A stretch of 64,000 nt of DNA from Candidatus Chlorohelix allophototropha (GTDB lineage: Bacteria; Chloroflexota; Chloroflexia; Chloroheliales; Chloroheliaceae), in contig NZ_CP128399.1 of the NCBI RefSeq assembly GCF_030389965.1, positions 434,001 to 498,000 on the forward strand, in the 5' to 3' direction. Under the pieces are notes generated by a model, which ran no database searches, had not been told where the DNA came from, and worked only from the letters and a program-made list of their open reading frames with translations. Below, piece by piece: positions 1 to 64,000 of this stretch. A program made the position numbers and the translations under genes. Each line of letters opens with the position of its first letter. Within the stretch, counting starts at the first letter, position 1.

Positions 1-1203
1 CGCTTCCGGCATATTATAATAGCCCTTCATCAGACCGGGCGTGCGGCAGACCAGTTCCCCAACTGCGCCTATGGGTACTTTATTTTCTTCATCATCCAGA
101 ATTCTAATTTCCATGCCGGGTAAAGTGCGTCCGACTGTTTCCTCACGTACTTCATTACAATCATTGGCACGAGTGATAGTCAGGCAAGGCGAAGTTTCGG
201 TTAAACCGTAGGCGCTGAGAATCTCGCAACTCATTTCGGTGCGAATACGCCGGATGATTTCAGCCGGAGCAGGTGCAGCTGCGATTATGCCCGTTCGCAA
301 AGAGCTAAGATTAAAGCGGCTGAAATTGGGGTTATTTAACTCCAAGATGAACATAGTCGGTACGCCGTGTTTGACGGTAATCTGTTCCGTTTCAACCAAT
401 AAAAGAGCTTCTTCAGGCTTGTAAATATCCATCAATATCACCGATGCGCCACAGCCTAAAGCTGTAACAATAGTGGGTCCCAAGCCGAAGATGTGAAAGA
501 ATGGAACACAGCCGAGAAATCGGTCACTTGAAATTACTTCTAGCATTTCCGCCACCGTAAGCGCGTTTTCTACAACGTTGCGATGGGTAAGCATCGCGCC
601 CTTTGGTATTCCGGTAGTGCCGCTGGTGTACATTATTGCCAGCAAATCCTCGGACGGTTCGATAAGGGCAGGGGCAGAAAGGGCTACTTTTGCGCCTTCA
701 CCCAAAACCGTTTCCCACGATACCAAACCATGCCCACCTTCCGGTTGACCTACTACCACCGTTAATTGCAGCGCAGGCAATTGGGGCTTTAGCTCTTTCA
801 ACAAATGCGCGAAATCGAAATCACCAAACTCGGCGCAAGTGACTACAATTTTTGTGCCACTATTGCGTAGCATGTACTCAATTTCAGAAGAACGGTAGCG
901 CACATTGAGGGGGACTATAATTGCGCCAAGACGTGCCGTAGCCAGATAGGTAATCACAAATTCGAGCCAGTTCGGCAGTATCAACGCCAGTTTATCTCCT
1001 TTCCCAAGCCCATGCGCATGCAAACCTGTTGAAAGGTGCTGTGCCTTCTCGCATACTTGCCGATAGCTTAGCCGGGTATGGTTGAAAACTAATGCTTCTG
1101 CCTCTGGGTGTTTCTTAGCCTGTTGCTCAAAAACTTCCCAAAGACTCAAATGCTTGAGCGGTGAATAATCCACTTTGCCGAATTTTTGCCCGTTAGTTTC
1201 CAT
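1..1203 (-). CDS. Acyl-CoA synthetase / AMP-dependent ligase, 3' end beyond the window
   Basis: This is a class I adenylate-forming enzyme, which activates a carboxylic acid as acyl-AMP and transfers it to CoA. The frame is open for 401 codons from ATG at 1203 to the window edge, and the family is usually about 500-550 residues, so roughly the last quarter is missing. The AMP-binding P-loop YTSGTTGIPKG lies at about residues 192-202 and the SAYGLTET motif near residue 320. A GGGAG ribosome site precedes the start. It is divergent from the alcohol dehydrogenase at 1309, so the roughly 105-bp spacer must carry both promoters. Substrate chain length cannot be told from sequence. Confidence 0.9.
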   Translation of the reverse strand, partial: METNGQKFGKVDYSPLKHLSLWEVFEQQAKKHPEAEALVFNHTRLSYRQVCEKAQHLSTGLHAHGLGKGDKLALILPNWLEFVITYLATARLGAIIVPLNVRYRSSEIEYMLRNSGTKIVVTCAEFGDFDFAHLLKELKPQLPALQLTVVVGQPEGGHGLVSWETVLGEGAKVALSAPALIEPSEDLLAIMYTSGTTGIPKGAMLTHRNVVENALTVAEMLEVISSDRFLGCVPFFHIFGLGPTIVTALGCGASVILMDIYKPEEALLLVETEQITVKHGVPTMFILELNNPNFSRFNLSSLRTGIIAAAPAPAEIIRRIRTEMSCEILSAYGLTETSPCLTITRANDCNEVREETVGRTLPGMEIRILDDEENKVPIGAVGELVCRTPGLMKGYYNMPEA

Positions 1204-1308
1204 ATGGTTTTCTCCCGGTGGTTTCGTGGTGTCGCATCCAAGTTTGTTTTATAATTATACAACGTAGTGCAGTTTGTGGCTAAAGCTAATACGGGAGGAT
1301 TATTTGCG

Positions 1309-2292
1309 ATGAAAGCTTTATTGTTTGACTATGACGAAAGATTAAAACTAAAAACTGATTATCCTGAACCACAACTTGCACTCGGTGAGGCAATTATAAA
1401 AGTGAGTCGCGCGGGTATTTGTAATACCGATCTTGAGATTACCAGAGGCTATCTGGATTTTCATGGGGTATTGGGGCATGAATTTGTGGGGGTGGTGCAG
1501 GAGGTTAGCACGTCCTCCGAGAAGGATTGGCTTGGAAAGCGCGTGGTTGGCGATATAAACGCCGCTTGCTACCGTTGCGAAACCTGCCTATCCGGTAGGC
1601 ATACCCATTGCCCAAATCGAACCACTCTTGGCATCTTCGGTCGCGATGGCGCATTCGCCGAATACTTGCGCTTACCCGTTGCAAATCTCTTTGTAGTTGC
1701 CGACTCCATTCCCGATGAAATGGCAGTATTTACCGAACCGTTGGCAGCGGCTTGCCAGATTTTATACCAGCTACATGTACGTCCCACTGACAAAGTTGCG
1801 GTAATCGGCGATGGCAAACTCGGCTTGCTGGTAGCGCAGGTATTGCGCCTGAGTGGGGCTGATTTAACTGTGCTAGGTCGCCATTCCGAAAAAGGGCAAA
1901 TTGTGGCTCGTCAGGGGGTGCGCTATATAAAGCCTGAAGAAGGAAAGGACATTCGTGAACAGGTCGGGGGCGAATGTGATTTGGTGGTAGAGTGTACCGG
2001 CAATGAAGTTGGTCTGGCAATGGCTAAAGCACTAGTCCGTCCGCGTGGCACTATAGTCCTTAAAAGCACCTATCATGGCACTCCGGCAGTGCCGATGAGC
2101 CTGTATGTGGTGGATGAAATCACCTTGCTTGGTTCGCGTTGTGGTCCATTCGACGCGGCATTGCGCCTGATGGAACGCAAGTTGGTAGACTTAAATTCGA
2201 TGGTTAGCTTTGAGTTTCCATTGATAGAAGGCATGAGAGCTTTTGAGCATGCTTTTGGTCATTCTAGCCTCAAGGTATTACTGAATATCTAA
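1309..2292 (+). CDS. Zinc-dependent alcohol dehydrogenase (MDR superfamily)
   Basis: This is a medium-chain dehydrogenase that oxidises an alcohol or polyol with NAD(P). The catalytic-zinc region GICNTDLEIT followed by GHEFVG sits near the N-terminus, and the structural-zinc loop has four cysteines (CYRCETC then HC). The Rossmann motif is VIGDGKLGLLVAQV. The frame is open from a GTG at 1267, but ATG 1309 has GGGAGGA about 10 bases upstream and begins with the usual MKALLFD, so 1309 is preferred; the product is 327 residues. Its substrate is not evident. It is divergent from the acyl-CoA ligase. Confidence 0.9.
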   Translation: MKALLFDYDERLKLKTDYPEPQLALGEAIIKVSRAGICNTDLEITRGYLDFHGVLGHEFVGVVQEVSTSSEKDWLGKRVVGDINAACYRCETCLSGRHTHCPNRTTLGIFGRDGAFAEYLRLPVANLFVVADSIPDEMAVFTEPLAAACQILYQLHVRPTDKVAVIGDGKLGLLVAQVLRLSGADLTVLGRHSEKGQIVARQGVRYIKPEEGKDIREQVGGECDLVVECTGNEVGLAMAKALVRPRGTIVLKSTYHGTPAVPMSLYVVDEITLLGSRCGPFDAALRLMERKLVDLNSMVSFEFPLIEGMRAFEHAFGHSSLKVLLNI

Positions 2293-2320
2293 AACCTAGC
2301 GGCAAGGCTATTTGAGGGTC

Positions 2321-3148
2321 TTACCAACGGGCGATGATTGCACGGAAACTGACCTTGCCACTATATGGTTTGTCAGGATTTTCCACCTCGCTAGCCAGCC
2401 AATTATTAAGCTGGACTACCGCTTGGGTGTGAATTTCATCCGAATGTTCCCAGTCGCTACTGTACATGCGATTTATAAGCCGATTCGCCATTTCACGCTG
2501 TGATAGCGGCTTCAATTCAAACTCTAGTAAGTTTGTTTTTTCGATTTCTGCTCCCAACTCCTGCAAATACGAAATACTGATCTCCTCGCTGTGCCATGCT
2601 CTCTCCCGTTTTTTGCGTAGATCAGAACCTAAGCCCGCCAAAATCCTGCCCCATTTCTGGCGTACTGTTTGTTCGGGTGATAACTCTCCTGCTTCCTCAA
2701 CAGCCTGCTCATGGGCAATAACCAGGCATCCCCCCGGTTTGCGCAATACTCTTTTTGCCTCTTTGAGAGTCTGTGCCAAATCGCTTACCAGATGTACTAC
2801 ATGTACCGCTATTGCAATGTCAAAACTGTTCTCTGGAAAAGGCAGCGCCGTTACATCCCCTACTTGTAAATTGTAGCGATATTTTGGTAGTTCAAGTTCT
2901 TCCGCTAGTTTGTTTTCAAGTCGTTTCAACATTTCAGATGAAATATCCACTCCGGTAAAGTCATAGCCGGATTTGATAAAGGGTAGCGCAATACGTCCGG
3001 TTCCAATACCTAATTCCAGAAAGCGTGTGGTAATATTTGCAGCGGTATAGTCAACCAATGCCTTGCAAATGTTTTCCGGAACACCTTCAGGAAAGCCTCT
3101 AGTTTCATCATAAAAACCCGCAGCTCTATCAAAAGAAATACCCGGCAT
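2321..3148 (-). CDS. Class I SAM-dependent methyltransferase
   Basis: This 275-residue methyltransferase has SAM-binding motif I as FLELGIGTGRIALPF (about residues 43-57), the acidic loop GVDISSEML and the post-motif VGDVTALPFPENSFD typical of the Methyltransf_11 group. The start ATG 3148 has AGGAG directly upstream. It converges on the alcohol dehydrogenase with a gap under 30 bp. The acceptor is unknown. The family includes ubiquinone/menaquinone-type C-methyltransferases and many natural-product enzymes, and nothing nearby decides between them. Confidence 0.85.
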   Translation of the reverse strand: MPGISFDRAAGFYDETRGFPEGVPENICKALVDYTAANITTRFLELGIGTGRIALPFIKSGYDFTGVDISSEMLKRLENKLAEELELPKYRYNLQVGDVTALPFPENSFDIAIAVHVVHLVSDLAQTLKEAKRVLRKPGGCLVIAHEQAVEEAGELSPEQTVRQKWGRILAGLGSDLRKKRERAWHSEEISISYLQELGAEIEKTNLLEFELKPLSQREMANRLINRMYSSDWEHSDEIHTQAVVQLNNWLASEVENPDKPYSGKVSFRAIIARW

Positions 3149-3343
3149 AAAATACTCCTAATAGTTGTGAAAACCTAAGTAAACCCAAACCATTGTTATT
3201 TTATCGCAATTGTCAATTTTATGAGCATAATCAAAGTCTCAATTTGCAAACTGAATAATGTTGCGCTAGAATTGACCCGAATTGTGAACTTTGTTGCAAA
3301 CTGTAAATGAACAATAACAAAATATACTTGAGTGAGGGAGTAG

Positions 3344-4303
<960 letters not shown>

Positions 4304-4325
4304 AATCTGAATTTATCTGCTTACT

Positions 4326-4355
4326 AACCCCTTTCTTTTGAGGAAGGGGTTTTTA
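4326..4355 (+). terminator. Rho-independent terminator of mdh
   Basis: A 10-bp stem (AACCCCTTTC pairing with GGAAGGGGTT, one G-T wobble) with a 6-base loop is followed by a run of T. It starts 22 bases after the mdh stop. Confidence 0.9.
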
Positions 4356-4422
4356 TTTGCCAGCTTTCGGCAATGCGGTTAAAATCCCTTAAAATTACAA
4401 CTTTGAATTGAGGATAAAACCT

Positions 4423-5445
4423 ATGCACCAACCGGACAATCGTCGCTATTTACAGGATTTGATAAAAGGCTACCGCACAACACAGGTTTTGATAAGCTGT
4501 GCTGAGTTGGGTGTGTTTGAGCATTTGAAAGAGGAAGGCAGCGGCGCGGAAGACTTGGCACAATTGACGGGTTCCAACCCTGCTGCTATGGCGCGGCTCT
4601 TAAATGCGGCAGTGGCGCTGAAACTGCTTGGAAAACAAGGTGACCTGTATTTCGCGGAAGACTTAGCGCACGATTGCCTTTTGCCGGGTGCGCCTCGCTA
4701 TATGGGCAATATTTTAAAACGTGAGGGTGCTTTCTACCGTCGGTGGTCTCACTTAACGGCAACAGTAAAGAGCGGTAAACGCCCGACAATAAATTTGCAT
4801 GAAGAGAATAACACTCAATGGGTGCACAATTTTGAAATGGCGCTACTCGACACTGCCCGTTTTGTAGGTCCGTTAATTGCTGTTGGGCTTGCACCTTACC
4901 TGCCACATCAGGACACCCAAATTGCTAAAGTTATAGATGTAGGAGGGGGTCATGGCGGGTATAGCATTGCGCTGGCAGAAACATACCCCAAGCTAGAAGC
5001 GCTTGTTTTTGAATTACCGGAAGCGGCAGCCGTAGCTCTCGAAGTTATCGCACAATCTGCTGTTGCCGATAGAGTCAAGGTACGAGCAGGTGATTTCAGG
5101 AAAGATGAGCTCGGTACAGGTTTTGATATGGCGTTGCTGTTTGGGGTACTCGTCAGTGAAACGCCACCGAATGCCCTAGCTCTTTTGCAAAAAGTATATA
5201 GTGCGCTAAAATCCGGTGGTGTGATAGTGATTCGTGGCTTTTATCTTGGACCTGACAAAGCAAGTCCCCTTGAAGCCACTCTTTATGATCTGCACATGTT
5301 GTTATCCACCGAAGCAGGGGGAGCGCAAACCCTCGATGAATTGATTGAGTGGCTACAAACTGTCGGGTTTCGTTCCTTTGAAACCGTCTCTTTGCCTTAC
5401 CCAGAACAATCCGATTTGTTGATAGCTCACAAGCCTTTCGTATAA
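4423..5445 (+). CDS. O-methyltransferase-family SAM methyltransferase with N-terminal dimerisation domain
   Basis: The architecture is that of plant-type O-methyltransferases and bacterial CrtF/BchU/acetylserotonin-type enzymes: an N-terminal winged-helix dimerisation domain (residues 10-95; LAQLTGSNPAAMARLL) and a C-terminal Rossmann domain with motif I VIDVGGGHGGYSIALAE. The total of 340 residues is typical. The frame extends to a TTG at 4408, but that TTG is part of the TTGAGGA ribosome site of ATG 4423, so 4423 is used. The usual catalytic His of true O-methyltransferases is not obvious (GFYLGPDK where a general base would lie). The family includes the carotenoid and bacteriochlorophyll enzymes, but no pigment gene lies nearby, so no substrate is claimed. 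Confidence 0.82.
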   Translation: MHQPDNRRYLQDLIKGYRTTQVLISCAELGVFEHLKEEGSGAEDLAQLTGSNPAAMARLLNAAVALKLLGKQGDLYFAEDLAHDCLLPGAPRYMGNILKREGAFYRRWSHLTATVKSGKRPTINLHEENNTQWVHNFEMALLDTARFVGPLIAVGLAPYLPHQDTQIAKVIDVGGGHGGYSIALAETYPKLEALVFELPEAAAVALEVIAQSAVADRVKVRAGDFRKDELGTGFDMALLFGVLVSETPPNALALLQKVYSALKSGGVIVIRGFYLGPDKASPLEATLYDLHMLLSTEAGGAQTLDELIEWLQTVGFRSFETVSLPYPEQSDLLIAHKPFV

Positions 5446-5620
5446 TTACCCATCCTTTTGTTAACGCTGCTATCCCACCAATTTGACTTTGCGTGAAGAA
5501 TGTCTGATAAGCCTGTAGCGTGAGATACTTTCGATTATTACTTCAAGTGTTAAGTTACTAAAAGCTATACCTTAATACTTATTGCCTTAATTGCCAGAAA
5601 ATCTTTAGCTTGCTGATTGG

Positions 5621-6475
5621 ATGTTAATAATGCACACACACTCAACTGAGAATGATCGAATACAGGCAGCTTACAAAAGCGCTTCCAATGTTTATCACAA
5701 AACGCCGGGGGGAGATTTCCAACGCTCCAGTGTAAGACATTTGCTGGTTGATCTTGATCCGGTTCCAAATCCCGGAGACGCAGTGTTGGATTTAGGTTGT
5801 GGTACCGGAATCGGTATATTTATGCTTTTGGAACTATACCCGCAGGTTGGTAAGATCGTAGGTTTGGATTTATCTCCCCAGATGTTAGAGAAAGCGCGGG
5901 CAGAATCGGCTCAACTTGATCACCCTATAACTTGGTTGGAAGGCGATGGGCATAAATTACCGCTGGAAGATAATTCTTTTAACCTTATTATCAGTCATAA
6001 TGCTTTCCACTGGATGACAGACCGGGCAAAGGTTTTGCAAGAATTAAACCGAGTGCTGGTTCCGGGCGGACGTATCGCTTTGCTTTTCGAGGGGGCAGGC
6101 GCACGTGAAAACCAAATGAGTGTACGCCGTCGTGTATTGTCAAAATATGGTTTAACTCCGCCGATTGGCTATGGAACTGCACATGCTCATGACAGTGAGG
6201 TGGCTTGGAATACGGTTTCAGCGGTTGAAAATTTGGTTGAAGAAGCTGGATTCCAAATAATTGATGTGTGGGCAAGGCAGAGTTACCAGTATATTCCACC
6301 CGAATTAATCGTCACGATGTTCCGTTCCACTAATGCTTATTGGTCATCAGGCTTGAGCCAAGAGCAAACGGAGTCGATAATGGACGAGATAAAGAATGAG
6401 ATATATACGCAAGCTACCGAACGAGGCTTCCGCGAAATCATGTACCCGATAAATGTCATAGCTGTAAAGCCCTAA
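5621..6475 (+). CDS. Class I SAM-dependent methyltransferase (Methyltransf_11 type)
   Basis: It has 284 residues with motif I VLDLGCGTGIGIFMLLE (residues 52-68), acidic motif II GLDLSPQML and the post-motif DGHKLPLEDNSFNLIISHNAFHW, a pattern common in UbiE/BioC-like enzymes. Two starts are possible (ATG 5621 or ATG 5630) and neither has a convincing ribosome site. It lies 175 bp after another methyltransferase on the same strand. The substrate is unknown. Confidence 0.85.
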   Translation: MLIMHTHSTENDRIQAAYKSASNVYHKTPGGDFQRSSVRHLLVDLDPVPNPGDAVLDLGCGTGIGIFMLLELYPQVGKIVGLDLSPQMLEKARAESAQLDHPITWLEGDGHKLPLEDNSFNLIISHNAFHWMTDRAKVLQELNRVLVPGGRIALLFEGAGARENQMSVRRRVLSKYGLTPPIGYGTAHAHDSEVAWNTVSAVENLVEEAGFQIIDVWARQSYQYIPPELIVTMFRSTNAYWSSGLSQEQTESIMDEIKNEIYTQATERGFREIMYPINVIAVKP

Positions 6476-6539
6476 GTTGCAATTGGCTAGATGCTGGTAA
6501 GGCATCTTATTCGCAAAATTTCTATCAGGAGGACCAAGT

Positions 6540-7085
6540 ATGTGGCGAGTTGTGATTTATTTGGGACTTGTAGTGGCTGGACTAATCGAATCTTTGCGTT
6601 TGCACGTACCGTTTTTTAACGATAACGGGAGTGCAAATCCGGATGAACCCTACAAATTGGAACAGCCGGAGATGTCAAAAGCCGTTTACGGGCGATTAGG
6701 CGAAGGCGATGATGTAGCACATTTCAGTTTTACTGCTCCGGTAGGTCATGAACCGGCTTTGATATTGTTGATACCTGCCCCGTCTTACACCAACTATGGT
6801 TTGCGCGCCAGTATACGGGTTTTTGGTCCGGGCTTGCCCGCAGAAGGAATTACAAGCGAACTAACCGAGCAATTTATGAAGATTGTAGGTCACGAATATG
6901 TGATGGTGCAGAGCTATACGGATTCGGTTCAAGTGGCAGGCGAATTTCATGTGACAGTGGAACGTATTGCAGGAAAAGGCACATATTGCTTCTGTCTAGG
7001 TACAGGCGAAACCCGCAAAATCCCTCGCGAATTGTTTACCCGCGTTGATGAGATAATAAACAGAGATGAGTTAGCCAAAATATAA
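6540..7085 (+). CDS. Hypothetical membrane-anchored extracytoplasmic protein
   Basis: This 181-residue protein was not recognised. A single N-terminal hydrophobic segment (residues 4-17, VVIYLGLVVAGLIE) suggests an uncleaved anchor or signal. The rest looks like a beta-rich soluble domain and resembles pre-peptidase-like domains only loosely (VYGRLGEGDDVAHFSF). One CFC pair lies near the C-terminus. A strong AGGAGGA ribosome site supports ATG 6540. A strong terminator follows 30 bases after the stop. Confidence 0.7.
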   Translation: MWRVVIYLGLVVAGLIESLRLHVPFFNDNGSANPDEPYKLEQPEMSKAVYGRLGEGDDVAHFSFTAPVGHEPALILLIPAPSYTNYGLRASIRVFGPGLPAEGITSELTEQFMKIVGHEYVMVQSYTDSVQVAGEFHVTVERIAGKGTYCFCLGTGETRKIPRELFTRVDEIINRDELAKI

Positions 7086-7114
7086 CTTCTGCCCCGTTGG
7101 AATAAATGTAGCTA

Positions 7115-7150
7115 ATAGAAACGGTTCGATTGAGCCGTTTCTATTTCTAT
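7115..7150 (+). terminator. Rho-independent terminator after the 181-residue hypothetical
   Basis: A 13-bp stem (ATAGAAACGGTTC with GAGCCGTTTCTAT, one wobble) with a 4-base loop is followed by a T-rich tail. Confidence 0.85.
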
Positions 7151-7337
7151 TTGCTTTGTTAACTCGCGAATAATAGTGTTACCCGCAGAATCGGAGTAAA
7201 ATATTTGATGAGGTAGTTTTATTACTTTTGTGCGATTAGACGGACTCAATGTTACCGTATCGCGCAAACTCAAATAGCTATTTTCAGTTCAAGTCGCTTA
7301 GTTCAGCTTCGATAAAGCAGGAGTCAGGTCTTATTTT

Positions 7338-7925
7338 ATGACATTTATCATGGGTGTTGATGGGGTATTTTCAAAAATTTTCAAGATAGACGCCCCTTTA
7401 GAGGCTGTTTACGCTTTTCTCTGTGATTTTAATTATACCCTGCCGCACATGCCACAAGTAGAGCAGATAATACAACTCTCAGAAGATAGATATCGCATGT
7501 TCTATTCCGCCGATATAGTGGCAGGTCACAAAATGCACGTTCTTTTTGATATTCAACCTGAAATACTAGAGGGATACGTGCTAAAATTTCTACCCGTGCC
7601 TATAAGCTCGGAAGAACTGAAGAAAATCCGCAAATCTCATCCTGAAAACTATTTTACCGGAAAGTTTACCGGCTATGCCAAGTTCGTCCAAAATGGCAAA
7701 CGCTGTGAAATACATTACAAAGCGCAAATCAGGCTAGAAGTTGAAGTTCCCCAATTCTTGCGCTATTTGCCTACCAATGCGCTCTCAAAATTAGGCAGCA
7801 AGGTTATGAGCTATAAAATGAATAGTATTGGAGATGGCATGGCGCTTGCTTTGCCACGAGAGTTTCCTAAATGGCAAATGCAAAACCAGTCGAAGTTAGA
7901 GGGCATAATAAAAGCCGGGTTATAA
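7338..7925 (+). CDS. SRPBCC-fold protein, DUF1997-like
   Basis: This 195-residue protein has a START/Bet v 1-like layout: an N-terminal strand VFSKIFKIDAPLEAVYAFLCD, a central sheet and a long C-terminal helix region. The pattern resembles the DUF1997 proteins of cyanobacteria and chloroplasts, which suggests binding of a hydrophobic ligand; this is inferred from fold only. Starts at 7338 or 7350 are both possible. It stands alone and is convergent with the cyclic-nucleotide-domain relic. Confidence 0.65.
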   Translation: MTFIMGVDGVFSKIFKIDAPLEAVYAFLCDFNYTLPHMPQVEQIIQLSEDRYRMFYSADIVAGHKMHVLFDIQPEILEGYVLKFLPVPISSEELKKIRKSHPENYFTGKFTGYAKFVQNGKRCEIHYKAQIRLEVEVPQFLRYLPTNALSKLGSKVMSYKMNSIGDGMALALPREFPKWQMQNQSKLEGIIKAGL

Positions 7926-7986
7926 ATTCCTCAAACCAATAATCGCTTGATTCCAGCAAGGCTGCTTTATAGGTTTGAGTCATCTC

Positions 7987-8220
7987 TTATAATCTTGTTT
8001 CCATTATTTCCCTGATTTTGACCAATACTTGAGGGGAGTTTTCCATAATATTAGTGAATTGGTCTTTATATAATACCAAGAAAACGCAAGGGGTTAAGGT
8101 GCGAACTTCGGCGGTGCGTGGGATTTTTTGAATTAATGCCCTTTCACCGAAGAAATCGCCGTCTTCTAGCACATTTAATTGTTGATCATATCCACCCTTT
8201 TTTGCAGCCCAACTTTCCCA
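7987..8220 (-). pseudogene. Remnant of a cyclic-nucleotide-binding domain protein
   Basis: The frame reads back from a stop at 7987 through residues typical of the second half of a cNMP-binding domain: LEDGDFFGERALI and the following PRTAEVRTLTPC phosphate-binding cassette region, then the last helices. In-frame sequence continues upstream of the GTG at 8172 to about 8220, where a stop codon ends it. The first half of the domain and any output domain are absent. A 61-residue product would not fold as a full domain, so this is called a truncated relic. Confidence 0.7.
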
Positions 8221-8369
8221 CTATATTCTTTATTCTATCTCTGAATTCATACTTTTGAAAGATTCATGAATTCAATTATCTACCTGAATTGTTCAGGATT
8301 TTCTGAAAGTTACAAAAATTTAATTTAGATTTATATAAAGTGAAAATACCTTTACCTTAGCTGTATTAA

Positions 8370-8387
8370 AGTATTATACTTAATACT
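8370..8387. promoter_or_regulatory. Dyad overlapping a possible -10 of the cyclase gene
   Basis: The 7-bp inverted repeat AGTATTA / TAATACT has a 4-base spacer and contains TATACT, which could serve as a -10 element about 55 bases upstream of the start at 8437. It could be a repressor site. No clear -35 was identified. Confidence 0.35.
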
Positions 8388-8436
8388 ATATTTTAATTCC
8401 GACTTTTTGGGTACTAATAGTCTCTGGAGCTTTTAA

Positions 8437-11400
8437 ATGACCTTTGCACCTTACCTACCGGTTGATCGGTACCTCGCCCTAGTTAATGGTACAACCCTTC
8501 CATATAGAACTCAGGGAGCGGCTTTGTTCGCCGATGTTTCAGGTTTCACTCCGCTTACCGAGACACTAGCCAAAGAATTAGGACCTCGCCGAGGTGGAGA
8601 AGAGCTTACCCATCATCTAAACGGTGTTTATGAGGCATTAATCACCCAGATTCATAATTATCATGGCAGCGTAATTTATTTTAGCGGTGATGCTATTACC
8701 TGCTGGTTTGATGGCGACCCAAAAGAAGCCTCTCAACGGAGTGTTACTGCCGCAATAGCAATGCAGGAGGCTATGAGTCGGATTGCGCTGGTAAAAACCC
8801 CCGCTGGAAAAGAACTGCCCCTCGCGTTGAAAGTAGCCGTGGCTTCCGGTTCGGTATGTCGCTTTGTAGTGGGCGACCCGGAAGTGCAATTTCTCGATGC
8901 ACTTGCTGGCGCAACCTTGGCGAAAATTGCGGTTGCTGAGCATCAAGCGAACAAGGGCGATATTATCATTTCCCGTGAGGTTTTCGAGCTTTTGCAGGAT
9001 TGTATTGAAGTATCCGAATGGCGAATTGACCATGATAGCGAGGAATCGTTTGGAGTTGTTGCTGGATTAAAAGAACTCTCTCCGGTATGGTCGTGGCCCA
9101 TTGTTGATGAAGAAGCCGTGCCGCGAGATTTGCTGCGCCCATGGGTGGCACGCCCCGTTTATCAGCGCCTCGAAGCAGGGATGAGCGATTTCCTGACTGA
9201 ATTGCGTCCGGCAGTAGCCTTGTTTATCAAATTCAGTGGAATTGACTATGATAATGACCCAGATGCAGGTGCCAAACTCGACTCGTATATTCGATGGCTA
9301 CATTCGATCCTAAAAGATTATGAAGGTAATCTGGAGGATTTAACTATTGGTGATAAGGGAAGTTATCTATATGTAGCTTTTGGTGCTCCTTTGGCGCACC
9401 AGAACGATGCCGAGCGCGCCGCTCGAACTGCACTCGCGGTTATTTCCTCGCCCCCCCCCGAATTGAACTGGTTAACCGATGTTCAGGTTGGTATCAGTCG
9501 TGGCACGATGCGAACCGGTACAGTCGGTAGTAAAGCCCGCCATATTTATGGGGTTCTCGGTGATGAAGTGAATCTAGCAGCTCGTTTGATGGGTGCTGCC
9601 AAACCCGGACAAATATTGGTAAGCGGAAAAATACGCGATGCTACCGAACGACTATTTGAGTGGGAGAGTTTATCGCCGATCACTGTAAAAGGTAAATCCG
9701 ACCCGGTTAGAATCTATCGTTTGCTGGATATTAAAGAACAAAAAAGCCTTCTGTCTCACACTCAAATTCACAATACAATGCCGATGGTTGGGCGCGAAAA
9801 TGATTTAGTCACTATCCGGCAAAAAATTCAGCAGGTGTTGGAAGGTCATGGACAAATCCTTGCAATTACAGCCGAAGCGGGTATGGGTAAATCTCGGATG
9901 GTGGCGGAAATCGTTCGCCTTGTGTCCGAAAAGAATATGGATGTTTTCCTCGGAGAATGCCAATCATACGGCACTAACAACAGTTACCTACCATGGCAGG
10001 GAATTTTGCGAAATTTCTTCAAGGTTGGTTTGTCCGAGAATGAAACGCTGGAAGAGCAAATAATTGCGTTGGAAAATTATCTAGGCTCCATCAATGATTC
10101 TTTGGTTAATCGGTTGCCATTACTTAAAGCGGTCTTAAAATTGCCTATTCCAGAAAATGAGTTAACCCAGACTTTGGATGCCAAGTTGCGGAAAGCCTCG
10201 TTAGAAAGTTTGCTGGTAGATTGTATTCGAGCACAATCTCTCAAAAAGCCGCTGGTACTGATAATAGAAGATTCACATTGGCTTGACCCACTTTCGCATG
10301 ATTTGTTGGAAAATATAGGAAGGGCTATAAATCATCGCCCGATTTTGATAGTCTTGGCTTATCGTCCCCCTGAAATCGAATATTTACAAGCTCCCCGGAT
10401 TACTCAATTGCCTATTTGTAGCGTTATACCTTTGAATGAGTTGAATCCCGAAGAGGGCAAACGCTTTATAACAATGAAAATCGCTCAGATAGGTTTGGCA
10501 GATGAATTCATCCCTACAGTTGTTATTGAATCAATCTTTAATCGCGCTCAGGGCAACCCATTTTTCATACAGGAAATCCTGAATTACATGAGCGACTTAA
10601 AGATCGACCCTAATGACCCGAAATCACTTGAACAACTGGAATTGCCCAACAGTTTGCACAGCCTGATTTTGAGTCGCCTTGACCGTCTCAGCGAAACTCA
10701 GAAGATCATTCTCAAGGTTTCTAGCGTTATCGGACGAGTTTTCAAGTTGGAATGGCTCCGAAAGTTGCTTCCTAATAATGAGAACATTGAAAACCTTAAA
10801 CATGAACTGGAAGAGTTGCGCAGTCTTGATCTTACTCCTCTTGAGCAACCTGAACCCGATCTGGCATATACTTTCAACCATATAGTTACTCGTGAGGTAG
10901 CCTATGAGAGCATGCCATTTTCTACCAGAGAGCTTTTACACGGTAGATTGGGCGATTATGTGGAACAACAGTATCAGGATAATATCGACCAGTATGTGGA
11001 TTTACTGGCGTATCATTACTATCTTAGTCCACGAGAGGATAAGAAACGCTTGTATTTGCGGCGTGCCGGAGAAACTGCCCAATCTACCTACGCTAATACG
11101 GCAGCGATTGAATACTATCGAAGGCTTTTGCCGCTACTTCCTGCGCCTGAGCAAGTGTGGGTAAAACTCAAATTGGGTGAGGTTTTGGAACTGGTAAGCC
11201 AATGGAGCGAAGCTGAGGAACTCTTTAGGCAAGGCTTGCAGATGGCTGAACAAAATCACGATCTCAAAACCAAAGCTTTCGCGCTGAGTGTAATGGGTAG
11301 CTACCTGATTAAACAGAAGCGCTATACTGAAGCCCAACCGTGGTTAACCCAAGCGCTGGAAGCCTTCACCGAATTAAAAGATGCGGCGGGCGTGAGTAAA

Positions 11401-12267
11401 TCCTTAACCGAGATAGGTGATGGTTACCGCCTGCAGGGCGAATTCAAACAAGCCCGCGATTATTATGATGAAAGCCTTAAGGTGGCAAACACTGTTTCTG
11501 ACTATCGCCAGCGATTGGCTGTGCGGGCGTTAGCTATGCGTGGTGCGGGTACTGCTTCCCTCTGGCAAGGAGATTATGCCACTGCCGGACAGCTTTTCCT
11601 TGAAAGCCAATCTATTATGGCAGAATTGGGTGATAAACCCAACCTGAGCAAATTACTCACCAATATGGGAGTGGTCGCGCGCGCACAAGGCGATATTGCC
11701 GCTTCAATCAGCCTGACCGAACAGAGCCTTGCTCAATTTCGAGAACTAGGTGATAGGTGGGCGGTTAGTGTATTGCTCAACAATCTGGGGATTTTATCAA
11801 AAGACCGAGGCGATTTTGTGGCAGCGCGCCGCTATATGCAAGAAGGGCTATCGGTACAGCAGCGTTTAGGCGATAAATCCGGTTCGGCTGTTACTCTAAG
11901 CAGTTTAGGCGATTTGTTAATTGATCAGGGTGATTACACCCAAGCTTTTAATTATCTAATGCAAAGTTTGGCATTAAACCAAGAATTAGGAAATCCTTTA
12001 GGCACAGCATACGCTCTGGAATATTTGGCGGGTATTGCTGCTGCCGAAAAGTTGCCAGAGCACACCGCTATTCTGGCAGCTTCCGCAAAAGCTATCCGTG
12101 ATAAAATCGAAGTGCCTCTTTCGGAGGGTGAGCAAGAGTCCTTGAATAAGCGACTTGAACCAGCGCGTCTTGCCTATGGTGAGGAAGAATGGGCGGTTGC
12201 TTGGGAAAAAGGAAAAGCAATGTCGCAGGAGGCTGCGGTTGCCTTTGTGGCTGGCTGGAAAAAATAA
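8437..12267 (+). CDS. Tandem class III cyclase domains + AAA ATPase + TPR signalling protein
   Basis: This 1276-residue cytosolic protein has the order of soluble adenylyl cyclase. Cyclase domain 1 is about residues 25-200 and domain 2 about 255-430. An ORC/STAND-like ATPase follows (about 448-720; Walker A AEAGMGKSR, Walker B LVLIIEDSHWLD), then TPR repeats (about 880-1200; many QGDYxxA units). Domain 1 keeps both metal aspartates (D33 in FADVSGFT, D85 in FSGDAI) but lacks the Asn/Arg pair. Domain 2 has Lys265 in place of the first Asp and keeps N379 and R383 in VNLAARL. The two domains therefore appear to build one catalytic site in cis. Production of cAMP rather than cGMP is not proven. 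No HTH was seen. Confidence 0.88.
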   Translation: MTFAPYLPVDRYLALVNGTTLPYRTQGAALFADVSGFTPLTETLAKELGPRRGGEELTHHLNGVYEALITQIHNYHGSVIYFSGDAITCWFDGDPKEASQRSVTAAIAMQEAMSRIALVKTPAGKELPLALKVAVASGSVCRFVVGDPEVQFLDALAGATLAKIAVAEHQANKGDIIISREVFELLQDCIEVSEWRIDHDSEESFGVVAGLKELSPVWSWPIVDEEAVPRDLLRPWVARPVYQRLEAGMSDFLTELRPAVALFIKFSGIDYDNDPDAGAKLDSYIRWLHSILKDYEGNLEDLTIGDKGSYLYVAFGAPLAHQNDAERAARTALAVISSPPPELNWLTDVQVGISRGTMRTGTVGSKARHIYGVLGDEVNLAARLMGAAKPGQILVSGKIRDATERLFEWESLSPITVKGKSDPVRIYRLLDIKEQKSLLSHTQIHNTMPMVGRENDLVTIRQKIQQVLEGHGQILAITAEAGMGKSRMVAEIVRLVSEKNMDVFLGECQSYGTNNSYLPWQGILRNFFKVGLSENETLEEQIIALENYLGSINDSLVNRLPLLKAVLKLPIPENELTQTLDAKLRKASLESLLVDCIRAQSLKKPLVLIIEDSHWLDPLSHDLLENIGRAINHRPILIVLAYRPPEIEYLQAPRITQLPICSVIPLNELNPEEGKRFITMKIAQIGLADEFIPTVVIESIFNRAQGNPFFIQEILNYMSDLKIDPNDPKSLEQLELPNSLHSLILSRLDRLSETQKIILKVSSVIGRVFKLEWLRKLLPNNENIENLKHELEELRSLDLTPLEQPEPDLAYTFNHIVTREVAYESMPFSTRELLHGRLGDYVEQQYQDNIDQYVDLLAYHYYLSPREDKKRLYLRRAGETAQSTYANTAAIEYYRRLLPLLPAPEQVWVKLKLGEVLELVSQWSEAEELFRQGLQMAEQNHDLKTKAFALSVMGSYLIKQKRYTEAQPWLTQALEAFTELKDAAGVSKSLTEIGDGYRLQGEFKQARDYYDESLKVANTVSDYRQRLAVRALAMRGAGTASLWQGDYATAGQLFLESQSIMAELGDKPNLSKLLTNMGVVARAQGDIAASISLTEQSLAQFRELGDRWAVSVLLNNLGILSKDRGDFVAARRYMQEGLSVQQRLGDKSGSAVTLSSLGDLLIDQGDYTQAFNYLMQSLALNQELGNPLGTAYALEYLAGIAAAEKLPEHTAILAASAKAIRDKIEVPLSEGEQESLNKRLEPARLAYGEEEWAVAWEKGKAMSQEAAVAFVAGWKK

Positions 12268-12290
12268 GCAGAACTTATTGGCAAAAAGAA

Positions 12291-12323
12291 AACAGGTCGA
12301 GGTTTGTTATACCTCGACCTGTT
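12291..12323. terminator. Bidirectional terminator between two giant convergent genes
   Basis: A perfect 13-bp stem (AACAGGTCGAGGT / ACCTCGACCTGTT) with a 7-base loop is flanked by an A-rich side on the left and a T-rich side on the right. It can therefore end transcription from both the cyclase gene and the large secreted-protein gene. Confidence 0.92.
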
Positions 12324-12337
12324 ATTTTATACAATGC

Positions 12338-15300
12338 TCAGTTGAGCGTAAACTGTACCAGATAATCAATATTGGTGTCACCGACCACCTGGAATTTCAG
12401 GGTATGACTACCCTTTGTTAGTCCGGTGGTTTTAAGGCTAAACTCGTAACGCTTAGCGTCCCTATCCCACTGGAATAGGTTATTCGGATTAGCTTTGCCG
12501 CTGCTGGAGACAGGTGCACCATCAACGTCCACCGCTTTCAAAACGATAGTAGCTGAAGATACGTTGACATTGTTGAAGTCGCGCAATTGTACTTTGATTG
12601 GTAAAGTACTACCCGCCTTCTTTGCTTTGGTATAACTGGTATTACAAGTAACGGGATTATCATTATCACTATCATCCATTGGGTTGACGCAGACTCGATA
12701 GCGTACCTTCTGATCCAGAGTCGCAGAACTTCCCTGATAGTTAGTATCTCCGTTGTAATCAACAGTTATATTATGCAAGCCTACCTTCAAAGTGGCAGTG
12801 GTAAAGCTGGCTTTCCCGCCAATTAAAGTTACTGTACTAAGAATTGTACTGCCCTCTCTTATAATCACCGAACCTGTTGGGGATACCTGTGTAGTGGTTG
12901 TTGGCGCTACTGTTGCAACAAAGGTTATCGGTTGGTTAAGGAAAGCACTGGGTGATACCGAACTGGTAACAGTTAGAACTGAACTGGCTTTGTTAATGCT
13001 GATAGCCTGATCCAGTGTGGCAGTATCTGTAAGGAAATTGCCGTCTCCATTGTAAAGCACATTAATTTTGTGTGAGCCTGCGCTCAAGGTGTTAACAGTT
13101 ATAGTAACCTTACCGCTACTGTCCAAGTTGGTAGAAGTAGCAATAACGGTGGTTCCTTCCAATAGCGTTATATTTCCGGTCGGCACACCAGAACCCGGCG
13201 CTACAGGGTTGACGGTGACATTGAAAACTACATTTGAACCGAAAGTAGTGCCTGTAGCAATAACGCTGGCTACCACGGAACTGCTGGCTTTATTTACGGT
13301 CAGGTTTCCGGGCAGGAAGGTTATTGCATAGTTACTTGAAGTTAGACCGGATGGTGTGACAGAATAAACGCCCGGTACACTTGTTGCTCCCGCTACGGTG
13401 GTAAATGCCAGCGTTCCACCTAAAACATTGGCAGTTTCACCCGGTATCAATCCGGTGTAAGTGACCTGGAACGGTAGATTGTCCTGCCCATATACTCGAT
13501 TGGAATCAACCGTTTGAATGGTTAAAGGTGTCGGGTCAATATGCAAGGCTACCGAAGCGCTGCTGCTATTATAGAATTGATCCGATATTTGCCCGTTGTC
13601 CAGAACCCCAAAGCTAGCCGTTAAAGTGTAATCCCCCGCTGGCCATTGGGTAATGCCGAGCGTTGCCTTTCCATCTACGCCTGTGCTAACGGCTTTAGCA
13701 AAGGATAAAGTGCCTGAAGTAACTTTAAAGAGGATTGACTTTTGTTGAACCGGTTTGTTATTACCGTCTTTTAAAGTTGCTGACACACTATTGCCGATAT
13801 TGCCATATTGCAGCGAAGCCGGAGCAGTTAGGCTTAATTGGGTTGCTTGCTTGGTGATCACAAGTTGCTGTGACGTGCTCGATGAAGCTTGATAGCTCTC
13901 ATCGCCTGTAAAATACACATTGGCAATGTAAGTACCCGGCGTTTGATTTATCAAGAAAGACGGTTTTGTAGGGTCTACTGTTGTATTAGGTGCAGGAGGA
14001 GTTACCAACGCAACCCCATTCGCGTTTGTGGTAGCTGCTACAAATTGCTGTCCCAGATTAAAGACGAGGGTTTTACCCGCCAATGGATTCTGGTTATTGT
14101 CTTTCAGGGTAGCCTGAAGCGTAGGCTGGCTCTGGGTAGCTACTGAAGCAGGCAGATTTTGTACGGTTATAGTGGTGTTTTGTGCTGTCTGACCGCCGTT
14201 AATACTGTAGTATATTCCGCCGTTGGTATCTAGCGAAACCAGACCATCCACGGTGGTAGCCTGTACCATAAATCGCAAGTCAGACGCTTGCCCTACCAAC
14301 GTTAAGGGGTTGTTAGGATCGGATACCCATAGAGTAGGATCAGTGGCGGAGCGTTGCAGGTTCACCGAATCCCACTTGCCATACCACGCGCCCGCGTTGC
14401 TGGTATAGGTAATCCAAACTTCCTGAATATCAGGCTGCCCAACTACCTTAGCCGAGAAACTCAGGCTACCATTATTGTTTGCACCACTAACACCGGATAT
14501 AGCGGGTGGGCTGGCGAGTCCGTTTGTGCTACCGTAGTATAGCCGGAAGCCCAGATTGTTATATAGGCGTTGCGTGCCGGTAATAGAACTTAAGGAATCG
14601 GACTTATACTGAACTGGAGTAATTGCCAAACGGGTGGTAGCGCCATCGCTAAGCGCATCGTAGTAGTTAGGTCGCGCCACTGTTACCGGATAGAAGTAGT
14701 TTGAGCTAAAAGTCGGATGCGCCAAGCCCTGCTCGGTGGTAGGGGCAGAAGAAACCAACGGGAATAGTCCGGTGGTATCCACATAATCACCCTTTCGGAA
14801 GCCCACGCCACGCAATAGTTGCCCTGAAACGGTTACATTCCTCATATCTAGCGGAAGTACCGGCTCCAGCGGGTTTGTAACTGTGCCATCTTTGCCGCTT
14901 CTGTAAGTGGCAGTAACAGTCTGTGACTGATTAGCATTGTTCGCCAATGTTACGGTATGGGTATCTGTGGTAATCTGCCCAGTGTTGTAATCGGCATAAT
15001 TCAGGTTGGAGTTTGCCGCATTTAGGGTCAAACTGACCGGGGTATCGGAAGCAGGAGTAGTTCCGGTAAGCTGTACCCCAAGCATTGGCAACCCGTACAG
15101 GGTGGCTTCAATCACTACCTTGGCATGAACACCCTGTATCGGACTATTGGTTGCCAAATAGTGCTTTTTGGTTGCTACCAGCGCATCCCCGATAGTAATC
15201 TGAGTTTGCCCTGTACCAGTATGCAATTGCTTGACCAAATCGCTATACAGTTTTTCGCTGTAGGCAATCACGTCCGTATCACCGTATTGGTATCCCGTAC

Positions 15301-18300
15301 CGATGACAGAGGTCATACCCTTACGAGCAAAAGCCTTAGCCCAATCCGGGTCTGGTGAATAATTGTTAATAAACCCATTGAGAGGAATATTGTAGCCTGA
15401 GTGGCAACCGATACTTAATAGCAGTGAATTTGACTGGTCGGTTGAAGAGTTTAGCAATTCGGCTGCCATCAATACTGATTTATCGGCTGCTTCTGTCCCG
15501 CCTGCACTAAAGTGACCGCCTAAGAATATAAAATCGTGCTGGGTATTGATAAATTTAGCTCTCAGGTCGTTCGCGCTCCATGTATCCGAGATAAGACTAT
15601 CTACTACCGGGCAAGGGGCGGTTGTAGCCGTCCCGCAATTCGGTTGGGTCATTGCAGCAGTTAAATCACTTTTAACCAGATTAGCGGTATCGGTTGCGAA
15701 GTCATACCCGGTGACCAAGCCCGACTTGGGCGCGATTACCCCCTTGGTATTGAGATACTGGGTAATCATATTGGTGGCATCGGCAGCGGTGCTGACTAAC
15801 CGCCCAACAGCCACATCAGGAATTGGCACAGCTTGATTACCGGGGTTAAATTCAAGGCTTTGCCCGTAGTAATCCTGCCCTAGCACCATGTTATCTTGCA
15901 AGGCTACTCCGGCAGGTTTATTGCCGTCCACCGGGGGTATATAGTTGCTTTCCTTGCCGATGGCTGCCTGATCGAGGTAGCGATAGAACGGAATTACATC
16001 GTCTGCCCCTATCAATACGATGTAGCGGGGCTTGTAACTGCTAACCACGCTTTTAATTTCAGCAGCAAGCGCATTCTGGGCGAGAGGGCAGAAAGCAAAC
16101 TGGTTAGCTTTTGCGCGCGCGTCTTGTACGCTTTTATTGGCGCTGAGATCAACCACTACCCCCCCCACTTCGGAACGAGCTACAAATTGAGTAAGCTTAG
16201 CTTGAAGGGCGGTTTTCTCATCGGCTGTTCCGGGCAATTGCGAGTAATCGGTCACGACTACTGTATTGGCTTGTGTATTGGTGTAACTTGGTGGGGTACT
16301 GGCAGTGAAGCCTTCGCAGTTTCTACCTTCCACTTTGACATCAATGTGATATGAAGTATTGCCAACTCCACCGTTCTTGCTCTTAACTCTCAGGTAATAT
16401 GTGCCGGAATTATTACCGGTTTGGTTCACTACTAATTCAGGCATGTTTCCGGTTTGAGCGGAAGCCGCCACGAGGCTGGTTTTTTGCGCTCCAATATACG
16501 GCACCGCATTGTACCCGCTTGGTACGTTAGTATCAGGCGTGAAAACGCTATTTGTGGTTGGCGAAGGGAAAGTCCACATTTCCCACGTCCACATGGGGAA
16601 AGTCCACATTTCCCACGTCCACATGGGGAAAGTCCACATTTCCCACGTCCACATGGGTAGCGATTCCATTGCTGCAACCTTAGCGGTTTGTAGCACCGGA
16701 TTAACGGGTGTAGTAGCGGTGTTGCTGGCGTTGTTCAGCCCGTCGTATTCAGCCTTTACATCTTTGTGCAGCGTTAAATCCATATCATATGGTAAGTCAA
16801 GGGTTGTACCAGCGCCGCGCAAAGTCACAGTTATCTTGCCGTTAGCCGGAACCTGAATGCTGAACCATTGCGAGTCAACTGCTACTGTATTCGTTTGGTT
16901 GGCGCTACCGGTTACAGTATTCAAGTCAACCGGGCTAAGCGGTATCTCTTTTGCACCCGCCCAACCGTCAACTGCTTCCTGACTTAGTGAGGCTGAGGTG
17001 CTGCTATTGACATTGTTACTGCCATTGTAAGCTGCTGTGATGAGATGAATCCCACCAACCACCAGTGGGCTAGTTGCCAGAGTAGCTTGTCCACCGGAAT
17101 TTATATTGCCAATTCCCAGAGTAGTTGCGCCATCGTAGAAGGTGACACTACCCGTTGCAATCGCCGGGCTGATTGTTGCGGTAAACGTTACCGTTTGCCA
17201 TATTTTGGCAGGATTTAAGGAAGAAACTAGGGTAATGCTTGAAGTAGCCGGAGCAATCGTCAACGTAGCGCTGCTGCTACCTGTGTAATTAGGGTCGCTG
17301 ATAGTAGCGGTAACCTGATAATCTCCGGCATTTATCGGCGTTTGTACGGCAGTGTTGTTCTGGCTGTAAGTAATCTGCACGTTCTGTACAGCTACCGAAG
17401 TGGTATATGTGACGCTTTTAGCCGTTCCATCGTAGGTTTGCGACAAATTGGCGAGGGTAATAGTTGCCGTTGCTTGGCTAACTGGTTGGGTAAGCACAGT
17501 TGAAGTGCTACTGCTATACGTGCTATCCCCTGAGTAAGTCGCAGTTATCGGATGATTGCCCGCTCCTAGAGTCGAGATAGTTAAAGAGGCACTGCCAGCC
17601 GACAGCGGCACGGTTCCAAGCGAGGTTGTACTGTCGTAGAAAGTGACGCTACCGGTTGGGGCAATACCACCTGCCGTAACATTTGCCGTGAAGGTAACAG
17701 CTTGACCATAGGTTGCGGTGGCTAGCGATGAAGCCAATGTTACCGTTGGTGTTGCCGGGCTTATTGTAATGCTCAGGACAGGTGAAGTGCTGCTGCTATA
17801 ATCCTCTTCTCCGCCAAAACTTGCGGTAATAGAATGTACGCCTACACTCAGGTTGGAGGTTGAGAAAGAAGCTGTATTGCCGATAAGCGGCGCGGTTCCC
17901 AATACTGTAGTACCATCGCTAAAGGTTACTAAGCCATGTGACTCTTCTTCGAGATTGCTCAACGTGGCATTAAATGTAACTACCTGTCCCTGAGTTAGAT
18001 TACTACCGGGCGCAAGGGCTAAAGAGATTGAGGTTGCAAAAGGATAGAGCTTATCATTTGTTACTATACTTCCCAAACCACAAGTAGCGGGTGCAGGATA
18101 TTCCTTGATATTGGTTGTAGCTAATGTTGCCACTCCAGCGCAATTATTGGGTGTATTGCTGGTGAAAATCCCGTTATTTAAGTTTATAGTACCGACAATT
18201 AAATTAAGCCCACCACCGTTGCTGGATGCGCTACTTCCGGCTACACCGGGACTGCGGTTTGGCGCGCCTATTGCGCCAATCGGACCTAATGCGCCGGCTA

Positions 18301-19441
18301 CACCACTCGTAGCGCTATTAAGCGCGAAATTGTTGCCGCTTACAATACTAGAAGTTGAGATGATGGATACTGCGCCTCCGGTTGCTGCCGCACCGTTCCC
18401 GCCGTTTCCGCCCCCCCCTGCACCGGGACCATATGGCATACCTGCGGGAGGATTAGTGGGACCATTACCACCTTGTCCACCATTTCCGCCTGAACCGCCA
18501 ATTGCCGAGTTTGAGGTAAAGGTATTGTTTCGGATATTAATACTGCTCGCAGAAACAAATATAGCGCCACCAGCCCCATTTGCGCCGTTTCCGCCAGTTC
18601 CACCTGTACCACCGTAACTGGTGCTATTACTACCGACCCCCCCATTTCCACCTGAACCTGCCACAGCCCGATTGTTGCTGAAAGTGGTGCGGGTAATGTT
18701 AAAGGCTGTTCCGGTTGCATATATAGCGCCACCATTTGCAGCGCCACCGTTTCCACCGTTCCCGCCGTTAATGCCGTTTCCATCGGTGCAAGTCACGGTC
18801 AAAGTTTGTCCGCTACCGCCGTTTCCACCTTGAGTTGTATTTCGGGTAAAGGTGCTATTGGAAATAGTCAAGCTGCCGCTTGAGTAAATAGCGCCGCCGT
18901 TTACTTCCCCGCCCTTAGCCCCTGTGCCGCCATTACATGCACTGGAACTACCACCGATGCCAACCACCCCATTTGTGCCTATCGCCAGATTATTGGTAAA
19001 AGCACTGTTAGTAATAGTTAGAGCGCCGGAACTTATTATAGCCCCACCATTGCTACTTACCGCTTTACCATTGGTGAGGGTGAGGTTAGTCAATGTTAGG
19101 TTGCCGGCTGCTGCTACATTGAATAGCTGAAAGGCATTATGTGCATCGAGGGTAACATTGTGTCCTGTTGCGTCAATAGTAACCGTAGAATTTACTGCAA
19201 TAGTAGCGGGGATTAGGATTGTTCCATCACAACTAAACGTCACGTTACCACCAGCGGCGAGGGCTGTGCCTAACCCGCCGGGGCTTGAGTAATTAATGCA
19301 GTCTGTAACATTTCCACTTGCTCTAGCGATACCCGGCAAGAGTAAAATTAATCCTGCCAGCGAATATAGAGCTAATTGATAAATCCAAAATTTTGGACTA
19401 AACCTGAAATAATAAGGTACAGGCTGCTTTAATATACCCAT
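12338..19441 (-). CDS. Giant secreted beta-helix / Ig-like / gingipain-type (C25) protein
   Basis: The product has about 2367 residues. ATG 19441 is preferred to the TTG at 19450, though the ribosome site is weak. An N-terminal signal peptide ends near ARASG. A Gly/Asn-rich right-handed beta-helix region with polymorphic outer-membrane-like repeats (NNTFTSN, NSTFTRN) follows to about residue 450. Next come several Ig-like Big_3-type repeats (PTGSVTFYDSTTSLGT pattern) and a gingipain-like caspase-fold domain with candidate dyad His in FLGGHFSAGG and Cys in SIGCHSGY. More Ig-like repeats and an MBG-like repeat (DSNRVYGQDNLPF) follow. No sortase, PEP-CTERM or Por-type C-terminal signal was recognised. 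A surface or secreted protease/adhesin role is inferred. Confidence 0.85.
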   Translation of the reverse strand: MGILKQPVPYYFRFSPKFWIYQLALYSLAGLILLLPGIARASGNVTDCINYSSPGGLGTALAAGGNVTFSCDGTILIPATIAVNSTVTIDATGHNVTLDAHNAFQLFNVAAAGNLTLTNLTLTNGKAVSSNGGAIISSGALTITNSAFTNNLAIGTNGVVGIGGSSSACNGGTGAKGGEVNGGAIYSSGSLTISNSTFTRNTTQGGNGGSGQTLTVTCTDGNGINGGNGGNGGAANGGAIYATGTAFNITRTTFSNNRAVAGSGGNGGVGSNSTSYGGTGGTGGNGANGAGGAIFVSASSINIRNNTFTSNSAIGGSGGNGGQGGNGPTNPPAGMPYGPGAGGGGNGGNGAAATGGAVSIISTSSIVSGNNFALNSATSGVAGALGPIGAIGAPNRSPGVAGSSASSNGGGLNLIVGTINLNNGIFTSNTPNNCAGVATLATTNIKEYPAPATCGLGSIVTNDKLYPFATSISLALAPGSNLTQGQVVTFNATLSNLEEESHGLVTFSDGTTVLGTAPLIGNTASFSTSNLSVGVHSITASFGGEEDYSSSTSPVLSITISPATPTVTLASSLATATYGQAVTFTANVTAGGIAPTGSVTFYDSTTSLGTVPLSAGSASLTISTLGAGNHPITATYSGDSTYSSSTSTVLTQPVSQATATITLANLSQTYDGTAKSVTYTTSVAVQNVQITYSQNNTAVQTPINAGDYQVTATISDPNYTGSSSATLTIAPATSSITLVSSLNPAKIWQTVTFTATISPAIATGSVTFYDGATTLGIGNINSGGQATLATSPLVVGGIHLITAAYNGSNNVNSSTSASLSQEAVDGWAGAKEIPLSPVDLNTVTGSANQTNTVAVDSQWFSIQVPANGKITVTLRGAGTTLDLPYDMDLTLHKDVKAEYDGLNNASNTATTPVNPVLQTAKVAAMESLPMWTWEMWTFPMWTWEMWTFPMWTWEMWTFPSPTTNSVFTPDTNVPSGYNAVPYIGAQKTSLVAASAQTGNMPELVVNQTGNNSGTYYLRVKSKNGGVGNTSYHIDVKVEGRNCEGFTASTPPSYTNTQANTVVVTDYSQLPGTADEKTALQAKLTQFVARSEVGGVVVDLSANKSVQDARAKANQFAFCPLAQNALAAEIKSVVSSYKPRYIVLIGADDVIPFYRYLDQAAIGKESNYIPPVDGNKPAGVALQDNMVLGQDYYGQSLEFNPGNQAVPIPDVAVGRLVSTAADATNMITQYLNTKGVIAPKSGLVTGYDFATDTANLVKSDLTAAMTQPNCGTATTAPCPVVDSLISDTWSANDLRAKFINTQHDFIFLGGHFSAGGTEAADKSVLMAAELLNSSTDQSNSLLLSIGCHSGYNIPLNGFINNYSPDPDWAKAFARKGMTSVIGTGYQYGDTDVIAYSEKLYSDLVKQLHTGTGQTQITIGDALVATKKHYLATNSPIQGVHAKVVIEATLYGLPMLGVQLTGTTPASDTPVSLTLNAANSNLNYADYNTGQITTDTHTVTLANNANQSQTVTATYRSGKDGTVTNPLEPVLPLDMRNVTVSGQLLRGVGFRKGDYVDTTGLFPLVSSAPTTEQGLAHPTFSSNYFYPVTVARPNYYDALSDGATTRLAITPVQYKSDSLSSITGTQRLYNNLGFRLYYGSTNGLASPPAISGVSGANNNGSLSFSAKVVGQPDIQEVWITYTSNAGAWYGKWDSVNLQRSATDPTLWVSDPNNPLTLVGQASDLRFMVQATTVDGLVSLDTNGGIYYSINGGQTAQNTTITVQNLPASVATQSQPTLQATLKDNNQNPLAGKTLVFNLGQQFVAATTNANGVALVTPPAPNTTVDPTKPSFLINQTPGTYIANVYFTGDESYQASSSTSQQLVITKQATQLSLTAPASLQYGNIGNSVSATLKDGNNKPVQQKSILFKVTSGTLSFAKAVSTGVDGKATLGITQWPAGDYTLTASFGVLDNGQISDQFYNSSSASVALHIDPTPLTIQTVDSNRVYGQDNLPFQVTYTGLIPGETANVLGGTLAFTTVAGATSVPGVYSVTPSGLTSSNYAITFLPGNLTVNKASSSVVASVIATGTTFGSNVVFNVTVNPVAPGSGVPTGNITLLEGTTVIATSTNLDSSGKVTITVNTLSAGSHKINVLYNGDGNFLTDTATLDQAISINKASSVLTVTSSVSPSAFLNQPITFVATVAPTTTTQVSPTGSVIIREGSTILSTVTLIGGKASFTTATLKVGLHNITVDYNGDTNYQGSSATLDQKVRYRVCVNPMDDSDNDNPVTCNTSYTKAKKAGSTLPIKVQLRDFNNVNVSSATIVLKAVDVDGAPVSSSGKANPNNLFQWDRDAKRYEFSLKTTGLTKGSHTLKFQVVGDTNIDYLVQFTLN
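16566..16655 (-). repeat. Three perfect 30-bp tandem repeats inside the giant gene
   Basis: Three identical copies occupy 16566-16595, 16596-16625 and 16626-16655. Read on the gene strand each adds the ten residues MWTWEMWTFP, so the frame is kept. The unit contains a TTTCCC/GGGAAA dyad. The Trp/Met-rich product is unlike the Thr/Ser/Gly-rich surroundings. Perfect identity suggests recent or ongoing copy-number change. Confidence 0.95.
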
Positions 19442-19875
19442 GTTTCCCAAACTTTCTACTATGCATGTGCAGATACTATTTGCCCAACTCGGTTTTACTA
19501 CTGTTTTTTTTGAAAGGAAAAATAACCAAACTCAAGACTATGAATTGGTGATTAGACTTATCACTTTCTTTGCGTAAAAAACTAATTCGCTACGAAGGCT
19601 AAGCCGCACTACATAAAAGATTTGCATTTGAACCAGCAGGTTTGATTGCCCTCTTTTATTAAGTATGTAGCTTAGGTAAACGCGAAGTTAATTTATTTTA
19701 ACCATTCCTAAAATTATAGCAATGTGAATTGGCAAGTCAATAATTATTACAAACCTAAAACCAAATTCGCTAATACTGTAACAAGGTTGTAACCTTAAAA
19801 TATGCAATATAGCCTTGCATATTTAGCCTCATATTAATTTGCAAATTACAGAATATTTAAGCGGTAATCGCAATA
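19442..19875. other. Gene-free AT-rich spacer upstream of the giant gene
   Basis: This stretch of about 430 bp has no credible coding frame. It must contain the promoter of the minus-strand giant gene, but no clear -35/-10 pair was identified. No repeat beyond short A/T runs was seen. Confidence 0.6.
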
Positions 19876-19908
19876 AAAATACGGCTACAGGAATTTCTCC
19901 GTAGCCGT
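19876..19908 (-). terminator. Rho-independent terminator of the hem cluster
   Basis: An 8-bp stem ACGGCTAC / GTAGCCGT (extended by GGA/TCC inside the loop) has a T-rich tail on the minus strand. It lies about 30 bases after the hemB stop. Confidence 0.88.
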
Positions 19909-19940
19909 TGTTATGGTATATAAGGGAAAGATTTATGTAA

Positions 19941-20954
19941 TTATCTAGAGAACCAAGGGGCAGCTTCTTTGGCGTGGTAGGTGATAATCATATCCGCGCC
20001 TGCTCGCTTTATCGAAACTAAAGTCTCGCGAATCACACGTTCTTCATCAATCCAGCCCAAACGTGCCGCTGCTTTTATCATTGAGTATTCGCCACTGACA
20101 TTGTAAGCTGCCAGCGGTAGGTCAAAGCGATCGCGCGTGCGGCTGATGATGTCCAGATAAGCCAGCGCAGGTTTGACCATAATCATATCTGCGCCTTCCG
20201 CAATATCCAGTTCGGTTTCGCGCAAAGCTTCGCGAATGTTGGGTGGATCCATCTGGTAGCTGCGACGGTCGCCGAATTGAGGGGTACTATCGGCAGCCTC
20301 GCGGAATGGTCCGTAATATCCGCTAGCGAACTTTGCGCTGTAGGACATAATCGGAATATTATCAAAGCCGTTAGAGTCGAGACCTTCCCGGATAGCGCCT
20401 ACTCGACCATCCATCATATCGGAAGGGGCGATGATGTCGGCGCCCGCTTCAGCATGTGAAACTGCCATTCGTGTGAGCAAGTCTAGGGTTGGGTCGTTCA
20501 GCACATACCCTTCGTTGTTCACCACTCCGCAGTGACCATGATTGGTAAATTCGCAGAGGCAAACATCGGTAATAACTACCAGTTCAGGCACAGCCTTTTT
20601 GATTATGCGAACCGCTTCCTGAACTACGCCATTATCGTTATAGGCTTCACTACCAATTTCATCCTTAAAGTCAGGGATGCCAAAGAGCAAAACCGCAGGA
20701 ATACCCAATTTGGCAATGTTCTCAGCTTCACGCGCAAGGTCTTTTAACGACCAACGATATTGCCCCGGCATTGAGCCGATTTCCACCTGAGAGTTAATCC
20801 CTTCGGCAATAAAGAGCGGGTAGATAAAATTGTCAACCGACAAATGAGTCTCGCGCACCATCCGTCGCAAATTTTCGGTGCGGCGAGTGCGACGAGGTCG
20901 GTTTTTGAGATTGGCGTGTTTTTGCGCTATTCCCAAGTCTTTCTCGGTTAGCAT
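19941..20954 (-). CDS. hemB: Delta-aminolevulinic acid dehydratase (porphobilinogen synthase)
   Basis: It condenses two 5-aminolevulinates to porphobilinogen. The length of 337 residues is normal. Visible features are [16 protein letters not shown] at the start, the metal-site region [12 protein letters not shown], the Schiff-base lysine in [15 protein letters not shown] and the second lysine in [12 protein letters not shown]. The cysteine-containing [15 protein letters not shown] segment suggests the zinc-type site. The ribosome site GGGAGGA precedes ATG 20954, 13 bases after the hemL stop. It is the last gene of the cluster. Confidence 0.97.
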
Positions 20955-20967
20955 AGCTCCTCCCTAT

Positions 20968-22272
20968 TTAAGCAGTAACTGCCAAATTTGATAGGCAATC
21001 TTTAACAGCCGCGCAAGTTTCAGCAATCAATTCCGGAGTATGGGCAATGCTCAAAAATCCGGCTTCAAACTGGCTGGGTGCGAAGTAAACGCCCCGTTCG
21101 ACCAAGCCCCAGAAGAAACCAGAATAAGCGCGCGTATCGGCAGTTTTGGCGCTGGCATAATCAACCACTTCTTGAGCGGTAAAGAATATCCCAAACATAC
21201 TATCAATGCGTTTGAATTGCACCGGAACGGGACTTTGTGCTAGGGCTTGACTCATGCCTTCATCCAGCAATTTCCCATGTGCTTCTAGTTGTGGGTAGAA
21301 ACTAGGCTTTAATAGTTCCTTGAGGTTAGCGATACCGGCAGCCATCGCCAATGGGTTACCACTGAGAGTTCCAGCCTGATACATCGAACCCAACGGGGCT
21401 ACATGTTTCATAATTTCAAGCTTACCGCCATATGCGCCAACCGGTAACCCACCACCGATGACCTTGCCTAGAGTGGTAAGGTCAGGCTTAACGTTATACC
21501 TGCCCTGCGCACAACTTGCCCCACCGATTCGGAAGCCGGTCATCACTTCGTCAAAAATGAGGACTGCCCCTTCTTGATCGGTAATACGCCGCAAGCCTTC
21601 AAGGAATCCGGGTTGAGGGGCTACCATACCCATATTTCCGGCGACAGGTTCTACAATAAGGGCGGCTATCTGCCCTTTGTTGGCAGCGAAAAGCTCCTCA
21701 ACTGCGGTTAGGTCGTTGTACGGTGCGGTGAGAGTATCGGCAGTGGCAGCCGCAGTTACGCCGGGGCTATCGGGTAAGCCCAATGTGGCAACACCACTAC
21801 CCGCTTGGACTAATAGGAAGTCGGCATGTCCATGATAGCAGCCCGTGAATTTGATAATTTTGTTGCGTCCGGTGTAAGCTCGTGCCAATCTTAGGGCGCT
21901 CATGGTAGCTTCGGTACCGCTGTTAACCAGACGAACCATTTCGATGGATGGCACAGCCGCTATAATGAGTTCTGCAAGTTCAGTTTCCAGTGCGGTAGGC
22001 GCACCATAACTCGAACCTCGCGCCGCTTGTCGGATGATAGCTTCTACAACTATAGGGTTGGCATGTCCCAGTATTAAAGGGCCCCAGCTTAAGACGTAGT
22101 CAATGTAACGGTTGCCATCCACATCATACATGAACGGGCCTTCGCCACGCTCAATGAAAATGGGATTACCCCCCACCCCCCTGAATGCTCTTACCGGGCT
22201 GTTGACACCACCGGGAAGAACTTTGGAGGCTGCTTCAAATAAATCTGCTGAACCCTTCCGCTTCTCGCTCAT
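20968..22272 (-). CDS. hemL: Glutamate-1-semialdehyde 2,1-aminomutase
   Basis: This PLP enzyme converts glutamate-1-semialdehyde to 5-aminolevulinate and is paired functionally with hemA. The length of 434 residues is standard. The N-terminus has [17 protein letters not shown], the [16 protein letters not shown] cofactor segment is present, FDEVMTGFR binds the cofactor, and the PLP lysine lies in [19 protein letters not shown] purine-rich ribosome site lies upstream of ATG 22272. It is followed closely by hemB. Confidence 0.97.
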
Positions 22273-22346
22273 TTCTTTTTTCCCCGATTAAAAATGATGG
22301 GGTCAGCGGCATTGTGCCCCGACCCCTGTGACGTAAGCAATGATGC

Positions 22347-23243
22347 CTAAAGACCCAAGTTTTTGATAATTTGCTCCACCGTAGTTGAAACACAGGTGAA
22401 AATGGGCACATCTCGCACCGTGAACAAACTAGATTCGGTTTCACGCAATTCCATTACCAGATCAAGAAAATCTGACGGGTAATCGGTTTCGAATGCTACT
22501 ACAAAATCCTGATCATCCAAACCAAAAGAGTAAGTAGTGTTCAACTTTACGGTTGGATACTGGTGTCCCACGATAATATGCTCGTTCATCACGCGCTGCC
22601 GCTCTTCTTTCGACAGCAAGTACCATTGACGAGTTTTTACGAATGGATAGACGAAAAGGTATTTAGCGCCCCAAGGTTCTACCCGCAACCGCTCGTTTTC
22701 CGATGTAGTGTGAAAATGCTGTTCAGTATATATGGAACGCTTGGTCATAGCAGTATAGTTAACAGGTACGGTCAAGTATGCGCCTAACCCCGTTCCTAAT
22801 ACTGTTGCGTTTACTTCCTGAAAACGTTCCAACCCGCTGGGAGATTCGCCATCTTTGTTTACTGGGACGACATGCCACAGCATGAAATCTACATCACCGC
22901 GCACACCCGTCAGGCTATAGGGGCGCAATAACTCACCCTTTGGGTAAAGACCATCCATAGCTTGCAGAAACTCATTAACTCCCTTTTGACGTTCTGCTGC
23001 CGGTAAGCGTCTAAAAGCTGGGTCTAATTTGTAAAAACTAAATTTAACAAATTGTTGCTTGGTGTCGTTATGCTTAAACTCGACCTTCAGTTCAGGCGCT
23101 TCGGGCATGACCCGTCCACCCCTGAGACCAAGTTTCTGTTTCATTTCCTGTTCTTCAGGGGTAACTAACGCAGAAGGGTTAGCGTAACCTTCAGTGACAG
23201 GGGTAGCAACTGAACCTCCTCTGGTTGCACTATTGTCGTCCAT
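22347..23243 (-). CDS. hemQ: HemQ-type coproheme decarboxylase (chlorite dismutase family)
   Basis: The family decarboxylates coproheme to protoheme in the coproporphyrin-dependent pathway. Diagnostic segments are FVYPFVKTRQWYLLSKEER (Tyr, Lys and Trp near the propionates) and the probable axial His in VGHQYP, followed by KLNTTYSFGLDDQDFVVAFE. The protein has 298 residues, with about 45 N-terminal residues beyond the core that look disordered. GGAGG precedes ATG 23243. Its place between hemD and hemL supports a heme role rather than chlorite detoxification. The intermediate genes hemE, hemY/cgoX and hemH/cpfC are not in the window. Confidence 0.93.
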   Translation of the reverse strand: MDDNSATRGGSVATPVTEGYANPSALVTPEEQEMKQKLGLRGGRVMPEAPELKVEFKHNDTKQQFVKFSFYKLDPAFRRLPAAERQKGVNEFLQAMDGLYPKGELLRPYSLTGVRGDVDFMLWHVVPVNKDGESPSGLERFQEVNATVLGTGLGAYLTVPVNYTAMTKRSIYTEQHFHTTSENERLRVEPWGAKYLFVYPFVKTRQWYLLSKEERQRVMNEHIIVGHQYPTVKLNTTYSFGLDDQDFVVAFETDYPSDFLDLVMELRETESSLFTVRDVPIFTCVSTTVEQIIKNLGL

Positions 23244-23304
23244 ATTTATATTGTACCTCCAACTTCTAATCCACAGGTCGGAAAAATCAAAATTTATATT
23301 TTGA

Positions 23305-24126
23305 TTATACGGTAGCGCTCGCCCGGTTAAAGTAGTCCGAAATACAAACTACCAGTTCATCTATGGTATATTTTCCGGGTTGAAGGTCTATTTTTAGACC
23401 CATCTCAAGGGCGGCACTAGCCGTAATCGGACCTATACAGGCAACTGCACTATCTTTTAACAATTCGGGCAATGTTTTGGTGCTAACGCTGGAAAGGCGA
23501 GTCGCGAAGTTGCGTACAGTTGAGGCTGAGGTAAAAGTTACCACATCCACTTGCCCTTGCTCCAGCAATTGCAACAAATCTGAGGGGCTTATCCCACTTT
23601 CTCCACCTACTACAGTGCGATAAGCTGTTATTTGAGTAACTATTGCGCCTCTTTCTTCTAGCCCTGTAACCAGCACTTGCCGCGCAATGTCGGCGCGAGG
23701 CAGCATGAAACGTTGTCCTTGCAAATTTTCGCCAAGTGTGTCCAGAATGGCTTCTGCTACAAAGCGCGTGGGAATCAAATCCGCTTCAACTCCTTTGCTA
23801 CGGAGAGAATCGGCAGTGGCAGAGCCAACCGCGGCAGATTTAACCCCTGAAAAAGATTGGCTATCTTTTCCTGACGCAATCATTCGCTGCCAGAAATACT
23901 CAACGCCGTTTACGCTGGTAAAAACCACCCAGTTGTAAGTGGAAAGCTCGGCAATTACGCCATCTATTTCGTCCCAAGTTTCAGGTGGAACAGTTTTGAT
24001 GACCGGAAATTCAAGAGCATCTGCGCCAATTTCGCGCAGATGTTCCAATAAACCACCGGATTGTTCTTTAGCACGGGTTACTACAATGCGCCTTCCAGCA
24101 AGCGGGAGTGCTTTTTGAGTATCCAT
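23305..24126 (-). CDS. hemD: Uroporphyrinogen-III synthase
   Basis: It closes and isomerises hydroxymethylbilane to uroporphyrinogen III. The length is 273 residues, with the low-conservation two-lobe pattern of the family: the N-terminal LAGRRIVVTRAKEQSGGL, VVFTSVNGVEYF and DVVTFTSASTVRNF segments. The start codon overlaps the hemC stop as TAATG, which suggests translational coupling. Identification is supported strongly by position directly after hemC. Confidence 0.92.
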   Translation of the reverse strand: MDTQKALPLAGRRIVVTRAKEQSGGLLEHLREIGADALEFPVIKTVPPETWDEIDGVIAELSTYNWVVFTSVNGVEYFWQRMIASGKDSQSFSGVKSAAVGSATADSLRSKGVEADLIPTRFVAEAILDTLGENLQGQRFMLPRADIARQVLVTGLEERGAIVTQITAYRTVVGGESGISPSDLLQLLEQGQVDVVTFTSASTVRNFATRLSSVSTKTLPELLKDSAVACIGPITASAALEMGLKIDLQPGKYTIDELVVCISDYFNRASATV

Positions 24127-25133
24127 TATTTTCTCTCGGTGATATAGCCTTGTTTGCGAGCATCATCCAAGATTTCGCGTGCGCCTTTGTTGAGCGCTTC
24201 CTCCGCTAAACGTAGCGCAACTTCTTTAGCCTGTGCTAAAGAACCATCGCAAGGTTCTTGAATTTCTACCAGAATTTTCCGAGAGCCATCAGGGCTACCA
24301 ACGAAAGCGCGCAAGACTAGGCGCTGCATAATCACTTCGGCATACGCGCCAACCGGAGTTTGGCAACCGCCACCGAGCGCTGCCATAAATTCTCGCTCGC
24401 ACTTTACTGCGATTAGACTGTTCCGGTCGTTAACTAGGTTTAGAATACCCAGCAAGGCTTTGTCATCGACCCGACATTCCGGCGCAAGCGCACCCTGTCC
24501 GGGGGCGGGAAGCATCACATTTAATGGAATACATTCTGCCGCTTCGTCAAGACGACCGATTCTTTTTACGCCTGCTGCTGCCAGTATTACTGCGTCATAA
24601 TCTTGCTCGTGCAATTTGCGCATGCGAGTATCGATATTTCCGCGCAATTCTTTTATCTGGAAATCAGGTCGATAGTTGCGTAGTTGAGCGACTCGGCGCG
24701 CGCTACTGGTACCGATGACCGCTCCTTGCCGCAAATCTGCCAGCTTAATGTTTCCTCTGCTGAACAATGCATCACGAGCATCGACACGCTCAGGGGTAAC
24801 TGCTACATGCAAGCCTTCCGGTTGTTTGGTGGGGAGGTCTTTGAGGCTATGTATTGCCAAGTCAATTTCGCCCGCCAGCAGAGCAGTTTCAAGTTCTCTT
24901 ACAAAAAAGCCATCATCCCCGACACTTTGCAAAGGAACATCCTGAATTTGGTCGCCGCGGGTAGTAAATACGCGGGTTTCGATTTGCAAACCAGGACGGG
25001 CTTTTTTAAGCTCTTCGATCAGCCAATTAGTTTGCCATAGCGCCAGTTTGCTGCCCCGAGTACCAACAATAATTGTTTTATTTGGCAATTTCGTGTGCGG
25101 TTCTTCCGCCTCCTTTAACTCAATTTGTTTCAT
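24126..25133 (-). CDS. hemC: Hydroxymethylbilane synthase (porphobilinogen deaminase)
   Basis: It polymerises four porphobilinogens. The 335-residue protein includes VGTRGSKLALWQTNW, the SLKDLPT catalytic loop, RRVAQLRNYRPD, and LGGGCQTPVGAY with the cysteine that holds the dipyrromethane cofactor. The open frame reaches 25205, but ATG 25133 has AAGGAGC upstream and gives a normal N-terminus. This makes a 14-base overlap with the hemA end. Confidence 0.96.
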   Translation of the reverse strand: MKQIELKEAEEPHTKLPNKTIIVGTRGSKLALWQTNWLIEELKKARPGLQIETRVFTTRGDQIQDVPLQSVGDDGFFVRELETALLAGEIDLAIHSLKDLPTKQPEGLHVAVTPERVDARDALFSRGNIKLADLRQGAVIGTSSARRVAQLRNYRPDFQIKELRGNIDTRMRKLHEQDYDAVILAAAGVKRIGRLDEAAECIPLNVMLPAPGQGALAPECRVDDKALLGILNLVNDRNSLIAVKCEREFMAALGGGCQTPVGAYAEVIMQRLVLRAFVGSPDGSRKILVEIQEPCDGSLAQAKEVALRLAEEALNKGAREILDDARKQGYITERK

Positions 25134-26418
25134 GACCTGCTCCTTGCAGCGCGAAAAGATGCTTGACCACTTCAGCATACCGACCTGCATCGGTGCTGGT
25201 GGCAACTTCTTTTAATCTTGTAGTAGGTTCGTGTAGGAGTTTGTTAACGATGCGGCTAGTTAACTCTTCAATCATATGCACTTGCTTATCGGATAAGTCA
25301 CCGAAAGTGTGGCGTATTCTTTCTAATTCAGCGCGGCGGATAGTATCCGCATGTTTTCTTAAAGTGGTGATAGTGGGGACTACAGCTAATGAGCCAAGCC
25401 AACTCATGAATTCTTCAATCTCTTCATTGACAATCGTTTTTACTCGCTGTACTTCAGAGCGGCGTTTTTCAAGATTCTCGTCCGCCAACTTCTTTACATC
25501 GTCCAAGTCCCAAAGCTGTACACCTAATATTTCGGAAACATCGGGAGCAACGTCACGAGGCACAGCAATATCAACAATATAAAGAGGTCTGTCAACTCTG
25601 CCGGGCATAACCTTTTCAAGATGCTTCGGCTCAATAACTGCAAACGGTGAACCGGTAGAGCAAACTACTACATCGGCTTGTTCCAATGCTTTAGATAAAT
25701 CTTCCAGTTCGTAGGTGTTTTCCTTGCTAATACCTAGATGTTCAGCCAATTTATGGGCTTTGCTCAAGGTACGATTAACAATCAATATTTTGCTAACGCC
25801 CGCCGCCATTAGTACATGGGCAGTTAATTTCGCAGTTTGCCCACTGCCTAATACCATCCCAACTTTGCCTTCCAATGAACCGGCATTTTTCTTAACCAGT
25901 TCTACAGCGGTATAGCTTACTGACACCCCAAACTCAGCGATAGTAGTTTCGGTTCGAGCGCGTTTTCCGGTGCTAATTGCGGCGCGGAACTTTGAATCCA
26001 GCACCCGCCCGGCGGTTCCTTGCTTCCGGGCAATTTCAATTGCATCGCGTACCTGCCCTTGAATCTGGCATTCGCCAATTACCATAGATTGGATGCCGCT
26101 GGCTACTTCAAAAAGATGTGCGACAGCATCTCTTCCATGATGGTAATAAAGATATTCGGCAAATTGATTTTCGGGTACAGACTGGTATTCAGACAAAAAC
26201 CGCCGCACTTCCGCTTGCAAATCGTTGCGTCGGGCGTGAGTGGCAACCAAATAGACTTCAACCCGATTACAAGTTGAAAGAATAGCGGCTTCTAGTATGT
26301 GAGGATGTGCCACCAGTGCCGCCAATGCTCCGTTTAAACGCTCACCACCAAACGACAACTTCTCGCGGACTTCGAGAGGGGCTTTCTTGCAATCTAACCC
26401 CACTGCCATAAGTTCCAT
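25120..26418 (-). CDS. hemA: Glutamyl-tRNA reductase
   Basis: It reduces glutamyl-tRNA(Glu) to glutamate-1-semialdehyde, the first committed tetrapyrrole step. It has 432 residues. The catalytic Cys lies in LSTCNRVEVY, with GECQIQGQVRDA and the NADPH Rossmann motif MVLGSGQTAKLTAHVL, then the C-terminal helical dimerisation domain. GAGG lies 9 bases before ATG 26418. It is the first gene of the hem cluster, so it sets the flow for heme and any other tetrapyrrole the cell makes. Confidence 0.97.
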   Translation of the reverse strand: MELMAVGLDCKKAPLEVREKLSFGGERLNGALAALVAHPHILEAAILSTCNRVEVYLVATHARRNDLQAEVRRFLSEYQSVPENQFAEYLYYHHGRDAVAHLFEVASGIQSMVIGECQIQGQVRDAIEIARKQGTAGRVLDSKFRAAISTGKRARTETTIAEFGVSVSYTAVELVKKNAGSLEGKVGMVLGSGQTAKLTAHVLMAAGVSKILIVNRTLSKAHKLAEHLGISKENTYELEDLSKALEQADVVVCSTGSPFAVIEPKHLEKVMPGRVDRPLYIVDIAVPRDVAPDVSEILGVQLWDLDDVKKLADENLEKRRSEVQRVKTIVNEEIEEFMSWLGSLAVVPTITTLRKHADTIRRAELERIRHTFGDLSDKQVHMIEELTSRIVNKLLHEPTTRLKEVATSTDAGRYAEVVKHLFALQGAGHETN

Positions 26419-26524
26419 ATTAATATGCCTCAGTTGCCAAATTCAAGTTATGAATTGAACACATTGTGAAAATTTTACCAGCCTACCGTAAATTTATATA
26501 TAGGGTCTAGACCTTAGATTCTGC

Positions 26525-27484
26525 CTAAGTAGTACCTATTCTGGCGAATTTTTTTCGTGGGGCGGTTGCCACTCTTACGCCCCATAATAAAACCACTGTT
26601 CCTATCACCAATTCCAACCCAAATGGTTCGTTAAGAAAGAGAATTGCCAGCACTTCGGTAAATACGGGGGAAAATAGTTGGATGGTTGCCACTTGTTCCA
26701 ACTTTAGATATCGGAGGAGTGCGTAGAAGAGCGCAAAGCCAAGCGCCGATGGGACTATCCCGGCGTAAGCTATATAGAGTAATCCTTCAAAGCTAAGCGA
26801 AAAAAGTCCGTTTGGTTCAAACAAAATCAGCAATATCCATACCGGAATTACTCCGATTAGTTGGTTTAAGCCAGTAGATAACAGGCTTGCACCGGGTAAA
26901 GGGCTGGTATGTCGTTTTCCCCACAAACCATATAATCCCCAGCCAAAGGTTGCAAAAATCATGAGCGCCAGTCCGGGCAGGAGATTTCCACTATTTAAGC
27001 TTTGAAGCAATTTATTTATATCACCACCACTTATAACGATGGCGATTCCGCTTAGTGATATTAGCACTCCTATTACTTGCCGCCAGCCCGATTTTACCCC
27101 TAGCCAGAAATATCCCCCTATCAAGACTACCATCGGGTTTAAGCCAAAGAATATTATTCCTCCCAAAGTGGCGCTGATGTAAATCAGGGCGGTATTGAGA
27201 CCAATCATATAAATTGACAGAAATATGCCGCCCCACAGGTAAGGTTTTATCCCTCCTACTAATGGCAAGGCTGAGTTAGTACGCCGAGTGCTAAGCCAGT
27301 AAATTAAAAGGGCGAACAATCCGGCGATGGTAAAACGGACTGCTACCATAGTAAAGGGCGTTGATAGATGCTTCAAATAAATGTGTTTGGTTACAACAGT
27401 GGCGCTTGCCCAACTGGCAACAACCAGCACCAACAAGATAACCGGGCCCCATGCGGTTGCGCCGTCAAATGTTTTGGTTTTCAC
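26525..27484 (-). CDS. EamA/DMT-family transporter
   Basis: This integral membrane protein of 319 residues has ten predicted hydrophobic segments in two EamA halves (first half from VILLVLVVASWASATVV, second from LPGLALMIFATFGWGLYG). The family exports amino acids, metabolites or drugs; no substrate can be assigned. A GTG start at 27484 has AGGAGC upstream. It ends about 100 bp upstream of hemA, on the same strand. A palindrome GGTCTAGACC lies in that gap at 26504-26513. Confidence 0.88.
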   Translation of the reverse strand: MKTKTFDGATAWGPVILLVLVVASWASATVVTKHIYLKHLSTPFTMVAVRFTIAGLFALLIYWLSTRRTNSALPLVGGIKPYLWGGIFLSIYMIGLNTALIYISATLGGIIFFGLNPMVVLIGGYFWLGVKSGWRQVIGVLISLSGIAIVISGGDINKLLQSLNSGNLLPGLALMIFATFGWGLYGLWGKRHTSPLPGASLLSTGLNQLIGVIPVWILLILFEPNGLFSLSFEGLLYIAYAGIVPSALGFALFYALLRYLKLEQVATIQLFSPVFTEVLAILFLNEPFGLELVIGTVVLLWGVRVATAPRKKFARIGTT

Positions 27485-27680
27485 TTATGCTCCTGAACTG
27501 TGGATTATTAGAGCGACATTATAAGCCAGCAAGCTGAAATTTGCTTGTATAAGGCAATTTGCTCTTGGACACGCTAAACCGCAAGAGCAAAGATATAAAG
27601 CGCAAAAACGAGAGATGTAAAGCGCGATTTGGTTATTAGGAAGCCCTAAAGGGCTATAATCGAGCTGAAGTGAAATTATC

Positions 27681-27709
27681 TTGACTAATCCGGCGCAAAG
27701 ACGTATAAT
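27681..27709 (+). promoter_or_regulatory. Sigma-70-type promoter of tRNA-Pro
   Basis: The -35 TTGACT and the consensus -10 TATAAT are separated by exactly 17 bases. The tRNA begins 22 bases after the -10. This promoter could also feed the integrase gene of the element downstream. Confidence 0.88.
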
Positions 27710-27731
27710 ACGCGGGCATTAAAAACTATAA

Positions 27732-27852
<121 letters not shown>

Positions 27853-27898
27853 ACTTATAGCAAAAATCATCCCTTTCAAATAGTATAAATTGCTTCTT

Positions 27899-27928
27899 AA
27901 GCTCCTATCACTGGAGCTTTTTGTTTTG
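27899..27928 (+). promoter_or_regulatory. Hairpin with T-rich tail overlapping the integrase ribosome site
   Basis: AAGCTCC and GGAGCTT form a 7-bp stem with a 7-base loop followed by T-rich sequence. It resembles a terminator for the tRNA transcript. The GGAG of the right arm is also the ribosome site for the TTG start at 27926, so the hairpin could hide it. Confidence 0.5.
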
Positions 27929-28996
27929 AAAAAACCATGTGATTCTAACAAAATCCCACAAGAAATAGACCCTTTCAAAACCTTAATAATGGTCTGGTTA
28001 GACTATTGCAGGGCTGATGCTTTATCGGATAGGACTGTATTAGATTACTCTAATAAAGTTCTCAAGTTTTGGTGGTGGTGGCATGACTATACCAGATATG
28101 CAGATAAATTAGGTTCACATCCTAGAGATGTTACTACAATTGAAGCCCGACAATTCGTAACATATTTAAGAGAGCCTAATAGTAATCGTTGGGGATCAGC
28201 CTGTAGCAATTGCTCTATACTTTCTCCAGCCTCTATAAATTCCTATGGCAATACTGTCAAGGTATTCTTTTCATGGCTTGAAATACAGGGTTATATACCT
28301 CAAACCCCATTTAATAAAACTGTCAAATTTTATAACCGGAAAAAAGCCGATAGGACTATCAAGACTTTAGATTTGGAATCAGTATCAAAAATCTTGAAAT
28401 TCCTTACTGATGAAAACAAACTCACAACTTTTGCAGGGCTTAGAGATTTAGCAACTTTTACACTCCTGCTAGATAGTGGCATTAGGTTAGGAGAATTACT
28501 ATCTATAAGGGTTTGTGATTTAGACCTAAAACAGCAAAAGTGTACAGTCAATGGTAAAACTGGTAAACGGGTAGCAATTTTTAGTGATGCTTGCCGTAAA
28601 GTCCTTTCAGACTATATAAAACACCCCCATCTTAAAGACTTGAAACCAGATAGCTCCTTGTGGGTAACAGTAGATTTACAGCCTCTTACTATAAGTGGTT
28701 TTCATTCTCTTGTTAGACGCATAAGAGCAGGTACAGGGGTTAAATTTTATGCTCACATGCTTAGACATACTTTTGCTTCTTTTCTTGCACAACAGGGGGT
28801 TAGTAGTTGGGACTTAAAAGAATTGTTAGGTCATTCCTCAATTACTACTACTGAAATTTATGTCAGAAACAATATTGAAAGACTTTCCATAATCTACAGA
28901 CCTAAATCACCCATAACACTCATAACAGGGGGTAACGATAGTCCTAAAGTTCTTACTAAAAAGCGTAAAGGTAGACCACCTAAAGGCAGAAATTAA
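27926..28996 (+). CDS. int: Tyrosine recombinase (integrase) of the element
   Basis: It should catalyse site-specific recombination between attP and the tRNA-Pro site. The N-terminal SAM-like core-binding domain is about residues 10-110 and the catalytic domain follows. Visible catalytic residues are Arg in DSGIRLGELLS, HMLRHTFASFLA (HxxR), His in LLGHSS and Tyr in TEIYVRNN. The frame is open from TTG 27890, but TTG 27926 has GGAG 9 bases upstream and is preferred. The gene faces away from the tRNA, directly inside attL, the usual place. No excisionase gene was recognised. Confidence 0.92.
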   Translation: MKKPCDSNKIPQEIDPFKTLIMVWLDYCRADALSDRTVLDYSNKVLKFWWWWHDYTRYADKLGSHPRDVTTIEARQFVTYLREPNSNRWGSACSNCSILSPASINSYGNTVKVFFSWLEIQGYIPQTPFNKTVKFYNRKKADRTIKTLDLESVSKILKFLTDENKLTTFAGLRDLATFTLLLDSGIRLGELLSIRVCDLDLKQQKCTVNGKTGKRVAIFSDACRKVLSDYIKHPHLKDLKPDSSLWVTVDLQPLTISGFHSLVRRIRAGTGVKFYAHMLRHTFASFLAQQGVSSWDLKELLGHSSITTTEIYVRNNIERLSIIYRPKSPITLITGGNDSPKVLTKKRKGRPPKGRN

Positions 28997-28999
28997 TAA

Positions 29000-29054
29000 G
29001 TCCTAGAAGTTTGCGCCTTCTAGGACGTGCTAGGAGAGGTCAATCATCCTAGCA
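29000..29054. repeat. Two adjacent perfect inverted repeats sharing a TCCTAG core
   Basis: Repeat one is GTCCTAGAAG / CTTCTAGGAC (29000-29009, 29017-29026). Repeat two is TGCTAGGA / TCCTAGCA (29028-29035, 29047-29054). TCCTAG or its complement occurs four times in 55 bp. No T-tract follows, so it is unlikely to be only a terminator. It lies between int and the translocase gene, and could be a transfer-recognition locus or an operator. Confidence 0.7.
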
Positions 29055-29087
29055 AGCAAAATTATATCAAAAAATTGAGGTCAATAA

Positions 29088-30515
29088 ATGGAAATTATAA
29101 CCGCTATAGTGCTTTTAACCCCTTTAATTCTTGCTATAGCTGCTTTTGGAGCTTATTTCTATCAAACTAATGCAAATGAAAGCCATAAAAGGCACTTGGA
29201 AAAGTTACATGCAAATGCTTTAGTAACTACACTCCAGCCTGATAATAATGGAAACTACCCTGTAAGAATTTTACAAACTGGAGCAATACTACACCCACAA
29301 GCAGGGAACATTTTACAGCCCGTTCCTAATACCTTGCACTATTCGCCCCATGTAATTGTAAAAGGTTCTCATAGTGTTACAGATGGTAGTCAGATTGCCA
29401 GCCTTCCAACTTCTAACCAATTTGTGAGTTTACAAGAACCTGTAAAAATTCCTACCTTTGCCGATCTGCTTAGAACTGGAGAAATAGAAGAGGGTCTAAT
29501 ACTTGGATACAAACCATCTGGAGAGCCGATTAAAGGCACTTGGAAAGATTTGTATAGCTCCAATGTAGCAGGAGTTTCAGGCAGTGGTAAAACTACTACT
29601 GTAAGATTTTTAGCCTCTCAATCAGCCTTGCAAGGGGCTAAATTCCTAATTATAGACCCACATGGCGATAGTGGAGAGGAAAGCCTAGCAAGCACTTTAG
29701 AGCCTCTTAACAGTTCATTCTTTTATGGTTGTAAACCTGCTATAGCTCCTGATGAAATTGAAGCTGTATTAGACATTATAAGTAGAGAGTTACAGAGCCG
29801 GTTACACAATCGAGAGAATAGAAACCCTCTCATATTGGCAATAGATGAATTTACAAGCCTTTACAGGACTAGCATGGGTGAGCTTGTAGCAAAACTCTTG
29901 CAAGATATATCACAGCAAGGACGCAAGGTTAATATTTTTGCGCTTGTTGTGGGTCAAATCTGGAAAGGTTCTACAAGTGGTGGTACTGAATTAAGAGATA
30001 GTTTTGCAAGTTCTTTTGTACACAGAATGAAAGCAAATCAAGCAAGGCTATTACTACCCACAGAAGAGGCAAGAGCCGTACAGAGCTTCCAAGCTGGAGA
30101 GGCTTTCTTATATCGCACTAATGGTGTAATAGAACTGGTAAAAATCCCTCTTACTACTTCACAAGATGTAATAAAAGTGGCTTCCATTGCTGCTTTTCAG
30201 GCTTCCAATAGACTTACTTCAGACTTCCAAACAGCCGAAATATTACCCCCTATAAATGACAATTGGAAGTCAAATATAAGTCAATTGGAAGTCATAAATA
30301 ATCAGGCTTCCAGTCCTTTACAATCGGTTAAAGCTATTTCTCCAGATGATGCAAGAGTAGTATCAATGTTCCTAGATGGTAAAACCATTTCAGACATAGT
30401 GAAAGCACTTCATGGAGAGGTAGCAGGGCGAAACTTGCAAGCAAAAAACACTGAAGTACAAGAGGTTTTAAGGCGCAATTTTAAGCCTTCTTTTGACAAC
30501 AATCATTGTCATTAG
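29088..30515 (+). CDS. Membrane-anchored FtsK/HerA-type DNA translocase ATPase
   Basis: The 475-residue protein has one N-terminal transmembrane helix (residues 3-26), a linker of about 110 residues, then a RecA-like motor with Walker A GVSGSGKT (162-169) and Walker B LILAIDEF (D253, E254). The pattern FIIDPHGDSGE-like after the first strand is that of HerA/FtsK/coupling-protein ATPases. The last 50 residues (SPDDARVVSMFLDGKTIS onward) look like a helix-turn-helix. One membrane segment plus motor plus C-terminal DNA-binding domain is the plan of TraB-type translocases that move double-stranded DNA. A relaxase partner is not present. Confidence 0.8.
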   Translation: MEIITAIVLLTPLILAIAAFGAYFYQTNANESHKRHLEKLHANALVTTLQPDNNGNYPVRILQTGAILHPQAGNILQPVPNTLHYSPHVIVKGSHSVTDGSQIASLPTSNQFVSLQEPVKIPTFADLLRTGEIEEGLILGYKPSGEPIKGTWKDLYSSNVAGVSGSGKTTTVRFLASQSALQGAKFLIIDPHGDSGEESLASTLEPLNSSFFYGCKPAIAPDEIEAVLDIISRELQSRLHNRENRNPLILAIDEFTSLYRTSMGELVAKLLQDISQQGRKVNIFALVVGQIWKGSTSGGTELRDSFASSFVHRMKANQARLLLPTEEARAVQSFQAGEAFLYRTNGVIELVKIPLTTSQDVIKVASIAAFQASNRLTSDFQTAEILPPINDNWKSNISQLEVINNQASSPLQSVKAISPDDARVVSMFLDGKTISDIVKALHGEVAGRNLQAKNTEVQEVLRRNFKPSFDNNHCH

Positions 30516-30531
30516 TAATAAATTGGGCTTT

Positions 30532-30575
30532 TTGCAAGTAAAAACACTGAAGTACAAGAAGTATTAAGGCGCAAT
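30532..30575 (+). pseudogene. Degenerate duplicate of the 3' end of the translocase gene
   Basis: These 44 bases closely repeat 30435-30479, codons for the end of the C-terminal domain, but one A is lost in an A-run so the frame is broken and soon meets a stop. It begins 17 bases after the intact gene ends. Confidence 0.75.
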
Positions 30576-30646
30576 ATCAGAGTCTAAAAACAATTAACAG
30601 TTCCTTGAAGGGGCTGTTAGCAACGTATTACAGGAGAGGAATTGTC

Positions 30647-31039
30647 ATGAAACCAGAAGGCTTGTATTTAGCTCCACTTAATAAGGGTTGGCAATTAACA
30701 GGGCTTTATGAAGGCAGTAAAGAAGTATTTGCAAAGTTTAGCACTTCAGTAGGGTTTCCAGTAATCAAACTGCTTTCCAGTGTATTAGCGCATGATTACA
30801 CCAATATAGGATTCCTTGTATCAACCGGATCAGAAAAGATACCAGAAAGGATAAAAACCATGAAGCCTAATTCCCTACTACTCCATAGGCTAGATACTGG
30901 GTGGCAAGTATTTGCAGTATATCCCACAAGGCGACAACAGATCATGGCACTTTATGAACCCCTTGAATTGTCGCTTGCCCGTAAGATTGCAGGTATCATA
31001 GCAGTCAATTATGGGCTATCAAACTTTGAAGAGGACTAA
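30647..31039 (+). CDS. Element protein made of two internal repeats, function unknown
   Basis: This 130-residue protein begins at ATG 30647, which has GGAGAGG upstream; the open frame reaches 30605 without support. Residues 1-51 and 72-122 repeat each other: MKPxxLxLxxLxxGWQ, a following Y, then a helix ending in lAxxY. The fold is unknown. It lies after the translocase and before a strong terminator, so it is probably in the same transcript. Confidence 0.7.
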   Translation: MKPEGLYLAPLNKGWQLTGLYEGSKEVFAKFSTSVGFPVIKLLSSVLAHDYTNIGFLVSTGSEKIPERIKTMKPNSLLLHRLDTGWQVFAVYPTRRQQIMALYEPLELSLARKIAGIIAVNYGLSNFEED

Positions 31040-31049
31040 AAACTAACAT

Positions 31050-31086
31050 GGGGTAATTTTTCCAATTGTGGGATTTTACCCCTTTT
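31050..31086 (+). terminator. Rho-independent terminator closing the int-translocase segment
   Basis: GGGGTAA pairs with TTACCCC, with a small inner CC/GG stem, and is followed by TTTT. It lies 11 bases after the stop of the two-repeat protein. Confidence 0.8.
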
Positions 31087-31125
31087 CTTAAGTAATTCGC
31101 ACCTGCTGGAAAGGAAAAAGAAGCC

Positions 31126-31248
31126 ATGAAGATTATTATTTACACAACTATAGAAGGTACTGTAGCTCCAGTAGTGGAATTGACTGAAGCGCAAAAAGAG
31201 ATATTAAGAAAATTTGTAATAGCAATGTGGAAAAATCATGGGGGTTAG
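31126..31248 (+). CDS. Small element ORF of 40 codons
   Basis: ATG 31126 is preceded by a purine-rich ribosome-site-like stretch (GGAAAGGAAAAAGAAG). The product begins MKIIIYTTIEG and ends WKNHGG. No family was recognised. The call rests on the ribosome site and a compact frame in an otherwise empty gap. Confidence 0.4.
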   Translation: MKIIIYTTIEGTVAPVVELTEAQKEILRKFVIAMWKNHGG

Positions 31249-31295
31249 CAGGTAAAGGGGCTGTTTTTATCAGTTATTTGCTAATATACACAGTT

Positions 31296-31409
31296 TTGAC
31301 ATCTTGTCAATAGTATTAACTAGGCATAAATGCCTATTTATACAGATTTTATATAGATTTTAAGTTCTATCTATTGCTAGTTGACATAACCCATGATAAA
31401 CTATATGTA
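31296..31409 (+). promoter_or_regulatory. Control region upstream of the RHH-like gene
   Basis: Three signals occur: the palindrome TTGACA-TCT-TGTCAA at 31296-31310; the palindrome TAGGCAT-AA-ATGCCTA at 31321-31336; and TTGCTAG followed by TTGACA at 31374-31386, with a weak -10 TATGTA 17 bases on. The same 13-base TTGCTAGTTGACA occurs at 37012-37024 near the other end of the element. Confidence 0.5.
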
Positions 31410-31466
31410 AGATATTACCTTATATCTATAAGGAAAAATTATAGTAGTTTATGGAAAGGAATTCCA

Positions 31467-31715
31467 ATGACTAAAATTGTTATAGCCCGTAAGAGGAAAT
31501 ATGGCTTTCATCATTTTGTTTCTGTAAGTGTCCCACAAGCACAAGTAAATGATGTTGAAGGGGTCTTAAATCTTCTAAAGGAGCAAAACCCTGATAAGAG
31601 TTTTAGTGCTTTCTTTGTAGAGGCATTGCTAGAAAAATATGGCTCTTTAATAGGGGCTGGAAAGGGATTTAACGGGTGTGAATTATCAAAATTACAAGGG
31701 GAAAAAGCCTTTTGA
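31467..31715 (+). CDS. Possible ribbon-helix-helix regulator of the element
   Basis: An 82-residue protein starts at ATG 31467, chosen for the GGAAAGG 9 bases upstream; the frame to 31374 lacks support and would include the promoter. A strand-like FVSVSVP, a helix around VNDVEGVLNLLKEQ, a turn and a second helix SFSAFFVEALLEKYG match the RHH (CopG/Arc) outline. Autoregulation through the upstream palindromes is inference. It overlaps the next gene by 38 bases. Confidence 0.55.
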   Translation: MTKIVIARKRKYGFHHFVSVSVPQAQVNDVEGVLNLLKEQNPDKSFSAFFVEALLEKYGSLIGAGKGFNGCELSKLQGEKAF

Positions 31716-32022
31716 AAAGTCTAAAGAGTATAGAGATATTTTTTATATTCCTGATAAGAATTCTTATGGTATTGTGCCTGAAGAAGTTAAAGAGAGTGCA
31801 AGAGAGGATCAATTATTTAAGGCTCTTGAGTATATAAATTATGACATATCTAGAGCAGCAATTAAAATCCGATCAGCAGTACCCGTAAAGGGTAAGGATG
31901 ATTACAGTTACCAGCATTATATTCTAGCTCATTTATCTAACAAGATTTTAGCAAGATTAGAGGAAATGAGAAATAAAAAGCCCGAAAGTGATGCAAACAC
32001 TTCAGGGCTGATCCTTACTTAA
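31678..32022 (+). CDS. Hypothetical element protein, 114 residues
   Basis: It begins with GTG 31678 inside the end of the RHH-like gene and ends at 32022 where the replicase frame opens, so the three genes look co-translated. It is charged and mostly helical, with no recognised domain. It could be an accessory to replication given its place, but this is only positional. Confidence 0.6.
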   Translation: MNYQNYKGKKPFEKSKEYRDIFYIPDKNSYGIVPEEVKESAREDQLFKALEYINYDISRAAIKIRSAVPVKGKDDYSYQHYILAHLSNKILARLEEMRNKKPESDANTSGLILT

Positions 32023-34649
32023 TGGTAAAAAGGTATATTAACATGATAACAAATTTATCATCTGTTGACAATACGACAATTTTTGAGGCTGGAGACAGAT
32101 TCAATCAGGCTGTTTTTGATAGTGCTATAGCCTACTATGGCAAAACCCCTAAAGAAGCCAAATTCTTTGCTAAGAATGGCAAAATGCTACCCCCTGTTAG
32201 TAACCCACAAGAAGTTAGTGAAAATGGTAAGGCTGTATGGCTTGCGGTTAACCTTTTTCAAAATCCCGAAGGTAGTAAACCTGCTACTAAAGATATAACC
32301 AGAATTGACAATGTAACAATTGATTTTGAAACCCCTGCTGAACCCACTTCATCCCATGCAGTAGGGGCTATGTTATATAACCTTTTACTTCAAAAAGGTA
32401 TTACTTCTGTAGTAGAAGATAGTGGAGCAGGTTGTCATATCATTATACCTATAAGCCCTATTGTTTTACCTAAACCCCCTGTTCCTCTTGAAAAAGGGAT
32501 TAAAGGGATTCATGATCTAGCTAATGATGCTGTTAAATTGTGGATAACGCACAATCTTGAGGATAAATTCTCAAGTGCTTGCCAACAAATAGGTATAAAT
32601 ACCAAACTAGAAGGGATGGACATTGCAAGAGTAATGTCTATAGCAGGAACTTTTAGAGTCGGTAATAGTAAACCTAATGAAGCGCAATTTTTGAGAAATG
32701 GCTATCTTAGAAGGGTACTTTTACCCACAAATGAACAGGGACTATATCCTGAGAGGGTAGAAAACAATACTGTTACTCAAGAATTACTGGAGATTATGCA
32801 GGAGCTTGAAAACAGCCCTGCTACAAAGCCCGTAGAGGCTGCTAAAGCCTTCAGCAGTAACATTATTACCTTTCCTATCACATCTTCTAACAAATCTAAT
32901 TCTGTTGAAAGCTCTTTACGGGCTTTTGCTGGAAAGTATGTCCGTAAAGACCGATCAGGATTTTTTCAGGCTCTAGTTAATCATTTATACCCATTGGTAG
33001 GTAAGAACTACCAAGAGGGGCAAAAATATGCACAACTTATTGATAGTCTTTCAGGGGATAAATTTAGTTCTGAAAACAGGCTAGACACTGAGTTTGAAAG
33101 AAGCTGGAATGATACACAATTCAGCTATACCCCTTCTTTTACTTCTACTCCTACCGCCATGCGAGAGCCTGAAGAAAAAGCAGGTATTCAAAATGCTGGA
33201 AAGCTATTCTATGATGCTGGAAAGTTAGAATTAACAGACATTGGAAACGCAAAGCGCATGTCTATTCTCTATAAAGATACTCTAGCCTATGCAAAAGATA
33301 CTTGGCTCTATTGGACTGGTAAAGTCTGGAAAGAGACTACTAACAAAGAGGCTTACAAAGGTGTACTAATTGGTTATGCAAAGCGAATGGCTGAAGCTAT
33401 AAGGCTGGAAAGCTCTGAATATGCTGCTACTGAAGATACCTCAATTGAAGCTAAATTCCGCTATTCAACAAAAGTATATGCTCACTATATTACTTCAAGC
33501 TCAAATCAAAGGTTAAAAGCTGCTATAGATACAGCTACAGACCCTGATTGTTTAGGCTGTGATCCTGAAGATTTTGACACCCATGATAATCTGCTAAATC
33601 TTCAAAATGGTGTGTTAAATCTTGGCACTTTCGAGCTTTTGCCACATGACCCTTCCTATAAGCTAACAAGGATTAGCAATGTGGAATATAACCCACAGAA
33701 ATATAGTGACTTGTGGGAAAAAGTTGTTAATGATCTTACAGACGGTGATAAAGAAATGGCTGAAGTGTTACAAATTGCGGCTGGATACAGTCTTACAGGT
33801 TCAACAGAGAGCAAGGCTATCATGGTGCTTTGTGGTAAGAGCAACACTGGTAAAAGCAAGTTTGTGGAGGCTATAAGGGATGTACTGGGAGATGCTTTAA
33901 CAGGTGGTTATGGTGCTAATGCCGGTACAAACGCTTTTACAGTCAATTCAAAATGGGGGGATACTAAAGCCTCTAATAGTGCTAGTCCTGAAATGGCTGT
34001 ATTAGAAAAGGCAAGAATTGTAATAGCCTCTGAAGCAGGAGCAGGTCAAGTTTTTAATGCTCCACTTCTAAAAAATATTGCTGGTAGTTCAAGAATAACA
34101 GCCCGTAGGAACTACAAAGACCCTATTACTTTTGTACCACAAATGAAGTTATGGCTGGATACAAACTATTTACCAGACTTGCATGATCCAGATGAAGCAC
34201 TATTCAACCGATTAAGGATTTTTCCTTGTACTAATGAGTTAGAAGAATCTAAGCAGGATAGAGATTTAGATAAAAAACTTAAGGCTGAAAAATCAGCAAT
34301 TCTTAATTGGATGATAGAAGGGCTTCAGAAATGGAAAGCAAACGGTAAATCTATACCAGAAACCCACAGAATGAGAGAGGCTAAAGAAAGTGAAAAACGG
34401 GATAGTAATCCTGTTTCCGCCTTGATAGCCGAGCTTTATCAATATGACAGGTCGGGGGAAATTCTTTTCTCAGAGTTTTACGCCGATTATGTAAGATTTT
34501 GTAATTACAGTGGGGAAAAAATGCCTATAACTGATAAAAAATTAGGCAAATGCCTCAGAGCGTTAACAGGTATAGATGTTATCAAAGGTAGGTTGAATAA
34601 AACTTTTGTAAAAGGGCTAAAAAGGCTGGAAAGTAACCCACAGATGTAG
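32022..34649 (+). CDS. Primase-polymerase / SF3 helicase replication protein
   Basis: It has 875 residues. The N-terminal archaeo-eukaryotic-type primase domain shows an acidic motif VTIDFE (D101, E103), SGAGCH (134-139) resembling the sGxGxH motif, and ARVMSIAGTFRVGNSK. The C-terminal half is a D5/P4-type domain followed by an SF3 helicase with Walker A GKSNTGKS (605-612), the acidic VLEKARIVIASE and sensor-like WLDTNYLP. Such fusions initiate replication of plasmids, satellites and integrative elements. ATG 32022 overlaps the previous stop, but ATG 32043 with AAAAAGG upstream is also plausible. The iteron-like array lies just downstream. Confidence 0.88.
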   Translation: MVKRYINMITNLSSVDNTTIFEAGDRFNQAVFDSAIAYYGKTPKEAKFFAKNGKMLPPVSNPQEVSENGKAVWLAVNLFQNPEGSKPATKDITRIDNVTIDFETPAEPTSSHAVGAMLYNLLLQKGITSVVEDSGAGCHIIIPISPIVLPKPPVPLEKGIKGIHDLANDAVKLWITHNLEDKFSSACQQIGINTKLEGMDIARVMSIAGTFRVGNSKPNEAQFLRNGYLRRVLLPTNEQGLYPERVENNTVTQELLEIMQELENSPATKPVEAAKAFSSNIITFPITSSNKSNSVESSLRAFAGKYVRKDRSGFFQALVNHLYPLVGKNYQEGQKYAQLIDSLSGDKFSSENRLDTEFERSWNDTQFSYTPSFTSTPTAMREPEEKAGIQNAGKLFYDAGKLELTDIGNAKRMSILYKDTLAYAKDTWLYWTGKVWKETTNKEAYKGVLIGYAKRMAEAIRLESSEYAATEDTSIEAKFRYSTKVYAHYITSSSNQRLKAAIDTATDPDCLGCDPEDFDTHDNLLNLQNGVLNLGTFELLPHDPSYKLTRISNVEYNPQKYSDLWEKVVNDLTDGDKEMAEVLQIAAGYSLTGSTESKAIMVLCGKSNTGKSKFVEAIRDVLGDALTGGYGANAGTNAFTVNSKWGDTKASNSASPEMAVLEKARIVIASEAGAGQVFNAPLLKNIAGSSRITARRNYKDPITFVPQMKLWLDTNYLPDLHDPDEALFNRLRIFPCTNELEESKQDRDLDKKLKAEKSAILNWMIEGLQKWKANGKSIPETHRMREAKESEKRDSNPVSALIAELYQYDRSGEILFSEFYADYVRFCNYSGEKMPITDKKLGKCLRALTGIDVIKGRLNKTFVKGLKRLESNPQM

Positions 34650-34666
34650 CTACACACTTAATTCTG

Positions 34667-34766
34667 TTACCGTTATTACCGTTATTACCGTTTCTCATGA
34701 GAGTTTTTCATAATAAAAAATATATAGAAAAGTTTTATAAAAACAGTAAAAACGGTAAAACGGTAA
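34667..34766. repeat. Iteron-like inverted array flanking an AT-rich core (candidate origin)
   Basis: Three abutting 9-mers TTACCGTTA, TTACCGTTA, TTACCGTTT (34667-34693) face three inverted copies AAACAGTAA, AAACGGTAA, AAACGGTAA (34741-34766). Between them are 47 bases of almost pure A/T. It lies 18 bases after the replicase stop. Iterons beside an easily melted core next to the initiator gene are typical of plasmid origins; a very long hairpin terminator is the alternative reading. Confidence 0.7.
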
Positions 34767-34812
34767 TAGTTTCATCACTTGTGGGTTATGAGAGTGTAAA
34801 AGGATAGGAAAA

Positions 34813-35058
34813 ATGGTGGATTTTCTTACAGCATATCTGGAGCTACTTATAAAAGATGCTGGAAAAGCTGTTAAGTCTGGGAAAAAGGCTTCAAAGTGCG
34901 AGCAAGAAGCATTATATATTCTTAAATCTGGAGCTAAGGGGCTGGAATCGGATCGGCTTTGTAATGCCATAGCAGATATAGCAGGTTTTAATAATTCTTC
35001 AGAATTTTACAGGTTATTACTTAAAAAGATTTATGGTGATCGGGCTATAGCAGCATAA
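34813..35058 (+). CDS. Hypothetical small helical element protein
   Basis: This 81-residue protein is Lys-rich and predicted all-helical, and ATG 34813 has AGGATAGGA upstream. No family was recognised. It follows the origin-like array and is the last plus-strand gene of the element. Confidence 0.55.
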   Translation: MVDFLTAYLELLIKDAGKAVKSGKKASKCEQEALYILKSGAKGLESDRLCNAIADIAGFNNSSEFYRLLLKKIYGDRAIAA

Positions 35059-35078
35059 AAAGTAATCCAGTATCATCT

Positions 35079-35099
35079 TATTGATACTTAGTATCAATA
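35079..35099. promoter_or_regulatory. Perfect 21-bp palindrome
   Basis: TATTGATACT and AGTATCAATA are separated by one base. The tight centre suits a dimeric DNA-binding protein better than an RNA hairpin. It lies 20 bases after the 81-residue gene. Confidence 0.5.
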
Positions 35100-35146
35100 G
35101 TTCATTAACTGTTAGTATTAAATTATTAGCTCCTTCTATAAACCTC

Positions 35147-35210
35147 AAGAAGGGCTGTTATTTTGAAAAGTAGTGTAATCATACTGCTTAACAGAATAAC
35201 AGCCCTTCTT
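35147..35210. terminator. Long bidirectional hairpin between convergent element genes
   Basis: A perfect 16-bp inverted repeat AAGAAGGGCTGTTATT / AATAACAGCCCTTCTT encloses a second imperfect 8-bp stem. It separates the plus-strand replication genes from the minus-strand methyltransferase gene. Confidence 0.75.
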
Positions 35211-35256
35211 TAGCTTCATATCCCCTTGTGGGTCAATCCCACATACATGGTAAATC

Positions 35257-36915
35257 TTAAATATCCATTTGAGGCTGAATAGTTTGTACCTGCTCCACTT
35301 GAGCTTTTTTGTAACTTACTTTAGTAGGTGGCATTTTTACTTCAGCCCTATTCAAAAGCTCTTCAATTGTTAAAATCTGGATTTTAGGAAACTTACCCCA
35401 TATAGATTCATAATATCCTGCTTTTATAGCTGCTGCTTTCATTTCACTGGTAGCAGGTTCAAGCGTTATAAAAACGCCCATTTCAGCCTTTTCATTCTCA
35501 ACAGTACCTATTAAATCTCTAATGTCGCCACTCTTTACATGTCCACTTTTCACCTGTACAAGAGCGCGTTTTACCTTGCTAGTTTCATCATCTTTGAACC
35601 TGATAACACCGTCAATTCCTTTATCACTACCCTTTTTACCTTCTTTACTCCCTGCTTGCGCTCCTAATGGTTGAGCATTTACAAAGGGTAAAGCCCAGAA
35701 CTGGAATTGATAGCGATCCTCACTAGCTAATTGCCTTGCACCATCAATACTTGTGGGTTCTCCAATAACTTTGAACTTAATATCTGGAAACATATCCTTC
35801 ATACGAATTTTATTAAGAGATATAGCAAGGTGTGTAATATCAATTCCTAACCAATTACGACCTAACTTTTCTGCTGCTGCTATAGCAGTACCACACCCAC
35901 AGAAGGGGTCTAATACTATATCACCTGAATTACTGCTTGCCTGAATAATACGCTCTAGTAATGCCAGTGGCTTTTGAGTGGGATAATTCAATCTTTCTGA
36001 ATCAGAGGAATGAAGTGAATTAATATCAGCCCAGATATTAGTTATAATTGAGCCTTCTTGTTCATTCAAATATCGTTTTAATGCTGGTCGTTTGGTTGTA
36101 TCATAACTCCCATCAGGCTTTTTGGGATAATAAATCCGACCTTCATCATGAAGTTTTTGCATAGTTTCTCGTTGATAACGCCAACCCTTCACCGGATAAG
36201 AATAACCTAACCATTCATACATCATATTAGGTCTAGGATTTGGGCTTGTCATATTGTCCAAACGATAACGACCACGATCATCATTATCATCAAATCGGTA
36301 AAACTTCTCTATATAAGTGGGATCATATTCGCCATATTGAGGTTTAAATATGGCATCTTTTGATTTTACAAAAAATAGAATAATATCCGCTATATCAGAG
36401 AATTTATGTTTTGCATCACTATGGGCTGATTGCCGTTTCCAAATAATCTCATTTCTGAAGTTTTGCGCCCCAAAAATAGTATCAAGAATAATTTTTAAGT
36501 AGTGGCTTGCTGTGGGATCACAATGTAAGTAAAGGCTACCAGTAGGTTTTAAGACCCTATGCAATTCTACAAGCCTTATAGCCATCATAACAAGATAAGC
36601 CATCATCTGATTTTCACCCACAAAGTCATGCAAGGCTTCTATCATTTTTGAAACATGGTCTGGAGCTTCAGTAGTAAGTTCATGATAAACCTTTGCAGTA
36701 GCTTCATTCCAGTGCCATGTATCTTCAAAGGCTGTAATTTGCGCGTTACTATCTTGCCCCTTTTCATCTTTGAAAAGCACATTATAATTTCTACTGGAGT
36801 TAAAAGGGGGGTCTAAGTAGATTAAATCTACACTCTCATTGAGGAAATATTCTCTTAGAACTTTAAGGTTATCACCATAATACAGCGTATTAGAAGTTAT
36901 AGGCTTCTGTGCCAT
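35257..36915 (-). CDS. Beta-class DNA methyltransferase with C-terminal Mrr-like nuclease domain
   Basis: The methyltransferase part (about residues 1-385) has DLIYLDPPFNSSRNY (motif IV, DPPF) before VLDPFCGCGTAIAAAEKLGR (motif I), the order of the beta class that methylates adenine N6 or cytosine N4. The C-terminal part (about 430-530) has GVIRF then ALVQVKSGHV, the D/Q-x-K core of Mrr-type endonucleases. One polypeptide may therefore modify and cut. GAGGG precedes ATG 36915. It lies at the right end of the element on the opposite strand, a cargo position; a maintenance or anti-phage role is inferred. No separate Res or specificity subunit is present. Confidence 0.85.
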   Translation of the reverse strand: MAQKPITSNTLYYGDNLKVLREYFLNESVDLIYLDPPFNSSRNYNVLFKDEKGQDSNAQITAFEDTWHWNEATAKVYHELTTEAPDHVSKMIEALHDFVGENQMMAYLVMMAIRLVELHRVLKPTGSLYLHCDPTASHYLKIILDTIFGAQNFRNEIIWKRQSAHSDAKHKFSDIADIILFFVKSKDAIFKPQYGEYDPTYIEKFYRFDDNDDRGRYRLDNMTSPNPRPNMMYEWLGYSYPVKGWRYQRETMQKLHDEGRIYYPKKPDGSYDTTKRPALKRYLNEQEGSIITNIWADINSLHSSDSERLNYPTQKPLALLERIIQASSNSGDIVLDPFCGCGTAIAAAEKLGRNWLGIDITHLAISLNKIRMKDMFPDIKFKVIGEPTSIDGARQLASEDRYQFQFWALPFVNAQPLGAQAGSKEGKKGSDKGIDGVIRFKDDETSKVKRALVQVKSGHVKSGDIRDLIGTVENEKAEMGVFITLEPATSEMKAAAIKAGYYESIWGKFPKIQILTIEELLNRAEVKMPPTKVSYKKAQVEQVQTIQPQMDI

Positions 36916-37011
36916 TCTTACCCTCTATTCAGGTTAGAAAGTTAGTGGAAAGTTGCTACAGGGATAATATAGCATGAAACAAAACTAATTTCAGGCTATT
37001 AAACCTCTTTT

Positions 37012-37163
37012 TTGCTAGTTGACAATTAGTATGATCGTTGTGATAATACCTTATAGGATTAAATATCTGAAATATCTTTAACAAATTCCCTCAAACTTCT
37101 TGAATTATTTCAGGTTTGAGATAATAAGAGCCTTAAGAAGCAATTGTTATTATTCTAATTGCT
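37012..37163 (+). promoter_or_regulatory. Outward promoter and inverted repeats at the right end of the element
   Basis: TTGCTAG then TTGACA (37019-37024) and GATAAT (37042-37047) with 17-base spacing form a good promoter pointing out through attR. In a circular form it would point across attP to the integrase gene. Downstream are the inverted repeats CTCAAAC/GTTTGAG (37090-37120) and AGCAATT/AATTGCT (37139-37163), possible recombinase or excisionase sites. No gene is seen between 36916 and 37204. Confidence 0.5.
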
Positions 37164-37204
37164 ATCATTTTCCTGTAACCCCCTTAATCGGCACGAAAAT
37201 ATAG

Positions 37205-39299
<2,095 letters not shown>

Positions 39300-39542
39300 A
39301 ATGAAATTTGAATATTTATTTAATTTATCATAGTGATGGATTTTTCCAAAGCGAAATAATCTATACTATATTTTGACCATTCTTTTACATGTTTTTACAA
39401 CTAGTTTTACCTAGTAGGTTTATTATAGTACTATTATATTAGATGCTACCTGAGTGAATTAGATGTTGTTCATAATAATGTCTCAATCCCCCCATAAGGA
39501 GACAATATTTGTTGGATTGCTTAATAGGAAGGGAAGTGACCG

Positions 39543-40649
39543 ATGCCTGAAGACTTGTTAAGGGCTATCTGTCAGACACATCCTCTTGTTTATCAAAAAT
39601 GGGTTTTAGCGTTTAAGCAGAGTTTGGGTGATTCACACAACGATTCAGCTACCCCCGACCGTCACAATGAGATATGTAAAGAACTACTAATTGCCTTCAG
39701 AACTGGAGATGATAAAGCATTTTTGTGCTTAATCAATCTTGAAGGCAGAGTTATGGCACGTGCGGGACTTGCTCTACCCGCTTTGTTACGGGCTTTATCC
39801 GAGTTTTTTAACTTGTCTTGGGAAATTCTAAGCGCTACTCCGATATTTGAGAGGAGGCCGAGTCTGCTGTTGCCTCTGACTGAAAGACTTAACTCACTGC
39901 GTAGCCGTGCGCAGAATACGTTACTCGAATCCTTTACCGACGAGGAACATGCAATTCAGCGTGAACGCGCTGCCGAATATGAGCGTACTTTGCGCCACAG
40001 ACTGGAAAACATGACCGTAGAGGAATTAATCAAATCAATTCCCTCTTTTAGAGTAGTAAAACATCGTAAAGGACACTTGGTGCTAGAACCGGGAGATTAC
40101 CAGCCGGGTTTGTTCTTTGTGTTAAGCGGTAGTGTCCGGATTTATGAAATTTTGCAGGATGGGCGTGCCATCAGCCTTTCTATTCTGGGCAAAGGTGATG
40201 TATTTGCCAGAACCCAAGGCACCAATACTTACTTTAGAGATGTGTATGCCGAAGCAATGCAGGAATCGGTTGTAGCATTTATTAAAGAAAAGTCGCTCGA
40301 AAACTTAATGGAAACCTCGCCATTATTGGCATCATGTGTTATTTCAAGCTTTTCAAACCAATTATCGCAATCTCAAAGCCTTATTGAAGGAATATTGGGA
40401 CGCAGCGTAGCTTTGAGACTCGGCAGGTTGTTGTTAAAACTTGCGGATGGGTTTGGAGTAGCGCAGGAAACCGGAAATGTTACCATCAATTTGAACCTGA
40501 CACATCAAGAACTCGCCGATATGCTTGGCAGTAACCGCGTAACGGTAACACGTAAGCTTTTGGAATTACAGAAGCTGTCGCTTATCAGTATCGATAACCA
40601 TACAATATCTATCTTAGATCGCTGTGGTTTGGAAAAACTAGCAGCGTAA
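39543..40649 (+). CDS. Crp/Fnr-type regulator with extra N-terminal helical domain
   Basis: The 368-residue protein has a helical N-terminal domain (1-150), resembling in outline the N-terminal domain of RsbRD-type stress proteins, then a cyclic-nucleotide-binding-fold domain (about 165-285; GDYQPGLFFVLSGSVRIYE) and a Crp-type HTH (about 300-360; THQELADMLGSNRVTVTRKLLEL). Crp proteins are usually 200-240 residues, so the first domain is extra. The sequence shows no [4Fe-4S] cysteine cluster. It is monocistronic with its own terminator. Confidence 0.85.
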   Translation: MPEDLLRAICQTHPLVYQKWVLAFKQSLGDSHNDSATPDRHNEICKELLIAFRTGDDKAFLCLINLEGRVMARAGLALPALLRALSEFFNLSWEILSATPIFERRPSLLLPLTERLNSLRSRAQNTLLESFTDEEHAIQRERAAEYERTLRHRLENMTVEELIKSIPSFRVVKHRKGHLVLEPGDYQPGLFFVLSGSVRIYEILQDGRAISLSILGKGDVFARTQGTNTYFRDVYAEAMQESVVAFIKEKSLENLMETSPLLASCVISSFSNQLSQSQSLIEGILGRSVALRLGRLLLKLADGFGVAQETGNVTINLNLTHQELADMLGSNRVTVTRKLLELQKLSLISIDNHTISILDRCGLEKLAA

Positions 40650-40678
40650 TTAAGATAAGCAGCCATATATTGAACAAG

Positions 40679-40704
40679 GGCGCATAAAGCTATGCGCCTT
40701 TTTT
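40679..40704 (+). terminator. Rho-independent terminator of the Crp-like gene
   Basis: A perfect 8-bp stem GGCGCATA / TATGCGCC with loop AAGC is followed by six T. It touches the stop of the convergent CobW-family gene. Confidence 0.92.
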
Positions 40705-41626
40705 ACGCCTCGCACTCTTGTAAGCTACGTTTTAATTCTTCAAGATTTAGGTTTTGCCCGATGAATACCAGTTTGGGCTGAATTTCATTGCTATCTTCGA
40801 GGCATGTGAAAGCATACTGCCCGGCAACATACTGAAGCAGATACAAAGCAGATTCACCGAAAAATCTCACAAATCCTTTGGCGCGTATTATCTGCAAGGG
40901 CATTCGTAACAATAATGCTTCAAAACTCAGACGGTCAAACGGTTTGGTTAAAGCATGTTCCCAAGCATGAAAAGTCATGTGATTATGCTTGGCTTGCTCT
41001 TGAGGAACAACGTTGCTGGTAATTCGCTCAAAAATTAGGGAGGGGTCAATTTCGGCGTAACTGGTAGGATGAATGGTAGCGTGGGGGTTTAGTTTCTGGA
41101 GTTCTGCCAATGCTTTATCATAAATATCGCCTACCAAGAGGTCGCATTTGTTGAATATTAAAAGATCGGCGTACTGAACTTGTCTTTGTACCAGCGGCAT
41201 GGTTTGGGCAAGGTCGTAAAAGCGCAAACCGTCCACCACCGAAACCACTGCGGCAGGATAAATTCTGCGCAATAAGCCGGGCATCGTAAGCTGATCTAGC
41301 AAATCCAGCGCATCTGCTACGCCGCTCGCCTCGATGATAATCAAGTCAAGCTCATACGCCATTGTCATTTCTAGAATATCAACCACTAATTCGCGGCTAA
41401 CGGTGCAGCAGGCACACCCGCCGCTGAGTTGCATCATGGTTATCTGTTCATTCCCACGCTGCGCTGCGCCTACCAAAAGCGCATCAACATTGACCGCGCC
41501 GAAATCGTTCACCAATAAGCCGACTTTCAAGCTTTGTTCGCGACAATAACCCAGCAACTTTTGTAGCAGGGTGGTTTTGCCGCTACCTAGAAATCCAGTC
41601 AATAGATATACCGGTAAACGCTTCAT
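40703..41626 (-). CDS. CobW/COG0523-family GTPase (metal chaperone)
   Basis: This G3E-type P-loop GTPase of 307 residues has Walker A GFLGSGKTTLL at the N-terminus, the GGCACCTVS metal-binding CxCC motif (residues 69-77), FNKCD as the base-recognition NKxD and a C-terminal CobW domain (MTFHAWEHALTKPFDRLSFEALL). The family delivers zinc or cobalt to client proteins. It is the last gene of the tyrS operon, 5 bases after the RNase H-like gene. Confidence 0.9.
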   Translation of the reverse strand: MKRLPVYLLTGFLGSGKTTLLQKLLGYCREQSLKVGLLVNDFGAVNVDALLVGAAQRGNEQITMMQLSGGCACCTVSRELVVDILEMTMAYELDLIIIEASGVADALDLLDQLTMPGLLRRIYPAAVVSVVDGLRFYDLAQTMPLVQRQVQYADLLIFNKCDLLVGDIYDKALAELQKLNPHATIHPTSYAEIDPSLIFERITSNVVPQEQAKHNHMTFHAWEHALTKPFDRLSFEALLLRMPLQIIRAKGFVRFFGESALYLLQYVAGQYAFTCLEDSNEIQPKLVFIGQNLNLEELKRSLQECEA

Positions 41627-41631
41627 TTTAG

Positions 41632-42063
41632 CTAATGACCGAGCAAGCGCACGCTGTTGGAACGATCATGCCAATTGAGGGAGGTTGCCTTGAAACGTTT
41701 TGATAGTTCCAAAGCTCTGCGATGCAGCGGTTCAAGTTTGGGGTCTTTGACTTTCCACGCCCCTTTTAGCTGTTGAATAACTAAGTTGCTATCCCCCCAA
41801 ACTCGCACACTATAGGTCGAAGGCTGTTTGCCGGCGCGCTCAATAGTTTCTACCAGATCGGCTAAGCCACTGATAAGGGCGGTATATTCAGCCTGATTGT
41901 TGGTCATATTGTCGCCAAATTGAATCCGGCTTTCTAGTCTTTCTTTGCCTTTGCGGGTTTTAAGGTGATAACTGCCATAGCCCCGACCGGGGTTAGGGTC
42001 TGCCCCACCATCGAAGGTGAGAATGTAATCATATTCATTTATTTCAGCTATGTTATTGCTCAT
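41632..42063 (-). CDS. RNase HI-like protein
   Basis: The 143-residue RNase H fold shows the first three catalytic acidic residues in FDGGADPNPG, NNQAEYTAL and VWGDSNLV. The C-terminal motif usually ends N-x-A-D; here it reads SNSVRLLGH and then stops, so the fourth Asp is replaced by Arg. Start ATG 42063 overlaps the upstream hydrolase stop (ATGA), which fits coupling; the frame to 42105 is not supported. It may degrade RNA-DNA hybrids, or be impaired. Confidence 0.82.
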   Translation of the reverse strand: MSNNIAEINEYDYILTFDGGADPNPGRGYGSYHLKTRKGKERLESRIQFGDNMTNNQAEYTALISGLADLVETIERAGKQPSTYSVRVWGDSNLVIQQLKGAWKVKDPKLEPLHRRALELSKRFKATSLNWHDRSNSVRLLGH

Positions 42064-42797
42064 TTTCGTAAATCCTTGCGCCCTTCCTCTAACTTTTCCA
42101 GCCAATTCAAGGTTAGCTTTACCGCCTGTGCCATATTGTTCTGGTATGCAGCTTGTTGCTCTTCCTCATTAGATATGGCTGGTACAGGTTCGTAACTGTG
42201 ACCCGTTCCCTTTAAAATCTCGTATTGGGCGGGAACAGGCAAATTCCGACAAAATTCATCCAGTTCATCTGGGCTGGAGTAAGGGTCATGCTCGCCTTGT
42301 ATCGCCAGAAAAGGGCTTTTCAGGTTATTAATCCGGTCTTGCCAGTACCATTCGGTGTGTTCAGTATTGTGTAGTATCAACCCAAGACAGCCAAGCCCGC
42401 TGATTTTATCAGCATATTCGGGCTGGAGGGTAAAATGTAAGGCTACTACTCCGCCGACAGATTTCCCGATTAGGTATAAACGTTTTGGCTTGATTTCCTT
42501 ACCGAAGCCTTGCAAGAAGTTATATGCTCCCAGCAGGTCATCCAACCCATCGGTTAATTCATCAAATTTCTGAATGCTATCTTGCTTTACATAACGAAAA
42601 TCAAAGCGTAAGGCAGTCAATCCCAGCTCCGCCGCTCCGGTACACAGGCTTATAGATGGCTCACTATCCTTATTGTATGCGCTACCGTGCAATACAATAA
42701 CGGCAGCATTAGTGGCGCGGCGAGTTGGGGGATGCCAGACACCCTCTAATTCTACCGCACCGCTACCAGATGGGAAAGTTACTGCGATTTGCTCCAT
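42060..42797 (-). CDS. Alpha/beta hydrolase (dienelactone hydrolase-like)
   Basis: The 245-residue protein has oxyanion region VIVLHGSAYNKDSE, nucleophile elbow LIGKSVGGVVALH (Ser in GKSVGG), acid in QGEHDPYSS and His in GTGHSYEP. The substrate is unknown. It overlaps the tyrS stop (TAATG) and the RNase H start (ATGA), so the four genes form a translationally coupled operon. Confidence 0.88.
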   Translation of the reverse strand: MEQIAVTFPSGSGAVELEGVWHPPTRRATNAAVIVLHGSAYNKDSEPSISLCTGAAELGLTALRFDFRYVKQDSIQKFDELTDGLDDLLGAYNFLQGFGKEIKPKRLYLIGKSVGGVVALHFTLQPEYADKISGLGCLGLILHNTEHTEWYWQDRINNLKSPFLAIQGEHDPYSSPDELDEFCRNLPVPAQYEILKGTGHSYEPVPAISNEEEQQAAYQNNMAQAVKLTLNWLEKLEEGRKDLRK

Positions 42798-44833
42798 TAC
42801 AACTTTATCTTCAAAAACTGGCGATTACCGCGCTGAATCACCATGCCATCTTGAAGTGTGATTCGCGCTTTAGCATCGGTTACTTTCTCACCATTTATGC
42901 GAATACCGCCTTCGGTTGCGGTGCGCTGTGCATCTTTATTGCTGGTTGCCAATCCGTTCTTTACTAGTAACTCCTGCAATACCACTTCAGAAATTCCGGT
43001 TTCAGGCGTGAAAATTGGCATATCTTCAGGCATTTCGCGGCGTTGATGCACTTGCTCAAAATCCCGTTGCGCTTCTGTTGCTGCCTCAGTGCCATGATAT
43101 TGCTCTGTCAAGGTGTATGCTAACTTTTTCTTCAGTAGCATGGGATTTTCGCCCGAATCGAGTTGTTGCTTCATAGCGTCAAGGTCATCTAGCGGCACTT
43201 TGGTTAGCACCTCAAAATATTCCAGAATCAACTCGTCGATAGTGCGCAGCATTTTTGCATACATATCTTTGGGCGGTTCACTGATGTAAACCCCATTGCC
43301 CTGACTGGTACTCATCTTGCGACCATCAGTTCCATTGATCATGGCATTACACATAACGCTCTGAGGCGCTTGCCCATAACGCTCTTGCAAGAGACGCCCC
43401 GCCATCATGTTGAACAGTTGGTCGGTGCCGCCTATTTCTACATCAGAATTTATCATCACCGAGTCATAGCCCTGTAATACCGGATAGACGATTTCTTGCA
43501 AGCTGATAGGTTTTCCGGCATCCCAACGTTCGCGGAAGTTATCACGCTCAATCATTTGGGCAACGGTAAAATTGGTCATGAGGATGATGCCCTCTTTAAA
43601 AGGCATATTGCCAAACCAATCGAGATTATTGCGCCATTCTACTTTGCTTTCATCCAGAATCTTGCTGATTTGCTGGCGATAAGTGCGCGTGTTTTCTGCT
43701 ACTTGATCGGGTGTAAGCATGGGGCGGGTGCTGGTTTTATCACTGGCATCCCCGATTTGCCCGGTAAATTGCCCGATTATAAGCACAATCTGGTGTCCTA
43801 AATCCTGAAACTGGCGCAATTTTTGCAGCGTTACGCTACGCCCAATATGGATAAGCGGTCCCGTTGGATCAATGCCTAACTTAACGCGCAACTGTTTACC
43901 ACTGCGCAACTTGGCTTCCAATTCCTCGCGCGTTACAATTTGCGCCACGCCACGAGTCAGCAATTCATCTATTTTATCGCGCTCTCGTTTAAGTCCGGTA
44001 ATAATGGTAGGACTACTCATTTTATCGCTCCTGCTCTCGGTGTGAATTTCCCAAAGGTAAGATGGTTGCTGCCGATTTACCACAAAAGTTTGGCACTGTG
44101 CCCCTAGATGTTCAGTTAGCAGCTTTGCCAACTCTTCCGCAGCTTGGCGCACCTCATTACCGTTTAAACTTTCAAAGCCATCTATCGGGAAGAAAATGTT
44201 CTGGCTATTTTCATCCACGCGGGCTTTACGACCTTGCCGCCAAACCCAACGGCGGGTGCGTACTTCAGCCTCATCTATATATGCGATTTCCCCGGCGGGT
44301 AATTTTTCAATCTGTCCCTCATCGCCATCGGGCGGGGAAAAAACATCATCACTATGGGAAAGCCTTACCGCTAAATCGCCCACCAAACGGTCAAGATCAT
44401 GTCCACCCATCGGAATAGCATAGCGTACCGAAACCGCATTTGCGATATTGATAGCAGGATTAATCGAGGGTAAATCCTGTCCTTTCACCACTCGCCGCAA
44501 CAACGCTTCTGAGGATGATTGGAAATCACCGGGCTTTATGCCTGCTAATCGGAAAGCTTCTCGCCACCGCGCAATATAAGGATGACTGGTAAGATTCGCC
44601 GTATCATCGTTAAAATGGCTGCGTGCTTCCTGCATGGCTTCGAGAAGCAATCGGTAAGATAATTCTTGCACCCGGTTATTATCAAGCCCTGCCGCGATTA
44701 CCCCACCAACAATATAATCAGGAAACTTTTCAAAAACCTGTGCCGCAACGCTGAATCGCATACTTTGCTTATCCTTGTGCAAATAAAATTGACCGCAACC
44801 TATAGAGCTACGGTCTTGGGAAATACTTTTCAA
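42797..44833 (-). CDS. tyrS: Tyrosyl-tRNA synthetase fused to an N-terminal B3/4 tRNA-editing-type domain
   Basis: The 678-residue protein is unusually long. Residues 272-678 are a complete bacterial TyrRS: HIGRS (HIGH motif), GIDPTGPLIHIG, VEIGGTDQLFNMMAGR, KMSTS (KMSKS motif) and a C-terminal S4 domain. Residues about 25-250 are a B3/4 domain (FPDYIVGGVIAAGLDN, ANAVSVRYAIPMGGHDLDR), the editing module of PheRS beta that clears Tyr-tRNA(Phe); stand-alone versions exist. The two are in one open frame with no stop. An internal ribosome site and ATG at 44020 would yield TyrRS alone. It heads the operon tyrS-hydrolase-RNase H-CobW. Confidence 0.9.
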   Translation of the reverse strand: MKSISQDRSSIGCGQFYLHKDKQSMRFSVAAQVFEKFPDYIVGGVIAAGLDNNRVQELSYRLLLEAMQEARSHFNDDTANLTSHPYIARWREAFRLAGIKPGDFQSSSEALLRRVVKGQDLPSINPAINIANAVSVRYAIPMGGHDLDRLVGDLAVRLSHSDDVFSPPDGDEGQIEKLPAGEIAYIDEAEVRTRRWVWRQGRKARVDENSQNIFFPIDGFESLNGNEVRQAAEELAKLLTEHLGAQCQTFVVNRQQPSYLWEIHTESRSDKMSSPTIITGLKRERDKIDELLTRGVAQIVTREELEAKLRSGKQLRVKLGIDPTGPLIHIGRSVTLQKLRQFQDLGHQIVLIIGQFTGQIGDASDKTSTRPMLTPDQVAENTRTYRQQISKILDESKVEWRNNLDWFGNMPFKEGIILMTNFTVAQMIERDNFRERWDAGKPISLQEIVYPVLQGYDSVMINSDVEIGGTDQLFNMMAGRLLQERYGQAPQSVMCNAMINGTDGRKMSTSQGNGVYISEPPKDMYAKMLRTIDELILEYFEVLTKVPLDDLDAMKQQLDSGENPMLLKKKLAYTLTEQYHGTEAATEAQRDFEQVHQRREMPEDMPIFTPETGISEVVLQELLVKNGLATSNKDAQRTATEGGIRINGEKVTDAKARITLQDGMVIQRGNRQFLKIKL
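44018..44032 (-). promoter_or_regulatory. Internal ribosome site and start for stand-alone TyrRS
   Basis: On the minus strand AGGAGCG lies about 5 bases before ATG 44020, inside the fused frame. Initiation here gives a 407-residue protein, the normal TyrRS length. Confidence 0.7.
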
Positions 44834-45026
44834 TGGGCGGAAACTAGGCGGAATATTTTCTCACCTACAACATTTTCTAGCTCAAGTTTCATAACTGCTA
44901 GAAAAACCGTTGAATCTTCCGGAACAAAAGTATATCCTGTTATCGGCAAATACGTCAACCCAATTTTATTTTATTGTTTTCACAAAACCAGTTTGAGAGG
45001 TGGGTTTAAGCCCTGCTTATTGTTTG

Positions 45027-47156
45027 CTAATCTTGGGACACCACTTGGATAATTTGTTCAAGGGAGGACAAGTTGAAGGGTTTGTACAATATTCCTGCAA
45101 AGCCGTATTCCTCGTAATGTGCCATTACCGGGTCGGTTGAGTAGCCGCTGGAGACCACTACTTTTGCCTTTGGGTCTAACTTTAGCAGCTTCTGGGTTGC
45201 TTCTTTTCCACCAACCCCACCCGGTATTGTCAGATCCATAATCACCACCTTGTATGGGCGACCTTCCTCCAACGCTTTCTGATATTCCTCAATTGCTAAG
45301 TTGCCATCCTCCACCGTGCTCACCTGATAACCTTTTCTAGTCAGTGCCTTGGTAGCCACCTCTCTGATCATGACTTCATCATCCATAATCAGTACCCGTA
45401 AATGTTTATCCTTCTGGGTATCCTTTGGCGGCACCTCAATCGCTTTTTCTTTTAATTCTTGATTGGATTTAGGCAGGTAAAGTGTCATAGTAGTGCCTTT
45501 ACCCGGCTCACTTTCAACCAGAATTTGCCCATCATGTTTTCGAATAATGGAGTAGCACACTGCTAAACCCATCCCGCTGTTATGGGCTTTAGTGCTGAAG
45601 TAAGGGTTGAAGATTTTATCCATCACATCCGGCTTTATCCCATAGCCCTGATCTTGCACTCGAATCTTAACAAAGTCTCCGGCTTCCAGCAGTGGTACGC
45701 TTCCGGCAGTGAGCGTAACATTCGCTGCTTCCACCGACACCTTGCCACCTTCCGGCATAGCTTGTGCAGCGTTGAGCACTAGGTTCTGGATAACCTGACT
45801 GATCTGACCCGGGTCAACCTCAACTGCCCAGAGAGAAGAGGGAATATCAAAATTCCCTTCTACCCTAGAGCCGTGAAGCACAAAATGGGCGGTTTCTAGA
45901 ATGATTTCGTTGAGCCGCGCGGTTTGTTTGACAGGTGCGCCTCCTATGGCAAAGGTGAGTAACTGCTTAGCTAGGTCTCTGGCGCGCATAGTAGCGGCTT
46001 CCGCTGCCTTGAGGGAATTATAGGCATCCTGAGAGGGATTTAAATCATTCCTTGCTAAAGCGATATTGCCATTGATACCGGTCAGAATATTGTTAAAATC
46101 ATGGGCAATACCACCCGCCAGTACGCCGAGGGATTCCAAATTGTTAGCTTTGAGACGTTCCTCGTCAATTTTGCGCCTTTCGGTAACGTCATGGAAAATG
46201 AGAACCGCACCGAGGGAGTTATTGTGTTGTTGTCCCGGTATGAGCGAGATAGTATAGTTGACATAACATTCCTTATCGGTGCGGCTTAACAGTGTAAAAT
46301 CCTCGGCGCTGGTGATAACTGGTTTATCGGGTTTGAGATTTTGGAAGGGGGCTTGGGTGGGAAATCTGGTTTTGTGATCAAGTAGACAAAATACTTCGGC
46401 TAGTGGCATACCTCTAGCTTCCACCTGTGTCCACCCGGTGAGTTTCTCGGCGACATTATTAATAAGCTCGATGTGTCCGGTGCGCCCGATGGTGATGATG
46501 CCCTCACCGCTGGAGTCGAGGGTGATAGCCAGCTTTTCTTTCTCCATTTCTAGGGCTAGGTTAGCATATTCTAACTCTCGGTTGCGTCCTTGGATACTAA
46601 CGATAAAATGCTGTATTTCCTGGCTGAAAAAAGAAGCCACTAACCCGACTGTGACCAGCACTGTCAGTGTTAAGGAGACGAGTATTTGCATATCCTCCGA
46701 ATGCTCGGTGCGGTAGATTTCGAGCTGTGGGATACCCACCAGTAATAGCCACAGGCTATCGGCAACTGCAAGCCCCATAACCAGACTCACCGTGCGTTTG
46801 GAAAGCATTATCCCGGCTAAGGCTACCGGAACTGCTAGCAAAGAGGGGGCGGCTCCTGCCGATACAATTTCACCGGTAGGCATGATGGAGAGGATATGTA
46901 AAACAACAAATAAAGTTGCTACCAGTGAAGGGGCTACCAACCGGACTTTGCCCTTGCGGTTAAGAAAATAGATGAACAATAGTAATGCAACCATCACCAC
47001 TACTATTATTCCCAGCAGATAGGTGCCGCTAAATATAACTGTCCCGATGTTGAGTAGCGTTATGGTCAGTAAGATTAAGATAAACCAGTTTAGCAAACGC
47101 CCCCGGCGAGCATCATCTGGATTTGAAGCCCGGCAGGTCAGCAACCAATCAAGCAT
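45027..47156 (-). CDS. Hybrid sensor histidine kinase with C-terminal receiver
   Basis: The 709-residue protein has about six transmembrane helices (residues 20-185), a coiled linker, a PAS domain (about 210-330; LDSSGEGIITIGRTG), a phosphoacceptor helix with His in GGIAHDFNNILTG, an HATPase domain (QNLVLNAAQAMPEGG, VQDQGYGIKPD, GMGLAV) and a receiver domain (from LRVLIMDDE, phospho-Asp in VVIMDLTIPGG, Lys in LYKPF). AGGAG precedes ATG 47156. No cognate regulator is adjacent, and the input signal is unknown. Confidence 0.92.
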   Translation of the reverse strand: MLDWLLTCRASNPDDARRGRLLNWFILILLTITLLNIGTVIFSGTYLLGIIVVVMVALLLFIYFLNRKGKVRLVAPSLVATLFVVLHILSIMPTGEIVSAGAAPSLLAVPVALAGIMLSKRTVSLVMGLAVADSLWLLLVGIPQLEIYRTEHSEDMQILVSLTLTVLVTVGLVASFFSQEIQHFIVSIQGRNRELEYANLALEMEKEKLAITLDSSGEGIITIGRTGHIELINNVAEKLTGWTQVEARGMPLAEVFCLLDHKTRFPTQAPFQNLKPDKPVITSAEDFTLLSRTDKECYVNYTISLIPGQQHNNSLGAVLIFHDVTERRKIDEERLKANNLESLGVLAGGIAHDFNNILTGINGNIALARNDLNPSQDAYNSLKAAEAATMRARDLAKQLLTFAIGGAPVKQTARLNEIILETAHFVLHGSRVEGNFDIPSSLWAVEVDPGQISQVIQNLVLNAAQAMPEGGKVSVEAANVTLTAGSVPLLEAGDFVKIRVQDQGYGIKPDVMDKIFNPYFSTKAHNSGMGLAVCYSIIRKHDGQILVESEPGKGTTMTLYLPKSNQELKEKAIEVPPKDTQKDKHLRVLIMDDEVMIREVATKALTRKGYQVSTVEDGNLAIEEYQKALEEGRPYKVVIMDLTIPGGVGGKEATQKLLKLDPKAKVVVSSGYSTDPVMAHYEEYGFAGILYKPFNLSSLEQIIQVVSQD

Positions 47157-47413
47157 GTAGTTCTCCTGCGGCTGGCAACTCTGGGCTGAGACGCGCGAGA
47201 TAAAAATTACACCCGAAATTCTGAACGGGATTAATTAATCCCTGTTTAATAATACAACCTAAGTATTACATTACCCATTAAATTATTCACAGATGGGAAA
47301 ATCCGTTGCAAATTCTAGTTTGTTTTATTTTGAAGTATCCTTCCTAAACCTCTTTTACGGTATAATAGCTTTGCTTCCTATTATTAACACCGTTATCATA
47401 TCGCCGATATTTT

Positions 47414-47494
47414 ATGGCAAAAGAAAGCATGCCTGAACAAGCTCTAATAAAAGCACGCCGCTGCCTGAATATAACGGAAGAGTTCATCCTATGA
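47414..47494 (+). CDS. Possible 26-codon leader ORF overlapping the TIR gene
   Basis: ATG 47414 opens a frame ending in TGA at 47492-47494, which overlaps the TIR gene start as ATGA. The product starts MAKESMPEQALIK and ends EEFIL. No clear ribosome site precedes it; the internal ATG at codon 6 is an alternative. A TATAAT lies about 50 bases upstream. The rest of the gap 47157-47413 shows nothing else. Confidence 0.3.
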   Translation: MAKESMPEQALIKARRCLNITEEFIL

Positions 47495-48903
47495 CAGCTA
47501 CGGTAATGACGGTGGTAATTTGCGCTCCCGAAGACCAACCCATTCGGGATGAGCTTCTCCAGTTCTTTTCACCCCTTATACGGCAAGGCGATATTTCGGT
47601 TTGGCCCGAGCTTCAATTATTCTCGGATATGGCGCAAGTAAAAAAGCTGCTTTTAGAGAAGGCGCACCAAGCTGACCTACTTGTTTTTATCGTTAGCCCG
47701 GAATTTCTGGATGATGAGTTCTTTTACACTGAACTGATCAAGGGTTTGGTGGATGGTGGTACCTTGCGTATAATTCCCGTAATTCTCAAGGATTGTCTGT
47801 GGTGGGAAACACCCCTTGAAAAACTGAGCGTCTTGCCGAAGGAAGTCAATCAGAAGAAGGGCGAATTATTACCGGATTATTTGGGCAGAAAAACAAAGCG
47901 AGAGCGGGTTTTGTGCCAGGTTGGTCTTGACTTGTTGGTAGTAATCAAAGAGGCGCGAGTCAAGAAAGCGACACAACCGCCACCCCTACTTGCAGAAGCG
48001 GTAACAGAAACCAGACATTTGGATGCTGCCCTACCTTCCGAAGTAGAGGTGAACGAGCGTGTGCATTTGCTGGCGATGTTGCGTACTGAAACTTCCTTGG
48101 GTTTACGGGAATACTTGTCCAATATTGAAAAGCAAGAGGCTTTCGGCATCAAACCGGAGCAAGTGGTAACGCCGGGCAAAGTAGAAATAGAGTATCCCAA
48201 AGATACAGTCGGGCAAGTGTTACCCGTAGAATTATTGGTGCGGGTAAGCAGTAAGGATTTTGAGCTTGAAAAGAGCGAGGAACGAGTAACATTAACTCTA
48301 CAAAAGGATTCTATACCATGCATCTTTCCGCTCAAACCGCTAAAGCTTGGAACTCTTGAAATTAATTTGAAGGTGAGCAGCCTTGAGGAAGCGATGTTCT
48401 TTGAAACAATCCTTACAGCCGAGTGCGTTGTTACGGCGGAAACAGCTAGCTTCACAATAAAAGGAGCGAATAGTATCGGTGTTCTTCCTTCTATCACTCT
48501 CACGGAAGAACCTTTGAAAAAAGCCCACGAAGAAAAGGAGATTCTGGAACCACAATCCGCTAGATATATTTCACCCGCTACTCCACCTCAGTTTGAAATT
48601 CAAAGAGAGGGCAAATGGAAAGAACTGCCCTCCCTATCTCAAAATCCCTTTCCGCGTCCCAGTAGCCCACCGATGCCTATCCGTGCGGCACAAAAGCGCA
48701 GGCCCGTAATTGTAAACACTCTTGCAGCTATGTTTGCTACTTTCCTTGTGGCTGGTTTTTTACTAATAACTGTACTCTCTGGAAGCAATGGGAGCCCACC
48801 ACCGACAAGCGTTCCTTATATTACACCAACAAGAACTGTCCAGATTTCGCCAAGCCCATCAAACACGCCTCTTGTCAGGGCGACTACCACTGCCGGGGGG
48901 TAA
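47491..48903 (+). CDS. TIR-domain protein with C-terminal membrane anchor
   Basis: The 470-residue protein has an N-terminal TIR_2-type domain (1-140): VVICAPEDQPIRDEL, ADLLVFIVSPEFLDDEFFYTEL with a candidate catalytic Glu at residue 81, and RIIPVILKDCLWW. The middle (about 220-330) is predicted beta-rich and unrecognised. A Pro/Ser linker, one membrane helix (about 408-432, LAAMFATFLVAGFLLITVL) and a Thr/Pro/Ser-rich tail follow. Bacterial TIR domains often cleave NAD or sense abortive-infection signals; activity here is not shown. It is divergent from the histidine kinase. Confidence 0.8.
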   Translation: MTATVMTVVICAPEDQPIRDELLQFFSPLIRQGDISVWPELQLFSDMAQVKKLLLEKAHQADLLVFIVSPEFLDDEFFYTELIKGLVDGGTLRIIPVILKDCLWWETPLEKLSVLPKEVNQKKGELLPDYLGRKTKRERVLCQVGLDLLVVIKEARVKKATQPPPLLAEAVTETRHLDAALPSEVEVNERVHLLAMLRTETSLGLREYLSNIEKQEAFGIKPEQVVTPGKVEIEYPKDTVGQVLPVELLVRVSSKDFELEKSEERVTLTLQKDSIPCIFPLKPLKLGTLEINLKVSSLEEAMFFETILTAECVVTAETASFTIKGANSIGVLPSITLTEEPLKKAHEEKEILEPQSARYISPATPPQFEIQREGKWKELPSLSQNPFPRPSSPPMPIRAAQKRRPVIVNTLAAMFATFLVAGFLLITVLSGSNGSPPPTSVPYITPTRTVQISPSPSNTPLVRATTTAGG

Positions 48904-48956
48904 ATGAGCAGAAAACTGTCTGTCTCCATTCGTGGGTTAACCTATTATCAAATGAC

Positions 48957-49826
48957 TTATTTCTCCAAAAATATGGTCAATAAACGTCCCACTTCCTCAT
49001 ACACCTCTTCTTGCGGGTAGTGTCCAGAATTTTCGAAAGTGTGGACTGTATAGTTATGCAACGCGCCCTTCCATCTCGCTAATTCTTTTTTACGAAATGC
49101 AATATCACGAAGTCCCCACAAGATGAGAGTCGGTTTGTCCGCAATCTTATCAATTTGCGACCAAAGCTCTCCGAGCCATTTGCCAGAGCCTATTATTTCC
49201 TTGGGGAAAACCCAAGTTCCTTTACGTTCCGCCGGGATTTTTAGAGGTTCTACATAGTGGCGATGGATTTCTCGGGTCAATTTCGCCTTGTTTCCATAGA
49301 CTACCCAAATAAAAGTACGCGCAAAAAAATTAAATTGTTTAATCAAGAATCTGCCGATGAAACCTCCCATGAAACCGCTGAAAAGTTGGTAATACCAATC
49401 ATCATTGGTTTGCCAAAGCCATGTATTGAAAAGCACGATGCGCTTGACTCTTTCAGGATGAGCAATAGCATACGATAGCCCAATTGGCCCACCCCAATCA
49501 TTCACCACTAGGGTAATATCCTTAAGCTGGAGGTGTTCCATAAGTTGTTCAAAGTTTTTGGCATGGTCGATCGGAAGATATGACCAATCTGCCGGTTTGT
49601 CGGAGAGACCAAAACCAATGTGATCCATAGCAATGCAGCGGTGTGATTTTGATAGTTGCTTAATAAGATGTCGGTAAGAAAAAGACCAAATCGGGTTACC
49701 ATGCACCATCACAATTGGATCGCCTTTGCCTTCATCTACATAGTGTATATCTCCAACCTCACATTTGTAATAGTGGGGGGAAAAGGGGTATTCGTCGGTA
49801 TCGAGCCATGTGGGGTTAGTTTTCAT
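48957..49826 (-). CDS. Haloalkane dehalogenase-like alpha/beta hydrolase
   Basis: The protein has 289 residues from ATG 49826; the longer frame to 49937 has an unlikely hydrophobic lead. HGNPIWSFSYR holds the halide-stabilising Asn/Trp positions, VVNDWGGPIG holds an Asp nucleophile, LILWGLRDIAF a candidate acid and SGHYPQEE the His. An Asp nucleophile in NDWGG indicates dehalogenase rather than esterase chemistry, but related enzymes with other substrates exist. Confidence 0.8.
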   Translation of the reverse strand: MKTNPTWLDTDEYPFSPHYYKCEVGDIHYVDEGKGDPIVMVHGNPIWSFSYRHLIKQLSKSHRCIAMDHIGFGLSDKPADWSYLPIDHAKNFEQLMEHLQLKDITLVVNDWGGPIGLSYAIAHPERVKRIVLFNTWLWQTNDDWYYQLFSGFMGGFIGRFLIKQFNFFARTFIWVVYGNKAKLTREIHRHYVEPLKIPAERKGTWVFPKEIIGSGKWLGELWSQIDKIADKPTLILWGLRDIAFRKKELARWKGALHNYTVHTFENSGHYPQEEVYEEVGRLLTIFLEK

Positions 49827-49961
49827 AAGTTTCACTGAGCCTCTGTGTATAGTCAATCGTATTTTCAATATATTCTGGCAACTAAAAGGAAAGGGAAAAC
49901 AAAAACTGTAACTGTATGGTAAAAAGGAAGAAACCAAACAAGCTTAACTACCCAAGCTAGC

Positions 49962-50684
49962 TTAGGTGACTATTGTAGCATTACGAGAGGATAGCGGTAA
50001 GCGGTCACCCGATTCAAAGCGGCGCTTACCTTTATTCGAAAAGAGCGTAACGCCTTTCCGTCCCAACACAAGCCATTCTTCACCTGAACAAATCAGTCCG
50101 GTCGAGCCTTCAACCCCAACGATTGTCCCATTGCGGCTGGAGAATCGGCTGATTCCACTCAACCAACCCGGTATTTCATCAAAATGAGGAATCACTACAA
50201 GTCCCGGCACTAGCCCAAGCGCTTTTTCGCTTCTGAAAAAGGGAGGGAAGCCGGGTAAATAGCCTGCCAACGCCATAGCGCCTGCCGAGCAACCCACTAC
50301 TACCCCGCCATTCTCATAAACCCCTTTAATGGCTTGCCAACAGGCGGTATCCTTGAGGGTTTGCAGCAAATATTGCGGCTTTCCACCGGAGAGATACACA
50401 AAATTACATTCGGAGATTTGGGCTGCCATCTGCGTCGAATCAGCCTCAGACCGATTCAATACCATTACGGCTTGTGCCTCTGCGCCGAGTTTCTTGAAAT
50501 GGCGCACGCCCATTTCCGCCCAGCGCTTCGGGACTCTATTGCCATCCGGCGCGGAAGCGGTAGGCAATATTGCTACTCTGCCCGGTTCTCCCAACCGCTC
50601 TAGCAAGAGCCGATCCAGTTCTTCGATTGGTTGCAGAAACTCGCCAGACCCTACCAGCGCCACAGCGCCAAACTTCTTGATCAT
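49962..50684 (-). CDS. Peptidase S51-like (cyanophycinase/dipeptidase E family) protein
   Basis: The 240-residue protein starts at ATG 50684 (AGGGAG upstream; the frame to 50720 lacks a site). GGVVVGCSAGAMAL holds the Ser nucleophile elbow, and VYLSGGKPQYLL and VVIPHFDEIPGW match the class I amidotransferase-like fold of S51 enzymes. The partner cyanophycin synthetase is not in the window, so the substrate is open. Confidence 0.83.
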   Translation of the reverse strand: MIKKFGAVALVGSGEFLQPIEELDRLLLERLGEPGRVAILPTASAPDGNRVPKRWAEMGVRHFKKLGAEAQAVMVLNRSEADSTQMAAQISECNFVYLSGGKPQYLLQTLKDTACWQAIKGVYENGGVVVGCSAGAMALAGYLPGFPPFFRSEKALGLVPGLVVIPHFDEIPGWLSGISRFSSRNGTIVGVEGSTGLICSGEEWLVLGRKGVTLFSNKGKRRFESGDRLPLSSRNATIVT

Positions 50685-50768
50685 GTCTCCCTTTATTTCT
50701 ATATAAGTGATAGATTGCATGTATAGCTTAACGCTTTAAGGCAAGGTATAGCAAATCAGATTGCCCCT

Positions 50769-51842
50769 TCAATTTGCTAATTTTATGGCTTCTAGCGCAT
50801 CAATAACGGGCCAGCGGTGCGCTACCGAGCCATGTTCTACATCACTGAAAAAATGCTTGAAAATAGGAATATTATTCCAAGAACTGAGCCTATTAAAATT
50901 CTCAAAATCGTTTTCTTTAACCAGTTCATCCTTACCGAGAATAGCTATTCCTATTTTGACCTCAATGATTTGTTGCTGGCAATATTTGACTGCTTCCACT
51001 ATCTTGCTGTCAATTCCTCGGTATAGAGTGGTTAAAGTTTTAAATCCGAAGGCAAATGCAATAAAGCTGTAAGAGAGACGGGAAGCAAGGTCATTTTTAA
51101 GCTCGTGGTGTATGAGGAGAGATTCGCGGTGTTGTTCTTCGGTGATATGCTGCCCGGCGAATATTTTTTCCAGCAATCCCTTTAACAGGATGTGTCTGCG
51201 TTTTAGATATTGCTTTTCAACTTCCTCTGAATTTGCTAGCCCGGATTGATTGCCTTCCAGCGCCGTGTCGATGGCTTCAAGTTCGCTGGTAATTTTATTG
51301 CGTTCGCTGCTATCGGGGATGATATTAGGCAACATCACTTTTAGCAAATATTTGCGTTGCTCGATAGCTTGTTCGTCGTTGCTGGTACTCAGCGGGTAAA
51401 GATGGTATTGGTCATACAGACCGATATTTTTTATTACTTTGCCCAATCTTAACCCTACTTTACCTACTCCTCTAAACCCTCTAAAGCCCATACCGGGCGG
51501 AGAAATAAAGATAATCTCAAGCGCCTTGTTAGGCATATCCGCACTTTCTGAGAGGGCTTTCATCAGGTCTAGCACTTCAATGCTTCCTAGAGAGTGGGCA
51601 TATACTCTTATTGTTCGACCTTTCGCACGGCTGATTAATTCTTTGGCAAGGTTATGATAATGGGTGGAAAGCCTTTTTTCGCCGCTCTTAAGACCGGCTC
51701 TAGTAGTTAGTGAGGAAATTACAAACCCTTTGCTCCCGATATATTCTCGTAATCCGGTTAAATATCTTCCGCCTCCTTTTAATCCTGCAAAGATAACATG
51801 ATAATATTCCGAATTGACTTGTTCCTGTTCAGCCTGAGTCAT
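50769..51842 (-). CDS. Alpha/beta-hydrolase-like protein with helical C-terminus
   Basis: The 357-residue protein starts at ATG 51842 (AGGAAAG upstream). The N-terminal third resembles an alpha/beta hydrolase with nucleophile elbow YAHSLGSIEVL and a preceding VIFAGLKGGG. The remainder is helical and charged, without a clear acid or His. It may be a lipase-like or non-catalytic member. It follows a large empty region upstream (51843-52160) where no convincing gene was seen. Confidence 0.6.
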   Translation of the reverse strand: MTQAEQEQVNSEYYHVIFAGLKGGGRYLTGLREYIGSKGFVISSLTTRAGLKSGEKRLSTHYHNLAKELISRAKGRTIRVYAHSLGSIEVLDLMKALSESADMPNKALEIIFISPPGMGFRGFRGVGKVGLRLGKVIKNIGLYDQYHLYPLSTSNDEQAIEQRKYLLKVMLPNIIPDSSERNKITSELEAIDTALEGNQSGLANSEEVEKQYLKRRHILLKGLLEKIFAGQHITEEQHRESLLIHHELKNDLASRLSYSFIAFAFGFKTLTTLYRGIDSKIVEAVKYCQQQIIEVKIGIAILGKDELVKENDFENFNRLSSWNNIPIFKHFFSDVEHGSVAHRWPVIDALEAIKLAN

Positions 51843-52160
51843 AGTCTTTCCTTTGCATGCTGAAATAATCTTTCCGACCTTTCCCAATGAAAGGCGGCAA
51901 AGTATCAAAAGATAGGACTAAGTTTTAAAACACACAGGCTGTGGAAAAAGAAAGGTCGTGGTAAAATCGTGGCAAAAAGCTTCTACTATTACACCCGTAA
52001 TAGCTCACAACTTAAATTGAATAGAGAAAACCATCTTTATAAAGCTTATGGCGTATCCTTATATACTTCAAGTATCAAGTTATCACAGGTTCAGTGTATA
52101 AAGCAAGCTTACCCCGCTACTCATGGAGTTGTACCAATGCCTTACCTAGTGAATCTAATC

Positions 52161-52535
52161 TCAGTTTTCCTGTGACAATTGCACTGTGGAAATGAACTTG
52201 TGGGCTTCTGCTAACCGCTCCAGCAAAATTTGTTTTGTAATAGTGCAAGCCTGAATTATTGCAGGATTGGTCAGAGAATAATAGATGGTGATACCCTGTC
52301 GGCGAGTTGTAACCAACTCAGCCTGCCGCATCACCGCAAGATGTTGGGAGACGTTAGCTTGTCGCAACCCGGTAGCTTCCACCAATTCCGTTACCGTCCG
52401 TTCTCCCTCTTTAAGATTGTCTAGCAGTTCAAGGCGAATAGGATCAGCCAATGTGCGGCAAATCTCAGCCTGCATCCGATAAATTTTCTTGTCTATGCCA
52501 GTACCTGTATTCTCACTAGCTGATTCAGGCTTCAT
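52161..52535 (-). CDS. ArsR-family HTH regulator (copy 1)
   Basis: It is a 124-residue winged-helix repressor: CRTLADPIRLELLDNL, HTH TVTELVEATGLRQANVSQHL, wing TRRQGITIYYSL. It is paralogous to the gene at 52612. Cysteines 26 and 97 are kept in both copies at the same spacing, so they may form a redox or sulfane-sulfur switch as in SqrR/BigR; the exact positions do not obviously coincide with those proteins. It lies downstream of the sulfide-oxidation genes. Confidence 0.88.
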   Translation of the reverse strand: MKPESASENTGTGIDKKIYRMQAEICRTLADPIRLELLDNLKEGERTVTELVEATGLRQANVSQHLAVMRQAELVTTRRQGITIYYSLTNPAIIQACTITKQILLERLAEAHKFISTVQLSQEN

Positions 52536-52611
52536 GCTATTTCCTCTTTTTTCTTCATTTCTTGCCTATTATAGACATAAGCCCAAAATCTGTAAATTGG
52601 TAGCGGGATTC

Positions 52612-52983
52612 TCAGGTTTTGTCAGTAATTTTGACAGAAGAAATGATTTTATGGTTTTCGGTCAATTTTTCAACTAGAAATTGTTTTATTATATCGCACG
52701 CTTGCATAATAAAAGGATTTTTCAAGGAGTAATAAATTATTTTCCCATGTTGGCGATTTACCACCAACCCGGCTTGGCGCATAATTGCCAGATGTTGCGA
52801 AACGTTAGCTTGTCGCAACCCGGTAATCGAAACGAGTTCGTTCACGGTGCGCTCACCGTCTTTCAGGTTATCAAGAATTTGAATTCTCACCGGATTAGCG
52901 AGTGTTCGGCAGATTTCAGCCCTCATTTTATATATTCTTTTATCAATTTCAACTTCGTTATTGTCTGAATCAGATTTATTCAT
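52612..52983 (-). CDS. ArsR-family HTH regulator (copy 2)
   Basis: This 123-residue paralogue of the neighbouring regulator shares the segment TGLRQANVSQHLA and GERTV in the HTH. Cys25 and Cys96 correspond to the pair in copy 1. It lies between sqr (about 140 bp upstream) and copy 1 (76 bp downstream). An AT-rich palindromic stretch ATATATAT lies at its start. Control of the sulfur genes is inferred from position. Confidence 0.88.
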   Translation of the reverse strand: MNKSDSDNNEVEIDKRIYKMRAEICRTLANPVRIQILDNLKDGERTVNELVSITGLRQANVSQHLAIMRQAGLVVNRQHGKIIYYSLKNPFIMQACDIIKQFLVEKLTENHKIISSVKITDKT

Positions 52984-53124
52984 ATATATGCTCTTTTAGA
53001 AATTAACTGATATGTTCAATAACTTGAAAGGCGGGCACATATGTGAAAAATCATACATACCCGCTTTCTATCATTCGGTTATTGAGGGGGCTACTATCAC
53101 AAACGCTCAGGTAGCCAACTAATG

Positions 53125-54267
53125 TTATAAGACTCCAGTAGGTACCAAGTACCAATAGGCTTTATTGAAAGCCATTTTCTGGAAATGTACTATGGTGCTA
53201 GGTTCATGCAATTTTGGCGGGTGCTCGTAATTGAAGTCTAGCATAGAAGCTTTGCCATATCCCGATTCGAGGAAGCACATTACATGCCCTTTGTATTCAG
53301 AATGTTTCGGGTCTAGCTCGATACCTCGAAGGTCGGCTGATAAACGCTCTACGATAACAGGCGCTTCAAAATGAGCGGTGCTTCCGGCTTTACTAATCGG
53401 TAAGTCGGTGGTATCACCAAGCGCCCAGATATTTCTTATACCATTAACTTGTAGGGTGTTGCGCTCGGTTTTGACCCAACCCGATGCATCGGCAATCGGA
53501 TGCCCCTGTAGAAATTTTGCGCCTCGATGCGGAGGGGTCATTACTGCTAAATCATAGTTAAGTTCGGTACATTCCATCGATTTGAGAATTTTAGCTTCCG
53601 CATCAACTTCTTCAAGGTTAAAAAATGTTTCTATTGTTATTTTGCGTTCTTCTAGCAGCGGTTGGGCAGTGTCGGCAACACTTTGGATGCTGAATACTCG
53701 ATTTAGCGGGTAGGTATAGATAATTTCAGTTTTGTCCCGCAAACCACGATGGTGCAAATATTCTTCCAATAGAAAAGTGAATTCAAGAGGCGCAACTGGG
53801 CATTTGTGAGGGAGTCCCCCAACGCCAACAACTATCTTTCCGCCTTGAAATTCTTCTAAAGCAGCATGCAAGTGGAAGGAGGCTTCTTCGGTGTAAAAAT
53901 GATTGACCCCTTCCTTGAAGCCGGGAATATCATCAGGGTAAATATGTGATCCGGTGGCGATAATCAGGTAATCGTATTCCACTGTATTGCCATCACTCAG
54001 TGTAATTTGTTGCTTTTCGGTTTCAAGCTGAGAAACCTCACCGATTACTAGATTAACCCGCTTTCGCAACAAGCTTCTGACAGGTTTACTAAGCGCACGT
54101 GGGTCTTGTCGCCCAAATGGGACATATAACCAACCCGGTTGGTAAAGATGGCGTGCGCTGGCGCTTACAACCGTTATTTCTGCCTCTGAAGGTTTAAGTT
54201 TTTTTGCGAGAAGGTTAGCCACCAGTGTCCCGCCAGTGCCCCCACCCAGAACCACGATTCGTTTCAT
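53125..54267 (-). CDS. sqr: Sulfide:quinone oxidoreductase-type flavoprotein
   Basis: The 380-residue FAD enzyme has dinucleotide-binding VVLGGGTGGTLVANLLAKKL at the start, DYLIIATGSHIYPDDIPG, a cysteine in GGLPHKCPVAPLEFTF, and NIWALGDTTDLPISKAG. The family oxidises sulfide to sulfane sulfur and passes electrons to quinone at the membrane. A second Cys (HVMCFLESG) lies near the C-terminus. The neighbours tusA and the dsrE-like gene, which accept sulfane sulfur, support the assignment. Confidence 0.88.
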   Translation of the reverse strand: MKRIVVLGGGTGGTLVANLLAKKLKPSEAEITVVSASARHLYQPGWLYVPFGRQDPRALSKPVRSLLRKRVNLVIGEVSQLETEKQQITLSDGNTVEYDYLIIATGSHIYPDDIPGFKEGVNHFYTEEASFHLHAALEEFQGGKIVVGVGGLPHKCPVAPLEFTFLLEEYLHHRGLRDKTEIIYTYPLNRVFSIQSVADTAQPLLEERKITIETFFNLEEVDAEAKILKSMECTELNYDLAVMTPPHRGAKFLQGHPIADASGWVKTERNTLQVNGIRNIWALGDTTDLPISKAGSTAHFEAPVIVERLSADLRGIELDPKHSEYKGHVMCFLESGYGKASMLDFNYEHPPKLHEPSTIVHFQKMAFNKAYWYLVPTGVL

Positions 54268-54351
54268 ACTCAGTTACTCCTGAAAATTCTATGTGTGGGG
54301 ATTACCGGGCGTGCTATCAAAACAAGTCCGGCAATCGTTAATAACAGGGCG

Positions 54352-54591
54352 TTATTTTATTTTGCGGCAAATAAAGCGGGTACTACCTTCGAATGGTTCC
54401 ATACCCAAAAATTCTTGTTTAGCCTTTTCAATCCAAGCAGGAATATCCTTCTTGCTGCCTTCATCGCTGGAGATAACGGCGATTACATCACCCACCTGCG
54501 CGGCTTTCACCTGACGAATAAGTTCCATCAGGGGACCGGGGCAAAAACTACCTCGCGCATCTGATTCCTTGTTGATTGTTACCCCTTGCAT
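54352..54591 (-). CDS. tusA: TusA-family sulfurtransferase
   Basis: The 79-residue SirA/TusA fold has the persulfide-forming CPGP motif (residues 17-20, FCPGPLMELIRQVK). It carries sulfur between partners. AGGAG precedes ATG 54591. It lies between the dsrE-like gene and sqr on the same strand, consistent with handling sulfane sulfur from sulfide oxidation rather than tRNA thiolation. Confidence 0.92.
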   Translation of the reverse strand: MQGVTINKESDARGSFCPGPLMELIRQVKAAQVGDVIAVISSDEGSKKDIPAWIEKAKQEFLGMEPFEGSTRFICRKIK

Positions 54592-54641
54592 ATATATACT
54601 CCTAATTGAAGAATTTGTTCTTAAATGTTCTCTCTAAAATC

Positions 54642-55064
54642 TTAAACAAACAGAATGGCTCCGCCTTCGGACTCTTTAATAAAACTTGCCACGCCGGTAA
54701 CTTCGCTCACCACCGGTTCCAAGTCTTCCAGCTTAATATCAAACAAGTCCATAGTCATACCACATGCCTTAACGGTGACATCCCCGATTTCCATCACTTC
54801 TTGTAGGGTTTGCATCCAGTGAGGAACCTTCTTGGCTTGCATCATTTCCATCGCCGGACCGGCATATTCCTCAAAATCTTTGCTGAACTTCATGTTCTTC
54901 TGCCAATCACCCTTGCGGAAGCCCATCAAACCCCAGAAAGTAAGGAAGATTGTGGTCTTTTTACCCATTGCCGCAGCGCCGGCGGTCATAGTAACAGCCG
55001 CCATAATCTTGTCTACTGTGCCAGAAAAGAGAACGATTGAGAACTTTTCAGTATCTTCACTCAT
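54642..55064 (-). CDS. DsrE/DsrF-like (DsrE2-type) sulfur-carrier protein
   Basis: The 140-residue protein has FSIVLFSGTVDKIMAAV, a hydrophobic FLTFWGLMGF segment and the conserved cysteine in VKACGMTMDLF. These are typical of the DsrE2 group found beside TusA and rhodaneses. The hydrophobic middle suggests membrane association. It is the first gene of the sulfur cluster. Confidence 0.9.
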   Translation of the reverse strand: MSEDTEKFSIVLFSGTVDKIMAAVTMTAGAAAMGKKTTIFLTFWGLMGFRKGDWQKNMKFSKDFEEYAGPAMEMMQAKKVPHWMQTLQEVMEIGDVTVKACGMTMDLFDIKLEDLEPVVSEVTGVASFIKESEGGAILFV

Positions 55065-55122
55065 TTTGTAACTCCTTCTAAATTAAGCTGATATACAATA
55101 AAAGCTACTTTCATCTGTTCAT

Positions 55123-55136
55123 ATATTCGAATATTC
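55123..55136. promoter_or_regulatory. Operator-like palindrome upstream of the sulfur cluster
   Basis: ATATTCGAATAT is a perfect 12-bp palindrome overlapped by GAATATTC. It lies about 60 bases upstream of the dsrE-like start, where the promoter should be. ATTC/GAAT half-sites resemble those described for ArsR-type sulfide regulators, so the two ArsR proteins are candidate binders. Confidence 0.45.
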
Positions 55137-55327
55137 GCATATATCAAATATAAACTCCTCATGTAAAGGGCAAGGTGTAGGTTGGTAAAATCTAGGTATA
55201 TATTTTGGCGTTTTTAACGTGATTGTGGGAAAATACACAAATAGAATCGGAGAAACCAATCGGATTGCTTAATTTTGTGCAGCTTTTAAAAGGCAGGGGG
55301 AATAACTATATACTTAAGGGCGAAGTG

Positions 55328-56038
55328 TTATTTGCCGTTCCTCCGTACTTGCCTATATATACTTGTACTTCCAAGCAGCGCCAATAACCAGAATCCACCT
55401 GAAAGATAGCCTCCAATAACGTCGGTCAGGTAATGGACACCCAGATATATGCGGCTCAATCCGATCATAAAAATAAGGATTAGCATCAGCAACGCCCATG
55501 CTAGTCTTAGAGTGGTACGCTTGAAGTATTTCAGACCAATCCACAAGAGCAAGCCAAAATAGCAGAATGCTACTGTGGCATGCCCACTCGGAAAGCTGAA
55601 GGAATCGGGACGTTCTATTACACTAGTCCACATTTGCGGGCGTGGGCGGCGGAAAAGGAATTTCATTGCCTGATTGAGTATCAAGCCACCTCCTACTGTC
55701 AGCAGTAATAGCCAGCTATAAAAATAATATTTACGCCAGACAAATATTCCCACTGTGACGAGGGTCAGAATCACAATACCAAGTGCGTTTCCTAATGAAG
55801 TGAACAGCGTAAAAATTGTATCAAGTAGCGGATTTGCAAAACTATGTACCCAGTTTCCGAAATCGGAATCCAAATTAGTAAATTCGTTTTCCAGCAGATT
55901 TTCGGTTAACTCGCCAAAACACCACAGAAATATTAACGCCCCGGCTAATGCGCTTACCGCATATAAACCCAAATGTTTTATCAGGTTAAATAGCGTTTCG
56001 AACCAGGGGAGTTTTCTTAAGAATTTTATTATAAACAA
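55328..56038 (-). CDS. PAP2-superfamily membrane phosphatase
   Basis: The 236-residue protein has about six membrane helices and the three PAP2 motifs: KFLFRRPRP, FPSGHATVAF and SRIYLGVHYLTDVIGG. The active site faces outside. Likely substrates are undecaprenyl pyrophosphate or phosphatidic acid; sequence does not decide. It stands alone. Confidence 0.9.
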   Translation of the reverse strand: MFIIKFLRKLPWFETLFNLIKHLGLYAVSALAGALIFLWCFGELTENLLENEFTNLDSDFGNWVHSFANPLLDTIFTLFTSLGNALGIVILTLVTVGIFVWRKYYFYSWLLLLTVGGGLILNQAMKFLFRRPRPQMWTSVIERPDSFSFPSGHATVAFCYFGLLLWIGLKYFKRTTLRLAWALLMLILIFMIGLSRIYLGVHYLTDVIGGYLSGGFWLLALLGSTSIYRQVRRNGK

Positions 56039-56499
56039 TCGGTTTGTCCCATCCGAATGACCAACCCAGCCGCAACAAGTTGTGATAGTTCCTGCTCAGA
56101 TGTTATATATGCAATCTAACTATCTTGTCAACTTTCGCTTTCAGCCGGATTTTCAGACAAAGGGCGATTTATATTTAAATCCGTAAATCGAGGTTTGAGG
56201 TACATCGAACAGAGTGAGCGTTTTCAGGGGCGCGCAGACCCGTGCCCGATTCGGATTTCAAAGCGAATTACAGAGTTGGGCGGCTTATCATCTACCTTGT
56301 GGAAAATTCATGTTGGCAGATTTACGTTAGTGCTACTATCATTATGGCGAATGGCTGCCGGCTCTGCTAGAATTGATGGAATGGACGGTAGTTATCTGTA
56401 GATGCCGCCATACAAATGTAGCTACCGGCATCTAGCAGTAGATGTTGGGCTTGTATATCTACTCTAATGTTGGGCAGATGCAACAGGAAGGGTGCAACC
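56039..56499. other. Gene-free spacer upstream of the GC-rich gene
   Basis: No convincing coding frame exists in about 460 bp. An inverted repeat TAGATGCCG (56399-56407) / CGGCATCTA (56426-56434) and two copies of ATGTTGGGC (near 56441 and 56467) lie close to the gene at 56500. These could be a promoter-proximal hairpin or a scar of insertion. Base composition rises from AT-rich to GC-rich across the interval. Confidence 0.5.
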
Positions 56500-57015
56500 A
56501 TGATCCTCCCCAAAGACCGCGACCACCGCTTCATCACCATTCGCCGTGGGGGGATGCTCACGGACTCTGATCATCGACTCCTAGCTTTGTGGGCGGCTGC
56601 GTGCGCAGAACACGTTTTGCACCTCTTCGAGAAGGTGCAACCCTCGGATCCGCGCCCTCGCCAAGCGATCGAGCAGGCTCGGGCATGGGTGCGCGGCGAG
56701 ATCAAGATGTCTCAGTCCCGCGCGGCGGGTGGTCATGCCATGGCTGCCGCAAGAGATCTGCGTGGAGCCGCCAGGTACGCTGCATATGCTGCCGGGCAGG
56801 CGGCAGTGGTGGCACATGTCGCTGCACATGAGCTTGGTGCTGCGGCTTACGCGATCAAGGCTGTGCGTGCGGTTGCCCCCGGAAGCGAGGGTGAGAGCGC
56901 CGGTCGGATCGAGTGCCGTTGGCAACGCGAACAGCTTCCGGATGCGATTCGCGAACTCGTTCTGGAGGATCAGCGGTTACGAAATGAGATTTGCTGGTCA
57001 GTGTTCGACTGCTGA
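56500..57015 (+). CDS. Imm5-like putative immunity protein, GC-rich
   Basis: The 171-residue protein starts at ATG 56500 (GGAAGGG 8 bases upstream; ATG 56467 is the alternative). The segment SDPRPRQAIEQARAWVRGE, an Ala-rich helical middle (AARYAAYAAGQAAVVAHVAAHELGAA, given here in part) and the C-terminal WQREQLPDAIRELV match the putative immunity proteins with an Imm-5 domain, common in Actinobacteria. GC content and codon use are far above the surroundings, suggesting transfer. No cognate toxin is adjacent. Confidence 0.72.
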   Translation: MILPKDRDHRFITIRRGGMLTDSDHRLLALWAAACAEHVLHLFEKVQPSDPRPRQAIEQARAWVRGEIKMSQSRAAGGHAMAAARDLRGAARYAAYAAGQAAVVAHVAAHELGAAAYAIKAVRAVAPGSEGESAGRIECRWQREQLPDAIRELVLEDQRLRNEICWSVFDC

Positions 57016-57117
57016 TGGGCGTGACTAGCTTGTTTGTACTGCCCCACAAGTGCTTCGACCCACTGTTGCGAGCGCGTTACGTTGTCGCCGGAAGCGATTG
57101 AGTCCCTTGTTTATTTA

Positions 57118-58062
57118 TCATTCCAGCGGTTTGGGAGTCTCCAACGTAGCGCGGCGGATTGCGGCAGACTGGCGAAGGGCTACGGGAGCTTTGCGCCCGA
57201 TTGCCACCGCGCCGACCACTACGATTGCCACCAACGCGGTTATGAAGGTGATTTTTTCGCCGAGTAGGAAGCTGGATATTATCAGTGTCATGAAGGGTTG
57301 CAATAGCTGTAGCTGACCCACTCGCGCCACGCCACCCATCGCCAAACCGCGATACCAAGCGAAGAAGCCCACGTATTGGCTCAGAATCGCTACATAGAGG
57401 AAGCACAGCCATGCTTCGAGGGGGGCGTTGAAGAGCGGGGTTATGCCGGTGCGGGCTACTTCAAAGCCCATCATGATTGCCAATACGGGCCAGATTAGCA
57501 CCATTACCCAGCTTATAACTTGCCAACTGCCAAGCTCGCGGGAAAGGCGTGCGCCCTCAGCGTAGCCTACGCCCGAAGCGGCAACCGCACCGAGTAGCAT
57601 TAAGTCTGCCGGTTCGAGTGAGCCGCCACCTTGCGCCAGCGCGTACCAGATTACCGCACCGCTGCCGATGAGGCTGGCTGCCCAAAAGAGTGGCGAGGGG
57701 CGTTCTCCGGCGCGTATTGTCGCTGCCAGCGCAGTTGCCAGCGGTTGTAGGGCGAGGGTGATTGCGCCATGCGAGGCGGGTAACGTACTCATGGCAGCGG
57801 TGGCGAGCATGGGAAAGCCTAGCCCAATCATCAAGCCGATGATGTAAAGCTGCACTAGCTGTCGCCGATTCGGGAATTTCTGGCGAGTGAAGAATAGTAC
57901 CACCGCTGCCAATATTCCCGCTACTACCACGCGCCCTTCGCTGATGAACCACGGGCTGAAGCTGCCTATCCCGATGCGTGTAGCCGGAAGTGTCATGCTG
58001 AAAACTGCCACTCCGACCAGTCCTAGTAATAAACCTTTAGTTGCATTATTAGCATTTTTCAT
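57118..58062 (-). CDS. EamA/DMT-family transporter
   Basis: The 314-residue protein has ten predicted helices in two repeats (first LLLGLVGVAVFSMTLPATRI; second ADLMLLGAVAASGVGYAEG). The family exports metabolites. GGAGA lies upstream of the ATG. It is separate from the DMT protein at 26525 and not a close copy. It lies near an aminotransferase and a MocR regulator, which could suggest an amino-acid-type substrate, but this is positional only. Confidence 0.87.
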   Translation of the reverse strand: MKNANNATKGLLLGLVGVAVFSMTLPATRIGIGSFSPWFISEGRVVVAGILAAVVLFFTRQKFPNRRQLVQLYIIGLMIGLGFPMLATAAMSTLPASHGAITLALQPLATALAATIRAGERPSPLFWAASLIGSGAVIWYALAQGGGSLEPADLMLLGAVAASGVGYAEGARLSRELGSWQVISWVMVLIWPVLAIMMGFEVARTGITPLFNAPLEAWLCFLYVAILSQYVGFFAWYRGLAMGGVARVGQLQLLQPFMTLIISSFLLGEKITFITALVAIVVVGAVAIGRKAPVALRQSAAIRRATLETPKPLE

Positions 58063-58200
58063 TAATTAAGATGTCTCCGGAATTTAAAAACACAAAATTA
58101 TATTAAGGGAAGCCGGTTAACAGCCTCCCAGATTATTTAAATAAGGACATGTATAAGCGTGTTATGCTCAAGTACAAGTTTTATATGAATAAAATCAAGG

Positions 58201-59442
58201 TCAGCTAACAACCGCCGGAGTGGGTTGGCTGATATGCTCTTTTAAAAGTTCGCCGAGTAATCTTATACCTTCCCGAATTTTTTGCGGCGTAGAATTCGAG
58301 AAATTCAGGCGCATGGTGTTTTCGCCGCCGCCGTTCGGGAAGAAACTGCGCCCCGGCACAAAAGCAACCTTGCGCTCGATGGCGGTTTTGAGCAATTCGC
58401 TAGAGTCCATGCCATTCGGCAGCGTCACCCATAGGAACATGCCGCCCTTTGGTTTAGTCCAACGCACTTCCAGAGGGAAAAATTCTTGAAGCGATTGTAG
58501 CATCACATTGCGCCGTTCGGTGTAGGTCTGGCGGATAAGGTGAATATGCTCATCGAGGAAGCCGCTCTGCAAAAGCTCGTATGCTAAGAACTGGTTGAGC
58601 GAGGAAGTGTGTAAATCTGCGCCTTGCTTTGCCTGTGCCAGCTTGAAAATGACTTCGGGCGCAGCTACCACCCAACCCAACCGCAAACCGGGTGCGAGGA
58701 TTTTGGAGAAGGTGCAAAGGCGAATCACGTTGCCCGTATAAGAATCGCTAGGAGGATAATAGGCTGCGCTCAATGATAGCAAGGTGGGCAACGGCTCACC
58801 CTCGTAGCGCAACTCTCCGTAGGGGTCATCCTCCACTATCGGTAGGTTATATTTTGCGGAAAGGCGAGCAAGCTCAAGGCGGCGTTCTCCGCTCATAGTA
58901 AAGCCGCCCGGATTCTGGTAGTTGGGCAGGGCATAGATGAACTTGGGGTGTTTTTGCAAAAGTTGCTCAAGCTCATCGGTTATCATGCCATCATCATCGG
59001 TGGATACGGTCAGGTAAGCCGCTTGATAGGAGTTCCACGCTTGCAATGCGCCCAGATAGGTGGGCGATTCGGTCAGGATATAATCGTCATGATTTATGAA
59101 TATTTTGCCGAGTAGGTCTAACGCCTGTTGCGACCCGGTGGTAATCATGATGTTCTCGGTGCTGACTTTCATGCCCTCATGATTCAGACGGGCGGCGATG
59201 AGTTCGCGCAAGGGGGTGTAGCCTTCGGTCAAGCCATATTGCAAAGCCTGTGCGCCGTGTTCGCGCATAATGGTGACGGTAGCGCGTTCTATCGCTTCTA
59301 CCGGGAAAACTTCGGGAGCGGGTAAGCCGCCCGCGAAGGAAATAAAATCCGGGTGTTCGGTGAGTTTCAGCAATTCGCGGATGGCGGAGCTTTTCATACG
59401 CAACGCCCGCTCTGAGAACAAATCATTCCATATAACTGACAT
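58201..59442 (-). CDS. PLP-dependent aminotransferase (class I/II, LysN/2-aminoadipate type)
   Basis: The 413-residue protein has ITTGSQQALDLLGKIF, the NYQNPGG motif, VEDDPYGELRYEG, PLP lysine in CTFSKILAPGLRLGW and the C-terminal Arg in MRLNFSN. The fold matches 2-aminoadipate/aromatic/branched-chain transaminases. AAAGGAG precedes the ATG. It follows the MocR-type regulator by 20 bases and is likely co-transcribed. Confidence 0.92.
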   Translation of the reverse strand: MSVIWNDLFSERALRMKSSAIRELLKLTEHPDFISFAGGLPAPEVFPVEAIERATVTIMREHGAQALQYGLTEGYTPLRELIAARLNHEGMKVSTENIMITTGSQQALDLLGKIFINHDDYILTESPTYLGALQAWNSYQAAYLTVSTDDDGMITDELEQLLQKHPKFIYALPNYQNPGGFTMSGERRLELARLSAKYNLPIVEDDPYGELRYEGEPLPTLLSLSAAYYPPSDSYTGNVIRLCTFSKILAPGLRLGWVVAAPEVIFKLAQAKQGADLHTSSLNQFLAYELLQSGFLDEHIHLIRQTYTERRNVMLQSLQEFFPLEVRWTKPKGGMFLWVTLPNGMDSSELLKTAIERKVAFVPGRSFFPNGGGENTMRLNFSNSTPQKIREGIRLLGELLKEHISQPTPAVVS

Positions 59443-59462
59443 TTTATGACTCCTTTGTCGAG

Positions 59463-60953
59463 CTATACTACCTGAGCCACAGCACGTCCCGCCCGACTTG
59501 CCAATGCAAGTCGTCGTCGCCCATGTTCCTCCAGCAGTTCGCCCAGAAGTGATATTCCTTGTATAAGTCGTTGCGGTGGATTTGAGCCAAAGCTCAACCG
59601 CATATAAGCTTCGTGTCGCAATTGAGGAAAGAAGGCGCGCCCCGGCATGATGCCTACGCCGCGTTCTGCCGCTTCCAGATAGAAATCACGCTCATTGATG
59701 CCTTGCGGCAGGTTGACCCAGAAACACAACCCCCCTTCAGGCTTGCGCCAGCCACAGCCGCTCAAGTGTATTTCCGCTGCACCACATACAGCTTCGAGCC
59801 GCTCCTGATAGAAATGGCGCAACTTTTGCAAATGGGTGGTGAGGTGGCGTTTGCGCAAGTAGCCTGAAAGGCAGCGTTGTAGTATTGGCGAACAAGTAAG
59901 GTCGGAAGTACGTTTGGTAGACAGGATTTCAGGCAATAGCCCGTTACCTGCTACCAACGCGCCCAGACGTAAGCCGGGAGCAAGTATTTTGGAAAAACCA
60001 AGCAAGTATATAACACGTCCCTCTGCATCGAGCGATTTTAGGGCAAGGGGTGCGGGTTCACGATATGACAGAAACCCGTAAACATCATCTTCTATTAGAT
60101 AAAAGTCGTAGGTACGCGCCATTTGTAGGATTTGCTGCCGACGCTCTGAACTCAATGAAACCCCGGTGGGATTATGGAAGGTAGGGATGGTATAAACAAG
60201 GCACGGGCGATAGGTTTTACATACCTCTTCGAGGCGTTCTAGCATTATGCCATGCTCGTCCACCGGAACACCCACCACGCGCTGTTGGCGTTGCGCCGCC
60301 AGTTCGATTACACCGGGGTAGGTTGGTTCTTCCACCACCAACACCTCATCGGGTGTGGCGAGAGTACGCAATACTATATCCATACCTTGCTGCGCACCAG
60401 TTGTTATTAGCACTGTATCGGGTGATGTTACAATGCCGCGATCGAGCAGGAGGTGAGCAATTTCTTCCCGCAATTCGGGTTCACCCTGTGCCGGACCATA
60501 CATAAAGGCTGAAATATCTCTGGCAGCCTGTTTTAATTGGCGTTGTAGTTCGGGCAGGGGAATCGCGTTTCCTTCCGGTATCGCCGAAACCATCGAAATC
60601 AGGTCGGGATGGTCAGCCAGCCGTAGCATATCGGCGAAAAGGGTCTGACTGAACCATTGGGGCGGTGGTTGAGCACCCTCCCGCAATTTAAGAGGTGCTG
60701 TCAGAGCTACGGGTGGCTTTTCCGCCACAAAAGAGCCACGCCCCACAAAAGATTCTACCAGCCCAAGCGCTTGCAGTTCGTTAAAGGCGGTTTGCACCGT
60801 CAGTCGGGTTATGCCATGTTCTGCCGCAAGTTGCCTGACGGTGGGCAAACGTGTACCCGGTGAGAGCGCACCACTGCGAATGTATTCCCTGATTTGTTCA
60901 GCCAATTGTCGGTACAATGGCAACTCTGAAGCGCGTTCTAGAACCAGTTTCAT
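59463..60953 (-). CDS. MocR-type GntR regulator with aminotransferase-like domain
   Basis: The 496-residue protein has an N-terminal GntR winged helix (residues 5-75; LPLYRQLAEQIREYIRSG, HGITRLTVQTAFNEL) and a C-terminal fold-type I aminotransferase-like domain with PLP lysine in LGFSKILAPGLRLGA. Such proteins sense PLP or amino compounds. ATG 60953 is taken; a GTG at 60962 is also in frame and neither has a strong ribosome site. It probably regulates the downstream aminotransferase, which resembles its own C-terminal domain. Confidence 0.92.
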   Translation of the reverse strand: MKLVLERASELPLYRQLAEQIREYIRSGALSPGTRLPTVRQLAAEHGITRLTVQTAFNELQALGLVESFVGRGSFVAEKPPVALTAPLKLREGAQPPPQWFSQTLFADMLRLADHPDLISMVSAIPEGNAIPLPELQRQLKQAARDISAFMYGPAQGEPELREEIAHLLLDRGIVTSPDTVLITTGAQQGMDIVLRTLATPDEVLVVEEPTYPGVIELAAQRQQRVVGVPVDEHGIMLERLEEVCKTYRPCLVYTIPTFHNPTGVSLSSERRQQILQMARTYDFYLIEDDVYGFLSYREPAPLALKSLDAEGRVIYLLGFSKILAPGLRLGALVAGNGLLPEILSTKRTSDLTCSPILQRCLSGYLRKRHLTTHLQKLRHFYQERLEAVCGAAEIHLSGCGWRKPEGGLCFWVNLPQGINERDFYLEAAERGVGIMPGRAFFPQLRHEAYMRLSFGSNPPQRLIQGISLLGELLEEHGRRRLALASRAGRAVAQVV

Positions 60954-61067
60954 TATTATCACAATTCTCGGCTATTTTATTACCTACACTACTATAGAAA
61001 ATGATAGCCGAATTGTATAGAGACAAACCATTTACTTTGACTAGGACAATGGCGCATTATACTGTGC

Positions 61068-61466
61068 CTATTGTAATACACGGCGTATTGGTATCATAGC
61101 GGAAAGGGCACTTGCTGCCGCTGCGCTCATTAATAAGGCACTCAACCACAATGCAACCAATTGACTCCACACTGCCGTGTTTTCCAATAATTGCATTTCC
61201 AGAGCAATGCACGGAAGCCCAGCTAGCAGTAGTAAAAAACCGCTCAAAAGTAGATGGTGACGCGCCAGTAACGCACTTGTGAAGGCAATTGCTACCGGTA
61301 TTAGCTCTACAATCAGTAGCACGCTAAAGCTATTCCAATTGATTTGTTCTGGGTTAGCAGCGATAAAGCTATCCACAAGTTCGTAACACGAGGCTAGCAA
61401 TAATACTAGAAGCAGTAAACTACTCATGAGGCTGAGATAGTAAACCACCAATTTAAGTCTTTCCAT
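61068..61466 (-). CDS. Small four-helix membrane protein, unknown function
   Basis: The 132-residue protein has four strongly hydrophobic segments (starting YYLSLMSSLLLLVLLLAS; then SVLLIVELIPVAIAF; then LLLSGFLLLLAG; then a final Ala-rich one). A strong AAGGAGGG ribosome site precedes the ATG. No family was recognised. Confidence 0.7.
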   Translation of the reverse strand: MERLKLVVYYLSLMSSLLLLVLLLASCYELVDSFIAANPEQINWNSFSVLLIVELIPVAIAFTSALLARHHLLLSGFLLLLAGLPCIALEMQLLENTAVWSQLVALWLSALLMSAAAASALSAMIPIRRVLQ

Positions 61467-61725
61467 TTGATGCCCTCCTTATAGCTCAAGACAACATTTT
61501 AGAAAGATTCACATGGATGGGATATCCCTTCATTAATTATAGTGATTTTAGGTCAATATTATGGTAAATAATGCATATTCAGACGGCGGTATTAAAAAAA
61601 CCGAATGAGGAATTTTTACGATAGTTATTTAGGCAACAAAACTTTCGGCTATTCCTGGTTTATAATTAAAATGTATTGGACTATCAAATTACCCGGTCTC
61701 AATTATTTACAGGAGAAAATGCAAA

Positions 61726-61965
61726 ATGGCTGATGAAGTAAAAGACGCACCGAGCGCGGCTGATTCATTTCAAAAATTAGTTGATAGCACCAAAAACCTC
61801 AACAATCAGGTAGTTAAAGCTGCTGAGGATATTGTTAAGGTATTTAGCCCAACTTTGGCTGAAACTCTGATCAAGCTGGACAAGAACTTCAAAGGGTTTT
61901 ATGTTAATCTGTTCAAGAACGTGGTAGGGAACTTCCGACGCACTGGAACTAGCACAGAAGAATAA
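61726..61965 (+). CDS. Small amphipathic helical protein, unknown function
   Basis: The 79-residue acidic-then-basic protein has two likely amphipathic helices (FQKLVDSTKNLNNQVVKAAE; LAETLIKLDKNFKGFYVNLF) and no Cys or Trp. AGGAG lies about 12 bases before the ATG, a TATAAT lies about 60 bases upstream, and a good terminator follows, so it is a stand-alone transcription unit. The outline recalls small phasin-like or envelope-binding proteins, but this is weak. It does not match chlorosome CsmA as known to me. Confidence 0.7.
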   Translation: MADEVKDAPSAADSFQKLVDSTKNLNNQVVKAAEDIVKVFSPTLAETLIKLDKNFKGFYVNLFKNVVGNFRRTGTSTEE

Positions 61966-61997
61966 GCCCTGTTTCAGTTCAATTTGAGGAATTTAAG

Positions 61998-62025
61998 GCT
62001 GCTGGTTTGTTCCAGTAGCTTTTTT
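61998..62025 (+). terminator. Rho-independent terminator of the 79-residue gene
   Basis: GCTGCTGG pairs with CCAGTAGC (one wobble) around a 6-base loop, then six T. Confidence 0.88.
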
Positions 62026-62058
62026 AGGTTACATAATATTGTTCTTCTAGGGTATCAG

Positions 62059-62096
62059 AAGAACCCCATACGTTTTGAGATATGGGGTTCTTTTTT
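62059..62096 (+). terminator. Second strong hairpin with T-tract
   Basis: A perfect 12-bp stem AAGAACCCCATA / TATGGGGTTCTT with a 10-base loop is followed by a T-rich run on the plus strand. It abuts the stop of the minus-strand AHSA1-like gene and may act in both directions. Confidence 0.85.
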
Positions 62097-62099
62097 CTG

Positions 62100-62498
62100 T
62101 CACTCATCACCAAAGTATTCCAGCATAGGTTTGAAATAATAGTCTTCCCAACCTTGCCGATATTCGGCGGCTTGACCGTCAGGAATTTCGGTATGTACCA
62201 CCGTAATTTCGGTTTTATCTTCGCCCACTTCTTTTAATAAGATTTCCAGATGTGAATCCTTGCTCTCAGGCGGGAATTCGCTGGTACGCCACGCTTGTAC
62301 AATACGCGAGTATGGTTGTAACTCAAGGGTTGTGCCTTCAATATACCCATCCCACGCACTGAATTTGCCTCCTACCACCGGATTAATTATAGCGTGGCTT
62401 CCGGTCATCCGGCTATGTCCGGCGCTATCCAGCCATGCTTCGTATATCTCGCGTGGGGCAGCGGCGATAATTGTAACTAAAGTTGTAGATTCTGACAT
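62100..62498 (-). CDS. AHSA1/SRPBCC-domain protein
   Basis: The 132-residue protein has IIAAAPREIYEAWLDSAGHSRMTGS at the N-terminus (in part), GKFSAWDGYIEGTTLEL in the sheet and a terminal helix GWEDYYFKPM typical of activator-of-Hsp90-like SRPBCC domains. The ligand is unknown. GGGAGGA precedes the ATG. It is downstream of the thiolase gene on the same strand with a 70-base gap. Confidence 0.85.
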   Translation of the reverse strand: MSESTTLVTIIAAAPREIYEAWLDSAGHSRMTGSHAIINPVVGGKFSAWDGYIEGTTLELQPYSRIVQAWRTSEFPPESKDSHLEILLKEVGEDKTEITVVHTEIPDGQAAEYRQGWEDYYFKPMLEYFGDE

Positions 62499-62568
62499 GA
62501 TTTCCTCCCATAAAATTCAGGATAGGATATTAGATAATCCCCTTCTGATTTTGGAAGGGGATTCAACT

Positions 62569-63765
62569 TTAGCGTTGCAGGTTTTCTACAATTACAGCGA
62601 TACCCTGACCGCCTCCAATACATGCGCTGGCGATACCATAGCGACCACCACGCCTGCGCAATTCGTACAGCACCGTTAGGGTGACACGTGCGCCACTCGC
62701 GCCAAGCGGATGACCTAGCGCAATTGCGCCGCCATTTACGTTGTATCGTTCGCGTTTGATGCCCAAATCTTTTTCGACTGCACAACATTGCGCCGCGAAA
62801 GCCTCGTTTACCTCTATCAGATCAATGTCGTCCAACTTGAGGTCAGCTCGTTTCAAAGCAAGCCGAATAGCGGGCGCTGGACCAATACCCATAATGTGCG
62901 GCTCAACCCCTACAACGCCCCAACTTACGATTCGACCCAATGGTTTCAAGCCATGCTGTCGCGCATAATCTCCACTGCTAACCACTACCGCTGCCGCTCC
63001 GTCGGTTATACCGCTGGCATTGCCCGCTGTAACCGTGCCGTTTTCCTTGATAAATCGCGCAGGTAATTTGCCCAACGCTTCAAGGCTGGCATCAGGGCGG
63101 ATACCTTCATCGCGTTCGATGCGCTTTACGTTTCCCTTTTTGTCCTTGATTTCAATTGCCACGATTTCTTCGGCGAGTATCCCTTTTTCGGTGGCATTCT
63201 GGGCGGCTTTATGACTACGCAAGGCGTATTCATCCTGAAACTGGCGACTTAAGTTGTATTGGGCGGCAAGATTCTCGGCAGTAATCGCCATGCCCTGTCC
63301 GGTGTAACTATCTACCAACGCCGTCCACAGCGAATCTTCAAAAGCAGTGTTCGCGCCGAACCCAAAACCCCAACGTGCTCCACGCACCACATGCGGCGCT
63401 TGGCTCATATTTTCTGCGCCACCTGCCAGAGCCACTTGGCTTTCACCTAAAAGTATGGATTGTGCGACATTCACGATTGCCTGTGCGCCACTACCACATA
63501 GTCGGTTGACGGTAAGGGCGGGGGTTTCGATGGGCAAGCCTGCTTTCAAGCCAACATGTCGCGCCAAGTAAATAGCGTCGCTGCTGGTTTGCAGTACATT
63601 TCCGTAAACTACATTATCTAGTTCGCTTGCCTCAACTCCACTGCGCTTGATGGCTTCTTTCGCGGCTAAAACCCCTAACTCAGTAGCAGAAATATCTTTA
63701 AGGCTGCCACCAAAACTGCCAAAAACGGTACGCGCCCCATCCAGAATAACCGCCTCGTTCGCCAT
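62569..63765 (-). CDS. Thiolase / acetyl-CoA acetyltransferase
   Basis: The 398-residue enzyme has active Cys in VNRLCGSGAQAIVN (about residue 88), NVNGGAIALGHPLGASGAR with the catalytic His and SACIGGGQGIAV with the second Cys. It condenses or cleaves acyl-CoA and acetyl-CoA. ATG 63765 has AGGAGGT 7 bases upstream and is preferred over the GTG at 63774. A biosynthetic or degradative role is undecided; the acyl-CoA ligase at the other window end is too far to be informative. Confidence 0.95.
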   Translation of the reverse strand: MANEAVILDGARTVFGSFGGSLKDISATELGVLAAKEAIKRSGVEASELDNVVYGNVLQTSSDAIYLARHVGLKAGLPIETPALTVNRLCGSGAQAIVNVAQSILLGESQVALAGGAENMSQAPHVVRGARWGFGFGANTAFEDSLWTALVDSYTGQGMAITAENLAAQYNLSRQFQDEYALRSHKAAQNATEKGILAEEIVAIEIKDKKGNVKRIERDEGIRPDASLEALGKLPARFIKENGTVTAGNASGITDGAAAVVVSSGDYARQHGLKPLGRIVSWGVVGVEPHIMGIGPAPAIRLALKRADLKLDDIDLIEVNEAFAAQCCAVEKDLGIKRERYNVNGGAIALGHPLGASGARVTLTVLYELRRRGGRYGIASACIGGGQGIAVIVENLQR

Positions 63766-64000
63766 TGAATGCACCTCCTGAGTATATTTGTGTGTATTTT
63801 AGGAATGGTTGATTATACCATCAACGCCTTGATTCGGCTTAGCTTAGAGCTTTGCCGGGCAGGTGTAATGAAAGAGGGATTTATGAGAATACAGACTGAG
63901 GGTTTGTGCGCGTTAATCTTAGCTTTGAGTTGAAATTCAAGCGCTTTTGTCCAATAAATGTAAGGCTACCTGAATTTACCTTGAGAGAGGCTTAGTTCTG
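63766..64000. other. Spacer upstream of the thiolase gene
   Basis: No coding frame of credible length was found. It must include the thiolase promoter. Nothing else is visible before the window ends. Confidence 0.5.

What the first reader, a model, noticed from the sequence alone, without database searches (positions are those of the whole stretch)
42797..44833. B3/4 editing domain fused to TyrRS, with an internal start for TyrRS alone
The B3/4 module normally removes Tyr from tRNA(Phe). Here it is joined in frame to the enzyme that makes Tyr-tRNA, and an AGGAGC plus ATG at the junction could give both a 678-residue fusion and a 407-residue TyrRS. This could be dual-product quality control against tyrosine mischarging.
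Basis: partly seen in the sequence, partly recalled or inferred. Interest (0 to 1): 0.7.

Follow-up and report, generated by a model that had tools for sequence, protein, structure and literature searches.

The report
Tyrosine tRNA-charging enzyme with captured proofreader
In this Chloroflexota bacterium and at least 13 related species the enzyme that loads tyrosine onto tRNA is permanently joined to a proofreading-type domain, which is unexpected because this enzyme is thought to need no proofreader; the domain resembles a free-standing corrector of canavanine errors more than the one that removes tyrosine.

Summary
The in-frame fusion is real. One ORF (42797-44761, minus strand; 654 residues from the conserved ATG, not 678) encodes a B3/4 domain and a complete Thermus-type TyrRS. 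It is the genome's only TyrRS; contig sizes match Ca. Chlorohelix allophototropha L227-S17. It is not a sequencing error: 13 further species in six Chloroflexota families have the same fusion, and the TyrRS halves fit one clade, so one old fusion event is likely. The dual-product idea is not supported by conservation: only the window has ATG plus AGGAG at the junction, its nearest sister has a weak GTG, and the other 12 have no credible start. The functional reading needs revision. The B3/4 half is CtdA-like (canavanyl-tRNA deacylase; phmmer 2.5e-24 against 0.009 for PheRS). It lacks the PheRS residues that read tyrosine's hydroxyl (Glu334 is Pro, Gly315 is Trp), while PheT in all 14 genomes keeps its editing residues. 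A tyrosine-removing B3/4 on TyrRS would destroy its own product, as the engineered Oki chimera was built to do. Best explanation: a captured CtdA-type deacylase that clears tRNA(Tyr) mischarged with a non-tyrosine, such as m-tyrosine or DOPA. The activity itself is untested.

The parts
42797..44761 (-). B3/4-TyrRS fusion gene, 654 codons plus TAA, from the conserved ATG
   Evidence: fused orthologues in 13 other species
44054..44761 (-). N-terminal B3/4 domain (CtdA-like), residues 1-236
   Evidence: PF03483; 9f7e/9mkl by sequence and fold, TM 0.80-0.88
44438..44440 (-). Asn108, invariant in 50 B3/4 proteins; aligned to Ec PheT N254 (Tt Asn250)
44396..44413 (-). PMGGHD (residues 117-122); His121 invariant in fused and sister standalone forms, E/D/F in most others including CtdA
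44234..44263 (-). VRTRRWVWRQ (167-176); Trp172 and Gln176 lie where PheT has Gly315 and Gly318
44180..44191 (-). FPID (191-194); Pro192 lies where PheT has Glu334
43982..44044 (-). Flexible linker, residues 240-260 (pLDDT below 50)
   Evidence: variable in length among relatives
44028..44032 (-). AGGAG, possible internal ribosome-binding site
   Evidence: not conserved in relatives
44018..44020 (-). Met248 codon ATG, possible internal start of a 407-residue TyrRS
   Evidence: not conserved
42800..44020 (-). TyrRS half, residues 248-654, Thermus type
   Evidence: TIGR00234 2.6e-106; 1h3e E 8e-88
43838..43849 (-). HIGR (class I HIGH motif)
43463..43486 (-). YPVLQGYD, tyrosine pocket
43304..43318 (-). 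KMSTS (class I KMSKS motif)

Best explanation
A free-standing CtdA-type B3/4 deacylase was joined once, long ago in Chloroflexota, to the N-terminus of the housekeeping TyrRS. The TyrRS half charges tRNA(Tyr). The tethered B3/4 half hydrolyses tRNA(Tyr) carrying an amino acid other than L-tyrosine that TyrRS lets through; the most likely candidates are oxidised aromatics such as meta-tyrosine and DOPA. Shown here: the fusion, its conservation, intact TyrRS motifs, the CtdA-like fold (predicted), and the loss of the tyrosine-recognition residues. Inferred: catalytic activity, tRNA(Tyr) as the tRNA, and the identity of the rejected amino acid.
For: Same fusion in 14 species of six families; the TyrRS halves group together and holding them as one clade gives a better likelihood; one clade is not rejected for the B3/4 halves. 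Sole TyrRS in 12 of 14 genomes. CtdA is the nearest solved relative by sequence and fold, and CtdA is a proven tRNA deacylase (PMC10018355). Residues invariant among the fused forms are enriched around positions aligned to the PheRS editing pocket (11 of 34 positions against 29 of 236 overall, p 6e-4). Pocket signature His121, Arg168, Thr169, Pro192, Asp194 in 28 of 28 fused and sister standalone proteins. Gly315 and Glu334, which read the tyrosine hydroxyl (PMC3275996; PMC9050441), are Trp and Pro. PheT keeps canonical editing residues in all 14 genomes, and DTD is found in 12 of 14, so Tyr-tRNA(Phe) and D-Tyr are covered by other enzymes. E. coli TyrRS has one active site and uses DOPA (PMC9050441), and charges tRNA(Tyr) with m-Tyr in vitro (PMC4066437): a real gap for an editor to fill.
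Against: No assay. TyrRS discriminates well against Phe, so need is not proven. The relative orientation of the two domains is undetermined (pTM 0.53), so access of the tRNA end to the B3/4 pocket is not shown. The sister standalone forms sit beside a glycosyltransferase-like gene in three of four loci examined, which gives no hint of tRNA(Tyr). The residue mapping to PheT rests on a profile alignment at about 20% identity, not on superposed structures.
Confidence: 0.55

Rival explanations
1. The B3/4 half edits a tRNA other than tRNA(Tyr), for example canavanyl-tRNA(Arg) as CtdA does, and TyrRS is only a carrier or expression partner.
For: CtdA is the closest characterised relative.
Against: Signature residues differ from CtdA: His121 for Glu, Thr169 for Cys, no Arg at 168, no Pro at 192. 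The genome also has a separate standalone B3/4 protein. Fixed linkage to TyrRS over six families is unexplained.
Confidence: 0.17
2. The B3/4 half is a non-catalytic tRNA-binding or regulatory appendage.
For: PheRS pocket residues are partly missing; aaRS often gain non-catalytic domains (general knowledge).
Against: Pocket residues are among the most conserved of the domain; CtdA lacks the same PheRS residues and is catalytic (PMC10018355).
Confidence: 0.15
3. One reading: a PheRS-like editor of Tyr-tRNA(Phe), or of tyrosine in general, with a second TyrRS-only product.
For: Domain superfamily; AGGAG plus ATG at the junction of this one gene.
Against: Loss of Glu334 and Gly315 equivalents; canonical PheT in all 14 genomes; a Tyr editor would hydrolyse Tyr-tRNA(Tyr), as in the Oki 2008 chimera (cited in PMC3275996); internal start not conserved.
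Confidence: 0.08
4. D-Tyr-tRNA(Tyr) deacylase in cis.
For: D-Tyr is a known TyrRS error (general knowledge); DTD was not found in two of 14 genomes (G180, which is 81% complete, and G335).
Against: DTD is present in the other 12 fused genomes.
Confidence: 0.05

Closest known systems
CtdA, canavanyl-tRNA(Arg) deacylase (9f7e, 9mkl; PMC10018355)
   Same: B3/4 fold over the whole domain (TM 0.80-0.88), RRW-x-WRQ core, P-x-G-G turn, lacks PheRS Glu334
   Different: Standalone; tRNA(Arg); Glu at position 121 and CRRWNWRQ instead of His and TRRWVWRQ
PheRS beta-subunit B3/4 editing domain
   Same: Superfamily and the Asn of the pocket
   Different: Sequence E only 0.009; Glu334, Gly315, Gly318 and the Thr354-Ala356 segment are not kept; not attached to PheRS
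[quoted passage not shown]
   Same: B3/4 on a TyrRS
   Different: Artificial, archaeal PheRS module, made to destroy Tyr-tRNA(Tyr); here natural, N-terminal, CtdA-type
Thermus thermophilus TyrRS (1h3e)
   Same: TyrRS half, all motifs
   Different: No B3/4 domain
Editing modules shared by other aaRS and trans-editing proteins: INS of ProRS and YbaK (PMC3973320), DTD-like domain of archaeal ThrRS (PMC7373986)
   Same: Trans-editing protein and cis-editing domain share an origin
   Different: None found for TyrRS in the papers searched

Membership tests
Tyrosyl-tRNA synthetase (TIGR00234) | Full-length match above cut-off | tested here: met
   356 bits against 113.8
Tyrosyl-tRNA synthetase (TIGR00234) | HIGH and KMSKS motifs and tyrosine pocket | tested here: met
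   HIGR, KMSTS, YPVLQGYD
Tyrosyl-tRNA synthetase (TIGR00234) | Charges tRNA(Tyr) | not testable with these tools
   Sole TyrRS of the genome, so it presumably must
B3/4 domain superfamily (PF03483) | Profile match above cut-off | tested here: met
   80.8 bits against 29.3
PheRS-type tyrosine editing site | Glu334 and Gly315/Gly318 equivalents | tested here: not met
   Pro192, Trp172, Gln176 by profile alignment
PheRS-type tyrosine editing site | Part of a PheRS beta subunit | tested here: not met
   Fused to TyrRS; PheT is a separate gene
CtdA canavanyl-tRNA deacylase | Fold and overall sequence similarity | tested here: met
CtdA canavanyl-tRNA deacylase | CtdA-like pocket residues (GGEN, CRRWNWRQ) | tested here: not met
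   GGHD, TRRWVWRQ
CtdA canavanyl-tRNA deacylase | Deacylates canavanyl-tRNA(Arg) | not testable with these tools
   needs assay
Dual-product gene with internal start | SD plus start codon at junction conserved in orthologues | tested here: not met
   One strong and one weak case in 14

The most novel reading that the evidence does not exclude
A natural TyrRS with a cis post-transfer editing domain: the first proofreading tyrosyl-tRNA synthetase, with a B3/4 pocket that spares tyrosine and clears a non-tyrosine amino acid (for example m-Tyr or DOPA) from tRNA(Tyr).
Probability: 0.5. Interest if true: 0.8.

Novelty: new variant of a known kind. Interest (0 to 1): 0.6.

Why it matters
TyrRS is taken to need no proofreading domain; E. 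coli TyrRS is described as having only one active site (PMC9050441), yet it accepts DOPA and, in vitro, m-Tyr (PMC4066437). A fixed natural fusion suggests that in some lineages these or similar errors cost enough to keep an editor in place. It gives a directly testable protein, a natural counterpart to the engineered Oki chimera, and a B3/4 subfamily whose substrate is unknown and must exclude the cognate Tyr-tRNA(Tyr).

Tried and rejected
Sequencing error or frameshift: rejected, 13 other species have the fusion. Fusion as a spare second TyrRS: rejected for 12 of 14 genomes. Fusion compensating for lost PheRS editing: rejected, PheT pocket canonical in all 14. Fusion replacing DTD: rejected for 12 of 14. 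Conserved internal start: rejected. Operon clue from sister standalone B3/4 genes: only a glycosyltransferase neighbour, no help. The one genome-contig scan returned a single standalone relative. A Pfam-accession text search gave no papers. Distribution outside Chloroflexota could not be tested.

Full report
What is there. The minus strand of 42797-44833 is one open frame. Pfam and NCBIfam find a B3/4 domain followed by a complete tyrosyl-tRNA synthetase. Relatives begin at the equivalent of ATG 44759-44761, so the protein most likely has 654 residues. The source genome has contigs of 2.961 and 2.453 Mb among five, which match the two chromosomes published for Ca. Chlorohelix allophototropha L227-S17 (PMC10972752); the name is inferred from this size match.

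It is fixed and old. A search of relatives and then of 158 genomes of the class and 400 of the phylum found the same in-frame fusion in 14 species: all five of the window's family (f1), one of f5, one of f15, one of f44, four of f52 and two of f53. Families f44, f52 and f53 belong to one order of 13 sampled genomes, seven of them fused. Of the 400 phylum genomes 379 have a TyrRS match, and nine of these are fused. In 12 of the 14 the fusion is the only TyrRS; G003 and G004 have a further unfused one. The TyrRS halves group together with 98% support, apart from one very divergent unfused copy of G003 on a long branch; holding them as one clade gives a higher likelihood. For the B3/4 halves one clade is not rejected (p-AU 0.26). 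Their nearest relatives are standalone B3/4 proteins of family f7 and allies, and f7's own unfused TyrRS lies in the sister clade. One fusion event is the simplest reading.

The internal start. The window has AGGAG, seven bases, ATG at the junction. Ten of 264 internal ATGs in the window's long ORFs have an SD-like match this long. In the nearest fused relative (L027) there is a GTG with a weak site; the other 12 fused genes have no convincing site. In f44, f52 and f53 the domains are joined by a short linker. A second product is therefore at most a local feature.

What kind of B3/4. Against solved structures the domain matches CtdA, the canavanyl-tRNA(Arg) deacylase, at 2.5e-24, and PheRS only at 0.009; the profile search agrees. 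The AlphaFold model (pLDDT 96.6) is closest to CtdA, TM 0.80-0.88, then to PheRS. In PheRS, Glu334 and Gly315 read the para-hydroxyl of tyrosine (PMC3275996; PMC9050441). By profile alignment these are Pro192 and Trp172 here, and the Thr354-Ala356 segment is missing. Asn108 is invariant in all 50 B3/4 proteins aligned. His121, Arg168, Thr169, Pro192 and Asp194 are invariant in the 14 fused and 14 sister standalone proteins, and mostly different in the other 22. PheT in all 14 fused genomes keeps the canonical editing residues, and DTD is found in 12 of 14.

How it probably works. The TyrRS half has HIGR, KMSTS and the tyrosine pocket intact and is of Thermus type. The model shows two formed domains and a disordered linker at 240-260; their relative position is not determined. 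A domain that hydrolysed Tyr-tRNA(Tyr) would cancel the synthetase, which is what the Oki chimera was built to do (PMC3275996). Loss of the tyrosine-reading residues fits a domain that spares Tyr. E. coli TyrRS has a single active site and uses DOPA (PMC9050441), and it charges tRNA(Tyr) with m-Tyr in vitro (PMC4066437). I therefore propose a captured CtdA-type deacylase that clears such errors in cis. Activity, tRNA and amino acid are inferred, not shown.

Novelty. Sharing of editing modules between synthetases and free-standing proteins is a known kind of thing; a TyrRS with one was not found in the nine paper searches made. I rate it a new variant of a known kind. Domain-architecture databases and genomes outside Chloroflexota were not searchable here.

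Noticed in passing
G000 contig 2, 1382930-1383619 minus (L173:3428-4129): A second, standalone B3/4 gene lies just upstream of, and on the same strand as, ORFs that look by eye like hrcA, grpE and dnaJ (heat-shock operon). Its branch is very long (1.97) in the B3/4 tree.
   Followed up: partly
L172:3584-6025 (G008): The fused gene of G008 runs on for about 100 residues after the TyrRS S4 domain, with no Pfam match there.
   Followed up: partly
L108 (G003) and L093 (G004): Two family members carry a second, unfused TyrRS; the G003 copy is highly divergent (branch 1.83).
   Followed up: partly
L162, L163, L165: Standalone B3/4 genes closest to the fused domain (family f7) sit next to a similar glycosyltransferase-like ORF in three of four loci examined (Pfam-tested in L162 only).
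   Followed up: partly
window 41632-42797: Downstream of the fusion lie an alpha/beta hydrolase (start codon overlapping the fusion's stop) and an RNase H-like (RVT_3) protein; the RNase H-like ORF also lies close downstream in G001 and G002, the hydrolase in G001.
   Followed up: partly
window 47491-48903: ORF of 470 residues whose N-terminus looks by eye like a TIR-type domain, with a hydrophobic stretch near the C-terminus.
   Followed up: no
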